Origin: Lachnospiraceae bacterium AC2029
Lineage (GTDB): Bacteria; Bacillota; Clostridia; Lachnospirales; Lachnospiraceae
Reading direction: 5' to 3'
Assembly: GCA_000703065.1 (NCBI GenBank)
Contig: JNLK01000001.1
Coordinates: 2,688,001 to 2,752,000, forward strand
DNA length: 64,000 nucleotides
Part shown: positions 1 through 64,000 of the stretch, piece after piece
Layout: the number at the start of each line of letters is the position of its first letter
How positions within the stretch are numbered: position 1 is the stretch's first letter
Notes under the pieces: generated by a model
What the model was told of the DNA's origin: nothing
Databases searched by the model: none
Seen by the model: the letters and a program-made list of their open reading frames with translations, nothing else
Program-made: the position numbers and the translations under genes

Positions 1-131
1 ACAGAATATTTAATAGCCATTAAATATTAACAAGACATCTAAATATCCAGATTACGAAAGTAATCAAAGTATTAAGAACTAATTAGTAGTAGAGAACTAC
101 GAATCAGACTTAAATCGATCGTTCGATTTGC
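1..131 (+). other. 16S-23S internal transcribed spacer, 3' part
   Basis: AT-rich sequence directly upstream of the 23S gene, taken as the end of the 16S-23S spacer; the 16S gene itself is outside the window. Bases 116-127 (CGATCGTTCGAT) pair with 3041-3052 (ATCGAATGATCG) apart from one G-U, forming the long processing stem that normally brackets 23S rRNA for RNase III. No tRNA gene is present in the visible part of the spacer. Confidence 0.8.
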
Positions 132-3036
<2,905 letters not shown>

Positions 3037-3110
3037 AAAGATCGAATGATCGGTTTGATTCGTAGATTCAACTTGTGACTGTTTGTATGAGGTTTTGAAG
3101 GAACAAAACG

Positions 3111-3140
3111 AAAAGGATCGTCCAAAACGATCCTTTTTTT
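3111..3140 (+). terminator. rRNA operon terminator
   Basis: Stem GGATCGT (3115-3121) and ACGATCC (3127-3133) with a five-base loop, followed by seven T. It lies about 75 bases after the end of 23S and closes the operon; nothing resembling a 5S gene lies between them. Confidence 0.9.
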
Positions 3141-3179
3141 GTGCGTAAAATGAGCCATGCACCGCTACGACTGATCAGC

Positions 3180-3343
3180 CGGGGACGGTTCCGTCAAACC
3201 GGGGACAAGTGTGATCGACCGGGGACGGTTCTGATCAAACCAGAACCGTCCCTAACAGGACGGTTCCGTCAAACCGGGGACAGGTGTGATCGACCAGGGA
3301 CGGTTCTGATCAAATCAGAACCGTCCCCGGATTGACGGAACCG
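3180..3343. repeat. 75-bp tandem repeat with nested inverted repeats
   Basis: Two copies of a 75-bp unit beginning GACGGTTCCGTCAAACC at 3184 and 3259. Each contains the palindrome GGACGGTTCTGATCAAA...CAGAACCGTCC. The first CGGTTCCGTCAA (3186-3197) is inverted at the far end as TTGACGGAACCG (3332-3343), so the block can fold as one cruciform or RNA structure. Elements built on GGGGACGGTTC are widespread intergenic repeats in clostridia and other bacteria. The block sits between the rRNA terminator and the convergent SulP gene, three bases from its stop codon, and could help terminate that transcript. Confidence 0.85.
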
Positions 3344-3346
3344 ACT

Positions 3347-5137
3347 TTAGTTGTCGCGGGATTTCAGGGTTTTACTCTGCTTCTTCAGGTAGGTGATATG
3401 GTGATCCTCGGCATCTTCGCCGTTGGCCCAGGATTGTTCTGAAATGTGAGGTGCATGTTTTTCGCTCCGTTTCGGAGGTGGGTCCAGGGGATAGGGCTTT
3501 TCGTAGCCTGCATCCCGGAGGGCCAGGGAGATGCGGGAGCGGACAGCCCCTTCATCGATCAGTTCCTGAGCTCCGAAGGCTCTGAGCTCCGCATTTACGG
3601 CGCTTACATGGCCTGCAAGATAGAAACGGATATCCTGCTCCTTATAGAGGTGATATAGACGGAGAAGGCGCTCGGAGGCGGTTACGTCGACACTTCCGAT
3701 ACCGGCGGCGTCAACAACGATCACCTTCGTCTCCGGTGTGACAGCCAACGCAAGCCCTTCTTCGAAATCCGTGATATTTGCAAAGAAAAGTGCGCCTGAG
3801 AAACGATAGAGCAGCACTCCGTGGATGGGTGCGTAATTTCCTTTCCGTTTCAGACTGTGGTAGCCTTCCTCCTCCGGGTCCACGCCCAGGATCTCGATCT
3901 TCGGTCGGGACTGGCGGACGATAAAGGTGATGGAGGAGAGCAGAACGCCCACGATAACGCCGTAGATCGTTCCCATAAGAAGAACGGCGATCAGCGCGGC
4001 AAAGAAGATCCGGTGCTCGGACCGGTCGACCTTGCGGAGCTTCCGGGCAAGACTGAATTCAAATGTACCTATCAGCGCCGAGATCACGATGCCGGTCAGG
4101 ATCGGAACGGGCAGATAGGAGAAGAGCGGAGTTCCGAACAGGAGGATCAGCATCATGGAAATGCCTGCGGCTACGGACATCCACTGGGATCTCACGCCGA
4201 ACTGATCGGCGATGCCCGAACGGGAAATGCTTCCGTTGACGGGACAGCATCCGGAGAAGGCTGCTGCCGCATTTCCGAGGGAATAGGCAAGGACCTCACG
4301 GCGGAGATTCAGTTTATCATCATATTTCAATGCGAAATTGCTTGTGGCAAGCAGGGTTTCGGACAGGATGACCACAGCGATGGTAAAGGTGGAAAGAAGG
4401 ATCGTCCTGGGATCCAGCTCCAGCATGTTGAAATCCGGAACCGTGATCGCGGGAAGTCCGGAGGAGACGGAGGGGAGCATGGCAACCCCGTGATCCTCCA
4501 GGTGAAGAACGGCCGAGAGAACGGCACCAACCACCATAATGATCGCCGGCATGGGAATCTTCGGAGCGAAATGCCGGAAGAGCAGGATCAGAAGAACGGT
4601 CCCCAGCCCCAGAAGGAAGGACAGTACATGGAAGCCCTCCCCGGCGGAGGTTATGATATGGCGGATCAGCTCCGGTGCCTCACCGGAACCGGCTGTGCCA
4701 CCGAAAAGCTTCGGGATCTGCATCAGAATGATCGTAATTCCGATGCCTGTGATGAAACCGCCCATGACGGGCTGGGAAATGAACCGCAGCAGCCGGTTCG
4801 CGGATAGAAGGAAGAGCAGAAGCAGCCAGATCGCAACCAGTATCGTGATCATGGGGGCGATACGGACCGCGGCCTCAGAACCGGCTTCGATCCCCAGAGA
4901 GGCCAGAAGGGCTCCCATCAACGCGGCCGGAGCCGCATCCACGCCGAATACGAAGCGCGGAGAACTGGTCAGGATTCCATAGATCAGGATCGGAAGAAAG
5001 GAACCATATAGTCCGTAGACCGCAGGAAGCCCTGCGACCATGGCGTATCCCATGGAAATGGGAATGGAGATCGCCGCGATCAGAACGCCGATCAGAAGAT
5101 CTTTTCCGATATGTTTCGTTGAAAAGGTCCGTTCCAT
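3347..5137 (-). CDS. SulP-family anion transporter with STAS domain
   Basis: The 596-residue protein has the usual SulP/SLC26 length and order: a hydrophobic transport core over roughly residues 10-390 beginning ISIPISMGYAMVAGLPAVYG, then a cytoplasmic STAS domain over about 430-545. Family members carry sulfate, bicarbonate, dicarboxylates or other anions across the cytoplasmic membrane by proton or sodium symport or by exchange; the substrate cannot be read from the sequence. The C-terminal 40 residues are charged. GGAGG lies seven bases before the ATG. It starts 18 bases after the stop of the zinc-ribbon gene, so the two are probably co-transcribed from the promoter at 6732-6760. Confidence 0.9.
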   Translation of the reverse strand: MERTFSTKHIGKDLLIGVLIAAISIPISMGYAMVAGLPAVYGLYGSFLPILIYGILTSSPRFVFGVDAAPAALMGALLASLGIEAGSEAAVRIAPMITILVAIWLLLLFLLSANRLLRFISQPVMGGFITGIGITIILMQIPKLFGGTAGSGEAPELIRHIITSAGEGFHVLSFLLGLGTVLLILLFRHFAPKIPMPAIIMVVGAVLSAVLHLEDHGVAMLPSVSSGLPAITVPDFNMLELDPRTILLSTFTIAVVILSETLLATSNFALKYDDKLNLRREVLAYSLGNAAAAFSGCCPVNGSISRSGIADQFGVRSQWMSVAAGISMMLILLFGTPLFSYLPVPILTGIVISALIGTFEFSLARKLRKVDRSEHRIFFAALIAVLLMGTIYGVIVGVLLSSITFIVRQSRPKIEILGVDPEEEGYHSLKRKGNYAPIHGVLLYRFSGALFFANITDFEEGLALAVTPETKVIVVDAAGIGSVDVTASERLLRLYHLYKEQDIRFYLAGHVSAVNAELRAFGAQELIDEGAVRSRISLALRDAGYEKPYPLDPPPKRSEKHAPHISEQSWANGEDAEDHHITYLKKQSKTLKSRDN

Positions 5138-5155
5138 TCAGTATCCTCCGAAAAT

Positions 5156-6640
5156 CTATTCGGATTCCGTATACCCCCGACTGCCGTCCTGGCACTCCAC
5201 AACCTTTTCCGAACGTGTAATGCTGTTCTTGGGGTATTCGACGAAAACCGAGATCTGCCAGTTGGCTCTGGGTGTGTCGATCCGGGCGAGTTCTTTATCA
5301 TAGTAGGCCATCATTTCCGCGTTGAATTCATTGAAAAAGACCTTCCACTCCGATTTCATTTTCCGCTGATCGGTGGAATACGGATAGGCGTCGTTGTATT
5401 CGGCTTCCGACCGGAATTTCATGGTGACACGTATCGTCACGCGTGCGCCCCAGCTATCGCCGTACTGATGGTCGATATCGTGACTGATATAAGCATCCCA
5501 GCCAAGCTCTTTCACGCGCTCGACGTATTTTTCTGCAATCCTGAAATACTCTGATTCCGTAAATGTGCTCAGATATTCTGACTGTGCAGCCATTTGTTCG
5601 CTGTTCTTATAACTGCCAAGTTCTTTAAAAAGCGAGGCGGCGCTTCTGTAATCCTCATGTCGGAAATACGTCGTGGCAGTCTGATATTTTTCTCCTTTTT
5701 GATGCATGTTCGTGATATAGATCACCCCGGCGGCAAGAAGAACCAGTACTATGGAAACGATAATGGTTATACGGGTAAAGGACCGGTTATTCTCGGATTC
5801 CATTTTCTCGTCGACCATACCTGCCAGACGTTCCCTGCATTCGGTGCGCAGGAGCTTGGATTCCTTGTATCCTCCCAGAGGTTCCAGGAGGTCCAGAGCC
5901 TCATGGAGAGAGTCATAGTCTGATTCCTCATGGATCAGATGGATGGCCTTCCGATAGGCGTCTTCCTTTTTGGAAACTTCATAGGATTTATAGACCTCTT
6001 CCTGAGGATTGGGAGGAACCTCCCCGCCCATGGCATCCAGACGGTCCTTCAGCTCCTTTACGGTGAAGTTGTCCAACAGAGACTTGGACGCACCGCATTG
6101 ACCGCAGTGTGGAAGCTCTGTCTTATGGATGGCGCCGCAGGTGCAGAGCCAGAGATCGCCGTAAGATGCATATACCATCGTGGCCTGCTGACCGAACATG
6201 GTGCGGTATAACTGATACAGCCGCGAGTCGTTCAGCTTCGTCGCAATGGGCTCCTGATCCGGAACGCACTCGATCATGTAGGAACTTCCGTTCCATGGAA
6301 GTCCGTCGGCAAAGCTGACATTCAGCAGCTGGAAGGTGATATTTGAAAATTCATCGATCGGAAGGGAATGAGATACATCGTCGCCGAAATTCGCATTGTC
6401 CGGGACGTTCAGCATCGTATATTGAATATCCTGAGTGGAAATGATCTCGTTGGCGTCATTCAGAAGAAGAGCGCGGAGAAAAAGCGAAACGATCGGTGTC
6501 CCGGATACATTTTTCAGCATGAGCGAAAGTCGGGACGAGCCGGTTTCTTCATCCGAAAGAACACGGGCCGATACGATCATGACAGGAGCACCGGTGGCAT
6601 ATAATCTGCCGGGCAGGATCATTTTACAGATTTCTCCCAT
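5156..6640 (-). CDS. zinc-ribbon, single-pass membrane protein of unknown function
   Basis: The protein is 494 residues. An N-terminal beta-rich region of about 155 residues is followed by a four-cysteine zinc-ribbon (CTCG...CGQCG, near 167-183), a helical TPR-like region, one transmembrane segment near 296-318 (IVSIVLVLLAAGVIYI), a short repeat-like helix pair (YFRHEDYRSAASLFKELGSY) and an extracytoplasmic C-terminal domain. There is no signal peptide, so the ribbon should face the cytoplasm. ATG at 6640 is preferred because AAAGGA is seven bases upstream; a TTG two codons earlier sits almost on that site. First gene of a pair with SulP. The plan resembles the protein at 46855. No function is known to me. 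Confidence 0.7.
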   Translation of the reverse strand: MGEICKMILPGRLYATGAPVMIVSARVLSDEETGSSRLSLMLKNVSGTPIVSLFLRALLLNDANEIISTQDIQYTMLNVPDNANFGDDVSHSLPIDEFSNITFQLLNVSFADGLPWNGSSYMIECVPDQEPIATKLNDSRLYQLYRTMFGQQATMVYASYGDLWLCTCGAIHKTELPHCGQCGASKSLLDNFTVKELKDRLDAMGGEVPPNPQEEVYKSYEVSKKEDAYRKAIHLIHEESDYDSLHEALDLLEPLGGYKESKLLRTECRERLAGMVDEKMESENNRSFTRITIIVSIVLVLLAAGVIYITNMHQKGEKYQTATTYFRHEDYRSAASLFKELGSYKNSEQMAAQSEYLSTFTESEYFRIAEKYVERVKELGWDAYISHDIDHQYGDSWGARVTIRVTMKFRSEAEYNDAYPYSTDQRKMKSEWKVFFNEFNAEMMAYYDKELARIDTPRANWQISVFVEYPKNSITRSEKVVECQDGSRGYTESE

Positions 6641-6731
6641 TTGCAAGTCCTTTCAGAATTCAGATCACCCGCCGCAGACAGCGGGGCAGAGCATCATCAG
6701 CTGGGGGAAAAGATTTTTGCCCCCAAGAATC

Positions 6732-6760
6732 ATTATATGAGTAGGATGGTGAAAATGCAA
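6732..6760 (-). promoter_or_regulatory. promoter of the zinc-ribbon/SulP pair
   Basis: On the minus strand, TTGCAT (6755-6760) and TATAAT (6732-6737) are separated by 17 bases. The leader of about 90 bases contains small GC-rich inverted repeats. Confidence 0.75.
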
Positions 6761-6852
6761 GGACTGCTGTGGTCGGGTCACAGCACCGAGGGCGGGTTGG
6801 TGATGTGAATCGTGTCAAAGAATAAGCTGACGGTACCCGTCTGCTTTCCCGC

Positions 6853-6881
6853 TTGCAGGGGAGGGGTGGATGATGTATCAT
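6853..6881 (+). promoter_or_regulatory. promoter of the two-component operon
   Basis: TTGCAG (6853-6858) and TATCAT (6876-6881) with a 17-base spacer, 34 bases before the response regulator start. It diverges from the zinc-ribbon gene promoter. The match to consensus is fair. Confidence 0.5.
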
Positions 6882-6914
6882 GAGGAAAGGAACAAAGTAT
6901 GACGGGGGTAAGCC

Positions 6915-7652
6915 ATGCACTACAGTGTGTTGATCGTGGATGATGAAGCGGAGCTGTCGGAGTATACCGCCCGCTATTTCAATATGTCGGGAGTGAGCGC
7001 GAGTTATGTACTGGATCAGGCGTCCGCGCTTGCTTTTTTTGAGGAAAATACCTGCTCGATCGTTCTTCTGGACATCAATCTGGGAGAGGATTCGGGCTTC
7101 GAGCTCTGCCAGAGGCTGCGGAAGACGAGAGATATCCCGATCTTCTTCATCAGCGCAAGATCCTCTGAGGACGATATGCTCCTGGCGTTGTCCATCGGCG
7201 GCGATGACTATATCTGCAAGCCCTACTCTCTGTCTGTGCTGCTGGCCAAGGTAAAGGCCGCGCTGAAACGGTATGAGGCGGCGGGACAGAGCACGGGAAC
7301 GGCATCGCATTCCGGTGACTCCGGAGAGCACTCCCGGAGAGAGGATGACGGGCTGATCACCCTGGGGCAGGCCAAGATCGACCTGAAGAAGGCAACCGTT
7401 CTGAAGGACGGGAAGGAAACGCCGCTGAAGGCCATGGAATTCCGGATTCTGGTGTATATGCTGAAGAACCGGAACAGGATCATCAGGAAGGATGAGTTCT
7501 TCGAGAAGGTCTGGGAGACGGAATTTGTGGGAGATGTTACGCTGAATGTCCATATCCGGCATTTGCGGGAGAAGATAGAAGAGGATCCGGGAAATCCGGT
7601 ATATATCAAAACGGTCTGGGGAACGGGATTTATATTGGAGGATAAGGCGTGA
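6915..7652 (+). CDS. OmpR/PhoB-family response regulator
   Basis: The 245-residue protein has a receiver domain (residues 3-115) with acidic pocket DDE near 9-11, phospho-acceptor D53 in LLDINLG, and conserved K near 106 (CKPYS). A variable linker of about 25 residues (AAGQSTGTASHSGDSGEHS) leads to a winged-helix DNA-binding domain (about 148-243) with the family pattern LRHLREKIE and YIKTVWGTGFIL. It should be phosphorylated by the kinase encoded immediately downstream and bind promoters as a dimer. Its stop overlaps the kinase start by four bases (GTGA), implying translational coupling. The ABC transporter downstream is a probable target. Confidence 0.93.
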   Translation: MHYSVLIVDDEAELSEYTARYFNMSGVSASYVLDQASALAFFEENTCSIVLLDINLGEDSGFELCQRLRKTRDIPIFFISARSSEDDMLLALSIGGDDYICKPYSLSVLLAKVKAALKRYEAAGQSTGTASHSGDSGEHSRREDDGLITLGQAKIDLKKATVLKDGKETPLKAMEFRILVYMLKNRNRIIRKDEFFEKVWETEFVGDVTLNVHIRHLREKIEEDPGNPVYIKTVWGTGFILEDKA

Positions 7653-8932
7653 AGGTCCGGAATCTAATCATTTATATGATCGTGTTCATAGCGCTGGGCG
7701 TCTTCATGTGTATCTATATCGCGACCGGGAGCAAGAGCGATGCCCCCGCATATCCGACGGAGATCAACCGCCTGGTGATCCGGCTCGGTAAGGAATGGGA
7801 CGGCGTAAAGGGTCAGAAGGAGCAGAAGATCCCCTCGGAGGAACCCTTTGAGTATGCCGTGATCGATCTGGAGGGAAATCTCCTTCAGTATACGAAGGAG
7901 GGGATCGCCACCTCCGTGTCCACGGCGACGACTCGGTTCGATGTGATCCGGGATATTGAGCAGGATGGGACCATTGTGGGAAGAATACTGGTCCATAACC
8001 CGTATCTGGAGCTGCAGGTCAGGAGGGACACTCGGCAGGCATTGATGATCGGTGCGCTCTTCCTGCTCATGCTTCTCATTTCGGTGGGGTATTTCCTGTA
8101 TCTCAGAAGCAGGGTGGTAAAACCCTTTGACCGCCTGAAGGGCTTCGCATCCAGAGTGGCGGGCGGCGATCTGGAGACTCCGTTGGAAATGGACCGCGGA
8201 CACGTCTTCGGCGCATTTACGGAGAGCTTTGATATCATGCGGGAGGAGCTGAAGGCCTCGCGGGAACGGGAAGCAGCAGCGGTTCGCAGCAGGAAGGAGC
8301 TGGTGGCCGAGCTTTCCCATGACATCAAGACGCCGGTGGCATCCATCAAGGCCATGGCCGACGTCATGAGCCTGACGGCGAAGGATGATATGGAGAGGGA
8401 GACCATAGCGGCCATCAACGGAAAGGCGGATCAGATCGACCGCCTGATCTCGAACCTTTTCCATGCAACGCTGGAGGAACTGGAGCAGCTGGAGGTAAAG
8501 CCCGAGGAACTCAGTTCCACCGAGATCCTTCAGATGATCCGGGAGGCGGATCATCTGAGAAAGATCGTCGACCCGGAGCTGAAGGATGCGGTAGTCCTGG
8601 CAGACAGGCTGCGGCTGAATCAGGTGATCAGCAATATCATTTCCAATTCCTATAAATACGCAAATACGGAGATTCGCATCAATAGCTCCTACGAGGAGAC
8701 CGGGCGGAGCTATCTTGTGATCGAAATCAGCGATAATGGCGGCGGCGTTCCCGAGGAGGAGCTGGAGCTGGTTACGGAGAAGTTCAAGCGGGGCAGCAAT
8801 ACCGGAGGCAAGGAAGGCTCCGGCCTTGGGCTGTATATCTCGAAGTACTTCATGGAGAAGATGGAAGGCTCCCTGGAGTGCTTTAACCGGGACGGCGGAT
8901 TTACGGTGCGGCTGAAGCTGCCGGTGGCATAG
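7649..8932 (+). CDS. membrane sensor histidine kinase
   Basis: The 427-residue protein starts at GTG inside the regulator's stop codon. It has a transmembrane segment at about 5-24, an extracytoplasmic domain of roughly 100 residues, a second membrane segment near 131-152, a HAMP linker, a dimerization helix with phospho-acceptor H224 in ELSHDIKTP, and an ATPase domain with N box (NQVISNIISNSYKYA), G1 (DNGGG) and G2 (GSGLGLYI). The extracytoplasmic domain makes it unlike the loop-only BceS-type kinases, although the ATPase-permease neighbourhood is similar. The bases around its stop codon are repeated in tandem just downstream. Confidence 0.93.
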   Translation: MKVRNLIIYMIVFIALGVFMCIYIATGSKSDAPAYPTEINRLVIRLGKEWDGVKGQKEQKIPSEEPFEYAVIDLEGNLLQYTKEGIATSVSTATTRFDVIRDIEQDGTIVGRILVHNPYLELQVRRDTRQALMIGALFLLMLLISVGYFLYLRSRVVKPFDRLKGFASRVAGGDLETPLEMDRGHVFGAFTESFDIMREELKASREREAAAVRSRKELVAELSHDIKTPVASIKAMADVMSLTAKDDMERETIAAINGKADQIDRLISNLFHATLEELEQLEVKPEELSSTEILQMIREADHLRKIVDPELKDAVVLADRLRLNQVISNIISNSYKYANTEIRINSSYEETGRSYLVIEISDNGGGVPEEELELVTEKFKRGSNTGGKEGSGLGLYISKYFMEKMEGSLECFNRDGGFTVRLKLPVA

Positions 8933-9013
8933 AGGGATTGGAGAAACGAGGCAACGCAGCCGAAATTGCCGGTGGCGTAGAAGGATGTGAGGAAATGAGG
9001 CGGTGCGGCACAT
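8917..9013 (+). repeat. degenerate tandem duplication spanning the kinase stop codon
   Basis: The segment starting GCTGCCGGTGGCATAGAGGG at 8917 includes the kinase stop. It recurs with substitutions from 8965 as TTGCCGGTGGCGTAGAAGG, a period of about 49 bases, and similarity fades near 9013. The second copy is noncoding. Confidence 0.6.
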
Positions 9014-9090
9014 TTTCCTGCCCGGCCTGAGAATTTAAAAAACAATTAAAGATTTGACAAAGATTTTAAAACGGGAAAAAGATATACTGA

Positions 9091-9124
9091 GACCATGCAG
9101 AACAGCCTGCATGGTCTTTTTCTT
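9091..9124 (+). terminator. terminator or attenuator ahead of the ABC transporter
   Basis: A ten-base perfect stem, GACCATGCAG (9091-9100) and CTGCATGGTC (9107-9116), with a six-base loop, then TTTTTCTT. It lies between the kinase and the ABC ATPase gene, so it either ends the two-component transcript or attenuates a leader. A TTGACA at 9054 lies just upstream, but no well-spaced -10 box accompanies it. Confidence 0.7.
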
Positions 9125-9210
9125 ACCGGGAATACGACAACTGAGAATGCAAACTGTTGAGAATAATTGTAACTGAGAATACGGAATGCGCTTTGCAAGG
9201 AGGAAATCCC

Positions 9211-9975
9211 ATGAGAGCAAGAGAGGTTATCATAAAGACAGACAAGCTTTCCAAAAGCTTCTCCATCGGAGGAAAGCAGCAGCATATCATCAAGAACCTG
9301 GATCTGGAGATCTATAAGGGTGATTTCACCGTGATCATGGGATCCTCCGGGGCAGGCAAGTCCACTCTCCTGTATGCCCTTTCCGGCATGGATCAGCCGA
9401 GTCTCGGAAGCATCGAATACGCCGGGAAGGAGATCACGAAAATGAATGATGATCAGCTGGCGGTGTTCCGCAGGAAGCACTGCGGTTTCGTCTTCCAGCA
9501 GATCCACCTGGTGGACAGCATGAGCATCATGGACAATGCGATCTCAACGGGCATGCTCACCGGACAGAAGCAGAAGGACCTGAAGAAGAAGGCAGGTAAG
9601 CTCTTCGAACGGGTGGGGATCAGCGAGGATATGACGAAGAAATTTCCCTCCCAGCTCTCCGGTGGCGAGGCGCAGCGGGCGGCCATGGTAAGAGCGGTGA
9701 TCAATGATCCGGACGTGGTCTTTGCGGACGAGCCCACCGGGGCGCTGAATTCGGCCGGCGTCAAGGCGGTTCTGGATGTGCTGACCGAGATCAACCGCAG
9801 CGGACAGTCGGTGGTAATGGTGACTCACGATATCAAGTCGGCGAGAAGAGCCAACCGGATCATTTATCTGCAGGACGGCGGGATCGTCGGAGAGTGTGAA
9901 CCCGGGGAATATGTGAGCGGAGACAAGGAGAGACACGAAAAGATACGTAAGTTTTTAGAGAACATGGGATGGTGA
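9211..9975 (+). CDS. ABC transporter ATP-binding protein (MacB/BceA type)
   Basis: The 254-residue cytoplasmic ATPase has Walker A GSSGAGKST, Q loop, signature LSGGEAQRAAMVRA, Walker B VVFADEPTGAL and switch histidine in MVTHD. PTGAL after Walker B is typical of the family pairing with FtsX-like permeases that export, or protect against, antimicrobial peptides and lipids. ATG at 9211 has AAGGAGG about ten bases upstream; upstream in-frame codons reach a TTG at 9157 with no ribosome site. The partner permease is the next gene, separated by an unusual 200-base structured element. The upstream two-component system may regulate the pair. Confidence 0.92.
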   Translation: MRAREVIIKTDKLSKSFSIGGKQQHIIKNLDLEIYKGDFTVIMGSSGAGKSTLLYALSGMDQPSLGSIEYAGKEITKMNDDQLAVFRRKHCGFVFQQIHLVDSMSIMDNAISTGMLTGQKQKDLKKKAGKLFERVGISEDMTKKFPSQLSGGEAQRAAMVRAVINDPDVVFADEPTGALNSAGVKAVLDVLTEINRSGQSVVMVTHDIKSARRANRIIYLQDGGIVGECEPGEYVSGDKERHEKIRKFLENMGW

Positions 9976-9982
9976 ATCGTTG

Positions 9983-10157
9983 CTATTCACAAACGCATAG
10001 GTGAAAGACTGACGCATGCTTGCATGCCAGGCAGGCTTTTCGCCTATGCGGTCTGCGAAGCAGACAACCTTCCGCAACCGCCACAGTCATGAGCCGCGGA
10101 GCGGCGATATACGCGTGAAGCGCGGATAGACTGTGGTCGGCGGAAGGTTGTGAATAG
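9983..10157 (+). repeat. structured intergenic repeat element, copy 1
   Basis: Bounded by the inverted repeat CTATTCACAA (9983-9992) and TTGTGAATAG (10148-10157). Inside are, in order: hairpin H1 (CGCATAGG 9994-10001 with CCTATGCG 10043-10050, inner arm GCATGCTTGCATGC 10014-10027); hairpin H2 (GTCTGC-GAA-GCAGAC, 10051-10065); and a three-way junction. The junction has stem AACCTTCCGC (10066-10075) with GCGGAAGGTT (10140-10149), stem CCACAGTC (10081-10088) with GACTGTGG (10129-10136), and two apical hairpins, GCCGC-GGA-GCGGC (10093-10105) and CGCG-TGAAG-CGCG (10112-10124). The layout matches the cluster at 19347-19757. It lies inside the ABC ATPase-permease operon, so it is probably transcribed. 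Whether it works as RNA or is a mobile repeat is unknown. Confidence 0.85.
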
Positions 10158-10177
10158 AATTACTCAGGAGGTTAAAA

Positions 10178-12532
10178 ATGTTTAAACTGGTCAGATCCAA
10201 TATCAGAAAAGATAAGGCCGTGCTGGCAGTATTTCTTCTTATCATCACACTCTCGGCCATGCTCCTTCAGACAGGGCTCTTTGTAAATCATTACGACGCG
10301 CTCTATGATGAGAAGAAGGAAGAGTACGGCATCGGCGATTTGGTGATATTTGCTTACGGAGATACGGACACTGTCAGAACCACCATGGACAGCCTTTCGG
10401 ATGTGGCATGGTACACCTTGAGCGACATTCTTCGTCCGGATGATATTCAGGTCTCCTGCGAAGCAAAGGGGCTTGATGAGGTCCGGGATGATGCGATCCT
10501 TCATCCCATCAGCGGTGCCCACGCAAAATCCTGCTCATTTGTCAGCCGGGATGATTCGGTGACAGGGCGGAGGCTCTACCTTACAGCCCATTATGCTTAT
10601 GGGAATCAACTGGAGATCGGCGATAAGCTCCATCTTTCCACGGAAGCCACAGGTACGAAGGAGTACACTGTAGCAGGAATCGTGGAGGATCTGCAGCAGG
10701 GCAACCAGTACGCATGGCATGGCTTCCTTTTTGACGACGAAGCATTTCATGAGCTTTGGGAGCAGGTAGGTGCCCCGGAGGCAACGTCCTCCTTCCGGCG
10801 CTCCACGGAGATCGTCTGTACCTATCGGGACGGGGTAGCCATAGATGACGGACAGAGAGAGACCACGAAAGCATTAACCGCAGCGGGGGTCGCAAGCTAC
10901 AGCTATTCCATGGAGCTGGCAAAGGCCGGATACGTCGGCGTGACAAATATCCTGGCAGCTTTTATCACAGTATTCTCCCTGATCGCCATGGTGGTATGTC
11001 TGGTGATGATCATTTTCACGATCAATAATAATATCGACCGTGACGTAAAGAATATCGGTGCCCTCCGGGCGGTGGGACACACGACGGCGCAGGTGCGGAC
11101 CGCATTTCTGCTGGAGTATCTTCTGATCGGCATCATCGGAACCTCCGTAGGTATCGCGCTTTCCTACTTCGTGATGCCGGTGATCGATAAGAAGCTGTTC
11201 CGCAGCGTATCCGGCATTACATGGGAGAACAGAGTTTATCCCTGCATGCTGTGTCTGATCCTCGGCGGATTCCTGCTGGCGCTGGCTGTGGTGGTGATCC
11301 TGTCCTCACAGAAGCTGAAGCACCTGCACCCGGCAACAGCACTCCGGTTCGGCCTTCAGGCGAACACATTTACCAAGAACCATCTTCCGCTGGCAACCAC
11401 CAGGGGAAAACTGAGTCCTCTTCTTGCAGCCAAGAGCATGCTGCAGAGCAAGGGACAGAACCTGATCGTCCTGGGGATCGTGATGGTGGTGGGCTTCATG
11501 ACCATTTTTTCATGCATCCTGTTCTATAACACGAGGGTAGACATTTCCCGCTTCCAGCGTCTTGTAAATGGCGATGTTCCGGATGGGATCCTGGATATAA
11601 ATGTTCAGACAGAGGAAGAATATAATGAACTGAGGGATCGTGTGGCAGCACTCCCGGAGGTTTCGCAGGCCTATGGCATGGGCTGGCATAATATCACCGT
11701 ACAGGAACGTGAAACCTATGTATTTACCACCGACAGACCGGACTGTCTGGACTGCGGCGTGTACGAGGGAACCATGTTCAAGGAGGCAAATGAGGCCGTG
11801 ATCGGCCGGCTTCTGGCAGAAAAGCTTGGGGTAAAGATCGGCGACGAGATCCAGGTGGAATGCGGAGAGAAGAAGGCACGGTATATCGTGACCGGCTTCC
11901 AGCAGTCCGTGATCAACATGGGCGAACGCGTATTCATGAGCTGGGAAGGCGCAAGAAGGATCGGAATCGAAGCCGGCTACACATCCATCCGTTTCCGTCT
12001 GGAGGACGCGGACGGCGATGCAGTAGATAAGGTACTTGCAGAGGCAAAGCAGCTGCTGGGAGACAGATGCACCGGCGCTCACAATGAGTACCGGTACCAG
12101 AGAAGCAGCGACAATCTGACCATGTTTGCAACCCTGATGCTGATCCTGCTCCTCATCCTCGTAAATGTAACCATCATTTATCTGGTGATCAAGCTTCTCC
12201 TGAAAACGATCTTTATCAGGAAGGAGAAGGAGTTCGGGATCAAGAAGGCCGTGGGCTTCACCAGCCGGCAGCTTCGTCTGCAGCTGGCACTGTCCCTCTT
12301 CCCGGTGAGTCTCATCGCTTCGGTTGCGGGCGCGGTGCTGGGCTTCTTCCTTGTGAATCCCCTTGTTTCCGTGGTCCTCGGCGGCTTCGGCGTGGCCAGT
12401 GCGGACTTTCTTGTAAGTCCGGGGATGATCGGGATCACCACTGCAGTGCTTGCGGTGCTGGTGTTCGGAATGACCTATCTGATGTCGGGAAGAATGAAAC
12501 GGGTATCCGCCTACGAGCTGATCCAGGAATAG
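10178..12532 (+). CDS. FtsX-family ABC transporter permease
   Basis: The 784-residue membrane protein starts at ATG after CAGGAGG at spacing 7. It has one N-terminal membrane segment, a large extracytoplasmic domain, an FtsX core of three segments near 255-385 (with DRDVKNIGALRAVGHT), a further segment near 430, a second extracytoplasmic domain, and a C-terminal FtsX core near 645-780 carrying KEFGIKKAVGFTSRQL. The two FtsX halves and the MacB-type ATPase partner indicate a mechanotransmission exporter or resistance pump acting on envelope-active compounds. Substrate unknown. A bidirectional terminator follows. Confidence 0.9.
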   Translation: MFKLVRSNIRKDKAVLAVFLLIITLSAMLLQTGLFVNHYDALYDEKKEEYGIGDLVIFAYGDTDTVRTTMDSLSDVAWYTLSDILRPDDIQVSCEAKGLDEVRDDAILHPISGAHAKSCSFVSRDDSVTGRRLYLTAHYAYGNQLEIGDKLHLSTEATGTKEYTVAGIVEDLQQGNQYAWHGFLFDDEAFHELWEQVGAPEATSSFRRSTEIVCTYRDGVAIDDGQRETTKALTAAGVASYSYSMELAKAGYVGVTNILAAFITVFSLIAMVVCLVMIIFTINNNIDRDVKNIGALRAVGHTTAQVRTAFLLEYLLIGIIGTSVGIALSYFVMPVIDKKLFRSVSGITWENRVYPCMLCLILGGFLLALAVVVILSSQKLKHLHPATALRFGLQANTFTKNHLPLATTRGKLSPLLAAKSMLQSKGQNLIVLGIVMVVGFMTIFSCILFYNTRVDISRFQRLVNGDVPDGILDINVQTEEEYNELRDRVAALPEVSQAYGMGWHNITVQERETYVFTTDRPDCLDCGVYEGTMFKEANEAVIGRLLAEKLGVKIGDEIQVECGEKKARYIVTGFQQSVINMGERVFMSWEGARRIGIEAGYTSIRFRLEDADGDAVDKVLAEAKQLLGDRCTGAHNEYRYQRSSDNLTMFATLMLILLLILVNVTIIYLVIKLLLKTIFIRKEKEFGIKKAVGFTSRQLRLQLALSLFPVSLIASVAGAVLGFFLVNPLVSVVLGGFGVASADFLVSPGMIGITTAVLAVLVFGMTYLMSGRMKRVSAYELIQE

Positions 12533-12540
12533 GAATAAAA

Positions 12541-12572
12541 AAAGAACTGCGGGCAATCGCAGTTCTTTTTGT
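12541..12572. terminator. bidirectional terminator
   Basis: Stem AAAGAACTGCG (12541-12551) and CGCAGTTCTTT (12558-12568), with T residues after it on the plus strand and A residues before it. It can end both the permease transcript and the convergent tRNA-Trp transcript. Confidence 0.88.
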
Positions 12573-12578
12573 GAAGTG

Positions 12579-12649
12579 CAGGGGATGAGAGAATCGAACT
12601 CCCACCAAAGGTTTTGGAGACCCCTATCATACCATTTGACCAATCCCCT
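12579..12649 (-). tRNA. tRNA-Trp (anticodon CCA)
   Basis: Read on the minus strand, 71 bases fold as a cloverleaf: acceptor AGGGGAT with ATCCCCT, D stem GTCA/TGAT, anticodon stem GGGGT/ACCTT with loop CTCCAAA (CCA at positions 34-36), T arm GGGAG-TTCGATT-CTCTC, and discriminator G. The 3' CCA is not encoded. It is a single-gene unit with its own promoter at 12679-12707 and a shared terminator. Confidence 0.95.
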
Positions 12650-12678
12650 GTGCCATGGTCGTGACAACCACAACGCAT

Positions 12679-12707
12679 AGTTTACCCTAAAACCCCCTTC
12701 TTGTCAA
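12679..12707 (-). promoter_or_regulatory. promoter of tRNA-Trp
   Basis: On the minus strand, TTGACA (12702-12707) and TAAACT (12679-12684) with a 17-base spacer, about 30 bases before the mature tRNA 5' end. A perfect -35 box is expected for a stable RNA gene. Confidence 0.88.
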
Positions 12708-12755
12708 CCAAAATAAAACTTAATTTGCAGGTATTCAGCTGAATCCAGACTTTTA

Positions 12756-12785
12756 TTGGCTCTGACCGGCAGTGTGTGATATAAT
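12756..12785 (+). promoter_or_regulatory. promoter of the leucine-rich-repeat protein gene
   Basis: TTGGCT (12756-12761), an 18-base spacer ending TGTGA, and TATAAT (12780-12785), which also gives an extended -10 TGATATAAT. It lies about 60 bases before the start codon. Confidence 0.7.
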
Positions 12786-12845
12786 AAATGCAGTGCTGCT
12801 TATTGAGCAACGCAGGATTTCATACATAATACGAGGAGGGGTTAG

Positions 12846-14954
12846 ATGAAGAAAAGGTGGAAGTACGGTGTGGCAGCTGCACTGGCGATCAGTGCCTTTG
12901 TGGCAATGCCCTTTGGCGTAAGGGCGGAGGGAGAAGAGATCTCAATCGAAGATAACTTCGAGGATGCGAATTTCAAGACGTTTGTTTCAGAGAACTATGA
13001 TTCGGATGGGAATGGTTCGCTGAGTCAGGCGGAGCTTGACGCGGTTGAAGAGATGGATGTAAGCAGTATGGGGATTCAAAGCCTGAAGGGAGTTGAGTGT
13101 TTTACCAAACTGAAAAAGCTGTGGTGCGCCTTCAATGATATAGTTGAGCTGGATCTGACATCCAACACGGAGCTTGAGTATTTGAGTTGTATATGTCAGG
13201 GCTCGGAGTGGGCGGAAGAACCGACATTTAAATCGCTTGATGTGAGTGGTCTGACATCTTTAAAGACGTTGTACTGTGGACGTAGCAGATTTGATGGACC
13301 CGGTACTCTCTGGGTAGGATTAAGCAAACTGGATGCGAGCGGATGTACTGCACTTGAGAAACTCTTATGTGGGAATGACCATTACGCATATACAGATGTC
13401 CATATGGAACTGAATCTGGATGACTGCCGTTCACTAAAGGTATTGACATGTTATGGTACGGGACTCGAGGCTTTGGATTTAAGTGATTGTGGGGAGCTTG
13501 AATTATTGGATTGTTATTACAATGATCTGGCAGCGTTGGACCTCAGTCATAACACAAAATTAAGTATTCTGGATTGTGGTGGAAATGATTTTGAGGCTTT
13601 GGATCTAAGTGCCAATCATGAGTTGAAAGAGCTTTATTGCGATGGCGGGTCGGTAAAAAGTCTGGATCTGAGTGGGAATGAAAAATTGGAACAATGCAGA
13701 TGTACTGCTCATGAACTGACATCGTTGAACGTGAGTAATAACAAGAAGTTGGAAGAACTTCGATGCTACGAAACAAAATTGGCAAAGCTGGATATAAGTA
13801 AGTGCGAAGGTTTGAAGTTACTGAATTGCTCAATTTGTGATAACCTGTCTGAATTGGTGCTCGGAGGAAATAAGAGTATTGAAAAACTGTCATGTGAGCT
13901 TTGCCCGGCACTTAAAAGCCTGGATCTCAGCGGCTGTTCGAATCTGAAAGAAATTTACTGCGGTTATTATTCCGAAGACAAGTCTCAGAATCTGGAGGAG
14001 ATCAATCTTAGCGGGTGCAGTTCACTTAAGTATCTTAATTGCCCAAACAATAAGCTTGCAGCGATAGATATCAGCGACTGTAAAGCGTTGATATATGTTG
14101 ATTGCAAGAATAATAGAATAAAGGAAATTGATCTTTCCAATAATCAGAAATTGGAAGGGCTGTCCTGTTACGGAAATCAGATAAAAAAACTCAATATCGC
14201 AAATTGCAGTATTCTTCTTCATCTGTACAACGATAAAACAAGACAGGAAGAGAAGGGAGAAGACGAAAAGACGGAGTATTATTACTGGTATGATAGTGGA
14301 AGAGATCCTGACTACACTTATATTCTGAGCATTTCTCCTGATACGACCATCGAAACCAAGCCTCCGGTAAAGCCCGGCTGGACCGAGAAGGACGGAAAGA
14401 AGATGTACATCGGAGCAGACGGAAATCCGGTGAAGGGACTTCAGTCCATCGATGGCAAGAAGTATTATTTCGGTACCGACGGAACGATGAAGACCGGCTG
14501 GCAGAAGGTGGGTAATAAGTGGTATTTCTTCAGTAAGACGGCGAAGACTCTCGGTCAGATGCAGATCGGCTGGCTGCAGGACGGAAAGCAGTGGTATTTC
14601 CTGAGCAAGGATACCAAGACCCTCGGTCAGATGCAGACGGGATGGTTACAGGACGGAAAGAAGTGGTACTTCCTGAGCAAGGATACCAAGACTCTTGGTC
14701 AGATGCAGACCGGCTGGTTACAGGACGGAAAGAAGTGGTATTTCCTGAAGAAGGACGGAACCATGGCTGCAAATGAGTACTGCCAGGGATATTGGCTTAA
14801 CCAGGACGGAACATGGACCTACAAGCGCAAGGCAAGCTGGAAGAAGGACAAGACCGGATGGTGGTTCGGTGACGGTAAGTGGTATGCAAAGAATTGTACA
14901 CTGACGATCGACGGGAAGAAGTATTCCTTTAACAGCAAGGGCTATTTGAAGTAA
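12846..14954 (+). CDS. secreted leucine-rich-repeat protein with cell-wall-binding repeats
   Basis: The 702-residue protein starts at ATG after GAGGAGGGG. The signal peptide is about residues 1-27 (KKR, hydrophobic stretch, VRA|EG). An EF-hand-like loop (DSDGNGSLSQAEL, near 55-67) follows, then about 17-20 leucine-rich repeats of 20-24 residues (around 70-480) with the pattern LxxLDLSxCxxLxxLxC. The C-terminal 190 residues hold glucan/choline-binding-type repeats (GWxxxxGKWYFF), including three nearly identical 24-residue copies. The domain layout suggests a surface protein held non-covalently on the wall and presenting a recognition domain; the ligand is unknown. The cysteine-rich LRR face (LDC, LYC, LRC) is notable. 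LRR codons are more AT-rich than neighbouring genes. Confidence 0.85.
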   Translation: MKKRWKYGVAAALAISAFVAMPFGVRAEGEEISIEDNFEDANFKTFVSENYDSDGNGSLSQAELDAVEEMDVSSMGIQSLKGVECFTKLKKLWCAFNDIVELDLTSNTELEYLSCICQGSEWAEEPTFKSLDVSGLTSLKTLYCGRSRFDGPGTLWVGLSKLDASGCTALEKLLCGNDHYAYTDVHMELNLDDCRSLKVLTCYGTGLEALDLSDCGELELLDCYYNDLAALDLSHNTKLSILDCGGNDFEALDLSANHELKELYCDGGSVKSLDLSGNEKLEQCRCTAHELTSLNVSNNKKLEELRCYETKLAKLDISKCEGLKLLNCSICDNLSELVLGGNKSIEKLSCELCPALKSLDLSGCSNLKEIYCGYYSEDKSQNLEEINLSGCSSLKYLNCPNNKLAAIDISDCKALIYVDCKNNRIKEIDLSNNQKLEGLSCYGNQIKKLNIANCSILLHLYNDKTRQEEKGEDEKTEYYYWYDSGRDPDYTYILSISPDTTIETKPPVKPGWTEKDGKKMYIGADGNPVKGLQSIDGKKYYFGTDGTMKTGWQKVGNKWYFFSKTAKTLGQMQIGWLQDGKQWYFLSKDTKTLGQMQTGWLQDGKKWYFLSKDTKTLGQMQTGWLQDGKKWYFLKKDGTMAANEYCQGYWLNQDGTWTYKRKASWKKDKTGWWFGDGKWYAKNCTLTIDGKKYSFNSKGYLK
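14530..14745 (+). repeat. 72-bp tandem repeats encoding wall-binding modules
   Basis: Three nearly identical 72-bp units inside the surface-protein gene encode the module TLGQMQxGWLQDGKxWYFLS with only a few base differences. Such identity points to recent expansion and to repeat-number variation by recombination or slippage. Confidence 0.8.
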
Positions 14955-15007
14955 CATGTGAAGAGATCCGCGCCGGGGATCGATTCATTTTACAGAAAAA
15001 AGACTGA

Positions 15008-15055
15008 AAGTGCTCTGTGAATCGGGCTGAACAACCGATCGCAGAGCACTTTTTC
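15008..15055 (+). terminator. terminator after the leucine-rich-repeat gene
   Basis: GTGCTCTG (15010-15017) pairs with CAGAGCAC (15042-15049), extended through ATCGG/CCGAT, followed by TTTTT. Confidence 0.85.
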
Positions 15056-15147
15056 GGTTTCGGGAATGGTAAAGTGCCCCGGACAGGTCGTTTTCGTGGC
15101 AATTTTTACAAATTTTTGACTTTTTGATGGTAATATTGCACAGATTG

Positions 15148-15156
15148 TGATATAAT
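15148..15156 (+). promoter_or_regulatory. extended -10 promoter of the tubulin-like gene
   Basis: TGATATAAT with no well-spaced -35 box; a TTGACT lies 29 bases farther upstream, too far to pair. It is about 77 bases before the start codon. Confidence 0.55.
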
Positions 15157-15232
15157 CACCCTATCTATGGGACTGCAATCGGAGCAGTCAGCGAAGATGG
15201 CGCGAAGCTTCGTAACCTGAAGGAGTAGAAGT

Positions 15233-17725
15233 ATGATTCTTATTGACACACAAAAGGAAGAGTTTAGTAAGCTCAGGCAGATCCGAGTCCTGAATAAAGC
15301 CGAAGAAGAGAATCAGTTCTATGGAGATTTTCTGCTGATCGGTCTCGGCGGAGTCGGACGTCAGTGTGTAACTGCATATAAGAAAATGATGCAGGGCAGG
15401 ACAAAACAGGAGGATAATATCCATTATCTTCTGATCGATTCGGATATTCCGGAGATGGAGGCAACCATTCAGGATGCAAGAGAGGGGATCGGACTCAATG
15501 CACTGGAGGTCATCAGTATCTATCGCCCGAATCTGGAGCATATCCTGGAGACCGGAACACCGGAGGGACCGGTACAGAGTACCATCGCCAAGTGGATGCG
15601 TCCGGATTTTCCGGCGATCACCATCGGCAGAGACGGTGCCAAGGGCAATCGTGCCATAGGCCGTCTCATGTTCTCGAACGCATATGAGGATATGCGGATC
15701 CTTCTTTTTGAGAAACTGGATGAGGTCTATAACCGTTCCGCATCCGGCAAGCTGGATGTTATGATCGTGACCGGCATTTCCGGAGGTACCGGCAGCGGTA
15801 TCCTTGCGGATGTTGCCTATAATATCCGTGCCTACGGACGGTCCAAGAAGTGGCAGAACTTCCGCGTGGGCGGATGTCTTCTGACTCCGGATGTACTTTT
15901 TGCAAATTCCTCCCTGGACTGGGAGAAGCGAAGCGTTCTGGAGGCAAATGCCTACGCAACGCTGAAGGAGATGGAGACGCTCATGACGCTTACCGAGCGC
16001 GGGGAGGCATATACCTTCGAGAGCGGAACCCATCGTGTCTCCATGAAGGAGAATATCTTTGATTCCTGCATGCTGGTATCCGGCAAGGAGGATGAGCAGG
16101 GATATCTTCCGGAGCATGTCATTTACAGTGATATCGCATATTTCTGGTATAAGCTTACCTGCGTGAAGTATGTGGGAAGCCGCAGAGAAGAGGGAACGGA
16201 GATGCTTCTCCGGGATGCCTTCTTTGACAAGGCAGGTTCCCGACTCTTCAAGGTTCTGAACGAATCCGACTATCGTATTCCCATCCGTGAGATCGAGAAT
16301 ATCTGCGAGTTCCAGGTCTTCAAGGAGGCATACAAGAGGCTTCATCAGCCTGTGGCGAACTCTGACAAGATGCAGGCAGACCTGAGGGATTGCTTCGGTG
16401 AGATCCGGGAATTCCTGGAGGGTCAGTCCGGTGATGATATCCATCTGCAGGCAAATGGACTGCTTCGTGTACAGTCCTATACCCGCCCGACCTATAAGCA
16501 GATCAAGAAGGGCGAGGACGAATTCCGGAATGCGGTTCCGCGGCAGCTGGACAGCTTCATGCGGGAAGTTCCTGTGATCGTCAAGTATATCAAGAACAGT
16601 ATGATGTCCTCTCTGGAACGTCATATCCAGGAGTATTTAAGAGTCTACGGACCTTTCCTTACCGTGCAGATGATCGGTTCTGCCGGCTTTGAAGGGCTGG
16701 AAGCAGATACGGGTATGGTGGCTGAGGCGAAGGCTCTGGAGGCAATGTGCCGCACACCTATGGAGAGCGGTGAATACCAGCGGATCATTGAATCCATCCT
16801 GCAGATGGTGCAGAAGCGTTTCTTCGCATTCCCGTCCGCCAAGAGAGAGACCGAGCGCGGATACTATGACGCCAGCGTAAAGCAGATCCTGGAGTCCGAG
16901 AGAAAGGCCATCCGCGAGGGACTGAACGATCAGGATGTCTTCGGTGACGTGATCCGTATGCTCCGTCAGCGTGCAGAGCAGATCTCCGACACATTCTCCA
17001 GATTCGATCAGGATCTCTACAACTCTGTAGAGGATCTGGCGGTAAGCGGAAATAATGTGATCGGTTATATGATGAAGAATGCAGTACGGCATGAGTATCT
17101 GCCGTCGGACTATGTGACGGAAGAGAAGATCGAAGATTTCCGCAAGGGCATCATCAATCTGATGGTAGGTCATGAGGCGGATATAGATAATGGTCGTGTG
17201 GTTCCGATCCGTCAGGAGATGGAGAAGGTATACCGGAATCTGCTTATGGGCATTGGCGGATATGCGCCCGAGAAGCTGATCGCTTCGGCATTCTCCAACA
17301 ACCCGATCACTCTGCAGGAGCTGAATATGATGTTCGTAGCCCCGTCAAATGAGACCCGGGCGGATATCATGCAGCGTGCCGCGCAGTCCTTTGTACAGGG
17401 TGCGACCGAGAAGATCGCGAAGAAGCAGCTCTGCCAGCTGAAGAAGGAAGGCATCAGCTTCCTGGAGACCCAGCGGATCATTTCCCTGCCCCAGAACATG
17501 CCCTATTTCTCTGAGGCGGTACGCAGGATTCTTGTTTCCGAGCCGTATAACGAACTGGATGAGACCATTACGCTGAATGCCGGTGAGGCTGAGATCTCCA
17601 TGGAGGATATGTATGTAAATGTTCCGAAGGAGCAGCTGCAGTGTATCGATGAGCTGAAGCAGTCCTACGATTCCGTAGACCGCGGAACCTTCTTCGGACT
17701 TCACACCAATGAAGCAGTGATGTAG
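15233..17725 (+). CDS. tubulin-like GTPase family protein (Tubulin_2 type)
   Basis: The 830-residue protein starts at ATG after AAGGAG. Its N-terminal third shows the tubulin/FtsZ GTPase plan: an early glycine-rich strand (LIGLGGVGRQC, near 37-47) and the tubulin signature GGTGSG at residues 184-189 within GISGGTGSGILADV. The remaining 550 residues are helical and unlike FtsZ or TubZ, so this belongs with the large bacterial tubulin-like proteins rather than the division protein. By family analogy it could bind GTP and perhaps polymerise; no cellular role is known to me. It is a single-gene unit with its own promoter and a weak terminator, lacking the von Willebrand-type partners such proteins sometimes have. 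Confidence 0.75.
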   Translation: MILIDTQKEEFSKLRQIRVLNKAEEENQFYGDFLLIGLGGVGRQCVTAYKKMMQGRTKQEDNIHYLLIDSDIPEMEATIQDAREGIGLNALEVISIYRPNLEHILETGTPEGPVQSTIAKWMRPDFPAITIGRDGAKGNRAIGRLMFSNAYEDMRILLFEKLDEVYNRSASGKLDVMIVTGISGGTGSGILADVAYNIRAYGRSKKWQNFRVGGCLLTPDVLFANSSLDWEKRSVLEANAYATLKEMETLMTLTERGEAYTFESGTHRVSMKENIFDSCMLVSGKEDEQGYLPEHVIYSDIAYFWYKLTCVKYVGSRREEGTEMLLRDAFFDKAGSRLFKVLNESDYRIPIREIENICEFQVFKEAYKRLHQPVANSDKMQADLRDCFGEIREFLEGQSGDDIHLQANGLLRVQSYTRPTYKQIKKGEDEFRNAVPRQLDSFMREVPVIVKYIKNSMMSSLERHIQEYLRVYGPFLTVQMIGSAGFEGLEADTGMVAEAKALEAMCRTPMESGEYQRIIESILQMVQKRFFAFPSAKRETERGYYDASVKQILESERKAIREGLNDQDVFGDVIRMLRQRAEQISDTFSRFDQDLYNSVEDLAVSGNNVIGYMMKNAVRHEYLPSDYVTEEKIEDFRKGIINLMVGHEADIDNGRVVPIRQEMEKVYRNLLMGIGGYAPEKLIASAFSNNPITLQELNMMFVAPSNETRADIMQRAAQSFVQGATEKIAKKQLCQLKKEGISFLETQRIISLPQNMPYFSEAVRRILVSEPYNELDETITLNAGEAEISMEDMYVNVPKEQLQCIDELKQSYDSVDRGTFFGLHTNEAVM

Positions 17726-17739
17726 GAATAATGAAGTGA

Positions 17740-17772
17740 GCCACGGGAATACCGTGGCTTGCTGTTTTCTTA
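17740..17772 (+). terminator. terminator after the tubulin-like gene
   Basis: Stem GCCACGG (17740-17746) and CCGTGGC (17752-17758), then TTGCTGTTTTCTT. The T run is interrupted, so termination may be partial. Confidence 0.6.
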
Positions 17773-17856
17773 CGCGATAAGGGTGTCATGCGGATAATCG
17801 GCGAAAAAGCGCCGATATTTCGCCATATTTTTGGTAAACATTTTTTGAAAAAGCGG

Positions 17857-17885
17857 TTTACTTTTGATTTTTTTTATCGCATAAT
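17857..17885 (+). promoter_or_regulatory. promoter of the PurF-like gene
   Basis: TTTACT (17857-17862), a 17-base T-rich spacer, and CATAAT (17880-17885). No purine riboswitch fold or recognisable PurR box was seen between the preceding gene and the start codon. Confidence 0.65.
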
Positions 17886-17930
17886 AAAACGGCTACGGCT
17901 TACTACAAGAATCAGGATAGGAGACAGAGC

Positions 17931-19346
17931 ATGGGTGGATTTTTTGCGGCGGCACTGAAAGAAGATTGTGTATTTGATCTGTTCTATGGAACGGATTATC
18001 ATTCCCATCTGGGAACACGGCGTGCAGGACTTGCCGTGTATGGAAAGGACGGCTTCAATCGTGCCATCCATAATATCGAGAACGCTCCGTTCCGGAGCAA
18101 ATTCACAGGTGACCTGAAGGATATGGAAGGAAATATCGGTATCGGCTGTATCTCCGATTATGACCCCCAGCCTCTGATCGTGCGTTCCCATCACGGAACC
18201 TATGCGATCACTACCGTAGGTAAGGTCAATAATACCGAAGAACTTCTTGACCTGATCTTCCAGAAGGATCATACCCATTTCCTGGAAATGAGCGGCGGCG
18301 ACATCAATAAAACAGAGCTGGTTGCCACACTCATCAATACAAAAGACAATCTGGTGGAAGGAATCCGTTATGCACAGGAGGTGATCGACGGATCCATGAC
18401 CATTCTGCTTCTGACACAGAAGGGAATCTACTGTGCCCGCGATCGTTACGGAAGAACACCCGTGGTGATCGGAGAGAAGGAAAGCGGATACTGCGCCACA
18501 TTTGAATCCTTTGCCTATCTGAACCTGGGCTATAAGCCGGTTCGGGAGCTGGGCCCCGGGGAGATCGTAGTCATGACTCCCGAAGCAGTGACCACACTTT
18601 CCCAGCCGGGCAAGGAGATGAAGATCTGTACCTTCCTTTGGATCTACTATGGATATCCCTCCTCCGAATACGAGGGGATCTCCGTTGAGACCATGCGGAA
18701 TGCCTGCGGTACGAAGCTGGCTCAGCGTGACGGCTTCACCAAGGCCGATATCGACAGCGTTGCCGGCGTACCGGATTCCGGAACCGCGCATGCCATCGGC
18801 TATGCAAATGAGTCCGGCGTTCCCTTTGCCCGTCCGTTTGTAAAGTATACACCTACCTGGCCCCGGTCCTTTATGCCGACCCACCAGGATAAGCGAAATC
18901 TGATCGCTCATATGAAGCTGATCCCCGTACACGAGCTGATCGACGGAAAGCGCCTGCTTCTGATCGATGATTCCATCGTCCGCGGAACACAACTTCGCGA
19001 GACCACGGAATTCCTGTACGACAGCGGTGCCAAGGAGGTTCATATCCGTCCTGCCTGCCCGCCGCTCCTGTTCGGCTGCAAGTATATCAACTTCTCCCGT
19101 TCCACCTCAGAGATGGAACTGATCACCCGTCAGGTGATCTGCGAGGAAGAAGGACAGGAGGTAGCACGTACCGTCCTTGAGGACTATGCAAATCCGGATT
19201 CCGACCGTTATCACCGGATGCTGGACCGCATCCGCGAGCGCCTGAATTTCACAACCCTGGCCTATAACCGCCTGGATGACATGATCGCCGCGACAGGATT
19301 GCCGAAGGAGAAGCTTTGTACTTACTGCTGGGACGGTAGGGAATGA
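17931..19346 (+). CDS. amidophosphoribosyltransferase homologue without the catalytic cysteine
   Basis: The 471-residue protein aligns along its length with PurF, which makes phosphoribosylamine from PRPP and glutamine. The phosphoribosyltransferase half is intact by eye, with the PRPP loop LLLIDDSIVRGTQ near residues 342-354. The N-terminal glutaminase half keeps RRAG and the general fold, but the protein begins M-G-G-F-F where PurF has a processed Cys. No nucleophile is available for glutamine hydrolysis, so it cannot be an ordinary glutamine-dependent PurF. It may use free ammonia, serve another amidophosphoribosyl reaction, or be regulatory. ATG follows GGAGA. Single gene, not in a purine operon. 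Confidence 0.85.
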   Translation: MGGFFAAALKEDCVFDLFYGTDYHSHLGTRRAGLAVYGKDGFNRAIHNIENAPFRSKFTGDLKDMEGNIGIGCISDYDPQPLIVRSHHGTYAITTVGKVNNTEELLDLIFQKDHTHFLEMSGGDINKTELVATLINTKDNLVEGIRYAQEVIDGSMTILLLTQKGIYCARDRYGRTPVVIGEKESGYCATFESFAYLNLGYKPVRELGPGEIVVMTPEAVTTLSQPGKEMKICTFLWIYYGYPSSEYEGISVETMRNACGTKLAQRDGFTKADIDSVAGVPDSGTAHAIGYANESGVPFARPFVKYTPTWPRSFMPTHQDKRNLIAHMKLIPVHELIDGKRLLLIDDSIVRGTQLRETTEFLYDSGAKEVHIRPACPPLLFGCKYINFSRSTSEMELITRQVICEEEGQEVARTVLEDYANPDSDRYHRMLDRIRERLNFTTLAYNRLDDMIAATGLPKEKLCTYCWDGRE

Positions 19347-19530
19347 GATTCACAATAGAAAAACAGAAATGGCATTGCGTCATGCTTGCATGACAGCAAT
19401 GCCATTTCTGTTTTTCGTAGCTACGAAGTAGCCAGATCCACGTTCCGCCATGGCCAAAAGCACCGAAGGTGCGACATACGTGCGAAGCACGGATGGGCCG
19501 TGGTCGGGATGGGGATCTGATTGTGAATCG
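19347..19530 (+). repeat. structured intergenic repeat element, copy 2 (full length)
   Basis: Starts at the base after the PurF-like stop codon. It is bounded by GATTCACAAT (19347-19356) and ATTGTGAATC (19520-19529). It holds H1, an 18-bp stem around 19360-19415 with inner arm GTCATGCTTGCATGAC; H2, GCTAC-GAA-GTAGC (19420-19432); and a three-way junction with outer stem near 19434-19455 and 19495-19518 and apical hairpins GCACC-GAA-GGTGC (19460-19472) and CGTGC-GAA-GCACG (19479-19491). H1 is followed by TTTTT and could terminate the PurF-like transcript. Architecture matches copy 1, with different but compensating stem bases. Confidence 0.85.
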
Positions 19531-19538
19531 AATGAAGC

Positions 19539-19757
19539 AGGTTCTTCCACGATCCATCACGGACGAAGAGCGCCATAGGCGCGACATACGTGCGAAGCAC
19601 GGATGGTCCGTGATCGGGACGGGGAAGAAACGGTGAATCCGTGATAAAAGCGAAGTAGCCAGATCCACGTTCCGTCATGCCCATAAGCACCGAAGGTGCG
19701 ACGGACGCGCAAAGCGCGGACGGGGCGTGACCGGGACGGGGATTTGATTGTGAATCG
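19539..19757 (+). repeat. two further three-way-junction modules of the structured repeat
   Basis: Module C (19539-19640) has outer stem GGTTCTTCCACGATCC... paired with ...GGGACGGGGAAGAAAC and apical hairpins GCGCC-ATA-GGCGC and CGTGC-GAA-GCACG. Module D (19651-19757) has apical hairpins GCACC-GAA-GGTGC and CGCGC-AAA-GCGCG. Each module ends in GTGAATC or GTGAATCG. Neither has hairpin H1; a remnant of H2 (GCGAAGTAGC) precedes module D. These look like partial tandem copies of the element at 19347. Confidence 0.8.
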
Positions 19758-19769
19758 AATGAAGCCCCT

Positions 19770-20144
19770 CTATTTCTCCAACAGATGATACATCTTCTTC
19801 AGATTATACAAACACTCGCTGATCCCATCCAGTGCCACCTCAAGCTGCAGTGACTCAAATGCCTTATGCAGCTTTCCGTCCGGATAGAAGACCTTGAAAA
19901 GCTCTGACATTCTTACCACACTGTCTGCGCTCTCGGATTCCAGAAGGTCAGCCAGCTGTGATCCGAATTCTACAAGAGCCTCGTATAATTCCGGGAATTC
20001 AGAAAGTGAGCGTTCCTTCATGATGATGAAATAGTAGTACTTGATACCGCTGATATAGCCTCTCTTTACGGAGGGAAGCTCCGTGACCGGTTTGATCGGT
20101 CTGTCAGGCATAAAGGGATTTACTGACAATTCATTTGCGTTCAT
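19770..20144 (-). CDS. small hypothetical helical protein
   Basis: A 124-residue protein with no recognised motif. The first 35 residues are proline- and basic-rich (NPFMPDRPIKPVTELPSVKR); the rest is predicted alpha-helical and acidic, ending KKMYHLLEK. The ATG is preceded by GGAGGTATATACT, a good ribosome site at spacing 9. No signal peptide or membrane segment. The structured repeats lie just beyond its stop codon and the IS just beyond its upstream region, so the insertion may have separated it from former regulatory sequence. Function unknown. Confidence 0.65.
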   Translation of the reverse strand: MNANELSVNPFMPDRPIKPVTELPSVKRGYISGIKYYYFIIMKERSLSEFPELYEALVEFGSQLADLLESESADSVVRMSELFKVFYPDGKLHKAFESLQLEVALDGISECLYNLKKMYHLLEK

Positions 20145-20277
20145 AGTATATACCTCCTCCGGGTTTTCACTGATAATCTCATTTTAACTTCTTTTTCGTA
20201 ATACTGTCAAGTGTCTGGGCGTGGGCCGACTCTGTCAAGCAATCGTTGGCACGATTTCTATCACACAAATTATCCTC

Positions 20278-20439
20278 GGCACTATGGCTGGTCACAGATG
20301 CCTTTCTCGGCCCGGCTCGCGCCTTATTTGCGGGTACCCCTAGCGGTACTAAGCGACTCACGTCGCTTCGCTCGTGACTCGCCAAGTACCGAGACCCGCT
20401 ATGACCTCGAAAGGCATCGTGCCCATTTTTCATAGTGCC
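20278..20439. repeat. 160-base nested palindrome inside the IS left end
   Basis: Arms pair in nested order: GGCACTATG (20278-20286) with CATAGTGCC (20431-20439); GATGCCTTTC (20297-20306) with GAAAGGCATC (20409-20418); GCGGGT (20330-20335) with ACCCGC (20394-20399); GGTACT (20345-20350) with AGTACC (20385-20390). A smaller hairpin is at the tip. It lies after the transposase stop codon and could be a 3' UTR structure, a terminator for inward transcription, or a transposition substrate. Confidence 0.75.
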
Positions 20440-20450
20440 TCGTCGAATGG

Positions 20451-21872
20451 TCAATCTATAGATACGCCGGTTATAACCTTCCACGCTTGTCTTGCTGGCT
20501 TAATCTGTGAGTTTATATTCGGAACACTTCCTTGTACAGGGTATGTATATCCTTTTCCGACCTTCTTATTCGCCTCGTATGCCGAGAGTATATGTGCCTT
20601 GATTTGTTCAACTATCCGTCTTTCAAATGTCGGCTTTTTCAGTTTGTTTACGACTTCATTTAATCTTCCAGATCCTTTCTTTGCAAGGATCTTCGCCAGA
20701 TTGTTTCCGCCACGAATACTCCAGCTTGCATGATTATGCTTCATCCGTCTTGCTATCACGCTACCAATGTGATTTTCCATCGTTCCAAGATTTCGATATT
20801 CTAAGTTCTCTGGACTGTCTGGTATCAGAAGATCTCGTTGATTATATGGGATTAATCCGTGTCGATTGTTGGAAAAATAAGCAATCAACCGTTCAGCCTT
20901 TTCAATCTCATCACCATCGATCAGGCTGTTCCTGTATATCTCGAGATATTTAAACAATTCATCCAGTTCTTTCTGCTCCAGCAACGAATGGATTCGTTTT
21001 GCATGTTCCGGGTATGGCACATTTTCTTTGATGGCCTTGTTTCTATGAAACGGATCCAGCTGAAATACCGTATCAGAATCACAGATATTCTTTACCCATT
21101 CAGCTCCGTCTGCATTCATGATCCGAAGCTCAACCTCATCCATGTTATATATCTCTGCGATAGCCGCTTCTCTGTAGGCCTGAAATTCAGACGATGTTGA
21201 GAAACCTGCCACAACAACCTTTCCATCCAGGCTGTATCGGTTTTTCCCGGTCTTTTTCCATCCGTCATAGGCTATGCCAACCTTGATCTCACCCTTTGTG
21301 TTTCTTTCGCGCTGGAGCCTGACATAGACACCATCCGTTTCCTCAAAGAGCACGGGGGTTTCTTTTTCTCCGGATACATTTCCTGCTTTGTGCTCCTTCA
21401 CAAGCTGCCGTTCATCTTCGCAAACGGCCTCGCCTAACGACTGGATCACGTTCCATACACCCATAGCACTTATGGATTGTCCAGTCATCTCAGTGATCCT
21501 GCTTGCAGTTTCACGATAGGACGTCTCCGTGATCGAAGAAACCATCTGCTCAGCCATGTTCATTGAGATCAGGCCGACTCCGGATATCTCGAGCTGCTCA
21601 TCCAGCAGATGGACAAACTCTTTCAGTCCGTCCTCTCTGGTAACCTCATAAACCCGACGTCCGTACTCAACCTCACCATACACGGTCTTTACGGTTGTTT
21701 TTCGCTTCCCCTTATTCCGGTATGCCCCCTTATCTCTGGTTTCCATGAGATAGTCATCGTATCGTTCCAGAAACTCCTTGGTATAATCCCTTGCCCATTC
21801 ACATACCATCCGGAAAGTATTTTGTTCAAAAGCCTTGAAAGTCAGCTCGGTTTCATTTAACATAGTATTCAT
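20451..21872 (-). CDS. ISLre2-family transposase
   Basis: The 473-residue protein is recognisable as an ISLre2/UPF0236 transposase from its N-terminal region (FKAFEQNTFRMVCEWARDY), the segment YRNKGKRKTTVKTVYGEVEY and the C-terminal WSIRGGNNLAKILAKK. Acidic residues suited to a DDE-type core are present (FEETDGVYVRLQRER, VVAGFSTSSEFQAYRE), but I did not assign the triad. ATG at 21872 is chosen because AAGGAG lies seven bases upstream; the open frame extends ten codons farther to a TTG. A promoter sits at 21908-21936. The frame is intact, so the enzyme may be functional. Confidence 0.92.
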   Translation of the reverse strand: MNTMLNETELTFKAFEQNTFRMVCEWARDYTKEFLERYDDYLMETRDKGAYRNKGKRKTTVKTVYGEVEYGRRVYEVTREDGLKEFVHLLDEQLEISGVGLISMNMAEQMVSSITETSYRETASRITEMTGQSISAMGVWNVIQSLGEAVCEDERQLVKEHKAGNVSGEKETPVLFEETDGVYVRLQRERNTKGEIKVGIAYDGWKKTGKNRYSLDGKVVVAGFSTSSEFQAYREAAIAEIYNMDEVELRIMNADGAEWVKNICDSDTVFQLDPFHRNKAIKENVPYPEHAKRIHSLLEQKELDELFKYLEIYRNSLIDGDEIEKAERLIAYFSNNRHGLIPYNQRDLLIPDSPENLEYRNLGTMENHIGSVIARRMKHNHASWSIRGGNNLAKILAKKGSGRLNEVVNKLKKPTFERRIVEQIKAHILSAYEANKKVGKGYTYPVQGSVPNINSQIKPARQAWKVITGVSID

Positions 21873-21907
21873 CACATAGCTCCTTATCGATTTTGTCTGC
21901 AAACTAA

Positions 21908-21936
21908 ATAATAAGGTTAATTTATGTGATTGTGAA
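21908..21936 (-). promoter_or_regulatory. transposase promoter
   Basis: On the minus strand, TTCACA (21931-21936) and TATTAT (21908-21913) separated by 17 bases, inside the IS. It overlaps the terminator hairpin at 21934. Confidence 0.55.
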
Positions 21937-21960
21937 GAGGCTTCGGCCTCTTCTTTTTTT
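21934..21960 (+). terminator. plus-strand terminator inside the IS right end
   Basis: Perfect stem GAAGAGGC (21934-21941), TTCG tetraloop, GCCTCTTC (21946-21953), then seven T. It points out of the element toward rlmH and would stop transcription leaving the IS. Confidence 0.85.
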
Positions 21961-22010
21961 ATTATTCATGCCAATGATAATTATACTCTATGGCGTGGGC
22001 CGGGAGGGAC

Positions 22011-22490
22011 TCATTTATGGTACGGTTCATTCCGCTGGATGCGATAGGAACGATAGATCTGCTCAAGGAGGATGACCCGCATCAGCTGGTGAGGAAAGGT
22101 CATTTTCGAGAAACTGAGCAGAAGGTTGGCCCGTTGGAGAACCTGGGGTGACAGGCCCAGGGAACCGCCGATCACAAACTGGATATGACTGGTCCCGCCG
22201 ACGGCAAGACGCTCCAGCTCGGCGGCAAAGCCTTCGCTGGTGAAGGATTTCCCTTCGATGGCAAGGGCGATCACATAGGCGTTGTCCTGGAGCTTTGAGA
22301 GCAGACGGACACCCTCCTTATCCTTGATCTGGCGGACTTCTTCCTCGCTTGCGCTGTCCGGAGTCTTCTCATCGGCAACCTCGATCTCACTGCATTTGCA
22401 GTAACGGCCGAGACGCTTCTTGTATTCCTCCAGTGCGCCCCGGAAGAAGCTTTCCTTCACCTTCCCCACACATACGATATCGATCTGCAT
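22011..22490 (-). CDS. rlmH: 23S rRNA (pseudouridine1915-N3)-methyltransferase
   Basis: The 159-residue protein has the usual RlmH length and typical segments: N-terminal IDIVCVGKVKESFF, core YVIALAIEGKSFTSEGFA, the SAM-binding knot region FVIGGSLGLSPQVLQRA, and C-terminal LLEQIYRSYRIQRNEPYHK. RlmH uses S-adenosylmethionine to methylate pseudouridine 1915 in helix 69 of 23S rRNA on assembled 70S ribosomes; the matching base is at 2051 of this window. Its stop lies only nine bases from the IS target duplication, so insertion spared the coding sequence but replaced what lay downstream. Confidence 0.96.
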   Translation of the reverse strand: MQIDIVCVGKVKESFFRGALEEYKKRLGRYCKCSEIEVADEKTPDSASEEEVRQIKDKEGVRLLSKLQDNAYVIALAIEGKSFTSEGFAAELERLAVGGTSHIQFVIGGSLGLSPQVLQRANLLLSFSKMTFPHQLMRVILLEQIYRSYRIQRNEPYHK

Positions 22491-22569
22491 CTTTGTACTC
22501 CTTTTATCTGATCCTGTGGAATGTCCCGGTCAGTTCCGTTTTACAGATTTCGGGGGTTTCCATGCGGAA

Positions 22570-22603
22570 AGTATACCATAACCGCGGGGGTTTGTGGTAC
22601 AAT
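22570..22603. promoter_or_regulatory. divergent extended -10 promoters, rlmH and cbiJET
   Basis: The minus strand carries TGGTATACT (TATACT at 22570-22575) and the plus strand TGGTACAAT (TACAAT at 22598-22603). Neither has a clear -35 box. The 146-base gap between the two genes is too short for a cobalamin riboswitch, and none was seen. Confidence 0.45.
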
Positions 22604-22636
22604 AAACTATTAGTAAAAAAACAGAGGATAGGATCT

Positions 22637-24778
22637 ATGAAGCAGGTATTTCTTTTTACGGGAACTGTCGAAGGAAAGCGTCTGGCCCGCAGGCTGGGAG
22701 CTGCCGGCATCGAAACGGTGATCTCCGTCTCTCCCGAGTATGGGGCGGTCATGCCGGATAATCCCGGACCGGACGATACGACAGAATTCCTTCAGGGAAA
22801 AATGAATGAATCGGAGACGGAGGCTGCGATACGTCGCATGGCTCCGCAGATCGTTGTGGATGCAACTCACCCCTACGCCCTGGAGGCTTCGGCCAGGATC
22901 CGTGCTGCAGCAAAGAAGGCGGGAGTTCCCTGCCTCCGGCTGAAGAGAAAGAGCATGGACTCGCCGGACCGGAAGGTATTCCTGTTCCCGGAGACCCGGG
23001 ACATGATCCCCGCGTTGCAGAGGAGTACGGGAAATATCATGATCGCAGCCGGAGCGGAGACGGTACAGCCTCTGGCAGAGGCAGAGGGTTTGGCAACCAG
23101 GCTCTTTGTCCTCATTCCGCCCACGAAGGACGGCCTGGAAGCGTGTGAAGCTGCGGGGATCTCCCGGGAGCATGTCATCGCCATGCAGGGGCCATTCTCC
23201 GGGGAAATGAATCGCGCACTCCTGCGTAATTACGCCATCCGCCATCTGGTCATCGGGACGGAAGGCCACAACGGGGACTTCAGCGAGAGGATATTTGCGG
23301 CACAGGAGACGGGAACGGCGGTGTATGTGCCGGGTGAAACGGAGGGGGAAGGAATTCCCTATGCGGAGATCCTGGACCGGCTGGGCGAGTTGTTCTCGGT
23401 GGAACTTCGCGATGTTGTCACCGTATCCATTTCCCTGGTGGGAACCGGACCGGGAGAGAAGAACTGCATCACCGAAGAGGCCGGACAGGCGATCCGGGAG
23501 GCAGATGTGCTCTTCGGCGAGGATCACCTTCTGGAGCCCTGGCGGATCGGGAAGAAGGTCTATGCATACAGCAGAGGAGAAGACATCCTTCCCAAGCTGG
23601 AGCAGCTGATCAGGGAAGCGCGTCAGGGAGATCCGCATGTACGTGTGGCCATACTTCAGGCCGGTGATACCGGATTCCACAGCGGAACCACGGGCCTTAT
23701 CTTTTATCTGACAAACTGGAGACGCAGGATGCTGCTTTCCGATACCGGAAGACTTCAGATGCGGATCCGCACATTTCCGGGGATCTCTTCTGTCCAGATG
23801 ATGGCGGCACGGCTTCAGGATCATTGGGACAGCGCATTTGTAACGGATCCTTCGGGAGAGGAAAGCTCCTGGCGGGAGGTGTTCCGCAGGATCCCGCTGG
23901 AGAAGAGGACGTATCTTCTGGTTGACGGTGTGTCGGATGTTGAGAAGCTTCGGGACTGGATCCGGGAGCAGGATCCGGAGCGGGAGAAATACTCCATTTA
24001 TGCGGGATATCAACTGACCTACAGCGAGGAGCGGATCTTCGCGGATGAGGGAATGCACCCGGGCATCGGTGCCGAGGATGCGATATGTGATCCCTTCCCG
24101 GACATTCTGCCGGAGGGTAACTACACCGTTATGATCCGGAACAGCAAGCCGGAGAACAGAAAGGGACAGACGGAAAGCCAGGTGCTGGCAGGACTTCCGA
24201 ACGATATGTTCCTCAGAGAGAAGGAGATCCCCCTGACCAGAGAAGAGGTACGGACCATAGCTCTTTCAAAGCTCCGGATCACCGAACCTGCCGTGGTGTA
24301 TGACATCGGCAGCGGAAGTCTGGCGGTGGAGCTGGGACGGCTGCTTTCCGATTCCGAGATCTATGCCATCGAAAAGGAAGGGGATCGGGCGGAGCTGATC
24401 CGGAGAAATGTAAAGCACCTTTCTGCGCGGGAGGTGACCGTGGTGGAGGGCGAAGCGCCTGAGGCTCTGGAGGGACTTCCGGCCCCCACGCATCTGATCG
24501 TGGAAGGTGCAGAGGGCAGACTCTTCGGTATTCTTCAGAAGGTGTTTCTGAGGTCGCCGGGCGCAAGGGCGGTGATCCTGGCAGATACGCTGGAGGCGAA
24601 AACCGAGTTGGCGCAGCTGCTTTCCGGAAGTGTTCTTACGGAATATACCATCCTGGATCCGGAGTACATCGAACTGAACGTTTCCCATAACAGGAAGCTG
24701 GGCGGCCACCACGCCCTGAAGGCGGAGAGTCCCGTGGCGATCCTGTCCTTCCGCTTTGGCCGGAGACCCGGTGCATGA
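22637..24778 (+). CDS. CbiJ-CbiE-CbiT fusion, cobalamin corrin-ring synthesis
   Basis: The 713-residue protein has three enzymes in line. Residues 1-250 resemble precorrin-6A reductase (CbiJ/CobK: FLFTGTVEGKRLARRL, VDATHPYA). Residues 260-480 resemble the C5/C15 methyltransferase CbiE (SLVGTGPGEKNCIT, LFGEDHLLEP). Residues 510-713 resemble CbiT (DMFLREKEIPLTREEVR, VYDIGSGSLAVELG, a SAM-binding glycine motif). Together they would reduce precorrin-6A (or cobalt-precorrin-6A) and then methylate and decarboxylate precorrin-6B toward precorrin-8. ATG at 22637 follows GAGGATAGG; upstream in-frame codons run antisense through rlmH and are not used. No other cobalamin genes are adjacent. Confidence 0.92.
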   Translation: MKQVFLFTGTVEGKRLARRLGAAGIETVISVSPEYGAVMPDNPGPDDTTEFLQGKMNESETEAAIRRMAPQIVVDATHPYALEASARIRAAAKKAGVPCLRLKRKSMDSPDRKVFLFPETRDMIPALQRSTGNIMIAAGAETVQPLAEAEGLATRLFVLIPPTKDGLEACEAAGISREHVIAMQGPFSGEMNRALLRNYAIRHLVIGTEGHNGDFSERIFAAQETGTAVYVPGETEGEGIPYAEILDRLGELFSVELRDVVTVSISLVGTGPGEKNCITEEAGQAIREADVLFGEDHLLEPWRIGKKVYAYSRGEDILPKLEQLIREARQGDPHVRVAILQAGDTGFHSGTTGLIFYLTNWRRRMLLSDTGRLQMRIRTFPGISSVQMMAARLQDHWDSAFVTDPSGEESSWREVFRRIPLEKRTYLLVDGVSDVEKLRDWIREQDPEREKYSIYAGYQLTYSEERIFADEGMHPGIGAEDAICDPFPDILPEGNYTVMIRNSKPENRKGQTESQVLAGLPNDMFLREKEIPLTREEVRTIALSKLRITEPAVVYDIGSGSLAVELGRLLSDSEIYAIEKEGDRAELIRRNVKHLSAREVTVVEGEAPEALEGLPAPTHLIVEGAEGRLFGILQKVFLRSPGARAVILADTLEAKTELAQLLSGSVLTEYTILDPEYIELNVSHNRKLGGHHALKAESPVAILSFRFGRRPGA

Positions 24779-24790
24779 CGTACAAAAGCC

Positions 24791-24818
24791 TTGAATAATT
24801 CCGTTGGAGTAATATAAT
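24791..24818 (+). promoter_or_regulatory. promoter of trkA-trkH
   Basis: TTGAAT (24791-24796), a 16-base spacer, and TATAAT (24813-24818). The leader is about 75 bases. Confidence 0.7.
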
Positions 24819-24895
24819 AGAATTGGCCTGTTATGCGGCTTTTTGTTACACGGGAACACATTTTCATGAGAATCTGAAGCAGAATAGAGGCATAT

Positions 24896-26254
24896 ATGAA
24901 CATTTTGATCGCCGGCTGCGGACAGGTGGGAAAATCTCTCGCCCAGCAGCTGAATGATGAGGGTCACGAAGTGACCGTAATGGATACAAATTATCAGGTG
25001 GTGGAATCCGCCACCGCAACCAGTGACGTCATCGGATACCAGGGGGACTGTACCAGTCTTAGTGCGCAGATCGATGCGGGGATCAGTGACATGGACCTGC
25101 TGATCGCGGCAACCGACCAGGATGAGAAGAACATGCTGGCGTGCCTGATCGCACGGAAGGCCGGACACTGTCAGACCATTGCCCGCGTCAGGGATCCGCA
25201 GTACCTGGAGGAAATGTATTTCCTGAAGGAGGAGCTGGGACTTTCCATGTCCATCAATCCGGAACAGGTGGCTGCATCGGACCTGGTGCGCCTGATCCAG
25301 ATCCCCTCCGCTCTTGAGGTGGATACCTTCGCCAAGGGAAAGGTGAGTCTGATCCGTCTGGTGATCCCGGAGAAATCCGTGTTGGACGGTCTGATGCTCA
25401 AGGATTTCGCATCCAAGGTGGGAACGGCAGCCCTGATCTGTGTGGTTGAGCGTGGAAAAGAGATCGTGATCCCGGGAGGTAATTTCCGGCTGGCGGCGGG
25501 AGATTCCATCTCCGTCACCCTGTCTCTGGGAGACCTGGGCGAGCTGCTGCAGAAGATCGGGATCAAGGCAAAGAAGATCAAAAATGTAATGATCGCCGGC
25601 GGCGGAACCATCAGTTACTATCTGGCAAAGCGCCTGATGGAGCTTCGGATCGCCGTGAAGATCATCGAGAAGGACCGGAAACGCTGTGACGAGCTGGCGG
25701 AGGCGTTGCCGAAGGCGATGGTGATCCACGGGGATGCCACGGATAAGACGCTTCTGGTGGAGGAATCCATAGAGGATATGGATGCGGTCTGCTGCCTTAT
25801 GGGACAGGATGAGGCGAATATCCTGCTGTCCCTTTACGTGGATAAGATCAGTGACGCCAAGCGCATGATCAAGATCCACCGTAATTCCTATGAAGACATG
25901 GTGGCTGAGCTTCCCGTGGGAACCATCATTTCCACGAAGAAGATCACCGCAGAGTATATCACCCGTTTTGTCCGTTCCATGCAGAACAGCTACGGCAGTA
26001 ACGTGGAGGCCCTCTATCGTCTGATGGACGGCCGCGTGGAGGCCATGGAGTTCAATGTGGGACAGGATGCGAGAGTGACCTGGGGAACCCTGAAGGATCT
26101 CCAGATCCGGAGGAATACCCTGATCTGCTGTATCAACCGGCAGGGCAGGATCATCCGCCCGGGTGGAAATGACCGGATCGAATCCGGAGACAGCGTGGTA
26201 GTGGTTACTACCGAGAGGGGACTGAATACGATTGACGATATCCTGATCCAGTAG
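24896..26254 (+). CDS. trkA: Trk potassium uptake regulatory protein TrkA
   Basis: The 452-residue cytoplasmic protein is built as two tandem RCK units. Each has an NAD-binding Rossmann motif (IAGCGQVGKSLAQQL near residue 4; IAGGGTISYYLAKRL near 235) followed by a TrkA_C domain (about 140-220 and 370-452). It gates the TrkH channel in response to bound nucleotides; TrkA_C domains in Firmicutes can also bind c-di-AMP, though that cannot be read here. The second glycine motif is GGGTIS rather than the usual GxGxxG. trkH follows after 51 bases. Confidence 0.95.
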   Translation: MNILIAGCGQVGKSLAQQLNDEGHEVTVMDTNYQVVESATATSDVIGYQGDCTSLSAQIDAGISDMDLLIAATDQDEKNMLACLIARKAGHCQTIARVRDPQYLEEMYFLKEELGLSMSINPEQVAASDLVRLIQIPSALEVDTFAKGKVSLIRLVIPEKSVLDGLMLKDFASKVGTAALICVVERGKEIVIPGGNFRLAAGDSISVTLSLGDLGELLQKIGIKAKKIKNVMIAGGGTISYYLAKRLMELRIAVKIIEKDRKRCDELAEALPKAMVIHGDATDKTLLVEESIEDMDAVCCLMGQDEANILLSLYVDKISDAKRMIKIHRNSYEDMVAELPVGTIISTKKITAEYITRFVRSMQNSYGSNVEALYRLMDGRVEAMEFNVGQDARVTWGTLKDLQIRRNTLICCINRQGRIIRPGGNDRIESGDSVVVVTTERGLNTIDDILIQ

Positions 26255-26305
26255 GGATTCGTCAGATTGATTTCCCGTAGTACGGGATAAGAAAAGAGAG
26301 AACTC

Positions 26306-27742
26306 ATGAATTACGGAAAGATCGTAAATATTCTCGGCTCACTTCTGCAGGTGGAAGGCGTCCTGATGGTCCTGCCGCTGGTGGTGGCATTTATCTACGG
26401 AGATTCCTGCTGGATCCACCTGGGAAGCGTGATGGTCGGAGCGTTTCTGATCGGTACCCTCATGCGTCTGAAAAAAAGCAAGAAGGACCGGATCCATGCG
26501 AAGGAAGGCTTTGTGATCACCGCGCTGGGATGGCTCCTGCTCAGCTTCGTCGGGGCGATGCCCTTCTGGTTCAGCGGAGAGATCCCGAATTTCGTTGATG
26601 CGATCTTTGAATCCGCTTCCGGCTTTACCACCACCGGAGCAAGCATCCTGACAAATGTTGAGGGAATGTCTCACGGGCTCCTCTTCTGGAGAAGCCTGAC
26701 ACACTGGATCGGCGGTATGGGAGTTCTGGTCTTCATTCTTGCGGTGCTTCCTTCGGGTGCGGACGATATGTATCTGATGAAGGCGGAGAGCCCCGGCCCT
26801 TCGGTGGAGAAGATGCTTCCGAAGGTACGGCAGACGGCGATGATCCTGTATGGTATTTATCTTGGCCTTACGGTGCTGAATATCCTGCTGCTTCTCATTT
26901 TCGGCATGCCGGTATTCGATGCCTTCTGTATCTCCTTCGGAGATGCGGGAACCGGAGGCTTCGGTGTACGGAACGACAGCATTGCAAGCTACTCAACATC
27001 CTGTCAGATCATCATTACCATATTCATGTTCCTCTTCGGTGTGAATTTTAAACTGTACTTCCTGATCCTGTTCCGGAAGTTCAAGGATATCCTGAAATGT
27101 GAGGAGATCCTCTGGTACGCCATCATTTACGTGGCGGCGGTTGCCCTGGTGGTGTTCGGTATCGTGAAGGATGTGGGGAATTTCGGAACCGCTCTGAAGG
27201 ACGGAGCCTTCCAGGTATCCTCCATCATGACCACTACGGGATACTCCACCACGGACTTCAATCTATGGCAGTCCATGCCAAAGGCGGTGCTTGTGCTGGT
27301 GATGTTCATCGGAGCCTGCGCGGGCAGTACCGGCGGTGGTATGAAGGTTTCCCGCTGGATCCTGTGGTTCAAGCAGGTGAAGAGTGAACTGTCACATTTC
27401 ATTCATCCCCGGAGTGTGAAGAAGATCCGTCTGGAGGGGAAGGTGGTGGAGAAGGAGACTCTCCGCACGTCAAATGTATACATGATGGCGTATTTTCTGG
27501 TCTTTGTCGTATCGCTGATCATCATCAGCTTCGACGGCTTTGATCTGGAGACCAGTTTTACGGCCGTTGCCGCAACACAGAACAATATCGGACCGGGACT
27601 CGGGCTTGTGGGACCCTTCGGGGGATACGCAGCCTTCAGCTGGCCGTCCAAGATCGTCATGGTATTTGATATGATCGCGGGACGTCTGGAGCTGTTCCCG
27701 ATGCTGATCCTTTTTGCACCGTCAACATGGAGTCGCAAGTAA
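26306..27742 (+). CDS. trkH: Trk potassium transporter, membrane subunit
   Basis: The 478-residue protein has four repeated membrane-pore-membrane units typical of TrkH/KtrB. Selectivity-filter loops are visible as SASGFTTTGAS, FGDAGTGGFG, SSIMTTTGYSTTDF and ATQNNIGPGLG; the conserved glycine in each lines the potassium pathway. It ends FPMLILFAPSTWSRK, a normal TrkH terminus. Co-directional with trkA, forming a complete Trk/Ktr uptake system. No terminator follows; 63 bases later comes the receiver-GGDEF-EAL gene, so read-through is possible. Confidence 0.95.
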   Translation: MNYGKIVNILGSLLQVEGVLMVLPLVVAFIYGDSCWIHLGSVMVGAFLIGTLMRLKKSKKDRIHAKEGFVITALGWLLLSFVGAMPFWFSGEIPNFVDAIFESASGFTTTGASILTNVEGMSHGLLFWRSLTHWIGGMGVLVFILAVLPSGADDMYLMKAESPGPSVEKMLPKVRQTAMILYGIYLGLTVLNILLLLIFGMPVFDAFCISFGDAGTGGFGVRNDSIASYSTSCQIIITIFMFLFGVNFKLYFLILFRKFKDILKCEEILWYAIIYVAAVALVVFGIVKDVGNFGTALKDGAFQVSSIMTTTGYSTTDFNLWQSMPKAVLVLVMFIGACAGSTGGGMKVSRWILWFKQVKSELSHFIHPRSVKKIRLEGKVVEKETLRTSNVYMMAYFLVFVVSLIIISFDGFDLETSFTAVAATQNNIGPGLGLVGPFGGYAAFSWPSKIVMVFDMIAGRLELFPMLILFAPSTWSRK

Positions 27743-27805
27743 AGCAAAAAAAGCGGAAGACCGGCCGAAGGCGGCCGTGGATCCGAATGGGGGAGGATAC
27801 GGCGT

Positions 27806-29509
27806 ATGGACAACTTTATGCAGACCACCGGACTTAGAAGACGTATTCTTGTGGTGGATGACGAAGAGATCAACCGGGAGATCCTGGGACAGATCCTCAG
27901 CGGTTCTTATGAGGTTTCGTATGCGGAGAACGGAAAGCAGGCATACGAAATGCTAACCCGGAGAGATCTGCAGTTCTCCCTGATGCTTTTGGATCTGCTG
28001 ATGCCGGAAATGGACGGCTTCGAGCTTCTGGAACGTATCCAGGAAAGCGAGGAGCTGCACAGCGTTCCGGTGATCGTTATGACCTCCGAAAAGGATGCGG
28101 AGGTTCAGAGTATCCGTCTGGGTGCTTCTGATTTCATTACCAAGCCTTATGATATGCCGGAGGTGATCCTGGCACGCTGCGAGCGGATCATTGAACTGTA
28201 TGAGGGTAACAGCCTGATCCGTTCGGCAGAGAAGGACCGCCTGACCGGTCTCTATTCCAAAGAGTTCTTTTTTGAATATATCCGACAGATTGAATCCTAT
28301 AACGGCGAGCGTGATATGGACGCTGTCGTTCTGAATATCGAGCATTTCCATATGATCAATGAGATGTACGGACGGTCTGTGGGAGATGATGTGCTGAAGC
28401 GGACAGGGCTTTCCCTGACCCGCCTCTTTGATCCGAAGTCCTGCATCGCCTGCCGGCCGGATGCGGACACCTTCTATCTCTACGGAGTACACAGGGAGGA
28501 GTACGAAGAGGTCTTCGCCGAACTCCAGGAGGAGCTTGCACAGCTGTCCCAGAGCCCGCGCATCCGCTTCCGTATCGGAATATACCCGAATGTAGATAAG
28601 GAAATACCTGCAGAGATCTGGTTCGACCATGCCAAGATGGCCTGTGACCGGATCCGCGGTGACTATACAAGGCAGCTGTCCTTCTACAGCAAGGAACTGA
28701 ATGAACACGACCTCTTCCATGAGAGACTGATCAATGATATCGACGAGGCCATCGAGCGGCGTGACCTGATAGTTTATTTCCAGCCCAAGTATGCCATCCA
28801 GGGAGTGGAGCCCCGGCTTCGCAGTGCAGAGGCCCTGATCCGGTGGAAGCATCCGGAGCTGGGAATGATCAGTCCGGGAGAATTCATCCCGCTCTTTGAG
28901 AGTAACGGATTGATCCAGAAGCTGGACCGGTATGTGTGGCAGGAAGCAGTGGCACAGATCCGCCGGTGGAAGGAGGAGTTTGGGATCTCGGTTCCGGTCT
29001 CCGTAAATGTGTCCCGCGTGGATATCTACGATCCGAAGCTGGAGGAGAACCTGCTGGAGCTTCTGAAGAAGAACGGCATTTCCACGGAGGATCTCATGCT
29101 GGAGATCACCGAGTCGGCTTATTCCGAGAATTCGGAGGGCCTGATCCGGGTGGTCAACGCTCTTCGGGATAATGGGTTCCGGATCGAGCTGGATGATTTC
29201 GGCTCCGGCTATTCCTCGCTGAATATGCTGACGACGATACCCATTGATGTACTGAAGATGGATATGCTTTTCATCCGGAATATGCATAAGAGCGTGAAGA
29301 ACCAGAAGCTGGTGGAGCTTGTCATCGACATAGCACGGTTCCTGGGGGTTCCGGTAATCGCGGAAGGCGTGGAGGACGAGGCACAGTTGATCACCCTGAA
29401 GGATATCGGCTGTGATGTTATTCAGGGCTACTACTTCTCAAAGCCTGTTCCTCCGGAGGAATTCGGTCCGTTTATCGAGGAGGAACTCAGAAAGAGAGAA
29501 ATGGAGTAG
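27806..29509 (+). CDS. receiver-GGDEF(degenerate)-EAL c-di-GMP phosphodiesterase
   Basis: The 567-residue protein has a receiver (about 13-130, phospho-acceptor D63 in LLDLLMP), a GGDEF-like domain (about 145-300) and an EAL domain (about 310-560). The cyclase motif is replaced by RPDAD and cannot be catalytic. The EAL domain keeps its landmarks: AEALIRW, LEITES, the metal-binding DDFGSGYSSL, and AEGVEDEAQ. It should hydrolyse c-di-GMP under phosphorylation control, with the GGDEF remnant perhaps acting as a regulatory site. ATG follows GGGAGG. It is followed by an Hpt gene and a hybrid kinase, giving a complete phosphorelay. Confidence 0.93.
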   Translation: MDNFMQTTGLRRRILVVDDEEINREILGQILSGSYEVSYAENGKQAYEMLTRRDLQFSLMLLDLLMPEMDGFELLERIQESEELHSVPVIVMTSEKDAEVQSIRLGASDFITKPYDMPEVILARCERIIELYEGNSLIRSAEKDRLTGLYSKEFFFEYIRQIESYNGERDMDAVVLNIEHFHMINEMYGRSVGDDVLKRTGLSLTRLFDPKSCIACRPDADTFYLYGVHREEYEEVFAELQEELAQLSQSPRIRFRIGIYPNVDKEIPAEIWFDHAKMACDRIRGDYTRQLSFYSKELNEHDLFHERLINDIDEAIERRDLIVYFQPKYAIQGVEPRLRSAEALIRWKHPELGMISPGEFIPLFESNGLIQKLDRYVWQEAVAQIRRWKEEFGISVPVSVNVSRVDIYDPKLEENLLELLKKNGISTEDLMLEITESAYSENSEGLIRVVNALRDNGFRIELDDFGSGYSSLNMLTTIPIDVLKMDMLFIRNMHKSVKNQKLVELVIDIARFLGVPVIAEGVEDEAQLITLKDIGCDVIQGYYFSKPVPPEEFGPFIEEELRKREME

Positions 29510-29526
29510 CAGTCGAAAGGGGGAAC

Positions 29527-29871
29527 ATGATGATGACGATCGATGCTTTAAGAGAATGCGGGGCGGATGTGGATGCCGGCCTGAAACGCTGTATGAACAA
29601 TGAAGCCTTCTACCTTCGGCTGGTAGGAAAGGGTCTTGAGGATCGGAACTTCGATAAGCTGAAGGAGGCGCTTGCCGCAAAGGACCTGGATGCGGCCTTT
29701 GAATGTGCCCATGCTCTGAAGGGCGTGATGGGGAACCTGTCACTGAGCTCCATTTATGATCCGGTGTGTGAGATCACCGAGCTGCTGCGAAGCCGGACGG
29801 ATAAGGATTACACGGAGGAACTGGAGAAGATCCTCGGTGAAAGGGAGAAATTGATGCGTCTTGGTGAATAG
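29527..29871 (+). CDS. histidine phosphotransfer (Hpt) protein
   Basis: A 114-residue, all-helical protein with the Hpt motif AHALKGVMGNLSL; the phospho-histidine is H62. It would relay phosphate between receivers, most simply from the hybrid kinase downstream to the receiver of the EAL protein upstream. Three consecutive ATG codons (29527, 29530, 29533) follow GAAAGGGGG, so the exact start is uncertain by two residues. Seventeen bases after the EAL gene and nine before the kinase gene, so one operon. Confidence 0.93.
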   Translation: MMMTIDALRECGADVDAGLKRCMNNEAFYLRLVGKGLEDRNFDKLKEALAAKDLDAAFECAHALKGVMGNLSLSSIYDPVCEITELLRSRTDKDYTEELEKILGEREKLMRLGE

Positions 29872-29880
29872 AGGTGTTAC

Positions 29881-32325
29881 ATGTTTGGTAGGTATTTTCG
29901 ACTGAACAGCGAGACGATGAATATCATTGAGGAGATCGGCCGGCATATGCCCGGTGGTTTCTTCATTTACAAGGCAGAACAGCCGGAGGAGATCCTGTAT
30001 GTGAATCACGCCGTGCTGGATATCTTCGGGTGCAAGGATACGGATGAGTTTCGGGAACTGACGGGGAATACCTTTCAGGGCATGCTGCATCCGGAGGACC
30101 GGGAGCTGATCGCCGGCTCCATCAGTGAGCAGGTCCTGATGAATGAGGATAAGATGGATTATGTGGAATACCGGATCATCCGGAAGGACGGAGCCGTCCG
30201 CTGGGTGGATGACTACGGGCATTTCACCGAGACCGAGGAATACGGTGGGATCTACTACGTCTTTATCTCGGATATCACAGCCAGAAAGGAACGGCAGGTG
30301 CATGAGTCCGAGGAGCAGTCCCAGATGATCACGGCCATGGCTTCGGACTACCGCTGTGTATACCACGTGGATCTGGATACGGACGACGGGATCTGTTACC
30401 GGACGGATCATCCCTATCAGAATTCTCTGTCCGTGGGTGAACATTTTGTATTTAGTAAGGTATTCCGGGAATATGCGGAGCATTTTGTGACTCCGGAGTT
30501 TCGGGAAGGCTTCCTGGAATTCATCGATCCGGTCAATATCCGGAAGAAACTGGAGCGGGAGCTGATCATTTCCTATCGCTATCTGATCAACCGTGAGGGA
30601 AAGGAATCCTATGAGATGCTGCGTATGGCAGGCGTGCGTCATCCGGAGGACCGGGATGACCATCTGGTGCATGCCATCGGTGTGGGCTTCACGGATATCG
30701 ACCAGGAGATGCGGGATACCCTGAAGAAGAATCAGGTGTTAAATGACGCGCTGGAGGTGGCGAAGGAAGCAAACCGCGCCAAGACGGCCTTCCTTTCCAA
30801 TATGAGCCATGAGATCCGGACTCCGATGAATGCCATCATCGGACTGAACAATATCGCGCTCACCGATCCTGATCTTTCCGACCGGACCCGGGAATACCTG
30901 GAGAAGATCGGTGCATCTGCCAGACATCTGATGAATATCATCAACGACATTCTGGACATGTCCCGTATCGAGTCCGGACGGATGGTCATTCGGAATGAAG
31001 AGTTCTCCTTTCCGGAAATGCTGGAACAGGTGAATACCATGATCAGCGGACAGTGCCGGGAGAAGGGACTTAACTATGAGTGCCGGATCAAGGGGAAACT
31101 CTGTGACTATTATATCGGAGATGAACTGAAGCTCCGTCAGGTGCTGATCAACATCCTGGGAAATGCGGTAAAGTTTACTCCGGAGCAGGGAAGCGTCACC
31201 TTCACGGTGGAGGAGGTGAACCGTTACGACGGAAATACCACCCTGCGGTTTGTGGTACAGGATACGGGTATCGGTATGAGTCCGGACTATCTGCCGAAGC
31301 TTTTCGATACCTTCAGTCAGGAGCATGCCTCCTCTACCAGCCACTACGGAAGCACGGGGCTGGGAATGCCGATCACCAAAAGCATCGTAGAGCTGATGCA
31401 CGGAAATATCGAGGTGGAGAGTGAGAAGGGCATCGGGACCACATTTACGGTGACCCTTACCTTTGCGGAGTCCGACCGGAAGACCGTGGTCGGGACCGAG
31501 GATTATGAGCTTCACCCGCAGGAAATGAGTGTGCTTGTGATAGATGATGATCCGGTAGCCTGTGAATATGCGCAGTTTATTCTGGGGCAGGTGGGCATCA
31601 GCTGCGAACTGGCCGGATCCGGTGCGGAAGCGCTGGAAATGGTGAAAATGCGGCATGCCAGACGGGAACCCTACAATCTGATCCTGGTGGACTGGAAGAT
31701 GCCGGATATGGACGGGATCGAAACCACACGGCAGATCCGTTCCATGGTCGGAGATGATTCCGCCATCATCATACTTACCTCCTACAACTGGGATGACGTG
31801 GTGGATGAGGCGAAGGAAGCCGGCGTGGACAGCTTCGTTTCAAAACCGCTCTTTGCGGGAAGTGTTATGGATGAATTCCGTGAAGCCTTCCAGAGAAGAA
31901 ATTCCGCCCTGCAGGAGTGCAGGATCGAGCTGAAGGGCCGCAGGATCCTTCTGGCAGAGGATATGATGGTCAATGCGGAGATCATTATGATGATCCTCAG
32001 CATGAAGGAAATGGAGGCAGAGCATGCGGAGAACGGAAGGATCGCCGTGGAAATGTTTGCGACCCGTGAGGAAGGGTACTACGATGCGATCCTGATGGAT
32101 ATGCGGATGCCGGAAATGGACGGCCTTGAGGCGGCAAAGACGATCCGGGCCATGGACCGGTCAGACGCAAAAAGCATCCCGATCATCGCGCTGACGGCAA
32201 ATGCCTTTGATGAGGATGTGCAGCGGAGCCTGCAGGCGGGACTGAACGCCCATCTCAGCAAGCCGGTGGAAGCGGAGCTTCTCTATGAGACACTGGGGCA
32301 GCTGATACAGGATAAGGAAAACTGA
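29881..32325 (+). CDS. hybrid sensor histidine kinase, PAS-PAS-HK-REC-REC
   Basis: The 814-residue soluble protein has no membrane segments. A PAS domain (about 12-135, with its PAC part at VEYRIIRKDGAVRWVDD) is followed by a second PAS-like region (about 150-285). The dimerization domain has phospho-acceptor H310 (FLSNMSHEIRTPMNAI) and the ATPase domain has N, G1 (DTGIGM) and G2 (GLGMPI) boxes to about 540. Two receivers follow with acceptors D604 (LVDWKMPDMDG) and D740 (LMDMRMPEMDG). Input is presumably cytoplasmic; the ligand is unknown. The final receiver can pass phosphate to the adjacent Hpt. Confidence 0.94.
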   Translation: MFGRYFRLNSETMNIIEEIGRHMPGGFFIYKAEQPEEILYVNHAVLDIFGCKDTDEFRELTGNTFQGMLHPEDRELIAGSISEQVLMNEDKMDYVEYRIIRKDGAVRWVDDYGHFTETEEYGGIYYVFISDITARKERQVHESEEQSQMITAMASDYRCVYHVDLDTDDGICYRTDHPYQNSLSVGEHFVFSKVFREYAEHFVTPEFREGFLEFIDPVNIRKKLERELIISYRYLINREGKESYEMLRMAGVRHPEDRDDHLVHAIGVGFTDIDQEMRDTLKKNQVLNDALEVAKEANRAKTAFLSNMSHEIRTPMNAIIGLNNIALTDPDLSDRTREYLEKIGASARHLMNIINDILDMSRIESGRMVIRNEEFSFPEMLEQVNTMISGQCREKGLNYECRIKGKLCDYYIGDELKLRQVLINILGNAVKFTPEQGSVTFTVEEVNRYDGNTTLRFVVQDTGIGMSPDYLPKLFDTFSQEHASSTSHYGSTGLGMPITKSIVELMHGNIEVESEKGIGTTFTVTLTFAESDRKTVVGTEDYELHPQEMSVLVIDDDPVACEYAQFILGQVGISCELAGSGAEALEMVKMRHARREPYNLILVDWKMPDMDGIETTRQIRSMVGDDSAIIILTSYNWDDVVDEAKEAGVDSFVSKPLFAGSVMDEFREAFQRRNSALQECRIELKGRRILLAEDMMVNAEIIMMILSMKEMEAEHAENGRIAVEMFATREEGYYDAILMDMRMPEMDGLEAAKTIRAMDRSDAKSIPIIALTANAFDEDVQRSLQAGLNAHLSKPVEAELLYETLGQLIQDKEN

Positions 32326-32334
32326 CGAAATCAA

Positions 32335-32377
32335 AAACAGCCACAGGTACATTTCACTGTACCCGTGGCTGTTTTGT
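32335..32377. terminator. bidirectional terminator
   Basis: AACAGCCAC-GGTACA (32337-32352) pairs with TGTACCCGTGGCTGTT (32358-32373), with A residues before and T residues after. It separates the hybrid kinase from the convergent phosphoribosyltransferase-like gene. Confidence 0.85.
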
Positions 32378-32419
32378 CGTGTGCCCGTCGGCACATTTTC
32401 ATTTTATAACAGAGGTTCC

Positions 32420-33061
32420 TTACATTGCGGTCACGCCGCCTCCCGGAGAGATGATACCATCCAGCTTCACACCGCTCTGGCAGAACGGGCAGGAAGAGGA
32501 GGAGAAGGAATCATAGCCTTCGATATCCTTCTTGTGGAAGATGGAGTGGATCGGATATCCGTGGATCTCATCGGTAGCGGTGAAGATCGCAGATACGCCG
32601 GCGATACTTCCGCCGTAGTAGTTGATACACTCGATTGCCTTCTCTACGGTATGACCGGTGGATGCGGTGGCAAGAAGCAGGAGTACATGCTTATTGTTGA
32701 CCATCGGAACCATATTGTCCGGGAAGGTAAGCTGTCCCATGGCATTCTGTTCGGGAGTGATAACGTAGATGGTACCGTGCGCGTTCATACACATGATACC
32801 GGAGTTTGTCAGCTCATCGGCAAGATAGGCACCGATCACGTCCGTTCCGTCCATACAGATGATCACATCCACAACGGTGGTAGCCATGTACTCGGAGCAC
32901 ATGGACTTGGCAACGGCCTTTGCCTCACTGCTTCTGGCTTTCAGGGTGGTCAGGTCGATATAAGCGTTGATGTGGGATGATGATGTGGCGAAATGCCCCG
33001 GTGTAACCTTCAGTTTGATGAGGTTATTGTATGGTGAATCAATCTTGTAACTCTGTGTCAT
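32420..33061 (-). CDS. phosphoribosyltransferase-fold protein (OPRT-like)
   Basis: The 213-residue protein resembles type I phosphoribosyltransferases such as orotate phosphoribosyltransferase. The segment VLLLLATASTGHTVEKAIE occupies the PRPP-loop position, but the usual two acidic residues (DD or ED) are replaced by AT, so PRPP binding may be altered. A C-terminal CPFCQSG adds a possible metal or redox pair. ATG follows AAAGGGGG at spacing 7. It is a single-gene unit with its own promoter. Pyrimidine synthesis neighbours are absent, so I do not call it pyrE; a regulatory or salvage role is equally possible. Confidence 0.65.
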   Translation of the reverse strand: MTQSYKIDSPYNNLIKLKVTPGHFATSSSHINAYIDLTTLKARSSEAKAVAKSMCSEYMATTVVDVIICMDGTDVIGAYLADELTNSGIMCMNAHGTIYVITPEQNAMGQLTFPDNMVPMVNNKHVLLLLATASTGHTVEKAIECINYYGGSIAGVSAIFTATDEIHGYPIHSIFHKKDIEGYDSFSSSSCPFCQSGVKLDGIISPGGGVTAM

Positions 33062-33117
33062 GATATAGCCCCCTTTTCACTAAACATTCGTATTCATCTG
33101 GTATCGAACACTCTTTT

Positions 33118-33146
33118 ATTATATAGGTTTTGGGGAGATAGTACAA
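33118..33146 (-). promoter_or_regulatory. promoter of the phosphoribosyltransferase-like gene
   Basis: On the minus strand, TTGTAC (33141-33146) and TATAAT (33118-33123), spacer 17 bases. Confidence 0.75.
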
Positions 33147-33199
33147 GAGAGAATACTAAGGAACGGAGTAAAAATACGGACGAAATCGAACGTATGTTC

Positions 33200-33228
33200 T
33201 TGCCTGAAAAGTGAGTATATGGTATAAT
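33200..33228 (+). promoter_or_regulatory. promoter of the DNA-repair block
   Basis: TTGCCT (33200-33205) and TATAAT (33223-33228) with a 17-base spacer, divergent from the promoter at 33118. A CGAAC-N4-GTTC sequence (CGAACGTATGTTC, 33187-33199) abuts the -35 box and resembles the Gram-positive LexA box, so DNA-damage control is plausible. Confidence 0.7.
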
Positions 33229-33274
33229 AGATTAGTGTTTGTTTTGTAGAATGATTCATAAAGGGGGTTGAACT

Positions 33275-34423
33275 ATGATCAGGATATTTCTTACGGGTGA
33301 CAATCATTTTGGAAAGAGGTACAGCCGGTACAAGGGGATAGAGGACCGGCTGATGGAAAGCCGCTACGAGAGTCTGGAACGGATGGTTCAGAAGGCCGAG
33401 AAGGAGTCCTGTGATTTCTTTGTGGTGGCGGGTGATCTTTTTGACCGTACCGACAAGATCCCTCAAAAGGATATCAGGAGAATAGTTCAGATCCTGGCGG
33501 CCTTTAACGGGACCGTCCTGGTGCTTCCGGGAAATCATGACTACTATACCGGTGAAGAGAGTGTGTGGAAGTTCTTTGAGAAAACGGTCAGTGACGAGGG
33601 GCCGAATATCGTGCTGCTGAACAGCTTCGAAGAGTACGAATATACCGTCGGTGATGAAACGGTGGTGGTTTACCCCGCCTTCTGTCAGTTAAAGCACTCC
33701 AAAGAGAATAATCTGGGGTGGATCCGGTCGGCGTCCGTCCGGACGGAAGGAGTGATCAATATCGGGATCGCTCACGGATCCCTGGCGGGTCTTTCGCCTG
33801 ACCTGAAGAATGAATATTTCCTGATGACCGGGGATGAACTGAAGGCGATCCCCGTGGATGCGTGGCTGCTGGGACATACCCATATCCAGTATCCCGCGGA
33901 TCTTTGCGAAGACAGGGATACACCGGGCTACCGGATCTTCAATCCGGGAACCCATGAGCAGACGGATCTTTCAAATAATACGGAGGGCTGCGGCTTTATC
34001 CTAACCATTACCAAGGAGGGCAGCGTGGCAACGGTCGCTGCCAGAAAGTATGTCAGCGGAAAGATACGGTATTATGATCTTCCGGTATCGGTAAGCCCGG
34101 ACAGTGAAACTGCTCTCAGGGATGCAATCGGGAAGGTGGTTTCCGGGATCGTGAAAGAGGATGCCATCGTCAGGCTGACGCTGACCGGTACCGTAGGAAA
34201 GGATGAATACGCCTCCAAAGGAGCCATTTACCGGGAACTCCTGCAGGACTTCCTTTTCTACGAGACAGATGATAAGGAGCTTTCCGAGGAGATCACCATC
34301 GACAGAGTCCGGGAGGAATATGCAGAGACCAGCTTTGCAGCGAAGCTTCTGGAGGAACTGACGGAGGACCCGGCGGAGCTGCAGATGGCGTATCGGATGC
34401 TGGCGGAATGCAAGGACGAATAG
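33275..34423 (+). CDS. SbcD/YhaO-like DNA repair metallophosphoesterase
   Basis: The 382-residue protein carries the calcineurin-like phosphoesterase motifs in order: DNHFGK (with GD-H change), GDLFDR, GNHDY, a later histidine in IGIAHGS, and GHTH. These bind two metal ions in the Mre11/SbcD nuclease family. The partner ATPase follows 35 bases later, so it probably forms an SbcCD-like complex trimming double-strand ends or hairpins. ATG is preceded by AAAGGGGG. First gene of a co-directional repair block continuing into addB-addA. Confidence 0.88.
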   Translation: MIRIFLTGDNHFGKRYSRYKGIEDRLMESRYESLERMVQKAEKESCDFFVVAGDLFDRTDKIPQKDIRRIVQILAAFNGTVLVLPGNHDYYTGEESVWKFFEKTVSDEGPNIVLLNSFEEYEYTVGDETVVVYPAFCQLKHSKENNLGWIRSASVRTEGVINIGIAHGSLAGLSPDLKNEYFLMTGDELKAIPVDAWLLGHTHIQYPADLCEDRDTPGYRIFNPGTHEQTDLSNNTEGCGFILTITKEGSVATVAARKYVSGKIRYYDLPVSVSPDSETALRDAIGKVVSGIVKEDAIVRLTLTGTVGKDEYASKGAIYRELLQDFLFYETDDKELSEEITIDRVREEYAETSFAAKLLEELTEDPAELQMAYRMLAECKDE

Positions 34424-34458
34424 AAGGGGCAGCGGAACAGAGAGCAGGAGGTTGCGTT

Positions 34459-36864
34459 ATGAAGATAAAGAAGGTGAGTTGTGAACAGTTCGCGGGGATA
34501 AGTGACCGTGATGTCCGGTTCGAAGACGGACTGAATCTGATGATCAGTGAAAATGAAACAGGGAAGAGCACTCTGGCAGATCTGATCTATCATCTGTTCT
34601 TTTCGGAAGCCATGCTGAGCGGAAAGGACGGAGAGGCATTCATGAAGAAGTATTATCCGAAGGCTGCCAAGGGGCCTGACGGAGATTATGCCGAGGCGGA
34701 GATTTCCTTTGAAACCGAAGAGGGAGCGTATAAACTGACGAAGAAATGGGGGAAGAAGACCGGTTACTGCCGGCTGAGGCTTCCGAACGGGACCTCCGTT
34801 GAAGATCAGAAGACGGTCAAGGATGCGATTTCGGATGCGCTGAAATATCAGGCGGGTGTATACGGGGAGATCGTCTTTCCGTCGCAGAAACGGGACCAGG
34901 TGGCAGTGGAAAGTATCATGAAGGCCGTGGATCAGCTGGATAAAGCCGGCAGGGAGCGGCTGAAGGACACAAAGGATCAGCTGCTCTCCACACTGACGAA
35001 GGCGACGCTGGAGACCGGGGGAGTATCCATAGACCGGATAGAAACGTATCTTACGGAACACATGAGCAAGCTGGACGGAAAATGGGATTTTACGGCAGGG
35101 ACGCCGGAGGGCGGAGCCTCACGCCGGTCCCTTGCCAACAGATGGAAGAACGGAGCCGGAGAGATCGTCAACGCTTATTACGAGGGCGTAAGAGTCCGTG
35201 AGGAACAGAAGGCTGCGGAGGATGCGGAGCGGGCAGTAGAGACCGCGGACGGAAAGCTTCGTGAGGCAAAGAGGCTAAAGGAAGAGGCAGCTGCATTACA
35301 GAAGCGTTTCATGGAATTCAGTTCCGCCCTGGAACAGAAAAATAATCTGGAGCAGCTGATACAAAATGATAAGGCTGAAATGGAGAAGGCGGAAAAGGCC
35401 GGAGATGACTGGCCGAAGCAGGAACGGAATCTGAAGGCTGCAACAGAGTTGAGAGAGCAGAAGCGGCAGGCTGCACTTCGGGATCACTGGACGAAAGTGG
35501 AGGAAGCCATGGAGGCATCCGATAAGGCGGCAGCGGCCCTGGAAGAATCGCAACCTGTGGAACAGGAAACGGTGAATCAGCTTAACCGACTGATCCGTAA
35601 CAATGCGCAGGAAGAAGCAAAACTGGCGGGGCTGAACCTGACGGCACAGGTGAAGCAGCTGGGAACTGTCCCGGTGGAACTTAGATCGGCTGCTTCCGGG
35701 GAAGTATTGGAAGCGGATGACGGAGAATATCGGATCACGGAGGCTGTGGATATCACGGTGCCGGATGTGGTGGAAATTCGGCTGATGCCCCGGGGAGTCG
35801 ATGTGGATCAGGTACAGAAGAATCTGGATACCTGCAGGGAAGAGATCCGGAAGATCTATGACCGGTATCAGGTGAACTCTCCGGAGGAACTTCAGAATAA
35901 GGTAAAGGAATATGACAGCCTGAAGAGTGAAGTGAAGTCCTGCAGCCAGAAGCTTGAGGCTGCTCTTTCCGGTCAGGATTATGAGGAGCTGAAGAAAGAG
36001 GCGGAAGGGATCTCGGGAGACCTGGAGGCAACGGAGGAGATCGACGGGAAGATCAAAGCTCTTTGCGGGAATACGAATCTGGACGGCTTCATCGGAAGCA
36101 CCGGGAATAAGGTCAGCGGATATGAGGACCAGTATAAATCTCCGGACGAAATTGCAAAGAAGATAGAAGAATTAAGTAAAAGGATCACTGACAGGGAGGA
36201 GGAGCTTGGTCGGCTTGGGGATATTCCGGAGGAGTTCGTCGGAAAGGATCCCAGGAGCTATCGCCTGGAACTGGAAGACCGTGTAAAGGAGTATGACGAC
36301 CGGCTGGAGCAGATCAATGAAGAACGTAACAGTGCGATCCAGAACCTGGGAGAAAAATCCGCAGAAGAGTATGCGGAGGATCTGCAGCGGGCGGAGGAAG
36401 AGCTTCAGGCGAAGATCAGGGAGTACGAGCACTGGAAGAACATTTTCGATAAGTTTACGAAACTGAAGAAGTCCATGAACGGAAATCCGGCACAGGAGAT
36501 CGAGGGAAAATTCCGTGAATACCTGAGTGTGATCACCGACGGATCACTCAGGCTGACGGAAGCAGACGAGAAGCTCACCGTAAAGATGGAAAGCGGAGAT
36601 CATGCACTGGGTTACGAGCATCTGTCAGACGGAACGAAGAATACCATATCACTTGCCTTCCGGCTGGCCATGTTGGAGTATCTGTTCCCCGAGGGGGGCG
36701 GACTGGCGGTCTTTGACGACCCATTTACGGATATGGATCCGAAGCGTCTGGCCCAGGCCTGCGCGCTGGTGAAGCGCTTTGCCGAGAAGAATCAGGTGAT
36801 CTTCCTGACCTGTGACGGTAAGTATGAGAAGCTTCTTCAGGGGAAGAGGATCAGTCTGGCATAG
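34459..36864 (+). CDS. SbcC/YhaN-like SMC-type ATPase
   Basis: The 801-residue protein starts at ATG after CAGGAGG. It has Walker A SENETGKST at about residues 32-40 and ends with a Walker B GGLAVFDDPFTDMDP preceded by the signature HLSDGTKNTISLAF. Between them are about 450 residues of heptad-rich coiled coil (roughly 215-330 and 440-650) without an obvious zinc-hook CxxC. This matches the short SbcC relatives of the YhaN type. It would act with the phosphoesterase upstream on DNA ends. Confidence 0.88.
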   Translation: MKIKKVSCEQFAGISDRDVRFEDGLNLMISENETGKSTLADLIYHLFFSEAMLSGKDGEAFMKKYYPKAAKGPDGDYAEAEISFETEEGAYKLTKKWGKKTGYCRLRLPNGTSVEDQKTVKDAISDALKYQAGVYGEIVFPSQKRDQVAVESIMKAVDQLDKAGRERLKDTKDQLLSTLTKATLETGGVSIDRIETYLTEHMSKLDGKWDFTAGTPEGGASRRSLANRWKNGAGEIVNAYYEGVRVREEQKAAEDAERAVETADGKLREAKRLKEEAAALQKRFMEFSSALEQKNNLEQLIQNDKAEMEKAEKAGDDWPKQERNLKAATELREQKRQAALRDHWTKVEEAMEASDKAAAALEESQPVEQETVNQLNRLIRNNAQEEAKLAGLNLTAQVKQLGTVPVELRSAASGEVLEADDGEYRITEAVDITVPDVVEIRLMPRGVDVDQVQKNLDTCREEIRKIYDRYQVNSPEELQNKVKEYDSLKSEVKSCSQKLEAALSGQDYEELKKEAEGISGDLEATEEIDGKIKALCGNTNLDGFIGSTGNKVSGYEDQYKSPDEIAKKIEELSKRITDREEELGRLGDIPEEFVGKDPRSYRLELEDRVKEYDDRLEQINEERNSAIQNLGEKSAEEYAEDLQRAEEELQAKIREYEHWKNIFDKFTKLKKSMNGNPAQEIEGKFREYLSVITDGSLRLTEADEKLTVKMESGDHALGYEHLSDGTKNTISLAFRLAMLEYLFPEGGGLAVFDDPFTDMDPKRLAQACALVKRFAEKNQVIFLTCDGKYEKLLQGKRISLA

Positions 36865-36933
36865 GAAGCCGGAGAAGCAGGAACGAAGGGCAGTCGAAGC
36901 CCGGGGGTGTTTTGTGACACAGGAGAAGAAGGA

Positions 36934-39900
36934 ATGAGTGCACGTTTTGAAATCCTCCTCGGCCCGGCCGGGGCGGGGAAATCAAAGGAATACTACGAGG
37001 AACTGGTGGATGCTTCCTATGCCGATCAGGGACGGCAGTTCTATCTGATCGTTCCGGAACAGGCCGGAAGCAGCATGGAACAGAGGATCCTGTCTGTCTG
37101 CCGTGAGAGAACGGGTCGGAGAGGTTTCTTTAACATCGACATTCTGGGTTTTTCCCGGCTGGCACATAAGATCTTTGAGGTGCTGGGATATGATACCCGG
37201 GAGGTCCTGGGGGAATACGGAAAGACCATTCTGCTGCGGGCAGTCATTGCAAGAGTCCGCTCGGAGCTGAAGCTGTACCGGAGCAGTGTGGACCGGAGAG
37301 GGTTTGTGGATGAACTGAAGTCCCTTATTTCCGAACTGCTGCTTTTTGATATCCTTCCGGAGGATCTGGAAGAGGCAGGAAGAGAACTGGGGGACTCCGA
37401 GACGCAGCTCCGGTCCAAACTGGCGGATGTGATCAGGGTCTACCGCGCCTTCCGGGAGGATCCGGTCTTCGAGAAGAATTACATGGTGGGCGAGGAACTG
37501 CAGGGATACTTTGCAAAGCTGCTGGAGGAGGCAGGACCGATCCCGGAGCTGGATCAGGCGGTGTTTTATTTCGACGGATTTACCGGCTTTACCGCAGGAC
37601 AGAGAAAGGTGATCGAGGCGCTGGCAAAGAGGACCGCCGGAATGAAGTTTACCATCACCCTGGATCCGCAGGATGCGGAGAACGGGATGTTTGTCCAGAG
37701 CAGGGAGATGCTGGAGCAGTTAAGGAAGCTCTCTCCGGATGCGGAGGTAAGGAGTCTGAACCGGACGGAGAAGGACACGGCGCTTTCTCATCTGGAACAG
37801 TATGTATTCCGGTTCCCGGTTCACGAGTATAAGGGCGAGAGTCCGGAGAAAACCGGGGAGATCTCTGTCTGGAAGGCGGAGAATCCGCTGGAGGAGCTGC
37901 GGGTCGTGGCGGAGGATATCCGGCATGCCGTGCAGAAGGAGGGGCTCCGGTATCGTGATGTGGCTGTGCTGACACCGGATCCGGCAGGACTGGGAAGCTA
38001 TCTGGATCTGGTAATGCAGGAGTATGAGCTTCCCTACTTCTCGGACGTTACCAGGAGCTTTACGAACAATCCCATCATCGATGCACAGCTTATAGCGCTG
38101 GAGATCATTGACAAGGACTTTGCCTATGAACCGGTATTTTCCTTCCTGAAAACAGGGGTGCTGGATCATGCGCTGACCGAAATCGGGATTGATGCAAATG
38201 AGATCGAGATGCTGGAAAATCACGTGATCGCTCACGGGATCCGCGGACGTCGTCTGTGGAAGAAGCCGGCAAGGTTTTATGTAGGAAGAAGAGAGCCGGA
38301 TGAGCAGGAACTTCAGCAGCTGAACCGGATCGACAGGGTTCGTGAGCTGTTTCTGGATGTAATGAAGCCGCTGCTTCCCTTTGCAGGGCAGAAGGAGGTG
38401 CCGGTAAAGAAGATCGTTGCCGCCATGCAGAAGCTGGGAGAGGATCCGAGACTCTGCATGGATCTGCGTGCGAAGGAGGCCGAGACGGATCTGGAACGGT
38501 TCGGATATCTGGCGGAGGCACATGCCTATCGGGGGCTGGACGGAAAATTCCGGGAGGTTCTGCAGAAGACTGCAGATGTTCTGGGAGAACTCTCCATGTC
38601 CGTGCATGAGCTTCGTGAGACACTGCTGGCCGGAACCGGAGAACTGCATCTGGGCGTGATCCCGCCGACCCTGGACCGGGTGCTGGTGGGAGACCTGCAG
38701 AGAACCCGTCTGGACCGTGTGAAGCGTCTGTATATCATGAACCTGAACGATGGGATCTATCCGAAGCCCCAGGCTGCGGGCGGGATCCTCAGTGACCGGG
38801 AACGGAACGCGCTGAATCAGAGGATCGGCGAGAAGACACTTGCCCCGGACGAGAGAAGAAAGAGATTCCAGGAGCAGTTTGCCCTGTATCTCTCCATGAG
38901 CAAGGCCACGGATGAACTGGTCCTGACCTACAGTGCAACTACGCGGGACGGCAGTGAGATGGAACCCTCCTTTCTGTTGGGAAGGATCCTCAGACTGTTC
39001 CCGGGACTTCGTGCATCCGCGAAAAGGAGAGAGACTCTTGCAGGGGTTAAGCATCCGGACAGGCTGCGGCTGATGAAGCTGCTGCAGAAGGAAGAAGAGG
39101 CCGGGCTCACGGTGGAAGAGATGGCGGAGAAGCAGATGCTTCTGCAAATCTTCCCGGAGCTTGCAGGTATGCAGGAAAGAGAGAAACAGGGAAAGGAGCG
39201 TCTTTCCCCGGAACTCATGAAGGAGATCCAGCTGAAGATCTCTGTTTCCGGCATGAAGAGATATGCCGATTGTCCGTACTCCTATTTCCTCCAATACATC
39301 CTCGGTCTTCGACCGAGAAAGGAGCATGCCGTAGAGAATCTGGAGGTAGGTCTGGTGCTTCACGGCGCATTGGAGAAGCTGTTCCGTGAGGTGAAGGAAC
39401 AGCACGGAAATGACTGGAAGAACATTTCCGAGGAGACTCTTCGTGAGATGGCAGGACGGATGGTTGTGGAGTCGGCGAAGGAATATGATCTGATCCCTGT
39501 CGATTATGTGTGGGACAGGGATGCGGCAGGAACTGAGGAGAATGATACAGCAGGGACTGAGGTGAAGAGTGAGGTAGAAGCTGAGGCGGAGGATACGCTG
39601 ACAGCAGCTGCTGCCATGGAAACCGACGGATCTGCCGGAGGTGATGAGGAGAGAACCGGAGAAGAACCGGAGACGGAGCCCGTGGATGCTAAGATGCTGC
39701 AGATCATTTCGGAAATGTCGGATCTTGCGGCACTCAGTGCGGAGGTCTTCCACAGACAGCTCCGGGACAGCAAACTGCTTCCGGAGTATATGGAGGCAGG
39801 CTTCGAGGCGGAGTTCAATGCGGATCGCCCGGACGGTTCGGAGGAAACCGTGAAGGTGAGAGGCGTGATCGACCGTCTGGATCAGTTCCGCGATGAGGAT

Positions 39901-40722
39901 GGGGGGATGTACTTCCGCGTGCTGGATTATAAGACCGGAGATATGAAGCTGGATCCCAGGGATCTGAGGGACGGAAGAAACCTTCAGCTTACCCTGTATA
40001 CCCGGATCCTGACGGAGATATTCCGGAAGCAGAAGGGGGAGCCGGTCCCTGCGGGAATGTACTATTTCCGGATATTCCGACCTGTGACGGAACGGCCGTC
40101 GGACAAGGCAATCGGACAGGCGGGCAGTGAGGAGGAAGCTGTAAAGAAGCAGCAGGACAAGAAATTCAGGTTACGGGGGCCCATCAATGTAAGTCCCACG
40201 GACGAAGAAGAAAGTGATAAGCCGGTTCATTATGTGCTGGAGCTGCAGGAATCCTCCGCTGTAGGGGAAGATCGGGGCATCAGAGATGCAAGGAGTCTTC
40301 CGATCACCGTGAACAGGAAACAGGGAAAGCTCAGCGGGAACCCCCAGCTGGTGGATACAGAGAAAATGCTGGGACTGGGTGAATACAGTCTGTTCAAGAT
40401 GAAGACCATGGCCGAGGAACTGCTGAAGGGAGATATTCCCAGGAACCCCACCAGGAAGGAAGGATCCCGGTCAGATTCCTGCTCCTACTGTGATTCCCGG
40501 GAGGTATGCCGGCTTCGTAAGGAGGAAGTCCGTGGCAGATATGTTCCGAAGATCGAAAATGAAGAAGAGCTGCTGGCCCGGCTGGCAGAGGAAGGCAATA
40601 CGCATCCCGTACAGCTCAGGAATGCGGAACTGAAGGTGAATGCATCCCGGGAACAGCTGCGAGAGAGCTTTGATGACGACGGAACCGATGAGGATGAGGA
40701 GCAGAGCTATGGGGAAAGTTGA
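36934..40722 (+). CDS. addB: ATP-dependent helicase/nuclease subunit B
   Basis: The 1262-residue protein has a normal AddB layout: N-terminal Walker A LGPAGAGKS, an inactive helicase-like core, and a C-terminal RecB-type nuclease with VLDYKTGDMK (D998, K1000). Four cysteines, C780 (ADCPYSYFLQY) plus C1183, C1186 and C1192 (CSYCDSREVC), are positioned to hold the AddB 4Fe-4S cluster. An acidic low-complexity insertion near 865-925 (rich in E, T, A, D) interrupts the segment before the nuclease. With AddA it resects double-strand breaks for recombination. ATG at 36934 has AGGAG eight bases upstream; an earlier in-frame TTG lacks one. The stop overlaps addA by 14 bases. Confidence 0.95.
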   Translation: MSARFEILLGPAGAGKSKEYYEELVDASYADQGRQFYLIVPEQAGSSMEQRILSVCRERTGRRGFFNIDILGFSRLAHKIFEVLGYDTREVLGEYGKTILLRAVIARVRSELKLYRSSVDRRGFVDELKSLISELLLFDILPEDLEEAGRELGDSETQLRSKLADVIRVYRAFREDPVFEKNYMVGEELQGYFAKLLEEAGPIPELDQAVFYFDGFTGFTAGQRKVIEALAKRTAGMKFTITLDPQDAENGMFVQSREMLEQLRKLSPDAEVRSLNRTEKDTALSHLEQYVFRFPVHEYKGESPEKTGEISVWKAENPLEELRVVAEDIRHAVQKEGLRYRDVAVLTPDPAGLGSYLDLVMQEYELPYFSDVTRSFTNNPIIDAQLIALEIIDKDFAYEPVFSFLKTGVLDHALTEIGIDANEIEMLENHVIAHGIRGRRLWKKPARFYVGRREPDEQELQQLNRIDRVRELFLDVMKPLLPFAGQKEVPVKKIVAAMQKLGEDPRLCMDLRAKEAETDLERFGYLAEAHAYRGLDGKFREVLQKTADVLGELSMSVHELRETLLAGTGELHLGVIPPTLDRVLVGDLQRTRLDRVKRLYIMNLNDGIYPKPQAAGGILSDRERNALNQRIGEKTLAPDERRKRFQEQFALYLSMSKATDELVLTYSATTRDGSEMEPSFLLGRILRLFPGLRASAKRRETLAGVKHPDRLRLMKLLQKEEEAGLTVEEMAEKQMLLQIFPELAGMQEREKQGKERLSPELMKEIQLKISVSGMKRYADCPYSYFLQYILGLRPRKEHAVENLEVGLVLHGALEKLFREVKEQHGNDWKNISEETLREMAGRMVVESAKEYDLIPVDYVWDRDAAGTEENDTAGTEVKSEVEAEAEDTLTAAAAMETDGSAGGDEERTGEEPETEPVDAKMLQIISEMSDLAALSAEVFHRQLRDSKLLPEYMEAGFEAEFNADRPDGSEETVKVRGVIDRLDQFRDEDGGMYFRVLDYKTGDMKLDPRDLRDGRNLQLTLYTRILTEIFRKQKGEPVPAGMYYFRIFRPVTERPSDKAIGQAGSEEEAVKKQQDKKFRLRGPINVSPTDEEESDKPVHYVLELQESSAVGEDRGIRDARSLPITVNRKQGKLSGNPQLVDTEKMLGLGEYSLFKMKTMAEELLKGDIPRNPTRKEGSRSDSCSYCDSREVCRLRKEEVRGRYVPKIENEEELLARLAEEGNTHPVQLRNAELKVNASREQLRESFDDDGTDEDEEQSYGES

Positions 40723-43700
40723 ATGGAATAAAGGACAACAGGCGGTTCTTGACAGCATCGGGGATGACCGGAATCTTCTTGTGTCCGCTGCGGCGGGCTC
40801 TGGGAAAACGGCGGTGCTGGTGGAACGGATCGTGGACAGCGTGGCACAGGGCCTGTGTGAGATCGATCAGATCCTTGTGATGACATTTACGAAGGCGGCC
40901 GCGGCCCAGATGAAGGGAAAGATCATAGAGAAGCTGGAGGAGAGAGCCTATGAAAAAGAAGATCCGGTGCTCCTTGGCCAGCTTTCCAAGGCTGCAAATG
41001 CGGATATATCAACCATTGACAGCTTCTGTAACCGGGTGGTCCGGGAGAATTTTCAGGCGGCAGGACTGGATCCGGGGTTTGTCCAGATGGATAACGGAGA
41101 GAGAGAACTTCTTCGGGAAGAGATCATGGATCATGTGATGGAGACCATGTATCATGATCCCGAATTCTCGGGAATAGCCGCATTCTTCACGAAAAGGGCC
41201 TATGATGATTCTGCTCTGCGGGAGGTTCTGTTCCGGATCGAGGATACGGCAGAAGGCTATGCGGATCCGGAGGGCTGGCTGGAGAAGTCGGACATACCGG
41301 AGGATGCAGATATGAATTCCCTTACAGGGATGAAGGAATATCTGGAATATCTGAAAAGAAAACTGAGGGATATTGTTGCCCGCTATCCGGTGGTGGACGG
41401 AGTCTTCTGGGGGGATACGGCAGATCCCGGACAGGTGGCAAAGCTGCTGGAGATCCTGAATTATGACAGGGAGATCTATCAGGCGGCGCTTCAGGCGGCC
41501 GATCTGGTGGATTTTCATGGGCTCCTTTCAACGAAGAAGAAAACACTGGATCGCAGAAGTTTTAAAACACTGGATCCGGACAGGCTTGATGAGGTAGTGA
41601 ACCTGCGGAAGGAAGCGAATGAAGAAGCCGGAGACCTGAAAATAAAGGTCACCCGGGAAACCTTGGAGCAGGAGGTTGCAGACTGCGGGAAACTGATCCG
41701 GGAACTGATCCGTGCGGTCCGGCTCTTCCGGAGTGAACTGGCGGAGGAGAAGAAACGACGCAGGAAGTATGATTTCGGTGATGTGGCACATGCGGCGTAT
41801 CATATTCTTTACGATACCGAAAAACATGAGGTCACTGAGGTAGGGCGCGCCTACAGTCAGAAGTACCGGTACATTTACGTGGATGAGTATCAGGACGGGA
41901 CGGATATGCAGGAGCATATCATGAACAGCGTGGCCAGATACCGGGACGGAGTGCCCTATAATATCTTCATGGTGGGTGATGTAAAGCAGAGCATTTACCG
42001 CTTCCGCCAGGCAAAGCCGGAGCTGTTCCTGAAAAAGGAGGAGGACTATCGTGAAGGAAAGGTGCCGGGTTCGGTTCTGTATCTGAATCAGAATTACCGT
42101 TCCACCTATGAAATACTGGAGGCAACCAATTTCTTCTTCCGAAAGCTGATGCGGAAGGATTTCGGAGAGATTGAATATACCGAGGAGGTCCAGCTGAATC
42201 CGCCGGAGGGCGTGGAGAAGAGGATCCGGCCGGAGTATAAGGTGGAACTGATCCTCGGGGACATCCCGAAGGAGGATGAGACAGAGGAAGGAAAGAAAGA
42301 CAGCCGGGCCGGAGCGGAGAGCGACAGGACAGGAACGGAGAATGGTGAAGCATCCGGGAAGGATGACGAACAGGATACACCACAGGATCAGCCGATGATG
42401 GAAAAGGCGCCAGAGAATAAGGCTACTCTGGAAGCGCGCATGATCGGAAAGCGGATCCTGGAGCTGGTCTATGGAAATCCGGAGACCGGAGAAGGTCCGC
42501 TTCTGATCAGCGAAAAGGCCGGAAAAGGGGAAGAACCGAAGCAGCGTCCGGTAGAATTCAGTGACATTGTACTCCTTCAGAGATCCGTGAAAAAGTGCGG
42601 TGATCTGATCCGCGAATTTGACCGCCTCGGGATCCCGGTACAGCTGGAGGATCCGAAGGCTTATTTCGATGCAGAAGAGGTAATGACGGTTCTTTCCACG
42701 CTGGCAGTGATCGATAACGGAAGGCAGGACATTCCCTACGCCGCGGTCCTTCATTCCCAGTTCGGCGGATGTACGGATGAGGATATGGCAAGACTTGCCA
42801 TGCAGAGAATATTTCACGGGGAACCTCTCTATGATACGGCAGTAAGGCTGATGGAAGGGGAGTCCACCGGAAAGCTGGAAGAGCTTCGGCAGAAGCTTGC
42901 GCGTGTCCATAACTGGCTTGACTGCTGGAGAAAGGCATCGGTGTATCTGTCTATTGCCCAGCTGATCGACAGGATCCTGACAGATACGGATTATCGTCTG
43001 TATGTCATGGGACTGCCGAAGGGAGACCGGCGTCAGAGCAATCTGATGCGTCTGATCATTAAAGCCGAGGACTTCGAACAGGCCGGAAATCACGGACTGT
43101 TCTCATTTCTTAGGTACATAGATAAATGTAAGATCCATGAAGCGGACTTCGGTGTGGGAAGCGGCTTCCGGGAGGTGGGAAACTGTGTCCGCGTCTGTAC
43201 GATACACAGCAGTAAGGGACTGGAGTATCCGGTTGTCTTCCTGACAGGACTTGGTAATCAGTTCTTTAAGGCAAATGAGAAGGGACCTGCAGTTGTCAGC
43301 GCTCATTACGGAATCGCTCCGAATTATATCCGCAAGGTAGGAAATCGCTATTATCAATCCGACAAGGGCGTGATCCGTAAGGCTGTGGAGAAGATGGACT
43401 GGCAGGAGAATCTTCATGAGGAACTGCGCCTTCTGTATGTGGGAATGACCCGGGCGAAGGAGCGGCTCATCATGGTTGGTATCCGTGACGGGATTCTGGA
43501 GGACGTTGTCAACGCCGAACCGACGGAGGGGGAACTGCCCTACTCAGTGCTGGCCGATGCAAAGTCCTACCTGGAATACATTCTTGCGGTCGTTCTGCAG
43601 AATGTAGAAGAAGCAAAGAAATATCTGGATATCACGATTCTGGATCCGGAGGAGCTGCAGGTTTCGAAGGTGCAGACGGAGCGGACAGAGCCGGAGGGGG

Positions 43701-44581
43701 AAGTGCCGGATACTTCCGCACTTGCAGAACGGTTAAAGGAAGATTATAATTTCGAATACAAGTATGCCTCCGCGGTGAAAACACCCACCAAGCTGTCGGT
43801 ATCCGAGATCAAACATGAAGCAATGGCTGCAAAGCATCTGACGGTAGGTGCGGGTTCGACGGAAGAGGAGCCGCAGGCCGGGATTGCAGCTGCGCCGGAA
43901 GCCGGGAAGGAAGAGACGGAAAAGCGGAACAGGAAGACGGCAGGTATCAGCGGTGCGGATTACGGTACGGCTGTGCATAAGCTGATGGAACTGCTTCCCT
44001 TTGCAAAGATCGGAAGTGAGAAGGAGCTGTCGGATACCCTGAAGGAACTGCTGGAAACCCGCTATTTTACGCCCGAACTCCGAAAAGCCATCCATGCCGA
44101 ACGGATCGCCCGGATCTATGATGCGGACGAGAACAGCCTGTTCCAGAGGATCCGGAGAGCGGATGAAAAAGGACTGTTCCGAAGAGAACAGCAGTTTTTG
44201 ATCGCTCTGCCTGCGAAGCGGCTGGGACAGGAGATCGATGTGGCGGAGGTTCAGGAGGCCCATCTGGATCAGGGGGAAGCAGCGGATCCGCGCTTCTCCG
44301 AAGAAAAGAAAGATATCCGTTTTGAAACGGAGGAACCGGTGGTTCTTCAGGGAGTCATCGATGCCTTCTTCCTGGAGACGGATGAGGAAGGTCGACAGTA
44401 CGCGGTGCTTCTGGATTATAAGACGGATCGTGTGGACAGTCCGGAACGGTTGATCGATCTCTACAGGGCACAGCTTTCCCTGTACGCGGAGACGGTGGCC
44501 GATATCCTGCAGATGCCCGTCAGGGAAATGTGGCTCTACGGCTTCTCGGAGGGCCTCGGGGCGATCCGAATCCCCGACTGA
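40709..44581 (+). CDS. addA: ATP-dependent helicase/nuclease subunit A
   Basis: The 1290-residue UvrD-type helicase has Walker A SAAAGSGKTAVL, motif II VDEYQDGTDMQ, motif III VGDVKQSIYRFRQA, motif V CTIHSSKGLEYP and motif VI LLYVGMTRAKERL. A C-terminal nuclease has LLDYKTDRV (D1236, K1238). The protein also has an acidic insertion near 525-570. Translation probably starts at ATG 40709, inside addB, with GAGGAG seven bases upstream; ATG codons a few residues earlier are possible. It supplies the 3'-5' helicase and one nuclease of AddAB. Bases around its stop codon are repeated downstream. Confidence 0.96.
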   Translation: MGKVEWNKGQQAVLDSIGDDRNLLVSAAAGSGKTAVLVERIVDSVAQGLCEIDQILVMTFTKAAAAQMKGKIIEKLEERAYEKEDPVLLGQLSKAANADISTIDSFCNRVVRENFQAAGLDPGFVQMDNGERELLREEIMDHVMETMYHDPEFSGIAAFFTKRAYDDSALREVLFRIEDTAEGYADPEGWLEKSDIPEDADMNSLTGMKEYLEYLKRKLRDIVARYPVVDGVFWGDTADPGQVAKLLEILNYDREIYQAALQAADLVDFHGLLSTKKKTLDRRSFKTLDPDRLDEVVNLRKEANEEAGDLKIKVTRETLEQEVADCGKLIRELIRAVRLFRSELAEEKKRRRKYDFGDVAHAAYHILYDTEKHEVTEVGRAYSQKYRYIYVDEYQDGTDMQEHIMNSVARYRDGVPYNIFMVGDVKQSIYRFRQAKPELFLKKEEDYREGKVPGSVLYLNQNYRSTYEILEATNFFFRKLMRKDFGEIEYTEEVQLNPPEGVEKRIRPEYKVELILGDIPKEDETEEGKKDSRAGAESDRTGTENGEASGKDDEQDTPQDQPMMEKAPENKATLEARMIGKRILELVYGNPETGEGPLLISEKAGKGEEPKQRPVEFSDIVLLQRSVKKCGDLIREFDRLGIPVQLEDPKAYFDAEEVMTVLSTLAVIDNGRQDIPYAAVLHSQFGGCTDEDMARLAMQRIFHGEPLYDTAVRLMEGESTGKLEELRQKLARVHNWLDCWRKASVYLSIAQLIDRILTDTDYRLYVMGLPKGDRRQSNLMRLIIKAEDFEQAGNHGLFSFLRYIDKCKIHEADFGVGSGFREVGNCVRVCTIHSSKGLEYPVVFLTGLGNQFFKANEKGPAVVSAHYGIAPNYIRKVGNRYYQSDKGVIRKAVEKMDWQENLHEELRLLYVGMTRAKERLIMVGIRDGILEDVVNAEPTEGELPYSVLADAKSYLEYILAVVLQNVEEAKKYLDITILDPEELQVSKVQTERTEPEGEVPDTSALAERLKEDYNFEYKYASAVKTPTKLSVSEIKHEAMAAKHLTVGAGSTEEEPQAGIAAAPEAGKEETEKRNRKTAGISGADYGTAVHKLMELLPFAKIGSEKELSDTLKELLETRYFTPELRKAIHAERIARIYDADENSLFQRIRRADEKGLFRREQQFLIALPAKRLGQEIDVAEVQEAHLDQGEAADPRFSEEKKDIRFETEEPVVLQGVIDAFFLETDEEGRQYAVLLDYKTDRVDSPERLIDLYRAQLSLYAETVADILQMPVREMWLYGFSEGLGAIRIPD

Positions 44582-44650
44582 TGTTGTAGTGCAATCCGGA
44601 TCCCAAGCTGATGTTGCGGGGAATCCGGATCCCAAGCTGATGCCGCGTAG
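44563..44650 (+). repeat. 29-30 bp tandem repeat beginning at the addA stop codon
   Basis: Three units align: GATCCGAATCCCCGACTGATG (from 44563, one base over the quoted limit is trimmed in practice), AATCCGGATCCCAAGCTGATG-like from 44593 and an identical start from 44622. The first contains the addA stop TGA; the other two are noncoding and nearly identical. Confidence 0.7.
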
Positions 44651-44890
44651 TGTCGTAGCCTGGATCAAAATACCCTGTGCCCCGGCATCATGTAAGATGA
44701 GGGACAGATAAAGGATGCATCAGGCGATTTCGTGTATCCATCATGTGATATCCGTCATTCGTCGGGACATACGGGTGATAAGGCAACGAGTGTAATACAG
44801 ATAATAGATAAATCATAGATACTATAGGAGTATACTATTCCCTGCCGGCCGGATGACGGGATCCGCCGGTGAAAGATCGGAGGAACAACC
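44651..44890 (+). other. leader region before queF
   Basis: About 240 bases without a gene. It is AT-rich toward the end (GATACTATAGGAGTATACTAT near 44818, an imperfect palindrome) and contains small inverted repeats. A preQ1 riboswitch would be the expected regulator of queF, but I could not fold a convincing one here. The ribosome site CGGAGGAACAACC precedes the queF ATG. Confidence 0.4.
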
Positions 44891-45385
44891 ATGCCAAGAA
44901 CAGAGGAAGAAAGAGAGGGCATCCGCCTTCTCGCTGCATCACAGACGAAGTATCCGCAGAGCTATACGCCCGATGTGCTGGATACATTTCCGAACAAGCA
45001 CCCGGACAACGACTACTTCGTGAAATTCAATTGTCCGGAATTCACAAGTCTCTGCCCCATTACGGGCCAGCCGGATTTTGCCACCATCACCATTTCCTAC
45101 GTACCGGACAAGATCATGGTGGAGAGCAAGTCCCTGAAGCTGTACATGTTCAGCTTCCGGAATTACGGAGAATTTCACGAGGACTGTGTGAACAGGATCA
45201 TGAAGGATCTGATCGCGCTGATGGATCCGAAGTACATCGAGGTGTGGGGAAAGTTTATGCCCCGCGGAGGAATCTCCATCGATCCCTACTGCAATTACGG
45301 CCGGCCGGGAACGAAGTGGGAGGAGGTCGCATGGCAGCGGCTGACCAACCATGATCTGTATCCGGAAAAGGTGGATAACCGATGA
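44891..45385 (+). CDS. queF: NADPH-dependent 7-cyano-7-deazaguanine reductase
   Basis: The 164-residue unimodular QueF reduces preQ0 to preQ1 in queuosine synthesis. The catalytic cysteine C55 and general acid D62 lie in [13 protein letters not shown], at the same numbering as B. subtilis QueF. The substrate-binding [10 protein letters not shown] and NADPH-binding region [16 protein letters not shown] are present. GGAGG precedes the ATG. The stop overlaps the folC start (ATGA), implying coupling. QueH, a later step of the same pathway, is about 7 kb downstream. Confidence 0.96.
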
Positions 45386-46698
45386 GTGCATATTCGGAAA
45401 CCGTAGAGGCCATACTTTCCATTCCGAAATTCACGAAGGAGAAGCATGACTTCGGAGTTCTTCGTTCCTACCTGGCGGCTCTGGGACACCCGGAGACCGG
45501 GATCCGTGTGATCCATGTGGCGGGTACCAACGGAAAAGGCTCCGTATGCCGCATGATAGCCGGTATGCTTCAGAAGGCAGGAAGAAAGGTGGGTGGTTTC
45601 TTCTCTCCCCATCTGGTCCGTATGAACGAGCGGATCCGGGTGAACGGTGCGGAGATCCCGGACGGAGAACTGACCGAGTGTTACCGCCTGCTTACGGAGG
45701 TGGCGAAGGAACAGAACCTGCCGCAGCTGACTTTTTTTGAAGTCCTTTTTGTGATGGCGCTGCTGCATTTTCACAGGGAAGGAGTACAGGACGCCGTTCT
45801 GGAGACCGGGCTGGGAGGCAGGCTGGACGCCACAACCAGTATTCCCGCGGATATCTGTATTATCACTCAGATCGGTATGGATCATGAGGAGTACCTGGGA
45901 GATACGCCGGAACAAGTGGCTTCGGAGAAGGCCGGGATCATTACAGGTGACAGTCCTGTGGTCCTGCATACGGGGGATCCGGACCGGATCACGGACCGTG
46001 TGATCCTGGAACGGGCGGGCCAGTTTCACAGTAAAAATATCATTAATTGCGGGGATGCGGAGGTATTATCGAAAGAAGTATCCCCTCTTGGCATTGATTT
46101 TTCTTTCCGAAACGATTATGATAGATACAATCATGTCTTCCTGCCAACCACGGCACTGTATCAGGTGGAAAATGCCATCACGGCCATTTCCGCCTTGCCT
46201 CTCTTGCTTCCTGACATGGGAAAAGAGGGGCTGAGGGACCTGGTGCTGGAGAGCCTGGCGGAATTCCGGTGGGAAGGAAGGCTGGAAGAGGTGCGTCCGG
46301 GACTGTATGTGGACGGCGCCCATAATCCTTCCGCGGCAGCCTGGCTGGCGGAGAGTCTGGTCTTGCTTTCGGAGCGGGAGGAATATACAAGGAGAATTCT
46401 GATCTTCGGAGCTTCCGGAGATAAGAACATCCGTGAAGTGCTTCGGGAGCTGGGGAGGATTCCCTGGGACATCGTGATCCTGACGAGATATCAGGGGAGT
46501 CGGGCGGCTTCGCTGGATGAGCTGAAGGAAATTGCAGGAGAAGAGCTGGCAGACCATACTACGGTTGCTTCTGCAGAGTCTCTTGCAGAAGCACTTGCAA
46601 TGAATGAAAATGAGAAGAACACGGACCTCACCCTGGTAACAGGTTCCCTGTACCTGGTGGGGGAATTAAAGGAACTCTTGTCTCTAAGACAAGTATAG
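45382..46698 (+). CDS. folC: folylpolyglutamate synthase / dihydrofolate synthase
   Basis: The 438-residue Mur-ligase-family enzyme adds glutamate to dihydropteroate and folates. It has ATP-binding loop [13 protein letters not shown] near residue 49, the [12 protein letters not shown] segment, the domain-linking [12 protein letters not shown], the metal/ATP histidine-containing [10 protein letters not shown], and the C-terminal WEGRLEEV and VDGAHNP motifs. Coupled to queF by a four-base overlap; both belong to pterin-related chemistry, though functional linkage is not implied by that alone. Confidence 0.96.
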
Positions 46699-46708
46699 GA
46701 GTTTTGAT

Positions 46709-46855
46709 ATGCTGGATTTTGACGAGGAACTGAAAAGGTTTAGCCCCAGTCTTGAGGTAAGTCAGGCGGAGGAGGATATTCTCCAGAGTGATCTGAAGGA
46801 CATTTCCGATATCGTTCTGCAGATGACTGAGGATCTGCGAGGGGTGACAACGTAA
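46709..46855 (+). CDS. 48-residue acidic protein
   Basis: ATG at 46709 follows AGTATAGGAGTTTTGAT (AGGAG at spacing 7). The frame of 48 codons ends TAA at 46853-46855, overlapping the ATG of the next gene by one base. The product is acidic and probably helical (LDFDEELKRF, QAEEDILQSDLKDISDIV). The ribosome site and the tight packing between folC and the TPR gene support translation; the function is unknown and it may act with the downstream protein. Confidence 0.65.
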   Translation: MLDFDEELKRFSPSLEVSQAEEDILQSDLKDISDIVLQMTEDLRGVTT

Positions 46856-48225
46856 TGGCGATTCGGGACAAGTGCCTTTACTGCGGACAGCCGGTCAGCC
46901 AGAACGGATACTGTACCTCCTGCAAACTGAGCCAGAAGTTCCTGCAGAAGGCGTTTAATACATCTGATTATCATTATAATATCGGCCTGGACCGTGCAGG
47001 GATTCACGACCTGTCCGGCGCAGTGGAATCTCTTCGGACGTCGCTTCGTTATAACAAGATGAACATCCGGGCGAGGAATCTGCTGGGCCTGGTGCTGTAT
47101 GAGATGGGAGAGGTCGTTCCGGCCATCAGCCATTGGGTCATCAGCATGAACTACAAGCCGGAGCAGAACCCTGCAGTTCACTACCTGAAGGAGATCAAGG
47201 ATGATCCCAGGGAGCTGGAGCGGAATTCCGATGCGGCAAGAGAGTTCAATCAGGGACTGGAGCATGCATCCCAGCATTCCTTCGACCTGGCGCTGATCGC
47301 TCTCAGGAAGTCCGTTTCGATGAATAAGAACTTCATCAAGGCACATCTTCTCATGGCGCTGATCTATCAGGAACAGGGCAGAAAGGGAATGGCCAAGAAG
47401 AGTCTGACCCGGGTACTCGCCATAGACCGGACGAATCTGACCGCGCAGCGGTATCTTCGGGAAATGGGTGAGTCCGAGGAGAAGATCCTTCGTCTGGCCG
47501 AGCACGGAGAAGAGGCCAGTGCCGAACTCTTTGATGATTATTACGGCGTGGAGACTCCGGAGGGACAGCGTCCTGCACGGAAGATCGTTCCCAAGACCGT
47601 GAAGGGAAAGCGCACCAGCGTGACCGTCATGAAACGGTTCAGGGAATCCAATATGGCACGTTACTCGAATGTGTACATGTTTGCGGGTATCGTGATCGGT
47701 ATGCTGATCCTGTACTTCCTGACGATCCCCGGGATCCGGAAGAGAGCGGAGGCAGACCTGGAGATCCAGGAATCCTCATATCTGAAGGAAATGTCCGCGA
47801 AGAATTCCGAGATCGCGGCGATGCAGCTGCAGATCTCAGAAAATGAGAAGGCCGTAAAACAGTCGGACCAGGAGAAGGCCGATCTGAAGAAGAAGATCGA
47901 CTCTCTTCAGGCACAGATCAATGCCATGAAGAATCAGATCGCCTCCGGCGGAGCAACGCTGATCCCCGAGAAGAGCTCGGAAGAACAGGGCGAAGACGGC
48001 GGTGAGGACGGCGAAAACGGAGAAGAAGGCAATCGGGAAGAAGGCAACCGGGAAGACGGAGAAGAAGGCAATCCGGAAGACGTAGAAGGCGACAATCCGG
48101 AGGACGGAGAAGACGGTGAAACGGATGCGGATGCCGGAACCGTGCGCCGTGCGGATTCTACGGATGCTGCAGACCAGACGGGCATGACAGTTACTGAACT
48201 TGAAACCATGATCGCTAATGAATAG
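46855..48225 (+). CDS. zinc-ribbon, TPR, single-pass membrane protein
   Basis: The 456-residue protein starts with a four-cysteine ribbon (CLYCGQPVSQNGYCTSC, residues 7-23). Tetratricopeptide-like repeats follow over about 35-215, with a transmembrane helix near 275-295 (VYMFAGIVIGMLILYFLTIP), a coiled coil near 300-365 and a disordered acidic tail rich in E, G, D and N ending TELETMIANE. The ribbon and TPRs are probably cytoplasmic and the coiled coil outside. The plan recalls the protein at 5156. The tail's GED/GEEGN units are imperfect DNA repeats. Function unknown; an envelope scaffold is one possibility. Confidence 0.7.
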   Translation: MAIRDKCLYCGQPVSQNGYCTSCKLSQKFLQKAFNTSDYHYNIGLDRAGIHDLSGAVESLRTSLRYNKMNIRARNLLGLVLYEMGEVVPAISHWVISMNYKPEQNPAVHYLKEIKDDPRELERNSDAAREFNQGLEHASQHSFDLALIALRKSVSMNKNFIKAHLLMALIYQEQGRKGMAKKSLTRVLAIDRTNLTAQRYLREMGESEEKILRLAEHGEEASAELFDDYYGVETPEGQRPARKIVPKTVKGKRTSVTVMKRFRESNMARYSNVYMFAGIVIGMLILYFLTIPGIRKRAEADLEIQESSYLKEMSAKNSEIAAMQLQISENEKAVKQSDQEKADLKKKIDSLQAQINAMKNQIASGGATLIPEKSSEEQGEDGGEDGENGEEGNREEGNREDGEEGNPEDVEGDNPEDGEDGETDADAGTVRRADSTDAADQTGMTVTELETMIANE

Positions 48226-48263
48226 TTCTTTCATTGATCAGGCATTAAGGAGGAAATGTATAA

Positions 48264-48893
48264 ATGCATAACAAGAAACTGATAGAAAAAAAGGATGAGC
48301 AGCAGGCTGCTATGCAGAGAGAGAAGAATTTTACCAACTTCGTCAAGTATGAATCGAAGCGGTATGCGATCCCCTTTCTGATGCTGATCCTCGGACTCCT
48401 TTTCATCCTGCTGAAGGGAAATGTGCTGGACGTGCTGGTCACTGTGCTTGGCGTATGTATGCTGATCGGTGCCGTAGTCCTCGGAATCTCGCTGCTGAAC
48501 CAGTCCTCTCCGGGTCTGATCCTGGGAGTGTCGGCGCTCTTTATCATGGGTCTGATCAGTGTGATCAATCCCAACTGGGTTTCGAACTTCTTCCTTAAGG
48601 TCGTAGGACTCTGCATCTTCCTGAACTCACTCATCAGGATCATTGTAGAGCATAGCCTGAAGGGAAAGTCCGACAAGTACATGATCTACTTTATCACGGA
48701 TATCGTTTCGGCAGTTGTGGGACTTCTTCTGTTCCTGTTTCCGAAGACCTGGCTGGAAAGCGTCAGCTTCCTGTTCTATGTGATCGGATTCCTGCTGGTG
48801 ATCCTTGGTATCTTCAATCTGTATACCGCATTTAAGGTATATAAGGAAGGACGCTATGTCAATGACGGAACCGACGTGGTCTGGGAAGAGTAG
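48264..48893 (+). CDS. DUF308/HdeD-like membrane protein
   Basis: A 209-residue protein with a charged 33-residue cytoplasmic start and six predicted transmembrane helices arranged as three pairs, each beginning with a pattern like LGLLFILLKGNVLDVL. This is the layout of DUF308/HdeD proteins, whose biochemical role is mostly unknown. GGAGGAAATG lies before the ATG. Thirty-eight bases after the TPR gene, so likely in the same operon; a strong terminator follows. Confidence 0.75.
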   Translation: MHNKKLIEKKDEQQAAMQREKNFTNFVKYESKRYAIPFLMLILGLLFILLKGNVLDVLVTVLGVCMLIGAVVLGISLLNQSSPGLILGVSALFIMGLISVINPNWVSNFFLKVVGLCIFLNSLIRIIVEHSLKGKSDKYMIYFITDIVSAVVGLLLFLFPKTWLESVSFLFYVIGFLLVILGIFNLYTAFKVYKEGRYVNDGTDVVWEE

Positions 48894-48956
48894 CCCGGGA
48901 GTTGGGATGAAGAATATGACAGATCAGACGATTGTTGTATCGGACTGAATACAATA

Positions 48957-48996
48957 TAAAACAGGAGGTGCGGCCACGGCCGCACCTCCTGTTTCT
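48957..48996. terminator. strong bidirectional terminator
   Basis: AACAGGAGGTGCGGCC pairs with GGCCGCACCTCCTGTT around a two- to four-base loop, with A residues before and TTTCTT after. It lies between the DUF308 gene and the convergent low-complexity membrane protein gene. Confidence 0.85.
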
Positions 48997-49015
48997 TGCG
49001 CGATAAGGCTGAACC

Positions 49016-50287
49016 TTATTGCTGATTATTATTGTTGTTGTTATGATCCAGAACCGAATCCGAATTCGTATTTGTCGGAGCATTTCCGGTATTTCCGTTC
49101 AGGACGGAATCCGAAGAGACATTTCCAGAGGTGGGTGCCGCTCCGCCGGAACCGCCAGCAGCCTGGTTGGGAACCTGCATGTTCTCGTACTGCTGGCCCA
49201 GCTGATGCAGCTCCGTATTTCCGAAGGTGGAGAGGGGCTGGGAGAGGATCTGCTCCAGACGTTCGTCCTCCTCCTTCTGTGCCTGCTTTTTCTTCTTCCA
49301 CCAATGCATGATGATCAGAAGAATGATGATAATGGCAGCTGCCACGATCAGAACGATCATGATTATCTTGAAATTCTTCTTTTCAAGCAGCGATTTGTTC
49401 TTCTCCGCCATCAACTGCTTTCCGGCAGCGGAGATTGCCTTCCCATAGATCCGGGCCAAGTCGCCGTTCGTACTGCTGTCATTCCAGTAACGATCAATTT
49501 TCTGTTCGAAGACAGCAACCGTCGAGGAATTGACAACGTCCTCAGTGCCGGGACCGGAGACAATATAATGGGCATCATCATTCCCAACGTAGATAAATAG
49601 TACGTTGCCCGGATTTTCACCGAAGAGATCGTCATAGACCTTCGCTTCGTAGCTTTCGAAGCCGTCGAACTCCCCGGAGGAATCAACGACATATAGGAAG
49701 GGCCATACACCGGTTTCCTTATAGAATGCCCTGAATCCGTCTTCAAGATATTGCTTGTTTGAAATGTCAATATATGGCTCTCCGACAGAATGATCTTCCC
49801 AGAAGCCCCTGGAGTCATCTACGGAACCGGTATACTTTTCACAACCATATCCGCTATCACTCGTGGATTGGCTGGTCGGACTGTTGTCCCTGGTCTTAAT
49901 AAAGGAGCCGATGATGCCGAGGATCGCTACGATCAGGAAGCCCCAGAGAAGAGTACTCAGGCATCCGGCGCCGGATGTGGATGGAACATTATTCCCGCCG
50001 CCTCCTCCGTTATTGATAATGACCGGCCCTGAATAGCTGCGACGGTAAGGGCGGTAATAGGAACGACCGTAAGAACGTGGCGGTCTGGGGGGCAGGCCGC
50101 CTCCGCCAAAACCAAAGCCGGAGCTGTGGCTGTGGCTGTGGCTGCTGCCGGAACTGACCCGGCGTGTGGAACTGCCGCCGGAGCTTGTCCGGAAACTTCC
50201 GAAGGAATGGGTTCCGCCGCTGTGGAAACTTCCGAAGGAATGGGTTCCGCCACCGGAACTACCGCCGCCTCCAACTGATCTTGCCAT
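49016..50287 (-). CDS. low-complexity membrane protein with TPM-like domain
   Basis: The 423-residue protein begins with about 110 residues rich in Gly, Ser, His, Arg and Tyr, including the duplicated THSFGSF motif. A membrane segment follows near 110-130 (CLSTLLWGFLIVAILGIIGS), then a globular domain of about 150 residues (EDGFRAFYKETGVWPFLYVV, FGENPGNVLFIYVGND) that resembles TPM/YgcG domains, a second membrane segment near 300-322, and a Gly/Asn-rich tail ending NNNNNNQQ. Topology suggests both tails in the cytoplasm and the globular domain outside. GGAGG precedes the ATG. Function unknown. Confidence 0.7.
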   Translation of the reverse strand: MARSVGGGGSSGGGTHSFGSFHSGGTHSFGSFRTSSGGSSTRRVSSGSSHSHSHSSGFGFGGGGLPPRPPRSYGRSYYRPYRRSYSGPVIINNGGGGGNNVPSTSGAGCLSTLLWGFLIVAILGIIGSFIKTRDNSPTSQSTSDSGYGCEKYTGSVDDSRGFWEDHSVGEPYIDISNKQYLEDGFRAFYKETGVWPFLYVVDSSGEFDGFESYEAKVYDDLFGENPGNVLFIYVGNDDAHYIVSGPGTEDVVNSSTVAVFEQKIDRYWNDSSTNGDLARIYGKAISAAGKQLMAEKNKSLLEKKNFKIIMIVLIVAAAIIIILLIIMHWWKKKKQAQKEEDERLEQILSQPLSTFGNTELHQLGQQYENMQVPNQAAGGSGGAAPTSGNVSSDSVLNGNTGNAPTNTNSDSVLDHNNNNNNQQ

Positions 50288-50347
50288 AGTATCTATCCTC
50301 CTTTAACCAAAAAACAAAGAAATAATGGGGCCTCGGCCCACAAAGGT

Positions 50348-50376
50348 ATTGTACACGTTTTCCGCCGAGGGGTAAA
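50348..50376 (-). promoter_or_regulatory. promoter of the low-complexity membrane protein gene
   Basis: On the minus strand, TTTACC (50371-50376) and TACAAT (50348-50353) with a 17-base spacer. Confidence 0.65.
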
Positions 50377-50476
50377 GGGGAAAATGCGCCGCATTTTCGG
50401 AATGGGGTTCCTTTTTTGCCGGTTTTTTAGTATATTATAGTGAGCGAGGCGAAGAGCCTGAACGGAGGTAGATAAA

Positions 50477-51061
50477 ATGCGAATCGGAATGGGATACGAT
50501 GTTCACCGTCTGGTGGAGGGACGCCCCCTCATCTTGGGCGGAGTGGAGATACCGCACACCATGGGCCTGCTGGGACACTCGGATGCGGACTGCCTGACGC
50601 ATGCGATCATGGACGCGCTTCTGGGTGCGGCTGCCATGGGAGATATCGGAAAGCATTTTCCCGATACGGATCCGGCCTACGAGGGCGCGGACAGCCTGAA
50701 GCTTCTGGAGGAAGTGGTGGGTCTGCTGGACCGGGAAGGATATATCATAGGAAATGTGGATGCGACCATCATCGCACAGAAGCCGAAGATGGCCCCGCAT
50801 ATTCCGGAAATGCGGCACCGGCTGGCCGCCGTAATGCAGATCACGGAGGACAGGATCAACCTGAAGGCCACCACGGAAGAGGGACTGGGCTTTACGGGAT
50901 CGGAAGCGGGGATCTCATGCCAGGCCATCTGCCTGCTGGAGACCGTGGACAATTATATGTATCAGAACGTGATCACCGGAGCCGTGGGTGCGCCGGAGGG
51001 GACGGAGAGAGGCGTGACCTGCGCATCCTGCCCCATGCATCAGAAGAAGGAAAAGGAGTAG
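50477..51061 (+). CDS. ispF: 2-C-methyl-D-erythritol 2,4-cyclodiphosphate synthase
   Basis: The first 158 residues are a standard IspF, which forms the cyclodiphosphate in the MEP isoprenoid pathway. Metal ligands are D8 and H10 (GYDVHRL) and the histidine in [12 protein letters not shown]; the substrate-binding [10 protein letters not shown] and [12 protein letters not shown] are intact. The protein continues for about 36 residues beyond the usual end ([20 protein letters not shown]), finishing with a CASC pair and a basic tail. The extension is absent from classical IspF. GGAGG precedes the ATG. The next gene follows after four bases. Confidence 0.94.
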
Positions 51062-51065
51062 ACCG

Positions 51066-51584
51066 ATGGATCGATATACAGAACGACTGGTGAAGGGACG
51101 GCCGGGGTCGGAGGCTAAGCTCGTGTTCGGGCTGGGGATCCTCTGTATCCTGGGAGCCATAGGCCTGGTTGTGACAGGGATCATGGTGAAGGCCATTATT
51201 GCGGCCATCGCCCTTCCGGTCTTCGTACTGGGAGTCTTCATCATTTATTATTCCCTGCAGTTGTTTCAGGTGGAGTATGAATATCTGATCACGAACGGGG
51301 ATATCGAGATCTCAAAGATCATCGCCAAGAAGCGGCGGAAGGTGGTCAGAGAGATTCGGGCTGAGGATATCGTGAGGATGTCCTCCCTTTCCAATGAACG
51401 TGCGAGAAATGACCTTAGCCGGGTGGATTCCCGGAGAGTGGAGGATTATACGGCAGGAGAGGACAAGTCCTACTTCGTGATCGAAGAGAAGGTGAAGGGG
51501 ACGGAATATTACTATGTCCTGGATCTGGAAGGCGAGAGCGAGCAGCACATGAAGGACGTTCTGAAGACGAAGGTGGAGAAATAA
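51066..51584 (+). CDS. small two-helix membrane protein (DUF6106-like)
   Basis: A 172-residue protein with two transmembrane helices near 20-40 and 44-64 (LVFGLGILCILGAIGLVVTG and IAAIALPVFVLGVFIIYYSL) and a cytoplasmic C-terminal domain of about 100 residues (YEYLITNGDIEISKIIAKKR). The last part resembles a PH-like membrane domain. It overlaps no gene and starts four bases after ispF, so it is co-transcribed. No enzyme motif was seen; function unknown. Confidence 0.65.
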   Translation: MDRYTERLVKGRPGSEAKLVFGLGILCILGAIGLVVTGIMVKAIIAAIALPVFVLGVFIIYYSLQLFQVEYEYLITNGDIEISKIIAKKRRKVVREIRAEDIVRMSSLSNERARNDLSRVDSRRVEDYTAGEDKSYFVIEEKVKGTEYYYVLDLEGESEQHMKDVLKTKVEK

Positions 51585-51644
51585 AAAAAGGACGCACGAA
51601 TAAAATCCGTACGTCCGGTTCATTTTCAGAAAAGAGAGGATCGA

Positions 51645-51878
51645 TCAGGGATCCAGCGGAATCATTTTCAGACCCTTATACATCTTGGTATACATACTCT
51701 TCTCGTCTTTGTAGAGCATGGTTCCGCGTGCGCCGTCCCGAATGATATATGCGTATTTATTCTTCTGGACATTCATGTATAATACTTCCTGCACATTCAG
51801 TTCCTGTGCTTTTACTTTGGCAGTATAAACATTCAATGGTTCCATTTTGTATTTCTTGATCGCCTGTTCCACTGTCAT
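51645..51878 (-). CDS. 77-residue hypothetical protein
   Basis: A basic, alpha/beta-type small protein (TVEQAIKKYKMEPLNVYTAK, YIIRDGARGTMLYKDEKSMY). ATG at 51878 is chosen because AGGGGGTG lies eight bases upstream; an in-frame codon eight residues earlier has no ribosome site. A consensus promoter is at 51924-51952, so the gene is very likely expressed. Monocistronic; function unknown. Confidence 0.7.
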   Translation of the reverse strand: MTVEQAIKKYKMEPLNVYTAKVKAQELNVQEVLYMNVQKNKYAYIIRDGARGTMLYKDEKSMYTKMYKGLKMIPLDP

Positions 51879-51923
51879 GGTAAAACACCCCCTAAAAAAC
51901 AATTGCGATTTCGCTTATATATA

Positions 51924-51952
51924 ATTATATTGGCTATTATAAACAAAGTCAA
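51924..51952 (-). promoter_or_regulatory. promoter of the 77-residue protein gene
   Basis: On the minus strand, TTGACT (51947-51952) and TATAAT (51924-51929) with a 17-base spacer: one of the best consensus promoters in the window. Confidence 0.85.
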
Positions 51953-52032
51953 CTGTAAAATATGGCAAAAATCCATCATAAGAACCGAATAAATCAAAGA
52001 ACGATTTCGTCATTTTGACAACATATTTGGAT

Positions 52033-52713
52033 ATGGAAAACAACTATCAGAATTACTATCAGAGATTTGAGGAACAACTGAAGCAAAGCAGGAAGGACAG
52101 GCTGCTTCTACATGCCTGCTGCTGCCCCTGCAGCACCCACTGCCTGGAGGTTCTGGCAGAGTATTTCGAGATCACGGTGTTCTTCTATAACCCGAATATC
52201 GATACGGTGGAGGAGTATGAGAAGCGGTTTGCGGAGCTGGTCCGGTTTACCGAAGAAGCCCCATTTGCAAAGGGGGTCAGACTGGTGGAGGAACCCTTCC
52301 GGCCGGAGGAGTTCGAGGCTATAGCCAAAGGGCGGGAGCAGGAACCGGAACGGGGAAGCAGATGCTATGACTGTTACCGGCTGCGGCTCAGGAGAACCGC
52401 GGAGTATGCGGCGGAGAACGGATATGACTGCTTCTCCACAACCCTTTCCATCAGCCCCTACAAAAATGCGGCGTGGCTGAATGAGATCGGAGTCCGGCTG
52501 GAGCAGGAGCTTCGGGAAGCCGGAGCTCCGGCGGGTAGGAAGACCCCCTACTTCCTGTTCAGTGATTTTAAGAAGAAGAACGGCTATAAGAGGTCCATTG
52601 AACTTTCTGCGGAATACGGACTGTACCGGCAGGATTACTGCGGATGCAGATATTCCAAAGAGGAAAGGGATCGGAAGAAGGCGGCGAAAAGGGAGGAAGA
52701 GATCAGTGAGTGA
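52033..52713 (+). CDS. queH: epoxyqueuosine reductase QueH
   Basis: The 226-residue QueH (former DUF208) reduces epoxyqueuosine to queuosine in tRNA and is unrelated to the cobalamin-dependent QueG. The N-terminal HACCCPCSTHC and the later RCYDCYRLR and DYCGCRYS cysteines provide the iron-sulfur and iron sites known for the family. TLSISPYKN and the FKKKNGY segment are conserved. ATG 52033 is assumed; a TTG at 52015 is also possible and neither has a clear ribosome site. The last bases overlap the methyltransferase start. Confidence 0.93.
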   Translation: MENNYQNYYQRFEEQLKQSRKDRLLLHACCCPCSTHCLEVLAEYFEITVFFYNPNIDTVEEYEKRFAELVRFTEEAPFAKGVRLVEEPFRPEEFEAIAKGREQEPERGSRCYDCYRLRLRRTAEYAAENGYDCFSTTLSISPYKNAAWLNEIGVRLEQELREAGAPAGRKTPYFLFSDFKKKNGYKRSIELSAEYGLYRQDYCGCRYSKEERDRKKAAKREEEISE

Positions 52714-53581
52714 AGCATATGGTGCTTTTGCGGATGTGTATGAGACCCTGATGGATAATGTCCCTTATGACATGTGGTTCGAGAGGATCCATGAGATTCT
52801 CCTGGAGGCCGGGATCCCGGAAGGGATCGTGGCGGAGCTGGGCTGCGGCACCGGAAGCATGACACGGCGTCTGGCAGCGGCGGGCTACGATATGATCGGG
52901 ATCGATGCCAGTCCGGACATGCTGGACCGGGCCAGAGACTATGACTCGGACAGTTGCGGAAGTCATGACGGAGAATATGAACCGGACGGAGACGACGAAC
53001 CGGATGGGGACGGGGACCGGGTCGCTGAGGCGGATCAGGAATCTGTCGACCGCATGGATAAGAAGGAAATTCTATACCTTCTTCAGGATATGCGAAGTTT
53101 TGAACTGTACGGGACGGTACGTTCTGTGGTATGCTGTTGTGACAGCATCAATTACATTACGGAGCCCGACGAGGTACGGGAGGTGTTTCGTCTGGTGAAC
53201 AACTACCTGGATCCGAAAGGGCTTCTTGTCATAGATTTCCATACGCCGTATTATTACAGTGAGGTCCTGAAGGAACAGACCATAGCCGAGGTGCGGGATG
53301 ACGTGGCGATGATCTGGGAGAATGAAGAGGCCGGAGAAGGGATCCACCGTCTGTATGTTACGATCTTTCAGGAAACGGAGGACGGCACCTACGAGAGGTT
53401 CGAGGAGGATCACGAGCAAAGAGGCTATACCCCGGAGGACATGAAGATGCTGGCACTGGAAGCGGGCCTGACGGACGTGCATTTTTATGACGGATATACG
53501 AAGGAGCCTGCCACGGACCGGAGCGAGCGCATCGTGATGACGGCCCGGGAGCTTGGCAAGACAGCAGAAGAGGTTGGTTGA
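52706..53581 (+). CDS. class I SAM-dependent methyltransferase
   Basis: The 291-residue protein starts at GTG with GGAGG about ten bases upstream. It opens AYGAFADVYETLMDNVPYDMW, a common start of this group, and has motif I ELGCGTGSMTRRL and motif II-like IGIDASPDMLDRA. Between motifs II and III is an acidic insertion of about 45 residues (EPDGDDEPDGDGDRVAEADQ) that breaks the usual spacing. The methyl acceptor is unknown; small molecules are typical for relatives. It overlaps queH by eight bases and is followed by hslO after one base. Confidence 0.85.
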   Translation: MSEAYGAFADVYETLMDNVPYDMWFERIHEILLEAGIPEGIVAELGCGTGSMTRRLAAAGYDMIGIDASPDMLDRARDYDSDSCGSHDGEYEPDGDDEPDGDGDRVAEADQESVDRMDKKEILYLLQDMRSFELYGTVRSVVCCCDSINYITEPDEVREVFRLVNNYLDPKGLLVIDFHTPYYYSEVLKEQTIAEVRDDVAMIWENEEAGEGIHRLYVTIFQETEDGTYERFEEDHEQRGYTPEDMKMLALEAGLTDVHFYDGYTKEPATDRSERIVMTARELGKTAEEVG

Positions 53582-53582
53582 A

Positions 53583-54464
53583 ATGAGTGAATGGAAGGAT
53601 GAGATCCTGCATGGAATGGCGGCCGGAAATGAGGTCCGCTACTATGTGGCATATACAAAGACACTGGTTGAGAAGGCACGTCAGATCCACGGTACCGGAC
53701 CGATCGTAACGGCGGCACTGGGACGGACACTGACGGCAGGTGCCATGATGGGCGCCATGTGTAAAAATGATACGGATATACTGACACTGCAGATCAGCGG
53801 TGACGGCCCCCTGGGAGGGATCACCGTAACAGCGGATGCGGCATCCCGGGTGAAGGGACTGGCGAAGGTCCCGGATGTATATCTCCCTGCGAATCAGACA
53901 GGTCATCTGAATGTGGGCGGTGCCATCGGGCACGGAGTCCTGCGGGTGATCAAGGATCTGGGACTGAAGGATCCCTATGTGGGACAGACGGAGCTGGTAT
54001 CCGGTGAGATCGCAGAGGATCTGACCTACTATTTCGCGGCCAGTGAACAGATCCCCACATCGGTGGGGCTGGGAGTTCTGCTGAATAAGGAAAACTATGT
54101 GGAGCATGCAGGCGGGTTCATCATCCAGCTGCTTCCCTTTGCCACCGAAGGAACCATCCGATGGCTGGAGGAGGTGCTGGCGGGCGTTCATTCCGTGACG
54201 GAGTATTTCGCGGACGGTTACAGCCCGGAGGATCTGGTGCACGTGCTTCTGGGGGCGGATGCAACCATTGAGAAAAGAGTGACCCCGGAGTATCACTGTG
54301 ACTGCAGCAGGGAAAGAGTCGAGAAGGCTCTGATCTCCATCGGCCGGGACGAACTGGAGAGTATGATACGGGACGGAGAGCCCGTGACGCTGCACTGTGA
54401 TTTCTGTAATACGGATTACACCTATTCCATCGACGAACTGAAGGAACTGGTGGGAAGGATCTAG
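53583..54464 (+). CDS. hslO: redox-regulated molecular chaperone Hsp33
   Basis: The 293-residue protein has a normal Hsp33 layout. The N-terminal chaperone domain contains GDGPLGGITVTADA and GHLNVGGAIGHGVLRV. The C-terminal redox switch carries HCDCS and HCDFCN, the CxC and CxxC pairs that bind zinc when reduced and form disulfides under oxidation to activate holding of unfolded proteins. ATG 53583 is chosen; the frame extends ten codons upstream into the methyltransferase without a better site. Confidence 0.95.
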   Translation: MSEWKDEILHGMAAGNEVRYYVAYTKTLVEKARQIHGTGPIVTAALGRTLTAGAMMGAMCKNDTDILTLQISGDGPLGGITVTADAASRVKGLAKVPDVYLPANQTGHLNVGGAIGHGVLRVIKDLGLKDPYVGQTELVSGEIAEDLTYYFAASEQIPTSVGLGVLLNKENYVEHAGGFIIQLLPFATEGTIRWLEEVLAGVHSVTEYFADGYSPEDLVHVLLGADATIEKRVTPEYHCDCSRERVEKALISIGRDELESMIRDGEPVTLHCDFCNTDYTYSIDELKELVGRI

Positions 54465-54502
54465 GACGTCTCTGATCTGGGTTTTATGGAGGGGCAAGTT
54501 TT

Positions 54503-55735
54503 ATGAATGTAGCCTGGGGAGCCATTTTTATTACGGGCGCTGTAGTGACAGTACTTTGTTTATTCTTCCTCTGGACACGGTTCTGCAGATTCGGGATCGT
54601 ACAGAAGATCGCCGGTGACCGGAAATGGATGCGCCGTCTTCTGGGACTGGTTCCCATGCTGATCATCGGAGTCTTCATGGTGGTGAGTCTGGTAAATACG
54701 GCCATCGTGATGATCCATATGTCCATCGTCTGGCTGCTTGCGGAGCTGGTTGCGTGGATCGTACGGAAGATCCGCAGCAGAAAGAGTGTGAAGACGGACG
54801 AGAAGGCAGATGTGAAGCCGAACGAGAAGGCGATAAAGTCGGGTGAGAAAGCGGCTGGGAAGACTGCCGGTAAGATGGATAAAAAGCCGGTTGAGACGAC
54901 CTCCGGACGTCGGTTCCGCCCGTATATCGTCGGCATCGTTGTATTTGCCATTGAGATCTGTTACTTCTCCGTCGGCTGGTATCTGAACCATCATGTATGG
55001 GAGACGGATTATCAGCTGGTTACGGAAAAGGATCTGGGAATGGAGAAGCTCCGGATCGCCCAGATCGCGGATTCCCATGTGGGCGTCACATTTGACGGAG
55101 AGGGCTTCGAGAAACATCTGGAGGCCATTCAGGCTCAGAATCCGGATATCCTGGTGATCACGGGAGATTTCGTGGATGACGATACCACCAAGGAGGATAT
55201 GCTCCGCAGCTGTCTGGCCCTGGCACGATTCCAGTGTAAGTACGGAGTCTACTATATCTTCGGCAATCATGACAAGGGATACTTTGCACATAAGAATTTC
55301 AGCGGCGAGCTTCTGAAGGAGGCGCTGGACGCGGCCGGCGTCCATGTCCTTGAGGACGGTGTGGAGCTGGTGGACGACAAGTTCTATATCGTAGGAAGAA
55401 AGGACAAGAGGGATTCCGACCGGGCGGACATCGACAAGATCGTTTCCATGCTGGATCCCACGAAGTACATCATCATCCTGGATCATCAGCCGAATGATTA
55501 CGCGGCGGAAGCTGCGACGGGAGCGGACCTGGTGCTTTCCGGCCACACCCATGGCGGACAGATGCTCGAGATCAATCTGGTCGGTGCACTGATCGGAAGC
55601 AATGACCGGACCTACGGCATGGAGACCCGGGACCGGACCACATTTATCGTAACCTCGGGAATCTCCGACTGGGCCATCAAGTTCAAGACGGGCTGCAGGT
55701 CGGAATACGTGATCATAGATGTGACTCAAAAATAA
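54503..55735 (+). CDS. membrane-anchored metallophosphoesterase (YkuE/YaeI-like)
   Basis: The 410-residue protein has N-terminal membrane segments (about 5-25 and 48-68), a lysine- and glutamate-rich linker (KADVKPNEKAIKSGEKAAGK), another membrane segment near 140-160 and then a calcineurin-like domain. Motifs are IADSHVG, TGDFVDDD, GNHDKG, LDHQP and SGHTHGGQ, in the order expected for a two-metal active site. Relatives act on membrane lipids or phosphoglycans at the cell surface. ATG follows GGAGGGG. Followed 21 bases later by a MraY-family gene, an envelope context. Confidence 0.85.
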   Translation: MNVAWGAIFITGAVVTVLCLFFLWTRFCRFGIVQKIAGDRKWMRRLLGLVPMLIIGVFMVVSLVNTAIVMIHMSIVWLLAELVAWIVRKIRSRKSVKTDEKADVKPNEKAIKSGEKAAGKTAGKMDKKPVETTSGRRFRPYIVGIVVFAIEICYFSVGWYLNHHVWETDYQLVTEKDLGMEKLRIAQIADSHVGVTFDGEGFEKHLEAIQAQNPDILVITGDFVDDDTTKEDMLRSCLALARFQCKYGVYYIFGNHDKGYFAHKNFSGELLKEALDAAGVHVLEDGVELVDDKFYIVGRKDKRDSDRADIDKIVSMLDPTKYIIILDHQPNDYAAEAATGADLVLSGHTHGGQMLEINLVGALIGSNDRTYGMETRDRTTFIVTSGISDWAIKFKTGCRSEYVIIDVTQK

Positions 55736-55756
55736 AGTAAGGAGAACTTTTGACAC

Positions 55757-56731
55757 ATGTTGTTAGAAATGATGAATGATTACATGCCGGAATGGCTGAT
55801 CTACACCATCGGAGGGGGAAGCGCCTTTCTCATCACACTGTTATTGCTGATCAAACCCTTTCCCTTCCTGCCGAAGGACGGAGGAAAGAAGGTGGAGACG
55901 CCGGACGGAAGGATCGTGGTGATCAATGACAAGTCCAACGGAAAGACCACCGGAGTGGGGCTGGTCTTCGTGATCATTTTCCTGCTGGCATCGGTACTCT
56001 TTCTCCCTGTGGATACGGAGCTGCTGATCTACGTGGGACTCATGTTCCTGATGATGCTGACCGGGTATCTGGACGATGCGGCAACCACTCCCTGGGGTGA
56101 GCTGGTAAAGGGGATCCTGGACCTGGTGCTTTCTGTAGGCGCAGTGGTGACCTTCCTCAGTTTTCACACTTCGGATGTGACCCTCTTCGGAAATACCTTC
56201 CATATGCCGGTCTGGCTTTACGCGATCCTGGGAGTTGTCCTGATGTGGACCTCCATCAATGTGACCAACTGCTCGGACGGTGTGGACGGTCTTTGCGGAA
56301 GTGTGACGATCGTTTCACTGGTGGCGTATTATCTGCTGTTCCAGAATGAAATGCCCACCTATACCTGGATGGGAGTGCTGATGAGCAGCGTGCTTCTGGC
56401 TTATCTGATCTTTAACTGGAATCCCAGTAAGGTCCTGATGGGAGATGCAGGTTCCCGGACCATCGGCTTCCTGCTGGCGCTTATGGCCATGCAGAGCGGA
56501 CATCCCTTTATCTTCCTGCTGATGAGCATCGTGTTCATTTTCGACGGTGGCATGGGACTGATCAAAGTATCCCTGATCCGTTTCCTGAAGATCAACGCAT
56601 TTCCGAATGTGACCTTTCCGTTTCATGATCACATGAGGAAGAAGATGGGAATTCCGATCAAAATGATCCCCCTGATCTTCTGCATGATCCAGGTGGTATT
56701 CTGTGCCATTGCTGCGGCGATCGTATTATGA
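55757..56731 (+). CDS. MraY/WecA-family glycosyl-1-phosphate transferase
   Basis: The 324-residue protein has about ten membrane helices and the family's acidic sites: TGYLDDAATTPWG (aspartate pair) and NVTNCSDGVDGLCG, with the nucleotide-site FNWNPSKVLMGDAGS. It looks like MraY, but the cytoplasmic histidine loop reads FPFHDHMRKKMG instead of the usual MraY PIHHHFE, and NCSDG replaces NLTDG. It may be a divergent MraY or a related transferase loading a phospho-sugar onto undecaprenyl phosphate. AAGGAG lies 12 bases from the ATG. No other mur genes are adjacent, so I leave the symbol blank. Confidence 0.8.
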   Translation: MLLEMMNDYMPEWLIYTIGGGSAFLITLLLLIKPFPFLPKDGGKKVETPDGRIVVINDKSNGKTTGVGLVFVIIFLLASVLFLPVDTELLIYVGLMFLMMLTGYLDDAATTPWGELVKGILDLVLSVGAVVTFLSFHTSDVTLFGNTFHMPVWLYAILGVVLMWTSINVTNCSDGVDGLCGSVTIVSLVAYYLLFQNEMPTYTWMGVLMSSVLLAYLIFNWNPSKVLMGDAGSRTIGFLLALMAMQSGHPFIFLLMSIVFIFDGGMGLIKVSLIRFLKINAFPNVTFPFHDHMRKKMGIPIKMIPLIFCMIQVVFCAIAAAIVL

Positions 56732-56809
56732 TGCGGTCCAAAGGTGATAACCCCTGGCAGAAGATATAACTAAAGCATGATACTGACGTGAAAAACAAAG
56801 ACAGGTCCT

Positions 56810-56842
56810 CTTCGTTCACCATGGACGAGGGGACTGTTTTTA
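56810..56842 (+). terminator. terminator after the MraY-family gene
   Basis: ACAGGTCCTC-TTCG pairs with CGAGGGGACTGT with small mismatches, followed by TTTTTAT. It is 80 bases after the stop codon. Confidence 0.65.
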
Positions 56843-56843
56843 T

Positions 56844-56872
56844 GTGACAGGGCCATGGCTCTGTGGTATAAT
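56844..56872 (+). promoter_or_regulatory. promoter of the transglutaminase-like/transpeptidase genes
   Basis: GTGACA (56844-56849), a 17-base spacer and TATAAT (56867-56872), directly after the preceding terminator. Confidence 0.7.
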
Positions 56873-56909
56873 AGAATATCTATAACTATGCGCAAAAGCA
56901 GGTGACGAT

Positions 56910-56954
56910 ATGCGAATAGCCTTTATGATCATGTTTGCGCTGATCCATATTTGA
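56910..56954 (+). CDS. possible 14-residue hydrophobic leader peptide
   Basis: ATG at 56910 has AGGTGA five bases upstream and opens a 14-codon frame (MRIAFMIMFALIHI) ending at a TGA at 56952. It lies between the promoter and the transglutaminase-like gene. The size and hydrophobicity fit a leader or a tiny membrane peptide, but chance frames of this length are common. Confidence 0.3.
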   Translation: MRIAFMIMFALIHI

Positions 56955-56991
56955 ACAGAACACAATTACTTAAAGGAAGCATAGAACTGAA

Positions 56992-58293
56992 ATGAAACGA
57001 GTGAAGAAGAAACGTCATATCTTTGCATGGACCCTGCTTGGGATAACGGTCCTGATGGTCTTTGCGGGAGTCGCCTGCGGATTTATGGCCTACAGATTCT
57101 ATCAGAATATCAGACCGACGGTGATCGTTGAAGCGGGAGGGCTGCTCCCGGATGAGGGTGCATTTCAGAATGATACATGGGAGTCCATCCATATGGAGAC
57201 GGCTCTCAGCGGGATCGATACCACAAAGACCGGAGTGCATCCGGTGAAGTTCACCTGGGGGCCCCTGGAGAAGGATGCGGAGCTTTTCGTTCAGGATACC
57301 ACCGCACCCAAAGGAGAAGTGAGGGATCTTACGGTTGAACTGGGAGAAGAGCCGACAGTTGAGGATTTTATCGTATCCATGGAGGATGTGACGGGAGTGA
57401 CCGCCTACTTCTCACCAACGCCGGACTATACGGTAAAGGGCACCCAGAAGGTGACCATCATGCTGGAGGACGGAAGCGGAAACCGCACTGAGTTAAAGGC
57501 GGATCTTACTACCTATGACCCGACGGAGACTCCGGTACTGAACGGAGTCATGGATATCACGATCTATGAAGGAGACAGCATTTCCTACAGGAACGGGGTC
57601 AGTGTAACAGCGGATCAGGATCCGGATCCGGAGCTGACCATAGATAATTCGAAGGTGGATATGAATACGCCCGGAGAGTATCCGGCGATCTATACGGCTA
57701 CGGATCGTTACGGCCGTACCACGACCATCACGGTCACAGTGACCGTGAAGGAGAAGGATCAGGAATACTATGACACCATGAAGCTGAACCAGCTGGCGGA
57801 TGAAGTCCTGGCAAAGGAAGTGACTCCGGATATGGATGAGATCGAGAAGATCTTTGCCGTCTTCCGCTGGGTAAGGAGAAATGTGCCCTGGGTCGGCGCC
57901 AGAACGGAACGGGATCCTATAGGGCAGACGCTCCGTGGTCTGGAGGGTCATGGAGGTGACTGCTATACCCATGCGATCACCTGTAAGACACTTCTGGATA
58001 AATTGGGAGTGGAGAATATCATGATGAAACGTTACCCGGGACCGGGTGTCCACTACTGGCTGATGGTCAAGGTGGGTGAGTTCTGGTATCATCTGGATCC
58101 CTCGCCGATCTATATGGACCGGCTGATCTGCTTCCTGTGTACCGACCAGGACGTTGCCACATTTTCGGAAACGGTAAGACCCAGCTACTATGCTTATGAA
58201 TATGGGACCTATCCCTACACGCCGGATACCAGTCCGGCGAAGGTGGTCCGTAAGAACGGCGATTACGAGTTGATACGGTTAGACCAGGAATAA
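56992..58293 (+). CDS. membrane-anchored transglutaminase-like protein
   Basis: The 433-residue protein is anchored by a membrane helix near 11-34 (ATG start after AAAGGAAGC). Two Ig/bacterial-surface-type beta domains follow (about 40-175 and 180-255), the second ending GEYPAIYTATDRYGR. A transglutaminase-like domain (about 265-410) has a possible catalytic triad C324 (GGDCYTHA), H354 (GVHYWLMV) and D369 (HLDPSP). The active site faces outside the cell. Such domains act as proteases, crosslinkers or wall-modifying enzymes; the reaction is not known here. Followed by an L,D-transpeptidase 45 bases later. Confidence 0.8.
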   Translation: MKRVKKKRHIFAWTLLGITVLMVFAGVACGFMAYRFYQNIRPTVIVEAGGLLPDEGAFQNDTWESIHMETALSGIDTTKTGVHPVKFTWGPLEKDAELFVQDTTAPKGEVRDLTVELGEEPTVEDFIVSMEDVTGVTAYFSPTPDYTVKGTQKVTIMLEDGSGNRTELKADLTTYDPTETPVLNGVMDITIYEGDSISYRNGVSVTADQDPDPELTIDNSKVDMNTPGEYPAIYTATDRYGRTTTITVTVTVKEKDQEYYDTMKLNQLADEVLAKEVTPDMDEIEKIFAVFRWVRRNVPWVGARTERDPIGQTLRGLEGHGGDCYTHAITCKTLLDKLGVENIMMKRYPGPGVHYWLMVKVGEFWYHLDPSPIYMDRLICFLCTDQDVATFSETVRPSYYAYEYGTYPYTPDTSPAKVVRKNGDYELIRLDQE

Positions 58294-58338
58294 GCGTATC
58301 GGTATGAGGGCACGTACGAGTTACAGTAAGGATATTTC

Positions 58339-59463
58339 ATGCAGGATAAGAAAAAGAACAAAGGAAAGGCTGTCCTTCTTTCAACGGCGTTGATCGCGGC
58401 GTCCGGTATTTGTTCCGGATGCGGAGGGAAGGCAGCCAATACAACTGCACAGAGTACGGAGGCAAAGACGGAAGCGGCTGCCAAACCGACGACGGAGACG
58501 AAGAACGTGGGAACCACGACGGAGGGGAAGGCAGAGCACACGGGAGCCACAACGGAGGCAAAGGCGGAAAAAGCAGGAACCGGTGCGAAGGCGGAAGACC
58601 GACAGGTCACGATCGATCCCGACCGGAACTATCTGAAACCGGACGGAACCGTCTATGCCAATGAGGTGTTTGATTACGAAGGCATCCTTCTATATGCCGG
58701 CAGCGACGGGACGCTGGCCGGAGGACCCCACCGGAGGGACGGAAAGCTCCTGTTCTTCGACGAGAACGGGGTGCAGGTAACGGAGGAAGGATGGAATGAA
58801 TTTAACGGGAAGAAGTACTATGTCAGTGAAGCATCCACGGTGATGTGTAACGGGCGCAAGATCATTCACGGAAAGAATTATTTCTTCGGGAAGACCGGAG
58901 AGCTTCGGAAGGGGCGGATCGATATCGATGAAGGCTCCTTCTATTTCACGGATTCGGACGGAGCAATCCTGACAGACTTTGAATTCACGCTGGACAATGT
59001 CCGGTACTATGCGGATACGGAGGGGATCGTCCTTGTGGGCAGCATGTATTCAAAGGCCCAGGAGTACTACAGTGATACGGATTATCTGATCCTGGTCAAT
59101 CTGACCACACAGAAAACGGCTGTCTATCAGGGAAAGAAGGGGGAGTGGCATCTGCTCCGGGAGATGCTCTGCGCATCGGGAGCACCCATCAACCCCACTC
59201 CGAAGGGAGAATATGAGACCACCTCGAAATGCCTGCATTTTGACAATCACGGCATGAGAGCCTGGTACAGTACGGGCTTCATCGGAGGACTCTACCTGAT
59301 CCACAGTCTGCCCTATGAGATTGATTCGGAGCCACGGGTCTGCGTGGAACCGGAGCTGGGACGTGCCAATTCTCACGGTTGTGTGAGAGTGGCGCTGGAG
59401 GATGCAAAGTGGATCTATGATCTGATCCCGCAGTCGACCAAGGTGGTTATCTATGAGGACTAA
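58339..59463 (+). CDS. L,D-transpeptidase lipoprotein with wall-binding-like repeats
   Basis: The 374-residue protein has a lipoprotein-type signal (KAVLLSTALIAASGICSGC, likely lipid-linked C28), a Thr/Ala/Lys/Glu-rich linker, and repeats of the glucan-binding type (GKKYYVSEAS, GKNYFFGKTG, NVRYYADTEG). The YkuD domain (about 240-374) has SHGCVRV with catalytic C348 and an upstream histidine (IHSLPYE). It should form 3-3 peptidoglycan crosslinks or attach proteins, outside the membrane. The YYxxG repeat count is about five. Probably co-transcribed with the transglutaminase-like gene. Confidence 0.88.
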   Translation: MQDKKKNKGKAVLLSTALIAASGICSGCGGKAANTTAQSTEAKTEAAAKPTTETKNVGTTTEGKAEHTGATTEAKAEKAGTGAKAEDRQVTIDPDRNYLKPDGTVYANEVFDYEGILLYAGSDGTLAGGPHRRDGKLLFFDENGVQVTEEGWNEFNGKKYYVSEASTVMCNGRKIIHGKNYFFGKTGELRKGRIDIDEGSFYFTDSDGAILTDFEFTLDNVRYYADTEGIVLVGSMYSKAQEYYSDTDYLILVNLTTQKTAVYQGKKGEWHLLREMLCASGAPINPTPKGEYETTSKCLHFDNHGMRAWYSTGFIGGLYLIHSLPYEIDSEPRVCVEPELGRANSHGCVRVALEDAKWIYDLIPQSTKVVIYED

Positions 59464-59541
59464 GGCCCTTTTCCGACCGGAGGGGTAAGGATTCCCGGAT
59501 GAGATGTACGGCAATTGCAGATAGTTCGCCGGGACAGGTAA

Positions 59542-62500
59542 ATGGTGGTTGTAATGAGTATGAAACAACGGATTCAACTGATTATTTTTATTGCAATATG
59601 TATCCTCCTGAATTTTGCGGGAAAATGCCTGGCAGTCAGTCTTGATATGCCGGTGTGGCTGGATTCCTTCGGAACGGCGCTTACGGCGTACGGACTGGGA
59701 CCGGCATGCGGTGCCATCGTCGGCGTTACGGGAAATATCGTCTACGGGATCACCTTCGGGGCGGAGTATGTCTACGCTCTGACCAGCATTGCCATCGGTA
59801 TCATCGTGGGCACCATGGCAAGGCGGAGGAAATTCGATACCGTGTTCGGTACCATGATGGTTTCTGTACTTGTGACCCTTGCTTCCGTTGTGGTATCCGT
59901 TCCGCTGAATTTCATTTTCTTCCAGGGAATGACAGGCAATACCTGGGGTGACGGCGTCATCGGCTTCCTGCGGGAGGAGGGACTTCCCCTCTGGGGCGCC
60001 GGGATCATCGGACAGTTCTATGTGGATTTCCTGGACAAGGTCATCACTTTGATGCTTCTTTTTGCGGTGATCCGCATCCGGGGAAATATCCGCAAGAAGG
60101 TGGAGAAAATGACGATCCTGTTTTTCTGCTTCCTTACGGCTTCCATGTTCCTTACCCGGCCGGCCTATGCGGCAGAGGAGGATGAGGATCTCACGGGCTA
60201 TGTCCGCACCGTCTACAGCAGCGGGAACGGTCTTCCCTGCGGTGAGGCGAATGATATCGTTCAGACCAATGACGGTATCCTCTGGATCGGTACCTATGCC
60301 GGACTCTACCGGTACAACGGAAGCGAGTTCCGCTGGATGAACGAGTATGATTCCGTCAGAAACGTCAACTGTCTCTATGTGGATGAGGAGGGACGTCTTT
60401 GGATCGGAACAAATGATAACGGCGTTTCCATCTGCATCAATAGCAATATCGCCAGCGTGGTCGACAAGACCAGCGGTCTGCCGTCCGATTCCATCCGCTG
60501 TATCACAAAGAGTACGGATGACAAGTATTACATCGGTACCACGGACAGTATGGCGGTCCTCTCCCTGAGTGAGGGTCTGAAGGTACTGAATGAGATCCCG
60601 CAGATCCACTACGCGGTTTCCGTGACTGCCGATAAGGACGGACATGCGGCAGCCGTAAATGCGGACGGGAATCTTTTCATGCTCGGGAACGGAGAGATCC
60701 TCTTCACGAAGGACGACACGACGCAGGATGAGATCTATACCTGCTGTACCTTCGGAAATGATGGAAAGCTTTATGTGGGTTCCTCCGGAAACGGAATCTA
60801 TATCTATGAATACAAGGACAATGATCTGAAATATACCGGCAGGATCACCTGCGGAAAGAGAATGAACATCAAATCCGTTACCTTTACGAAGGGCGGCAGG
60901 GGCTATGTCTGTGCGGATAACGGGATCGGCTACTTTGATACAAAGGGTAACTATACGGATATCAGCGCCGATGAATTTGACAATTCCATCGATAATATGA
61001 CCGTGGACTACCAGGGAAATCTCTGGTTTACCTCCTCGCGGCTGGGAGTTCTCCGCCTGGCAGAGTCCACCTTTACGGATGTGTATCGTACCTGCGGTCT
61101 CACCGCACAGGTGGTGAATTCCGTGGAAGAATGGAACGGCTGCCTCTATTTCGGTACGGACAGCGGTCTGGATATAGCCGACCCGGAGAAGTCCGTGAAG
61201 GTGGAAAATGAGCTGACCGAGCTGATGAAGGGAATCCGGATCCGATGCATCCGCAAGGATTCCAAGGGGAATCTCTGGCTCTGCACCTACGGGAAGGGGC
61301 TGGTCAAGATAAAGCCGGACGGAAGCAGGATCACCTACGACAGCACAACAGGCTTCTTCGGCAATCGCTGCAGAACCGTTCTGGAGCTTTCGGACGGAAC
61401 CATAGTGGCGGCCGGGGATACGGGAATCTGTTACCTGGAGGGAGATACCATCAAGGGGATCATCACCTACGGCGAAGGATTCTCCAATGCCATGATCCTG
61501 AGTCTTCTGGAAATGGATGACGGAGCGGTTCTGGCCGGCTCCGACGGAGACGGGATCGCGGTGATCCGGAACGGAAAGCCGGTACGGACACTGACCCGCT
61601 ATGACGGACTGTCCTCCGGAGTGATCCTTCGAATGACGAAATGCTCGGACGGGGAGCATGTGCTGATCGTTACGAGCAACGGGATCTGTTCCATGGACAG
61701 CTCCTATAATATCCGGTCGCTGGAACATTTTCCCTACTTTAACAACTATGATGTGTGGATCGGCGACGGCGGCAAGCTTTTCGTTCTCAGCAGTGCAGGT
61801 ATTTATGTCATGGACGAAGCGGATGTGCTGGCCGATAAGGAGGGGATGAACTACGAGCTTCTGGATGCCAAGAGCGGCATGAGTGCCTCGCTGACGGCCA
61901 ATTCCTGGAATTATCGGGATGAGAAGGGAAATCTTTATCTTTCCTCCGATACCGGCGTGTACCGAATGGATACCACGGCCTATTCCACCCAGAAGCGTTC
62001 CTATCGTATGCTGGTGTCCTCCGTGAAGATGGACGGTGTATCCCGTGAGGTGGTCCGCGGAGAGACGATTCAGGTGGGAAGAGGCGTGAACAGGATCGAG
62101 ATCTTCCCGGAGGTCCTCAACTATACCATCGATGATCCTTTCGTCAGCTATTATCTTGAGGGCTTTGATTCGGAGCCGACCATTGTATATCAAAGCGAGC
62201 TCTCCGCCGTGACGTACACGAACCTTCCGACCGGAGACTACACCTTCCATCTGGCTGTCATCGACAGTACAAAGGGTGTTATCCTGGAGGAGAGTACGTA
62301 CCGGATTGAAAAAGAAAAGGAAATCTACGACAACCACTGGTTCATTATCTACATGGTGATCGTTGCCATGATCGCGGTGGCCTGGTTCACCTGGTTTATC
62401 GCAAGGACACAGGGACAGAAGGCGATGGCGCTTCAGCAGAAGCAGCTGGAGCTTGCAAGACAGCAGGTTGAGATGGGCAATCAGACCATTCTTGCCATCG

Positions 62501-63081
62501 CCAAGACAGTGGATGCGAAGGACGAAAATACCAGCCAGCATTCCCAGCGTGTATCGGAATATGCCGTCATGATCGGACGGGAGCTTGGCTTCGATGATCA
62601 GGAATGCGAAAACCTGCGGAAGGCTGCGCTGCTGCATGATATCGGAAAGATCGGTATCCCGGATAAGATCCTGAACAAGCCGGCCCGGCTGACGGATGAA
62701 GAATATGCCGTGATGAAGAGTCATGTAGTCCGGGGCGCTGCGATCCTGAAGGATTTCACGCTTGTGGAAAATGTGGTGGACGGCGCACTCTACCATCATG
62801 AACGCTACGATGGAAAAGGCTACGCCAACGGACTGAAGGGAGAGGAGATCCCCATCTACGGACGGATCATCGGAGTCGCGGACGCATTTGACGCCATGAC
62901 TGCGAACCGTGTATACAGAAAGAAGCTGGACTTTGACTTTGTGATCGGAGAGCTGGAGCGCTGCAGCGGAACACAGTTCGATCCCGAGATCGCCGGCATC
63001 ATGCTGAGGCTGATCAGGGAAGGTAAGGTCGACGTGGAAAGGATTTACGGAAAGGTTGCAGAGGATAATGCAGGATCGTAA
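59542..63081 (+). CDS. ECF-S-like/beta-propeller/Y_Y_Y/HD-GYP membrane sensor
   Basis: The 1179-residue protein has four parts. Residues 10-185 form a multi-helix membrane domain resembling an ECF-transporter S component (WLDSFGTALTAYGLGPACGA). After a further membrane segment near 190-210, about 570 residues of two-component-regulator propeller blades (repeats like GILWIGTYAGLYRYNG) are followed by a Y_Y_Y domain (near 800-900). A membrane helix (near 930-950) and a coiled linker lead to an HD-GYP domain with H1032-D1033 (LLHDIGKIGIPD) and HHERYDGKGYANG, where GYA replaces GYP. It is probably a c-di-GMP phosphodiesterase controlled by an extracellular ligand. Start is ATG 59542 or 59554. Confidence 0.88.
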   Translation: MVVVMSMKQRIQLIIFIAICILLNFAGKCLAVSLDMPVWLDSFGTALTAYGLGPACGAIVGVTGNIVYGITFGAEYVYALTSIAIGIIVGTMARRRKFDTVFGTMMVSVLVTLASVVVSVPLNFIFFQGMTGNTWGDGVIGFLREEGLPLWGAGIIGQFYVDFLDKVITLMLLFAVIRIRGNIRKKVEKMTILFFCFLTASMFLTRPAYAAEEDEDLTGYVRTVYSSGNGLPCGEANDIVQTNDGILWIGTYAGLYRYNGSEFRWMNEYDSVRNVNCLYVDEEGRLWIGTNDNGVSICINSNIASVVDKTSGLPSDSIRCITKSTDDKYYIGTTDSMAVLSLSEGLKVLNEIPQIHYAVSVTADKDGHAAAVNADGNLFMLGNGEILFTKDDTTQDEIYTCCTFGNDGKLYVGSSGNGIYIYEYKDNDLKYTGRITCGKRMNIKSVTFTKGGRGYVCADNGIGYFDTKGNYTDISADEFDNSIDNMTVDYQGNLWFTSSRLGVLRLAESTFTDVYRTCGLTAQVVNSVEEWNGCLYFGTDSGLDIADPEKSVKVENELTELMKGIRIRCIRKDSKGNLWLCTYGKGLVKIKPDGSRITYDSTTGFFGNRCRTVLELSDGTIVAAGDTGICYLEGDTIKGIITYGEGFSNAMILSLLEMDDGAVLAGSDGDGIAVIRNGKPVRTLTRYDGLSSGVILRMTKCSDGEHVLIVTSNGICSMDSSYNIRSLEHFPYFNNYDVWIGDGGKLFVLSSAGIYVMDEADVLADKEGMNYELLDAKSGMSASLTANSWNYRDEKGNLYLSSDTGVYRMDTTAYSTQKRSYRMLVSSVKMDGVSREVVRGETIQVGRGVNRIEIFPEVLNYTIDDPFVSYYLEGFDSEPTIVYQSELSAVTYTNLPTGDYTFHLAVIDSTKGVILEESTYRIEKEKEIYDNHWFIIYMVIVAMIAVAWFTWFIARTQGQKAMALQQKQLELARQQVEMGNQTILAIAKTVDAKDENTSQHSQRVSEYAVMIGRELGFDDQECENLRKAALLHDIGKIGIPDKILNKPARLTDEEYAVMKSHVVRGAAILKDFTLVENVVDGALYHHERYDGKGYANGLKGEEIPIYGRIIGVADAFDAMTANRVYRKKLDFDFVIGELERCSGTQFDPEIAGIMLRLIREGKVDVERIYGKVAEDNAGS

Positions 63082-64000
63082 AAACTTACTATTAATAACG
63101 ATAATCACTTCGCTGGTGATGGTCGGGATATTTATCGGCATCCATTATGTCTCACTTGCCATGGATGACTCCCGTGAGTTTATAACGGTGGGGTTTGTAT
63201 ATGACGGAGATGAAAGCACTCCCTATACCGCAAATTTCATCAAGGCGGAAAAGGCGGTTCGTGAGAAGTTCGGAATCAGGGTGCACGTGATCGTGAAGAG
63301 CAATACTCACAGCTCGGACGGAGGAGAAGATGCCATAAGAGAGCTGGTGGCGGATGGCTGTGATCTGATCTTTACCACCAGTATCGGATACGGCGAGGCG
63401 GCAAAGAAATGCGCGGGGGAGTTCCCGGCCGTTCAGTTCTGCCAGGCAACCAGCATGGATGCGAACGATGATCCGGTGTATGAGAATTACCACACCTTCA
63501 TGGGAGAAATCTATGAAGGAAGATACATCTCCGGTGTGATCGCAGGCATGAAGCTGAAGGAAATGATCGATGAGGGCGTCATCACGGTGGATCAGGCAAA
63601 GGTCGGATATGTGGCTGCCTATCCCTTTGCCGAGGTGATCTCCGGTTATACCGCCTTTCTGCTGGGGGTTCGGTCCCAAGTGCCGGAGGCTACCATGGAT
63701 GTGAAGTATACCTACACCTGGTCCAGCTACAACATCGAGAAAAACTGTGCCGAGGAACTGATCGCACGCGGCTGTGTGATCCTGTCCCAGCACTCCGACA
63801 CCACCGGTCCTGCGGTTGCCTGTGAGGAAATGTTTGCGGAGAAGGCGGTCTATCATGTGGGCTATAACCAAAGCATGATAGATATCGCACCGACAACCTC
63901 CCTGATCAGCGCCAGGATCAACTGGGAGCCATATATGGTCTCGGCGTGTGAGGCAGTCCTCGAGAACAAAAAGATCGAGAAATGCGTGAAGGGACAGGTG
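63068..64000 (+). CDS. BMP/PnrA-family substrate-binding protein (partial)
   Basis: The open frame starts at ATG 63068, overlapping the HD-GYP gene by 14 bases, and continues past the window edge after 311 codons. The N-terminus has a membrane anchor or signal (KNLLLITIITSLVMVGIFIG). Typical BMP-family segments are FITVGFVYDG, GCDLIFTTSIGYGEAAKKCA, FMGEIYEGRYISGVIAGMK and VGYVAAYPFAEVISG. Relatives bind purine nucleosides or other ligands for ABC import. Overlap with the HD-GYP gene suggests it supplies or delivers a ligand to that sensor. Its C-terminus and downstream genes are not visible. Confidence 0.85.
   Translation, partial: MQDRKNLLLITIITSLVMVGIFIGIHYVSLAMDDSREFITVGFVYDGDESTPYTANFIKAEKAVREKFGIRVHVIVKSNTHSSDGGEDAIRELVADGCDLIFTTSIGYGEAAKKCAGEFPAVQFCQATSMDANDDPVYENYHTFMGEIYEGRYISGVIAGMKLKEMIDEGVITVDQAKVGYVAAYPFAEVISGYTAFLLGVRSQVPEATMDVKYTYTWSSYNIEKNCAEELIARGCVILSQHSDTTGPAVACEEMFAEKAVYHVGYNQSMIDIAPTTSLISARINWEPYMVSACEAVLENKKIEKCVKGQV

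Follow-up and report, generated by a model that had tools for sequence, protein, structure and literature searches.

MITEs with stable transcripts include BOX, RUP and SPRITE of Streptococcus pneumoniae and QMITE2 of Coxiella burnetii; in a review that names them, BOX is modular and SPRITE is terminator-like, and terminator or riboswitch roles of MITEs are called conceivable (PMC10969869). The elements bcr1-3, of which bcr1 belongs to the Bacillus cereus group, are presented in another paper as MITE-like and often located in UTRs or in the gaps between operon genes (PMC3446304). REPs, according to a third, lower translation when they lie less than 16 nt from a stop codon (PMC12306157).

In this article, we describe a family of structured repeats from Lachnospiraceae whose kind is already known: they are MITE-like structured repeats and, for their position, recall the REPs of Escherichia coli. 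Like bcr1, BOX/RUP/SPRITE and QMITE2, they are short and non-coding, have inverted-repeat ends and target duplications, and are found as many dispersed intergenic copies with a stable predicted RNA. Unlike those MITEs, they have other ends and another sequence, a branched fold with tree-tested covariation, a fixed place behind stop codons in the genus of the genome analysed (the home genus) and a putative terminator arm with a context-dependent U-tract. With the REP/BIME of E. coli they share palindromic repeats behind stops on the sense strand, and the 0-16 nt spacing of most home-genus copies agrees with the window of fewer than 16 nt in which REPs lower translation. REPs, which are linked to RAYT transposases, are short simple hairpins, whereas the present elements are branched, about 175-190 nt long, and have inverted-repeat ends and 8-bp duplications. 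One of their arms, hairpin A, resembles intrinsic (Rho-independent) terminators in its A-rich 5' arm and, in convergent settings, its U-rich 3' arm, but it is enclosed in the larger P1 fold and its U-tract is absent in most co-directional settings. We have not seen described the family itself, an element of this kind whose branched fold covaries, or an arm U-tract that tracks gene context.

The element at the purF-like locus

The window analysed is a stretch of 64,000 nucleotides from Lachnospiraceae bacterium AC2029. In a first-pass annotation, three tandem modules, with hairpin stems that differ in bases and keep their pairing, had been singled out as the best candidate in the window for an undescribed element family. 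The modules exist on the + strand (19425-19530, 19534-19640 and 19652-19757), and the stems given for hairpin 1 (GCACC/GGTGC, GCGCC/GGCGC and GCACC/GGTGC) and hairpin 2 (CGTGC/GCACG twice, CGCGC/GCGCG) are those found. The further stems GCCGC/GCGGC and CGCG/CGCG are also present, their source being the other copy at 10057-10157. The linker GAYATAC occurs in three of the four copies; the closing GTGAATC, said to be conserved, is exact in the three modules, whereas the fourth copy ends in GTGAATAG. When copies are folded with their flanks, these modules prove to be one arm of a larger folded unit. The outer stem, the long hairpin A and the small hairpin B (19347-19432), which belong to the same fold, had not been described there, nor had mobility and the position behind stop codons.

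A covariance model, R1, was built from modules 1 and 3 only. Searched against the window, it recovers module 2 (E 3.3e-23) and a second locus (E 1.5e-18), and in the 3.86-Mb genome it gives 30 matches at E<=10, including 24 at E<=2e-5. Because modules 1 and 3 duplicate each other closely (mean column identity 93%), the evidence from the three modules by themselves is weak, and the strong evidence lies in the divergent family; recent duplication from one source, the concern attached to the initial claim, holds for modules 1 and 3 and not for the family. The features of the two elements in the window are as follows.

17931..19346, + strand: PurF-like gene (amidophosphoribosyltransferase); ORF with Pfam GATase_7; NCBIfam purF at 185.6 bits, the cutoff of 350 not being reached
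19347..19757, + strand: whole element, consisting of P1, hairpin A, hairpin B and arm C three times in tandem
19347..19356, + strand: 5' strand of P1, the outer stem, GATTCACAAT; predicted fold
19358..19416, + strand: hairpin A; 21-nt inverted repeat, 100% complementary, with a T-rich 3' arm; fold
19420..19432, + strand: hairpin B, GCTAC GAA GTAGC; fold; four of five pairs changed on both sides among 17 copies
19433..19519, + strand: arm C copy 1; fold z -6.04; R1 match 19425-19530
19520..19529, + strand: 3' strand of P1 for module 1, ATTGTGAATC; predicted fold
19542..19629, + strand: arm C copy 2, with hairpins D (19570-19582) and E (19589-19601); fold z -5.09; R1 E 3.3e-23
19660..19746, + strand: arm C copy 3, with hairpins D (19687-19699) and E (19706-19718); fold z -6.51; R1 match 19652-19757
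19747..19756, + strand: 3' strand of P1 for the whole array, ATTGTGAATC; predicted fold
9983-10157, + strand: second, single-module element; R1 match and fold
9983-9991/10149-10157, 9994-10050 and 10051-10065, + strand: P1, hairpin A and hairpin B of the second element; fold
10067-10148, + strand: arm C of the second element, with hairpins D (10093-10105) and E (10112-10124); fold

The stop codon of the purF-like gene (19344-19346) abuts the element, P1 starting at 19347. The 5' strand of P1 is predicted to pair with 19747-19756 when the whole array is folded, or with 19520-19529 when module 1 is folded alone. Hairpin A comprises a perfect outer stem of 21 bp, a bulge of 1 nt, an apical stem of 6 bp and a TTGC/CTTG-type loop, its 5' arm being A-rich and its 3' arm T-rich. 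In arm C copy 1, hairpins D (19460-19472) and E (19479-19491) branch from a three-way junction at the end of a long stem; copy 1 is the only one preceded by an intact hairpin B, which copies 2 and 3 lack. For each module, the + strand has a lower folding energy than any of 200 dinucleotide-preserving shuffles (z values above), and the corresponding z values on the reverse strand are -3.40, -5.19 and -2.31. The second element lies 7 nt behind the stop of an ABC-transporter ATPase-like gene, which ends at 9975, and the next same-strand ORF begins 20 nt downstream.

As to the surroundings of the locus, positions 15233-17725 (+), upstream of the purF-like gene, encode a protein of 830 aa in which a tubulin-like domain, Tubulin_2, is recognised at E 8.1e-68. 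A gene of the UPF0236 family (20451-21902, -), an ISLre2-type transposase, lies between a 124-aa ORF and an rlmH-like gene for a SPOUT methyltransferase (22011-22490). This gene is apparently absent from the relative L121, where the 124-aa ORF leads directly to the rlmH-like gene. It was considered as the autonomous partner of the element and rejected, as no link was found between its ends and the element ends.

Predicted fold and covariation

The sense-strand RNA is predicted to fold into one compact unit, in which the outer stem P1, of the general sequence CTATTCAC/GTGAATAG-like, closes a four-way junction with hairpin A, hairpin B and arm C inside it, the full element measuring ~175-190 nt. 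Hairpin A is long and has a CUUG-type apical loop and, in most copies read, a short bulge on its 3' side; hairpin B has 5 bp and a GAA-type triloop; arm C contains a recurrent conserved 1x2 internal loop (R opposite UC), and two hairpins with triloops, D and E, branch from the three-way junction at its end. Tandem arrays in which arm C is repeated, with or without an intact hairpin B, are found at several loci. In another genome (G202, contig 36, locus L324 at about 494-790), the apical part of the hairpin A region is itself repeated several times in tandem; multiplication is thus not confined to C among the internal modules. Hairpin A is missing at the loci L217-L220, L249, L250 and L258, where arm C begins at or near the stop, for example behind iorA and panB.

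Among 29 copies from this genome, 31 of 34 pairs are changed on both sides and 91.5% of the cells pair. Doubly changed cells number 216 in this set, where shuffles give 68.5 and slid controls 22-34. In the 17 copies with hairpin B, 31 of 36 pairs are changed on both sides (138 doubly changed cells against 45.2 after shuffling); the pair types of this set are less clear, 55 of 500 shuffles having reached the observed number. Since shuffles ignore relatedness, a test with a tree-based null was written along the lines of R-scape: a tree is built from the data, substitutions are redistributed on it to give the null, and pairs are scored by an APC-corrected G-test. In the home genus (82 of 87 sequences), 14 column pairs are significant at E<0.05, all within the 36-pair structure, of which 22 pairs are non-significant; in other genera (39 of 44 sequences), seven pairs are significant, all in the structure, and 28 are not. 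Neither set has a significant pair outside the structure, in alignments that were fitted to the structure of the model and so lean towards it. The covariation check that the first-pass annotation had called for was thus carried out by a script of R-scape design, and every significant pair of either set falls inside the structure.

In same-site orthologs of at least 70% identity, 169 doubly changed pairs are still paired and 32 are broken, and single changes have produced a wobble pair in 68 cases and a break in 165. In the home genus, 47 of 71 own pairings of P1 reach at least 11 of 12 Watson-Crick pairs, against 21 of 562 cross pairings. G-U pairs stand to A-C pairs as 104 to 44 in the home genus (among related sequences, which are not independent). 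The 17-sequence set has 19 G-U and 14 A-C pairs, and other genera have 32 and 29. The G-U excess favours the sense RNA in the home genus as the form in which the fold is kept, the mobile forms being compatible with RNA or DNA. Throughout this analysis, loci and sequences are related, so that counts and p-values are not independent, and several alignments were fitted to the model structure.

Distribution and novelty

A second covariance model, R2, which covers hairpin B and arm C, was built from 17 copies. It has 31 matches in this genome at E<=0.01, and at the same threshold 48 of the 61 genomes of the home genus match. In the family sample, 22 of 299 genomes match at E<=1e-4, the copy numbers there being minimum values from at most 12 scored candidates per genome. 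Two of 295 genomes sampled from the order match, both of them from the Lachnospiraceae family, and one of 398 sampled from the phylum, which is this genome itself; neither sample holds a match outside the family. Those relatives by purF that bear a name are Lachnospiraceae of the rumen and gut, most of them assembled from metagenomes. Phage and plasmid collections, searched with one element each, gave no match.

Against Rfam 15 at the gathering score, the window matches LSU rRNA and a tRNA only, 10 further loci have no match and nine more match tRNA only. At a relaxed threshold, six matches appear at the locus (E 0.057 to 3.6); they lie far below the gathering score and were taken as chance. 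The element family was not found in the open-access literature, which was the scope of the search. The family is real, absent from Rfam 15 and apparently undescribed, and the initial suggestion of an undescribed family under selection for structure is supported by the tree-based covariation together with the lack of an Rfam match.

Marks of mobility

The family consists of MITE-like mobile elements of Lachnospiraceae, and their mobility is well supported. In other genera (genomes G357, G202, G152 and G285), the ends of the element are terminal inverted repeats, GTTACTATTCAC...GTGAATAGTAAC. Exact GTTACTATTCAC ends occur at 21+21, 14+16, 9+9 and 7+9 places in four other-genus genomes, where a reversed-pattern control gives 0. 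The same search finds 1+2 in the genome of the window and none in G182, whose ends are a variant, with one control match per strand; five of the six genomes searched have end matches. Twenty other-genus copies could be read at both ends. Seven are flanked by an exact repeat of at least 8 bp (six of 8 bp, one of 10) and 11 have no visible target duplication, while the flanking 8-mers agree in at least seven of eight positions in nine of the 20 copies against three of 380 cross pairs, all from other genera.

The element is multi-copy, with the 31 R2 matches in this genome, and has no coding gene or transposase of its own. Among the end matches listed, no end pair surrounds a transposase that could be an autonomous partner, in draft assemblies that break at repeats; the candidate partner region L324 has no transposase among its ORFs of at least 60 aa. 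Solo ends and internal deletions are frequent. Two loci, L316 and L313, are deletion derivatives with little beyond the two ends, palindromes of about 30-33 bp.

Turnover is visible at the purF locus, for which 31 of 80 loci were searched with the model and 13 of these were also read by sequence. The model finds the element in two of the 31 relatives, L122 and, in altered form, L124; on reading, L121 keeps hairpins A and B, L132 has only an A-like hairpin, and neither L123 nor L125, whose PurF identity is in each case 90% or more, has any element. These differing states mean that presence at one site changes between close species and, as some of the closest relatives lack it, that the element is not essential there. 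In the home genus at large, the ends have drifted while P1 stays paired. The home-genus copies are old and common to several species at the same genes, and their fold, P1 included, has been kept by compensating changes.

Position behind stop codons

Gene context was read for 71 arrays from six home-genus genomes plus L122 and for 35 arrays from five other genera, the genomes having been chosen for the most or the strongest matches. Genes were called by a simple codon score and the start of P1 was set by a motif, and module 3 was not counted as a separate array. In the home genus, an upstream gene was called for 68 of the 71 arrays, 58 on the same strand and 10 on the opposite one, with none divergent. 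The same-strand stop lies within -10 to 20 nt of P1 in 50 of the 71 arrays, and in 49 of these P1 starts 0-16 nt after it. The same-strand class includes seven more arrays, at distances of -35 to -108, most of which are degenerate or consist of C only; measured against the model match, seven arrays have their stop between 25 nt before it and 24 nt inside it. For the other genera, calls were obtained for 33 of the 35 arrays (14 same-strand, 19 opposite, 9 divergent), and six arrays lie near a same-strand stop, four of them in G182. Near-stop arrays thus number 50 of 68 in the home genus against 6 of 33 in other genera (Fisher p 1.5e-7).

Twelve clusters of upstream genes are common to at least two genomes. 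In this genome, the upstream genes above family cutoffs include aroB, atpA, lepA, hisIE, a DAHP synthase gene, yebC and ilvC, to which iorA and panB are added for the C-only variants; the purF-like and ABC ATPase genes are below them. Recoding of the stop codon was considered and dropped, since the upstream genes are ordinary and several of them (aroB, atpA, lepA, hisIE, yebC and ilvC) reach the cutoffs. Behind the atpA copy, a same-strand ORF of 310 aa follows 21 nt downstream, presumably atpG from the operon order.

Retention behind stop codons in the home genus is well supported, with exceptions such as an antisense copy in a tRNA gene cluster. This antisense element is found within the cluster in three home-genus genomes (L209 4001-4114, L251 1501-1615 and L226 684-798). 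For 4 of 38 called genes of the window, an ordinary hairpin likewise starts 6-21 nt after the stop. Such a distance does not in itself imply that the ribosome is touched; the spacing supports a ribosome-linked role and does not prove it.

Hairpin A as a putative terminator arm

In the 50 near-stop home-genus arrays, a U-tract was scored as at least 6 T in 8 nt in the 3' arm of hairpin A. It is present in 15 of 16 convergent settings against 8 of 30 settings with a co-directional gene within 150 nt (Fisher p 2.3e-5, which is optimistic because some of the loci are orthologous), and in three of four other settings. In the other 22 of the 30 co-directional settings, hairpin A lacks the U-tract and the stem is kept. 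We read this pattern as selection that would favour termination at transcript ends and act against it within operons, the stem being kept in both. The loop TGCTTGCA occurs three times in the window, two of them in the two elements, where 1.44 are expected and 17 of 100 shuffles reach three; as a test of a generic terminator loop, this count neither proves nor excludes one.

Proposed role and alternative explanations

On balance, it seems likely that in this family a mobile element has been retained as a 3'-UTR or intercistronic RNA signal, combining an optional terminator with a REP-like structure at the mRNA end. The fold, the family, the marks of mobility, the position and the dependence of the U-tract on gene context are shown by the analysis, and we infer transcription of the element, termination by hairpin A and effects on decay or translation. 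The home-genus element would act in cis on the mRNA; hairpin A would serve as an intrinsic terminator at sites where transcripts ought to stop, and if a co-directional gene follows, A without its U-tract would let the element be transcribed through. There, the large fold beside the terminating ribosome may tune termination, the decay of the mRNA and how much the upstream gene yields relative to the downstream one, in the manner of E. coli REPs. A wider proposal, which we hold only tentatively, is that a transposable element has turned into a reusable RNA part, set behind stops across the genome and kept by compensating evolution, with gain or loss of the U-tract making it either a terminator or, in operons, a read-through, REP-like regulator that acts on termination and on the decay of the mRNA.

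Much of the evidence would also be expected of a purely selfish mobile element, whose fold is needed for transposition (as single-stranded DNA, a cruciform or RNA) and for which stops are the sites of least harm, with no gain to the host: the inverted-repeat ends and target duplications, the positions, which look random in four of the five other genera, the covariation of the structure in other genera too, and the losses at the purF locus. We consider this rather unlikely, as in the home genus the ends have drifted with P1 still paired, compensating changes keep the fold at shared, fixed sites, and the U-tract of hairpin A tracks gene context. Drifted ends, a kept fold and a contextual U-tract together argue for selection in place rather than on jumping. 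A plain family of transcription terminators, with hairpin A an ordinary intrinsic terminator and B and C its passengers, would fit the U-tract in nearly all convergent settings and the relatives L121 and L132, which keep A behind purF with C missing. It is made improbable by the 22 of 30 co-directional settings that keep the stem without a U-tract, by independent compensating changes in B, C and P1, and by the atpA copy, which stands 21 nt ahead of the next same-strand gene.

The compensating changes might themselves arise from quasipalindrome correction, that is template switching in DNA, rather than from selection. Such correction works on perfect hairpins such as A, and the near-equal G-U and A-C counts of other genera (32 to 29) agree with it, but A has kept its bulge and C its asymmetric internal loop, neither having been corrected, covariation links the distant arms of P1 and the branched stem of C, and not hairpins alone, and both the home-genus G-U excess (104 to 44) and the contextual U-tract go against it; we judge this explanation very improbable. 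Least credible of all is a trans-acting RNA or protein-binding sponge, in which tandem C modules would collect a protein and position would be incidental: conserved triloops and internal loops and the tandem C arrays at several loci are what one would look for, yet no promoter or independent transcription unit has been shown, and position and orientation in the home genus are far from incidental. We therefore return to the retained mobile element, acting as an mRNA-end signal, as the reading to be preferred.

Significance for Lachnospiraceae

Structured mobile repeats are common, and their RNA folds may or may not serve the host. The present family adds an unlisted RNA-fold family of Lachnospiraceae that is easily found by covariance models. 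It shows both states, freshly mobile in some genera and fixed behind stops in another, and with it one can test directly whether a mobile element has been domesticated as a regulatory RNA part.
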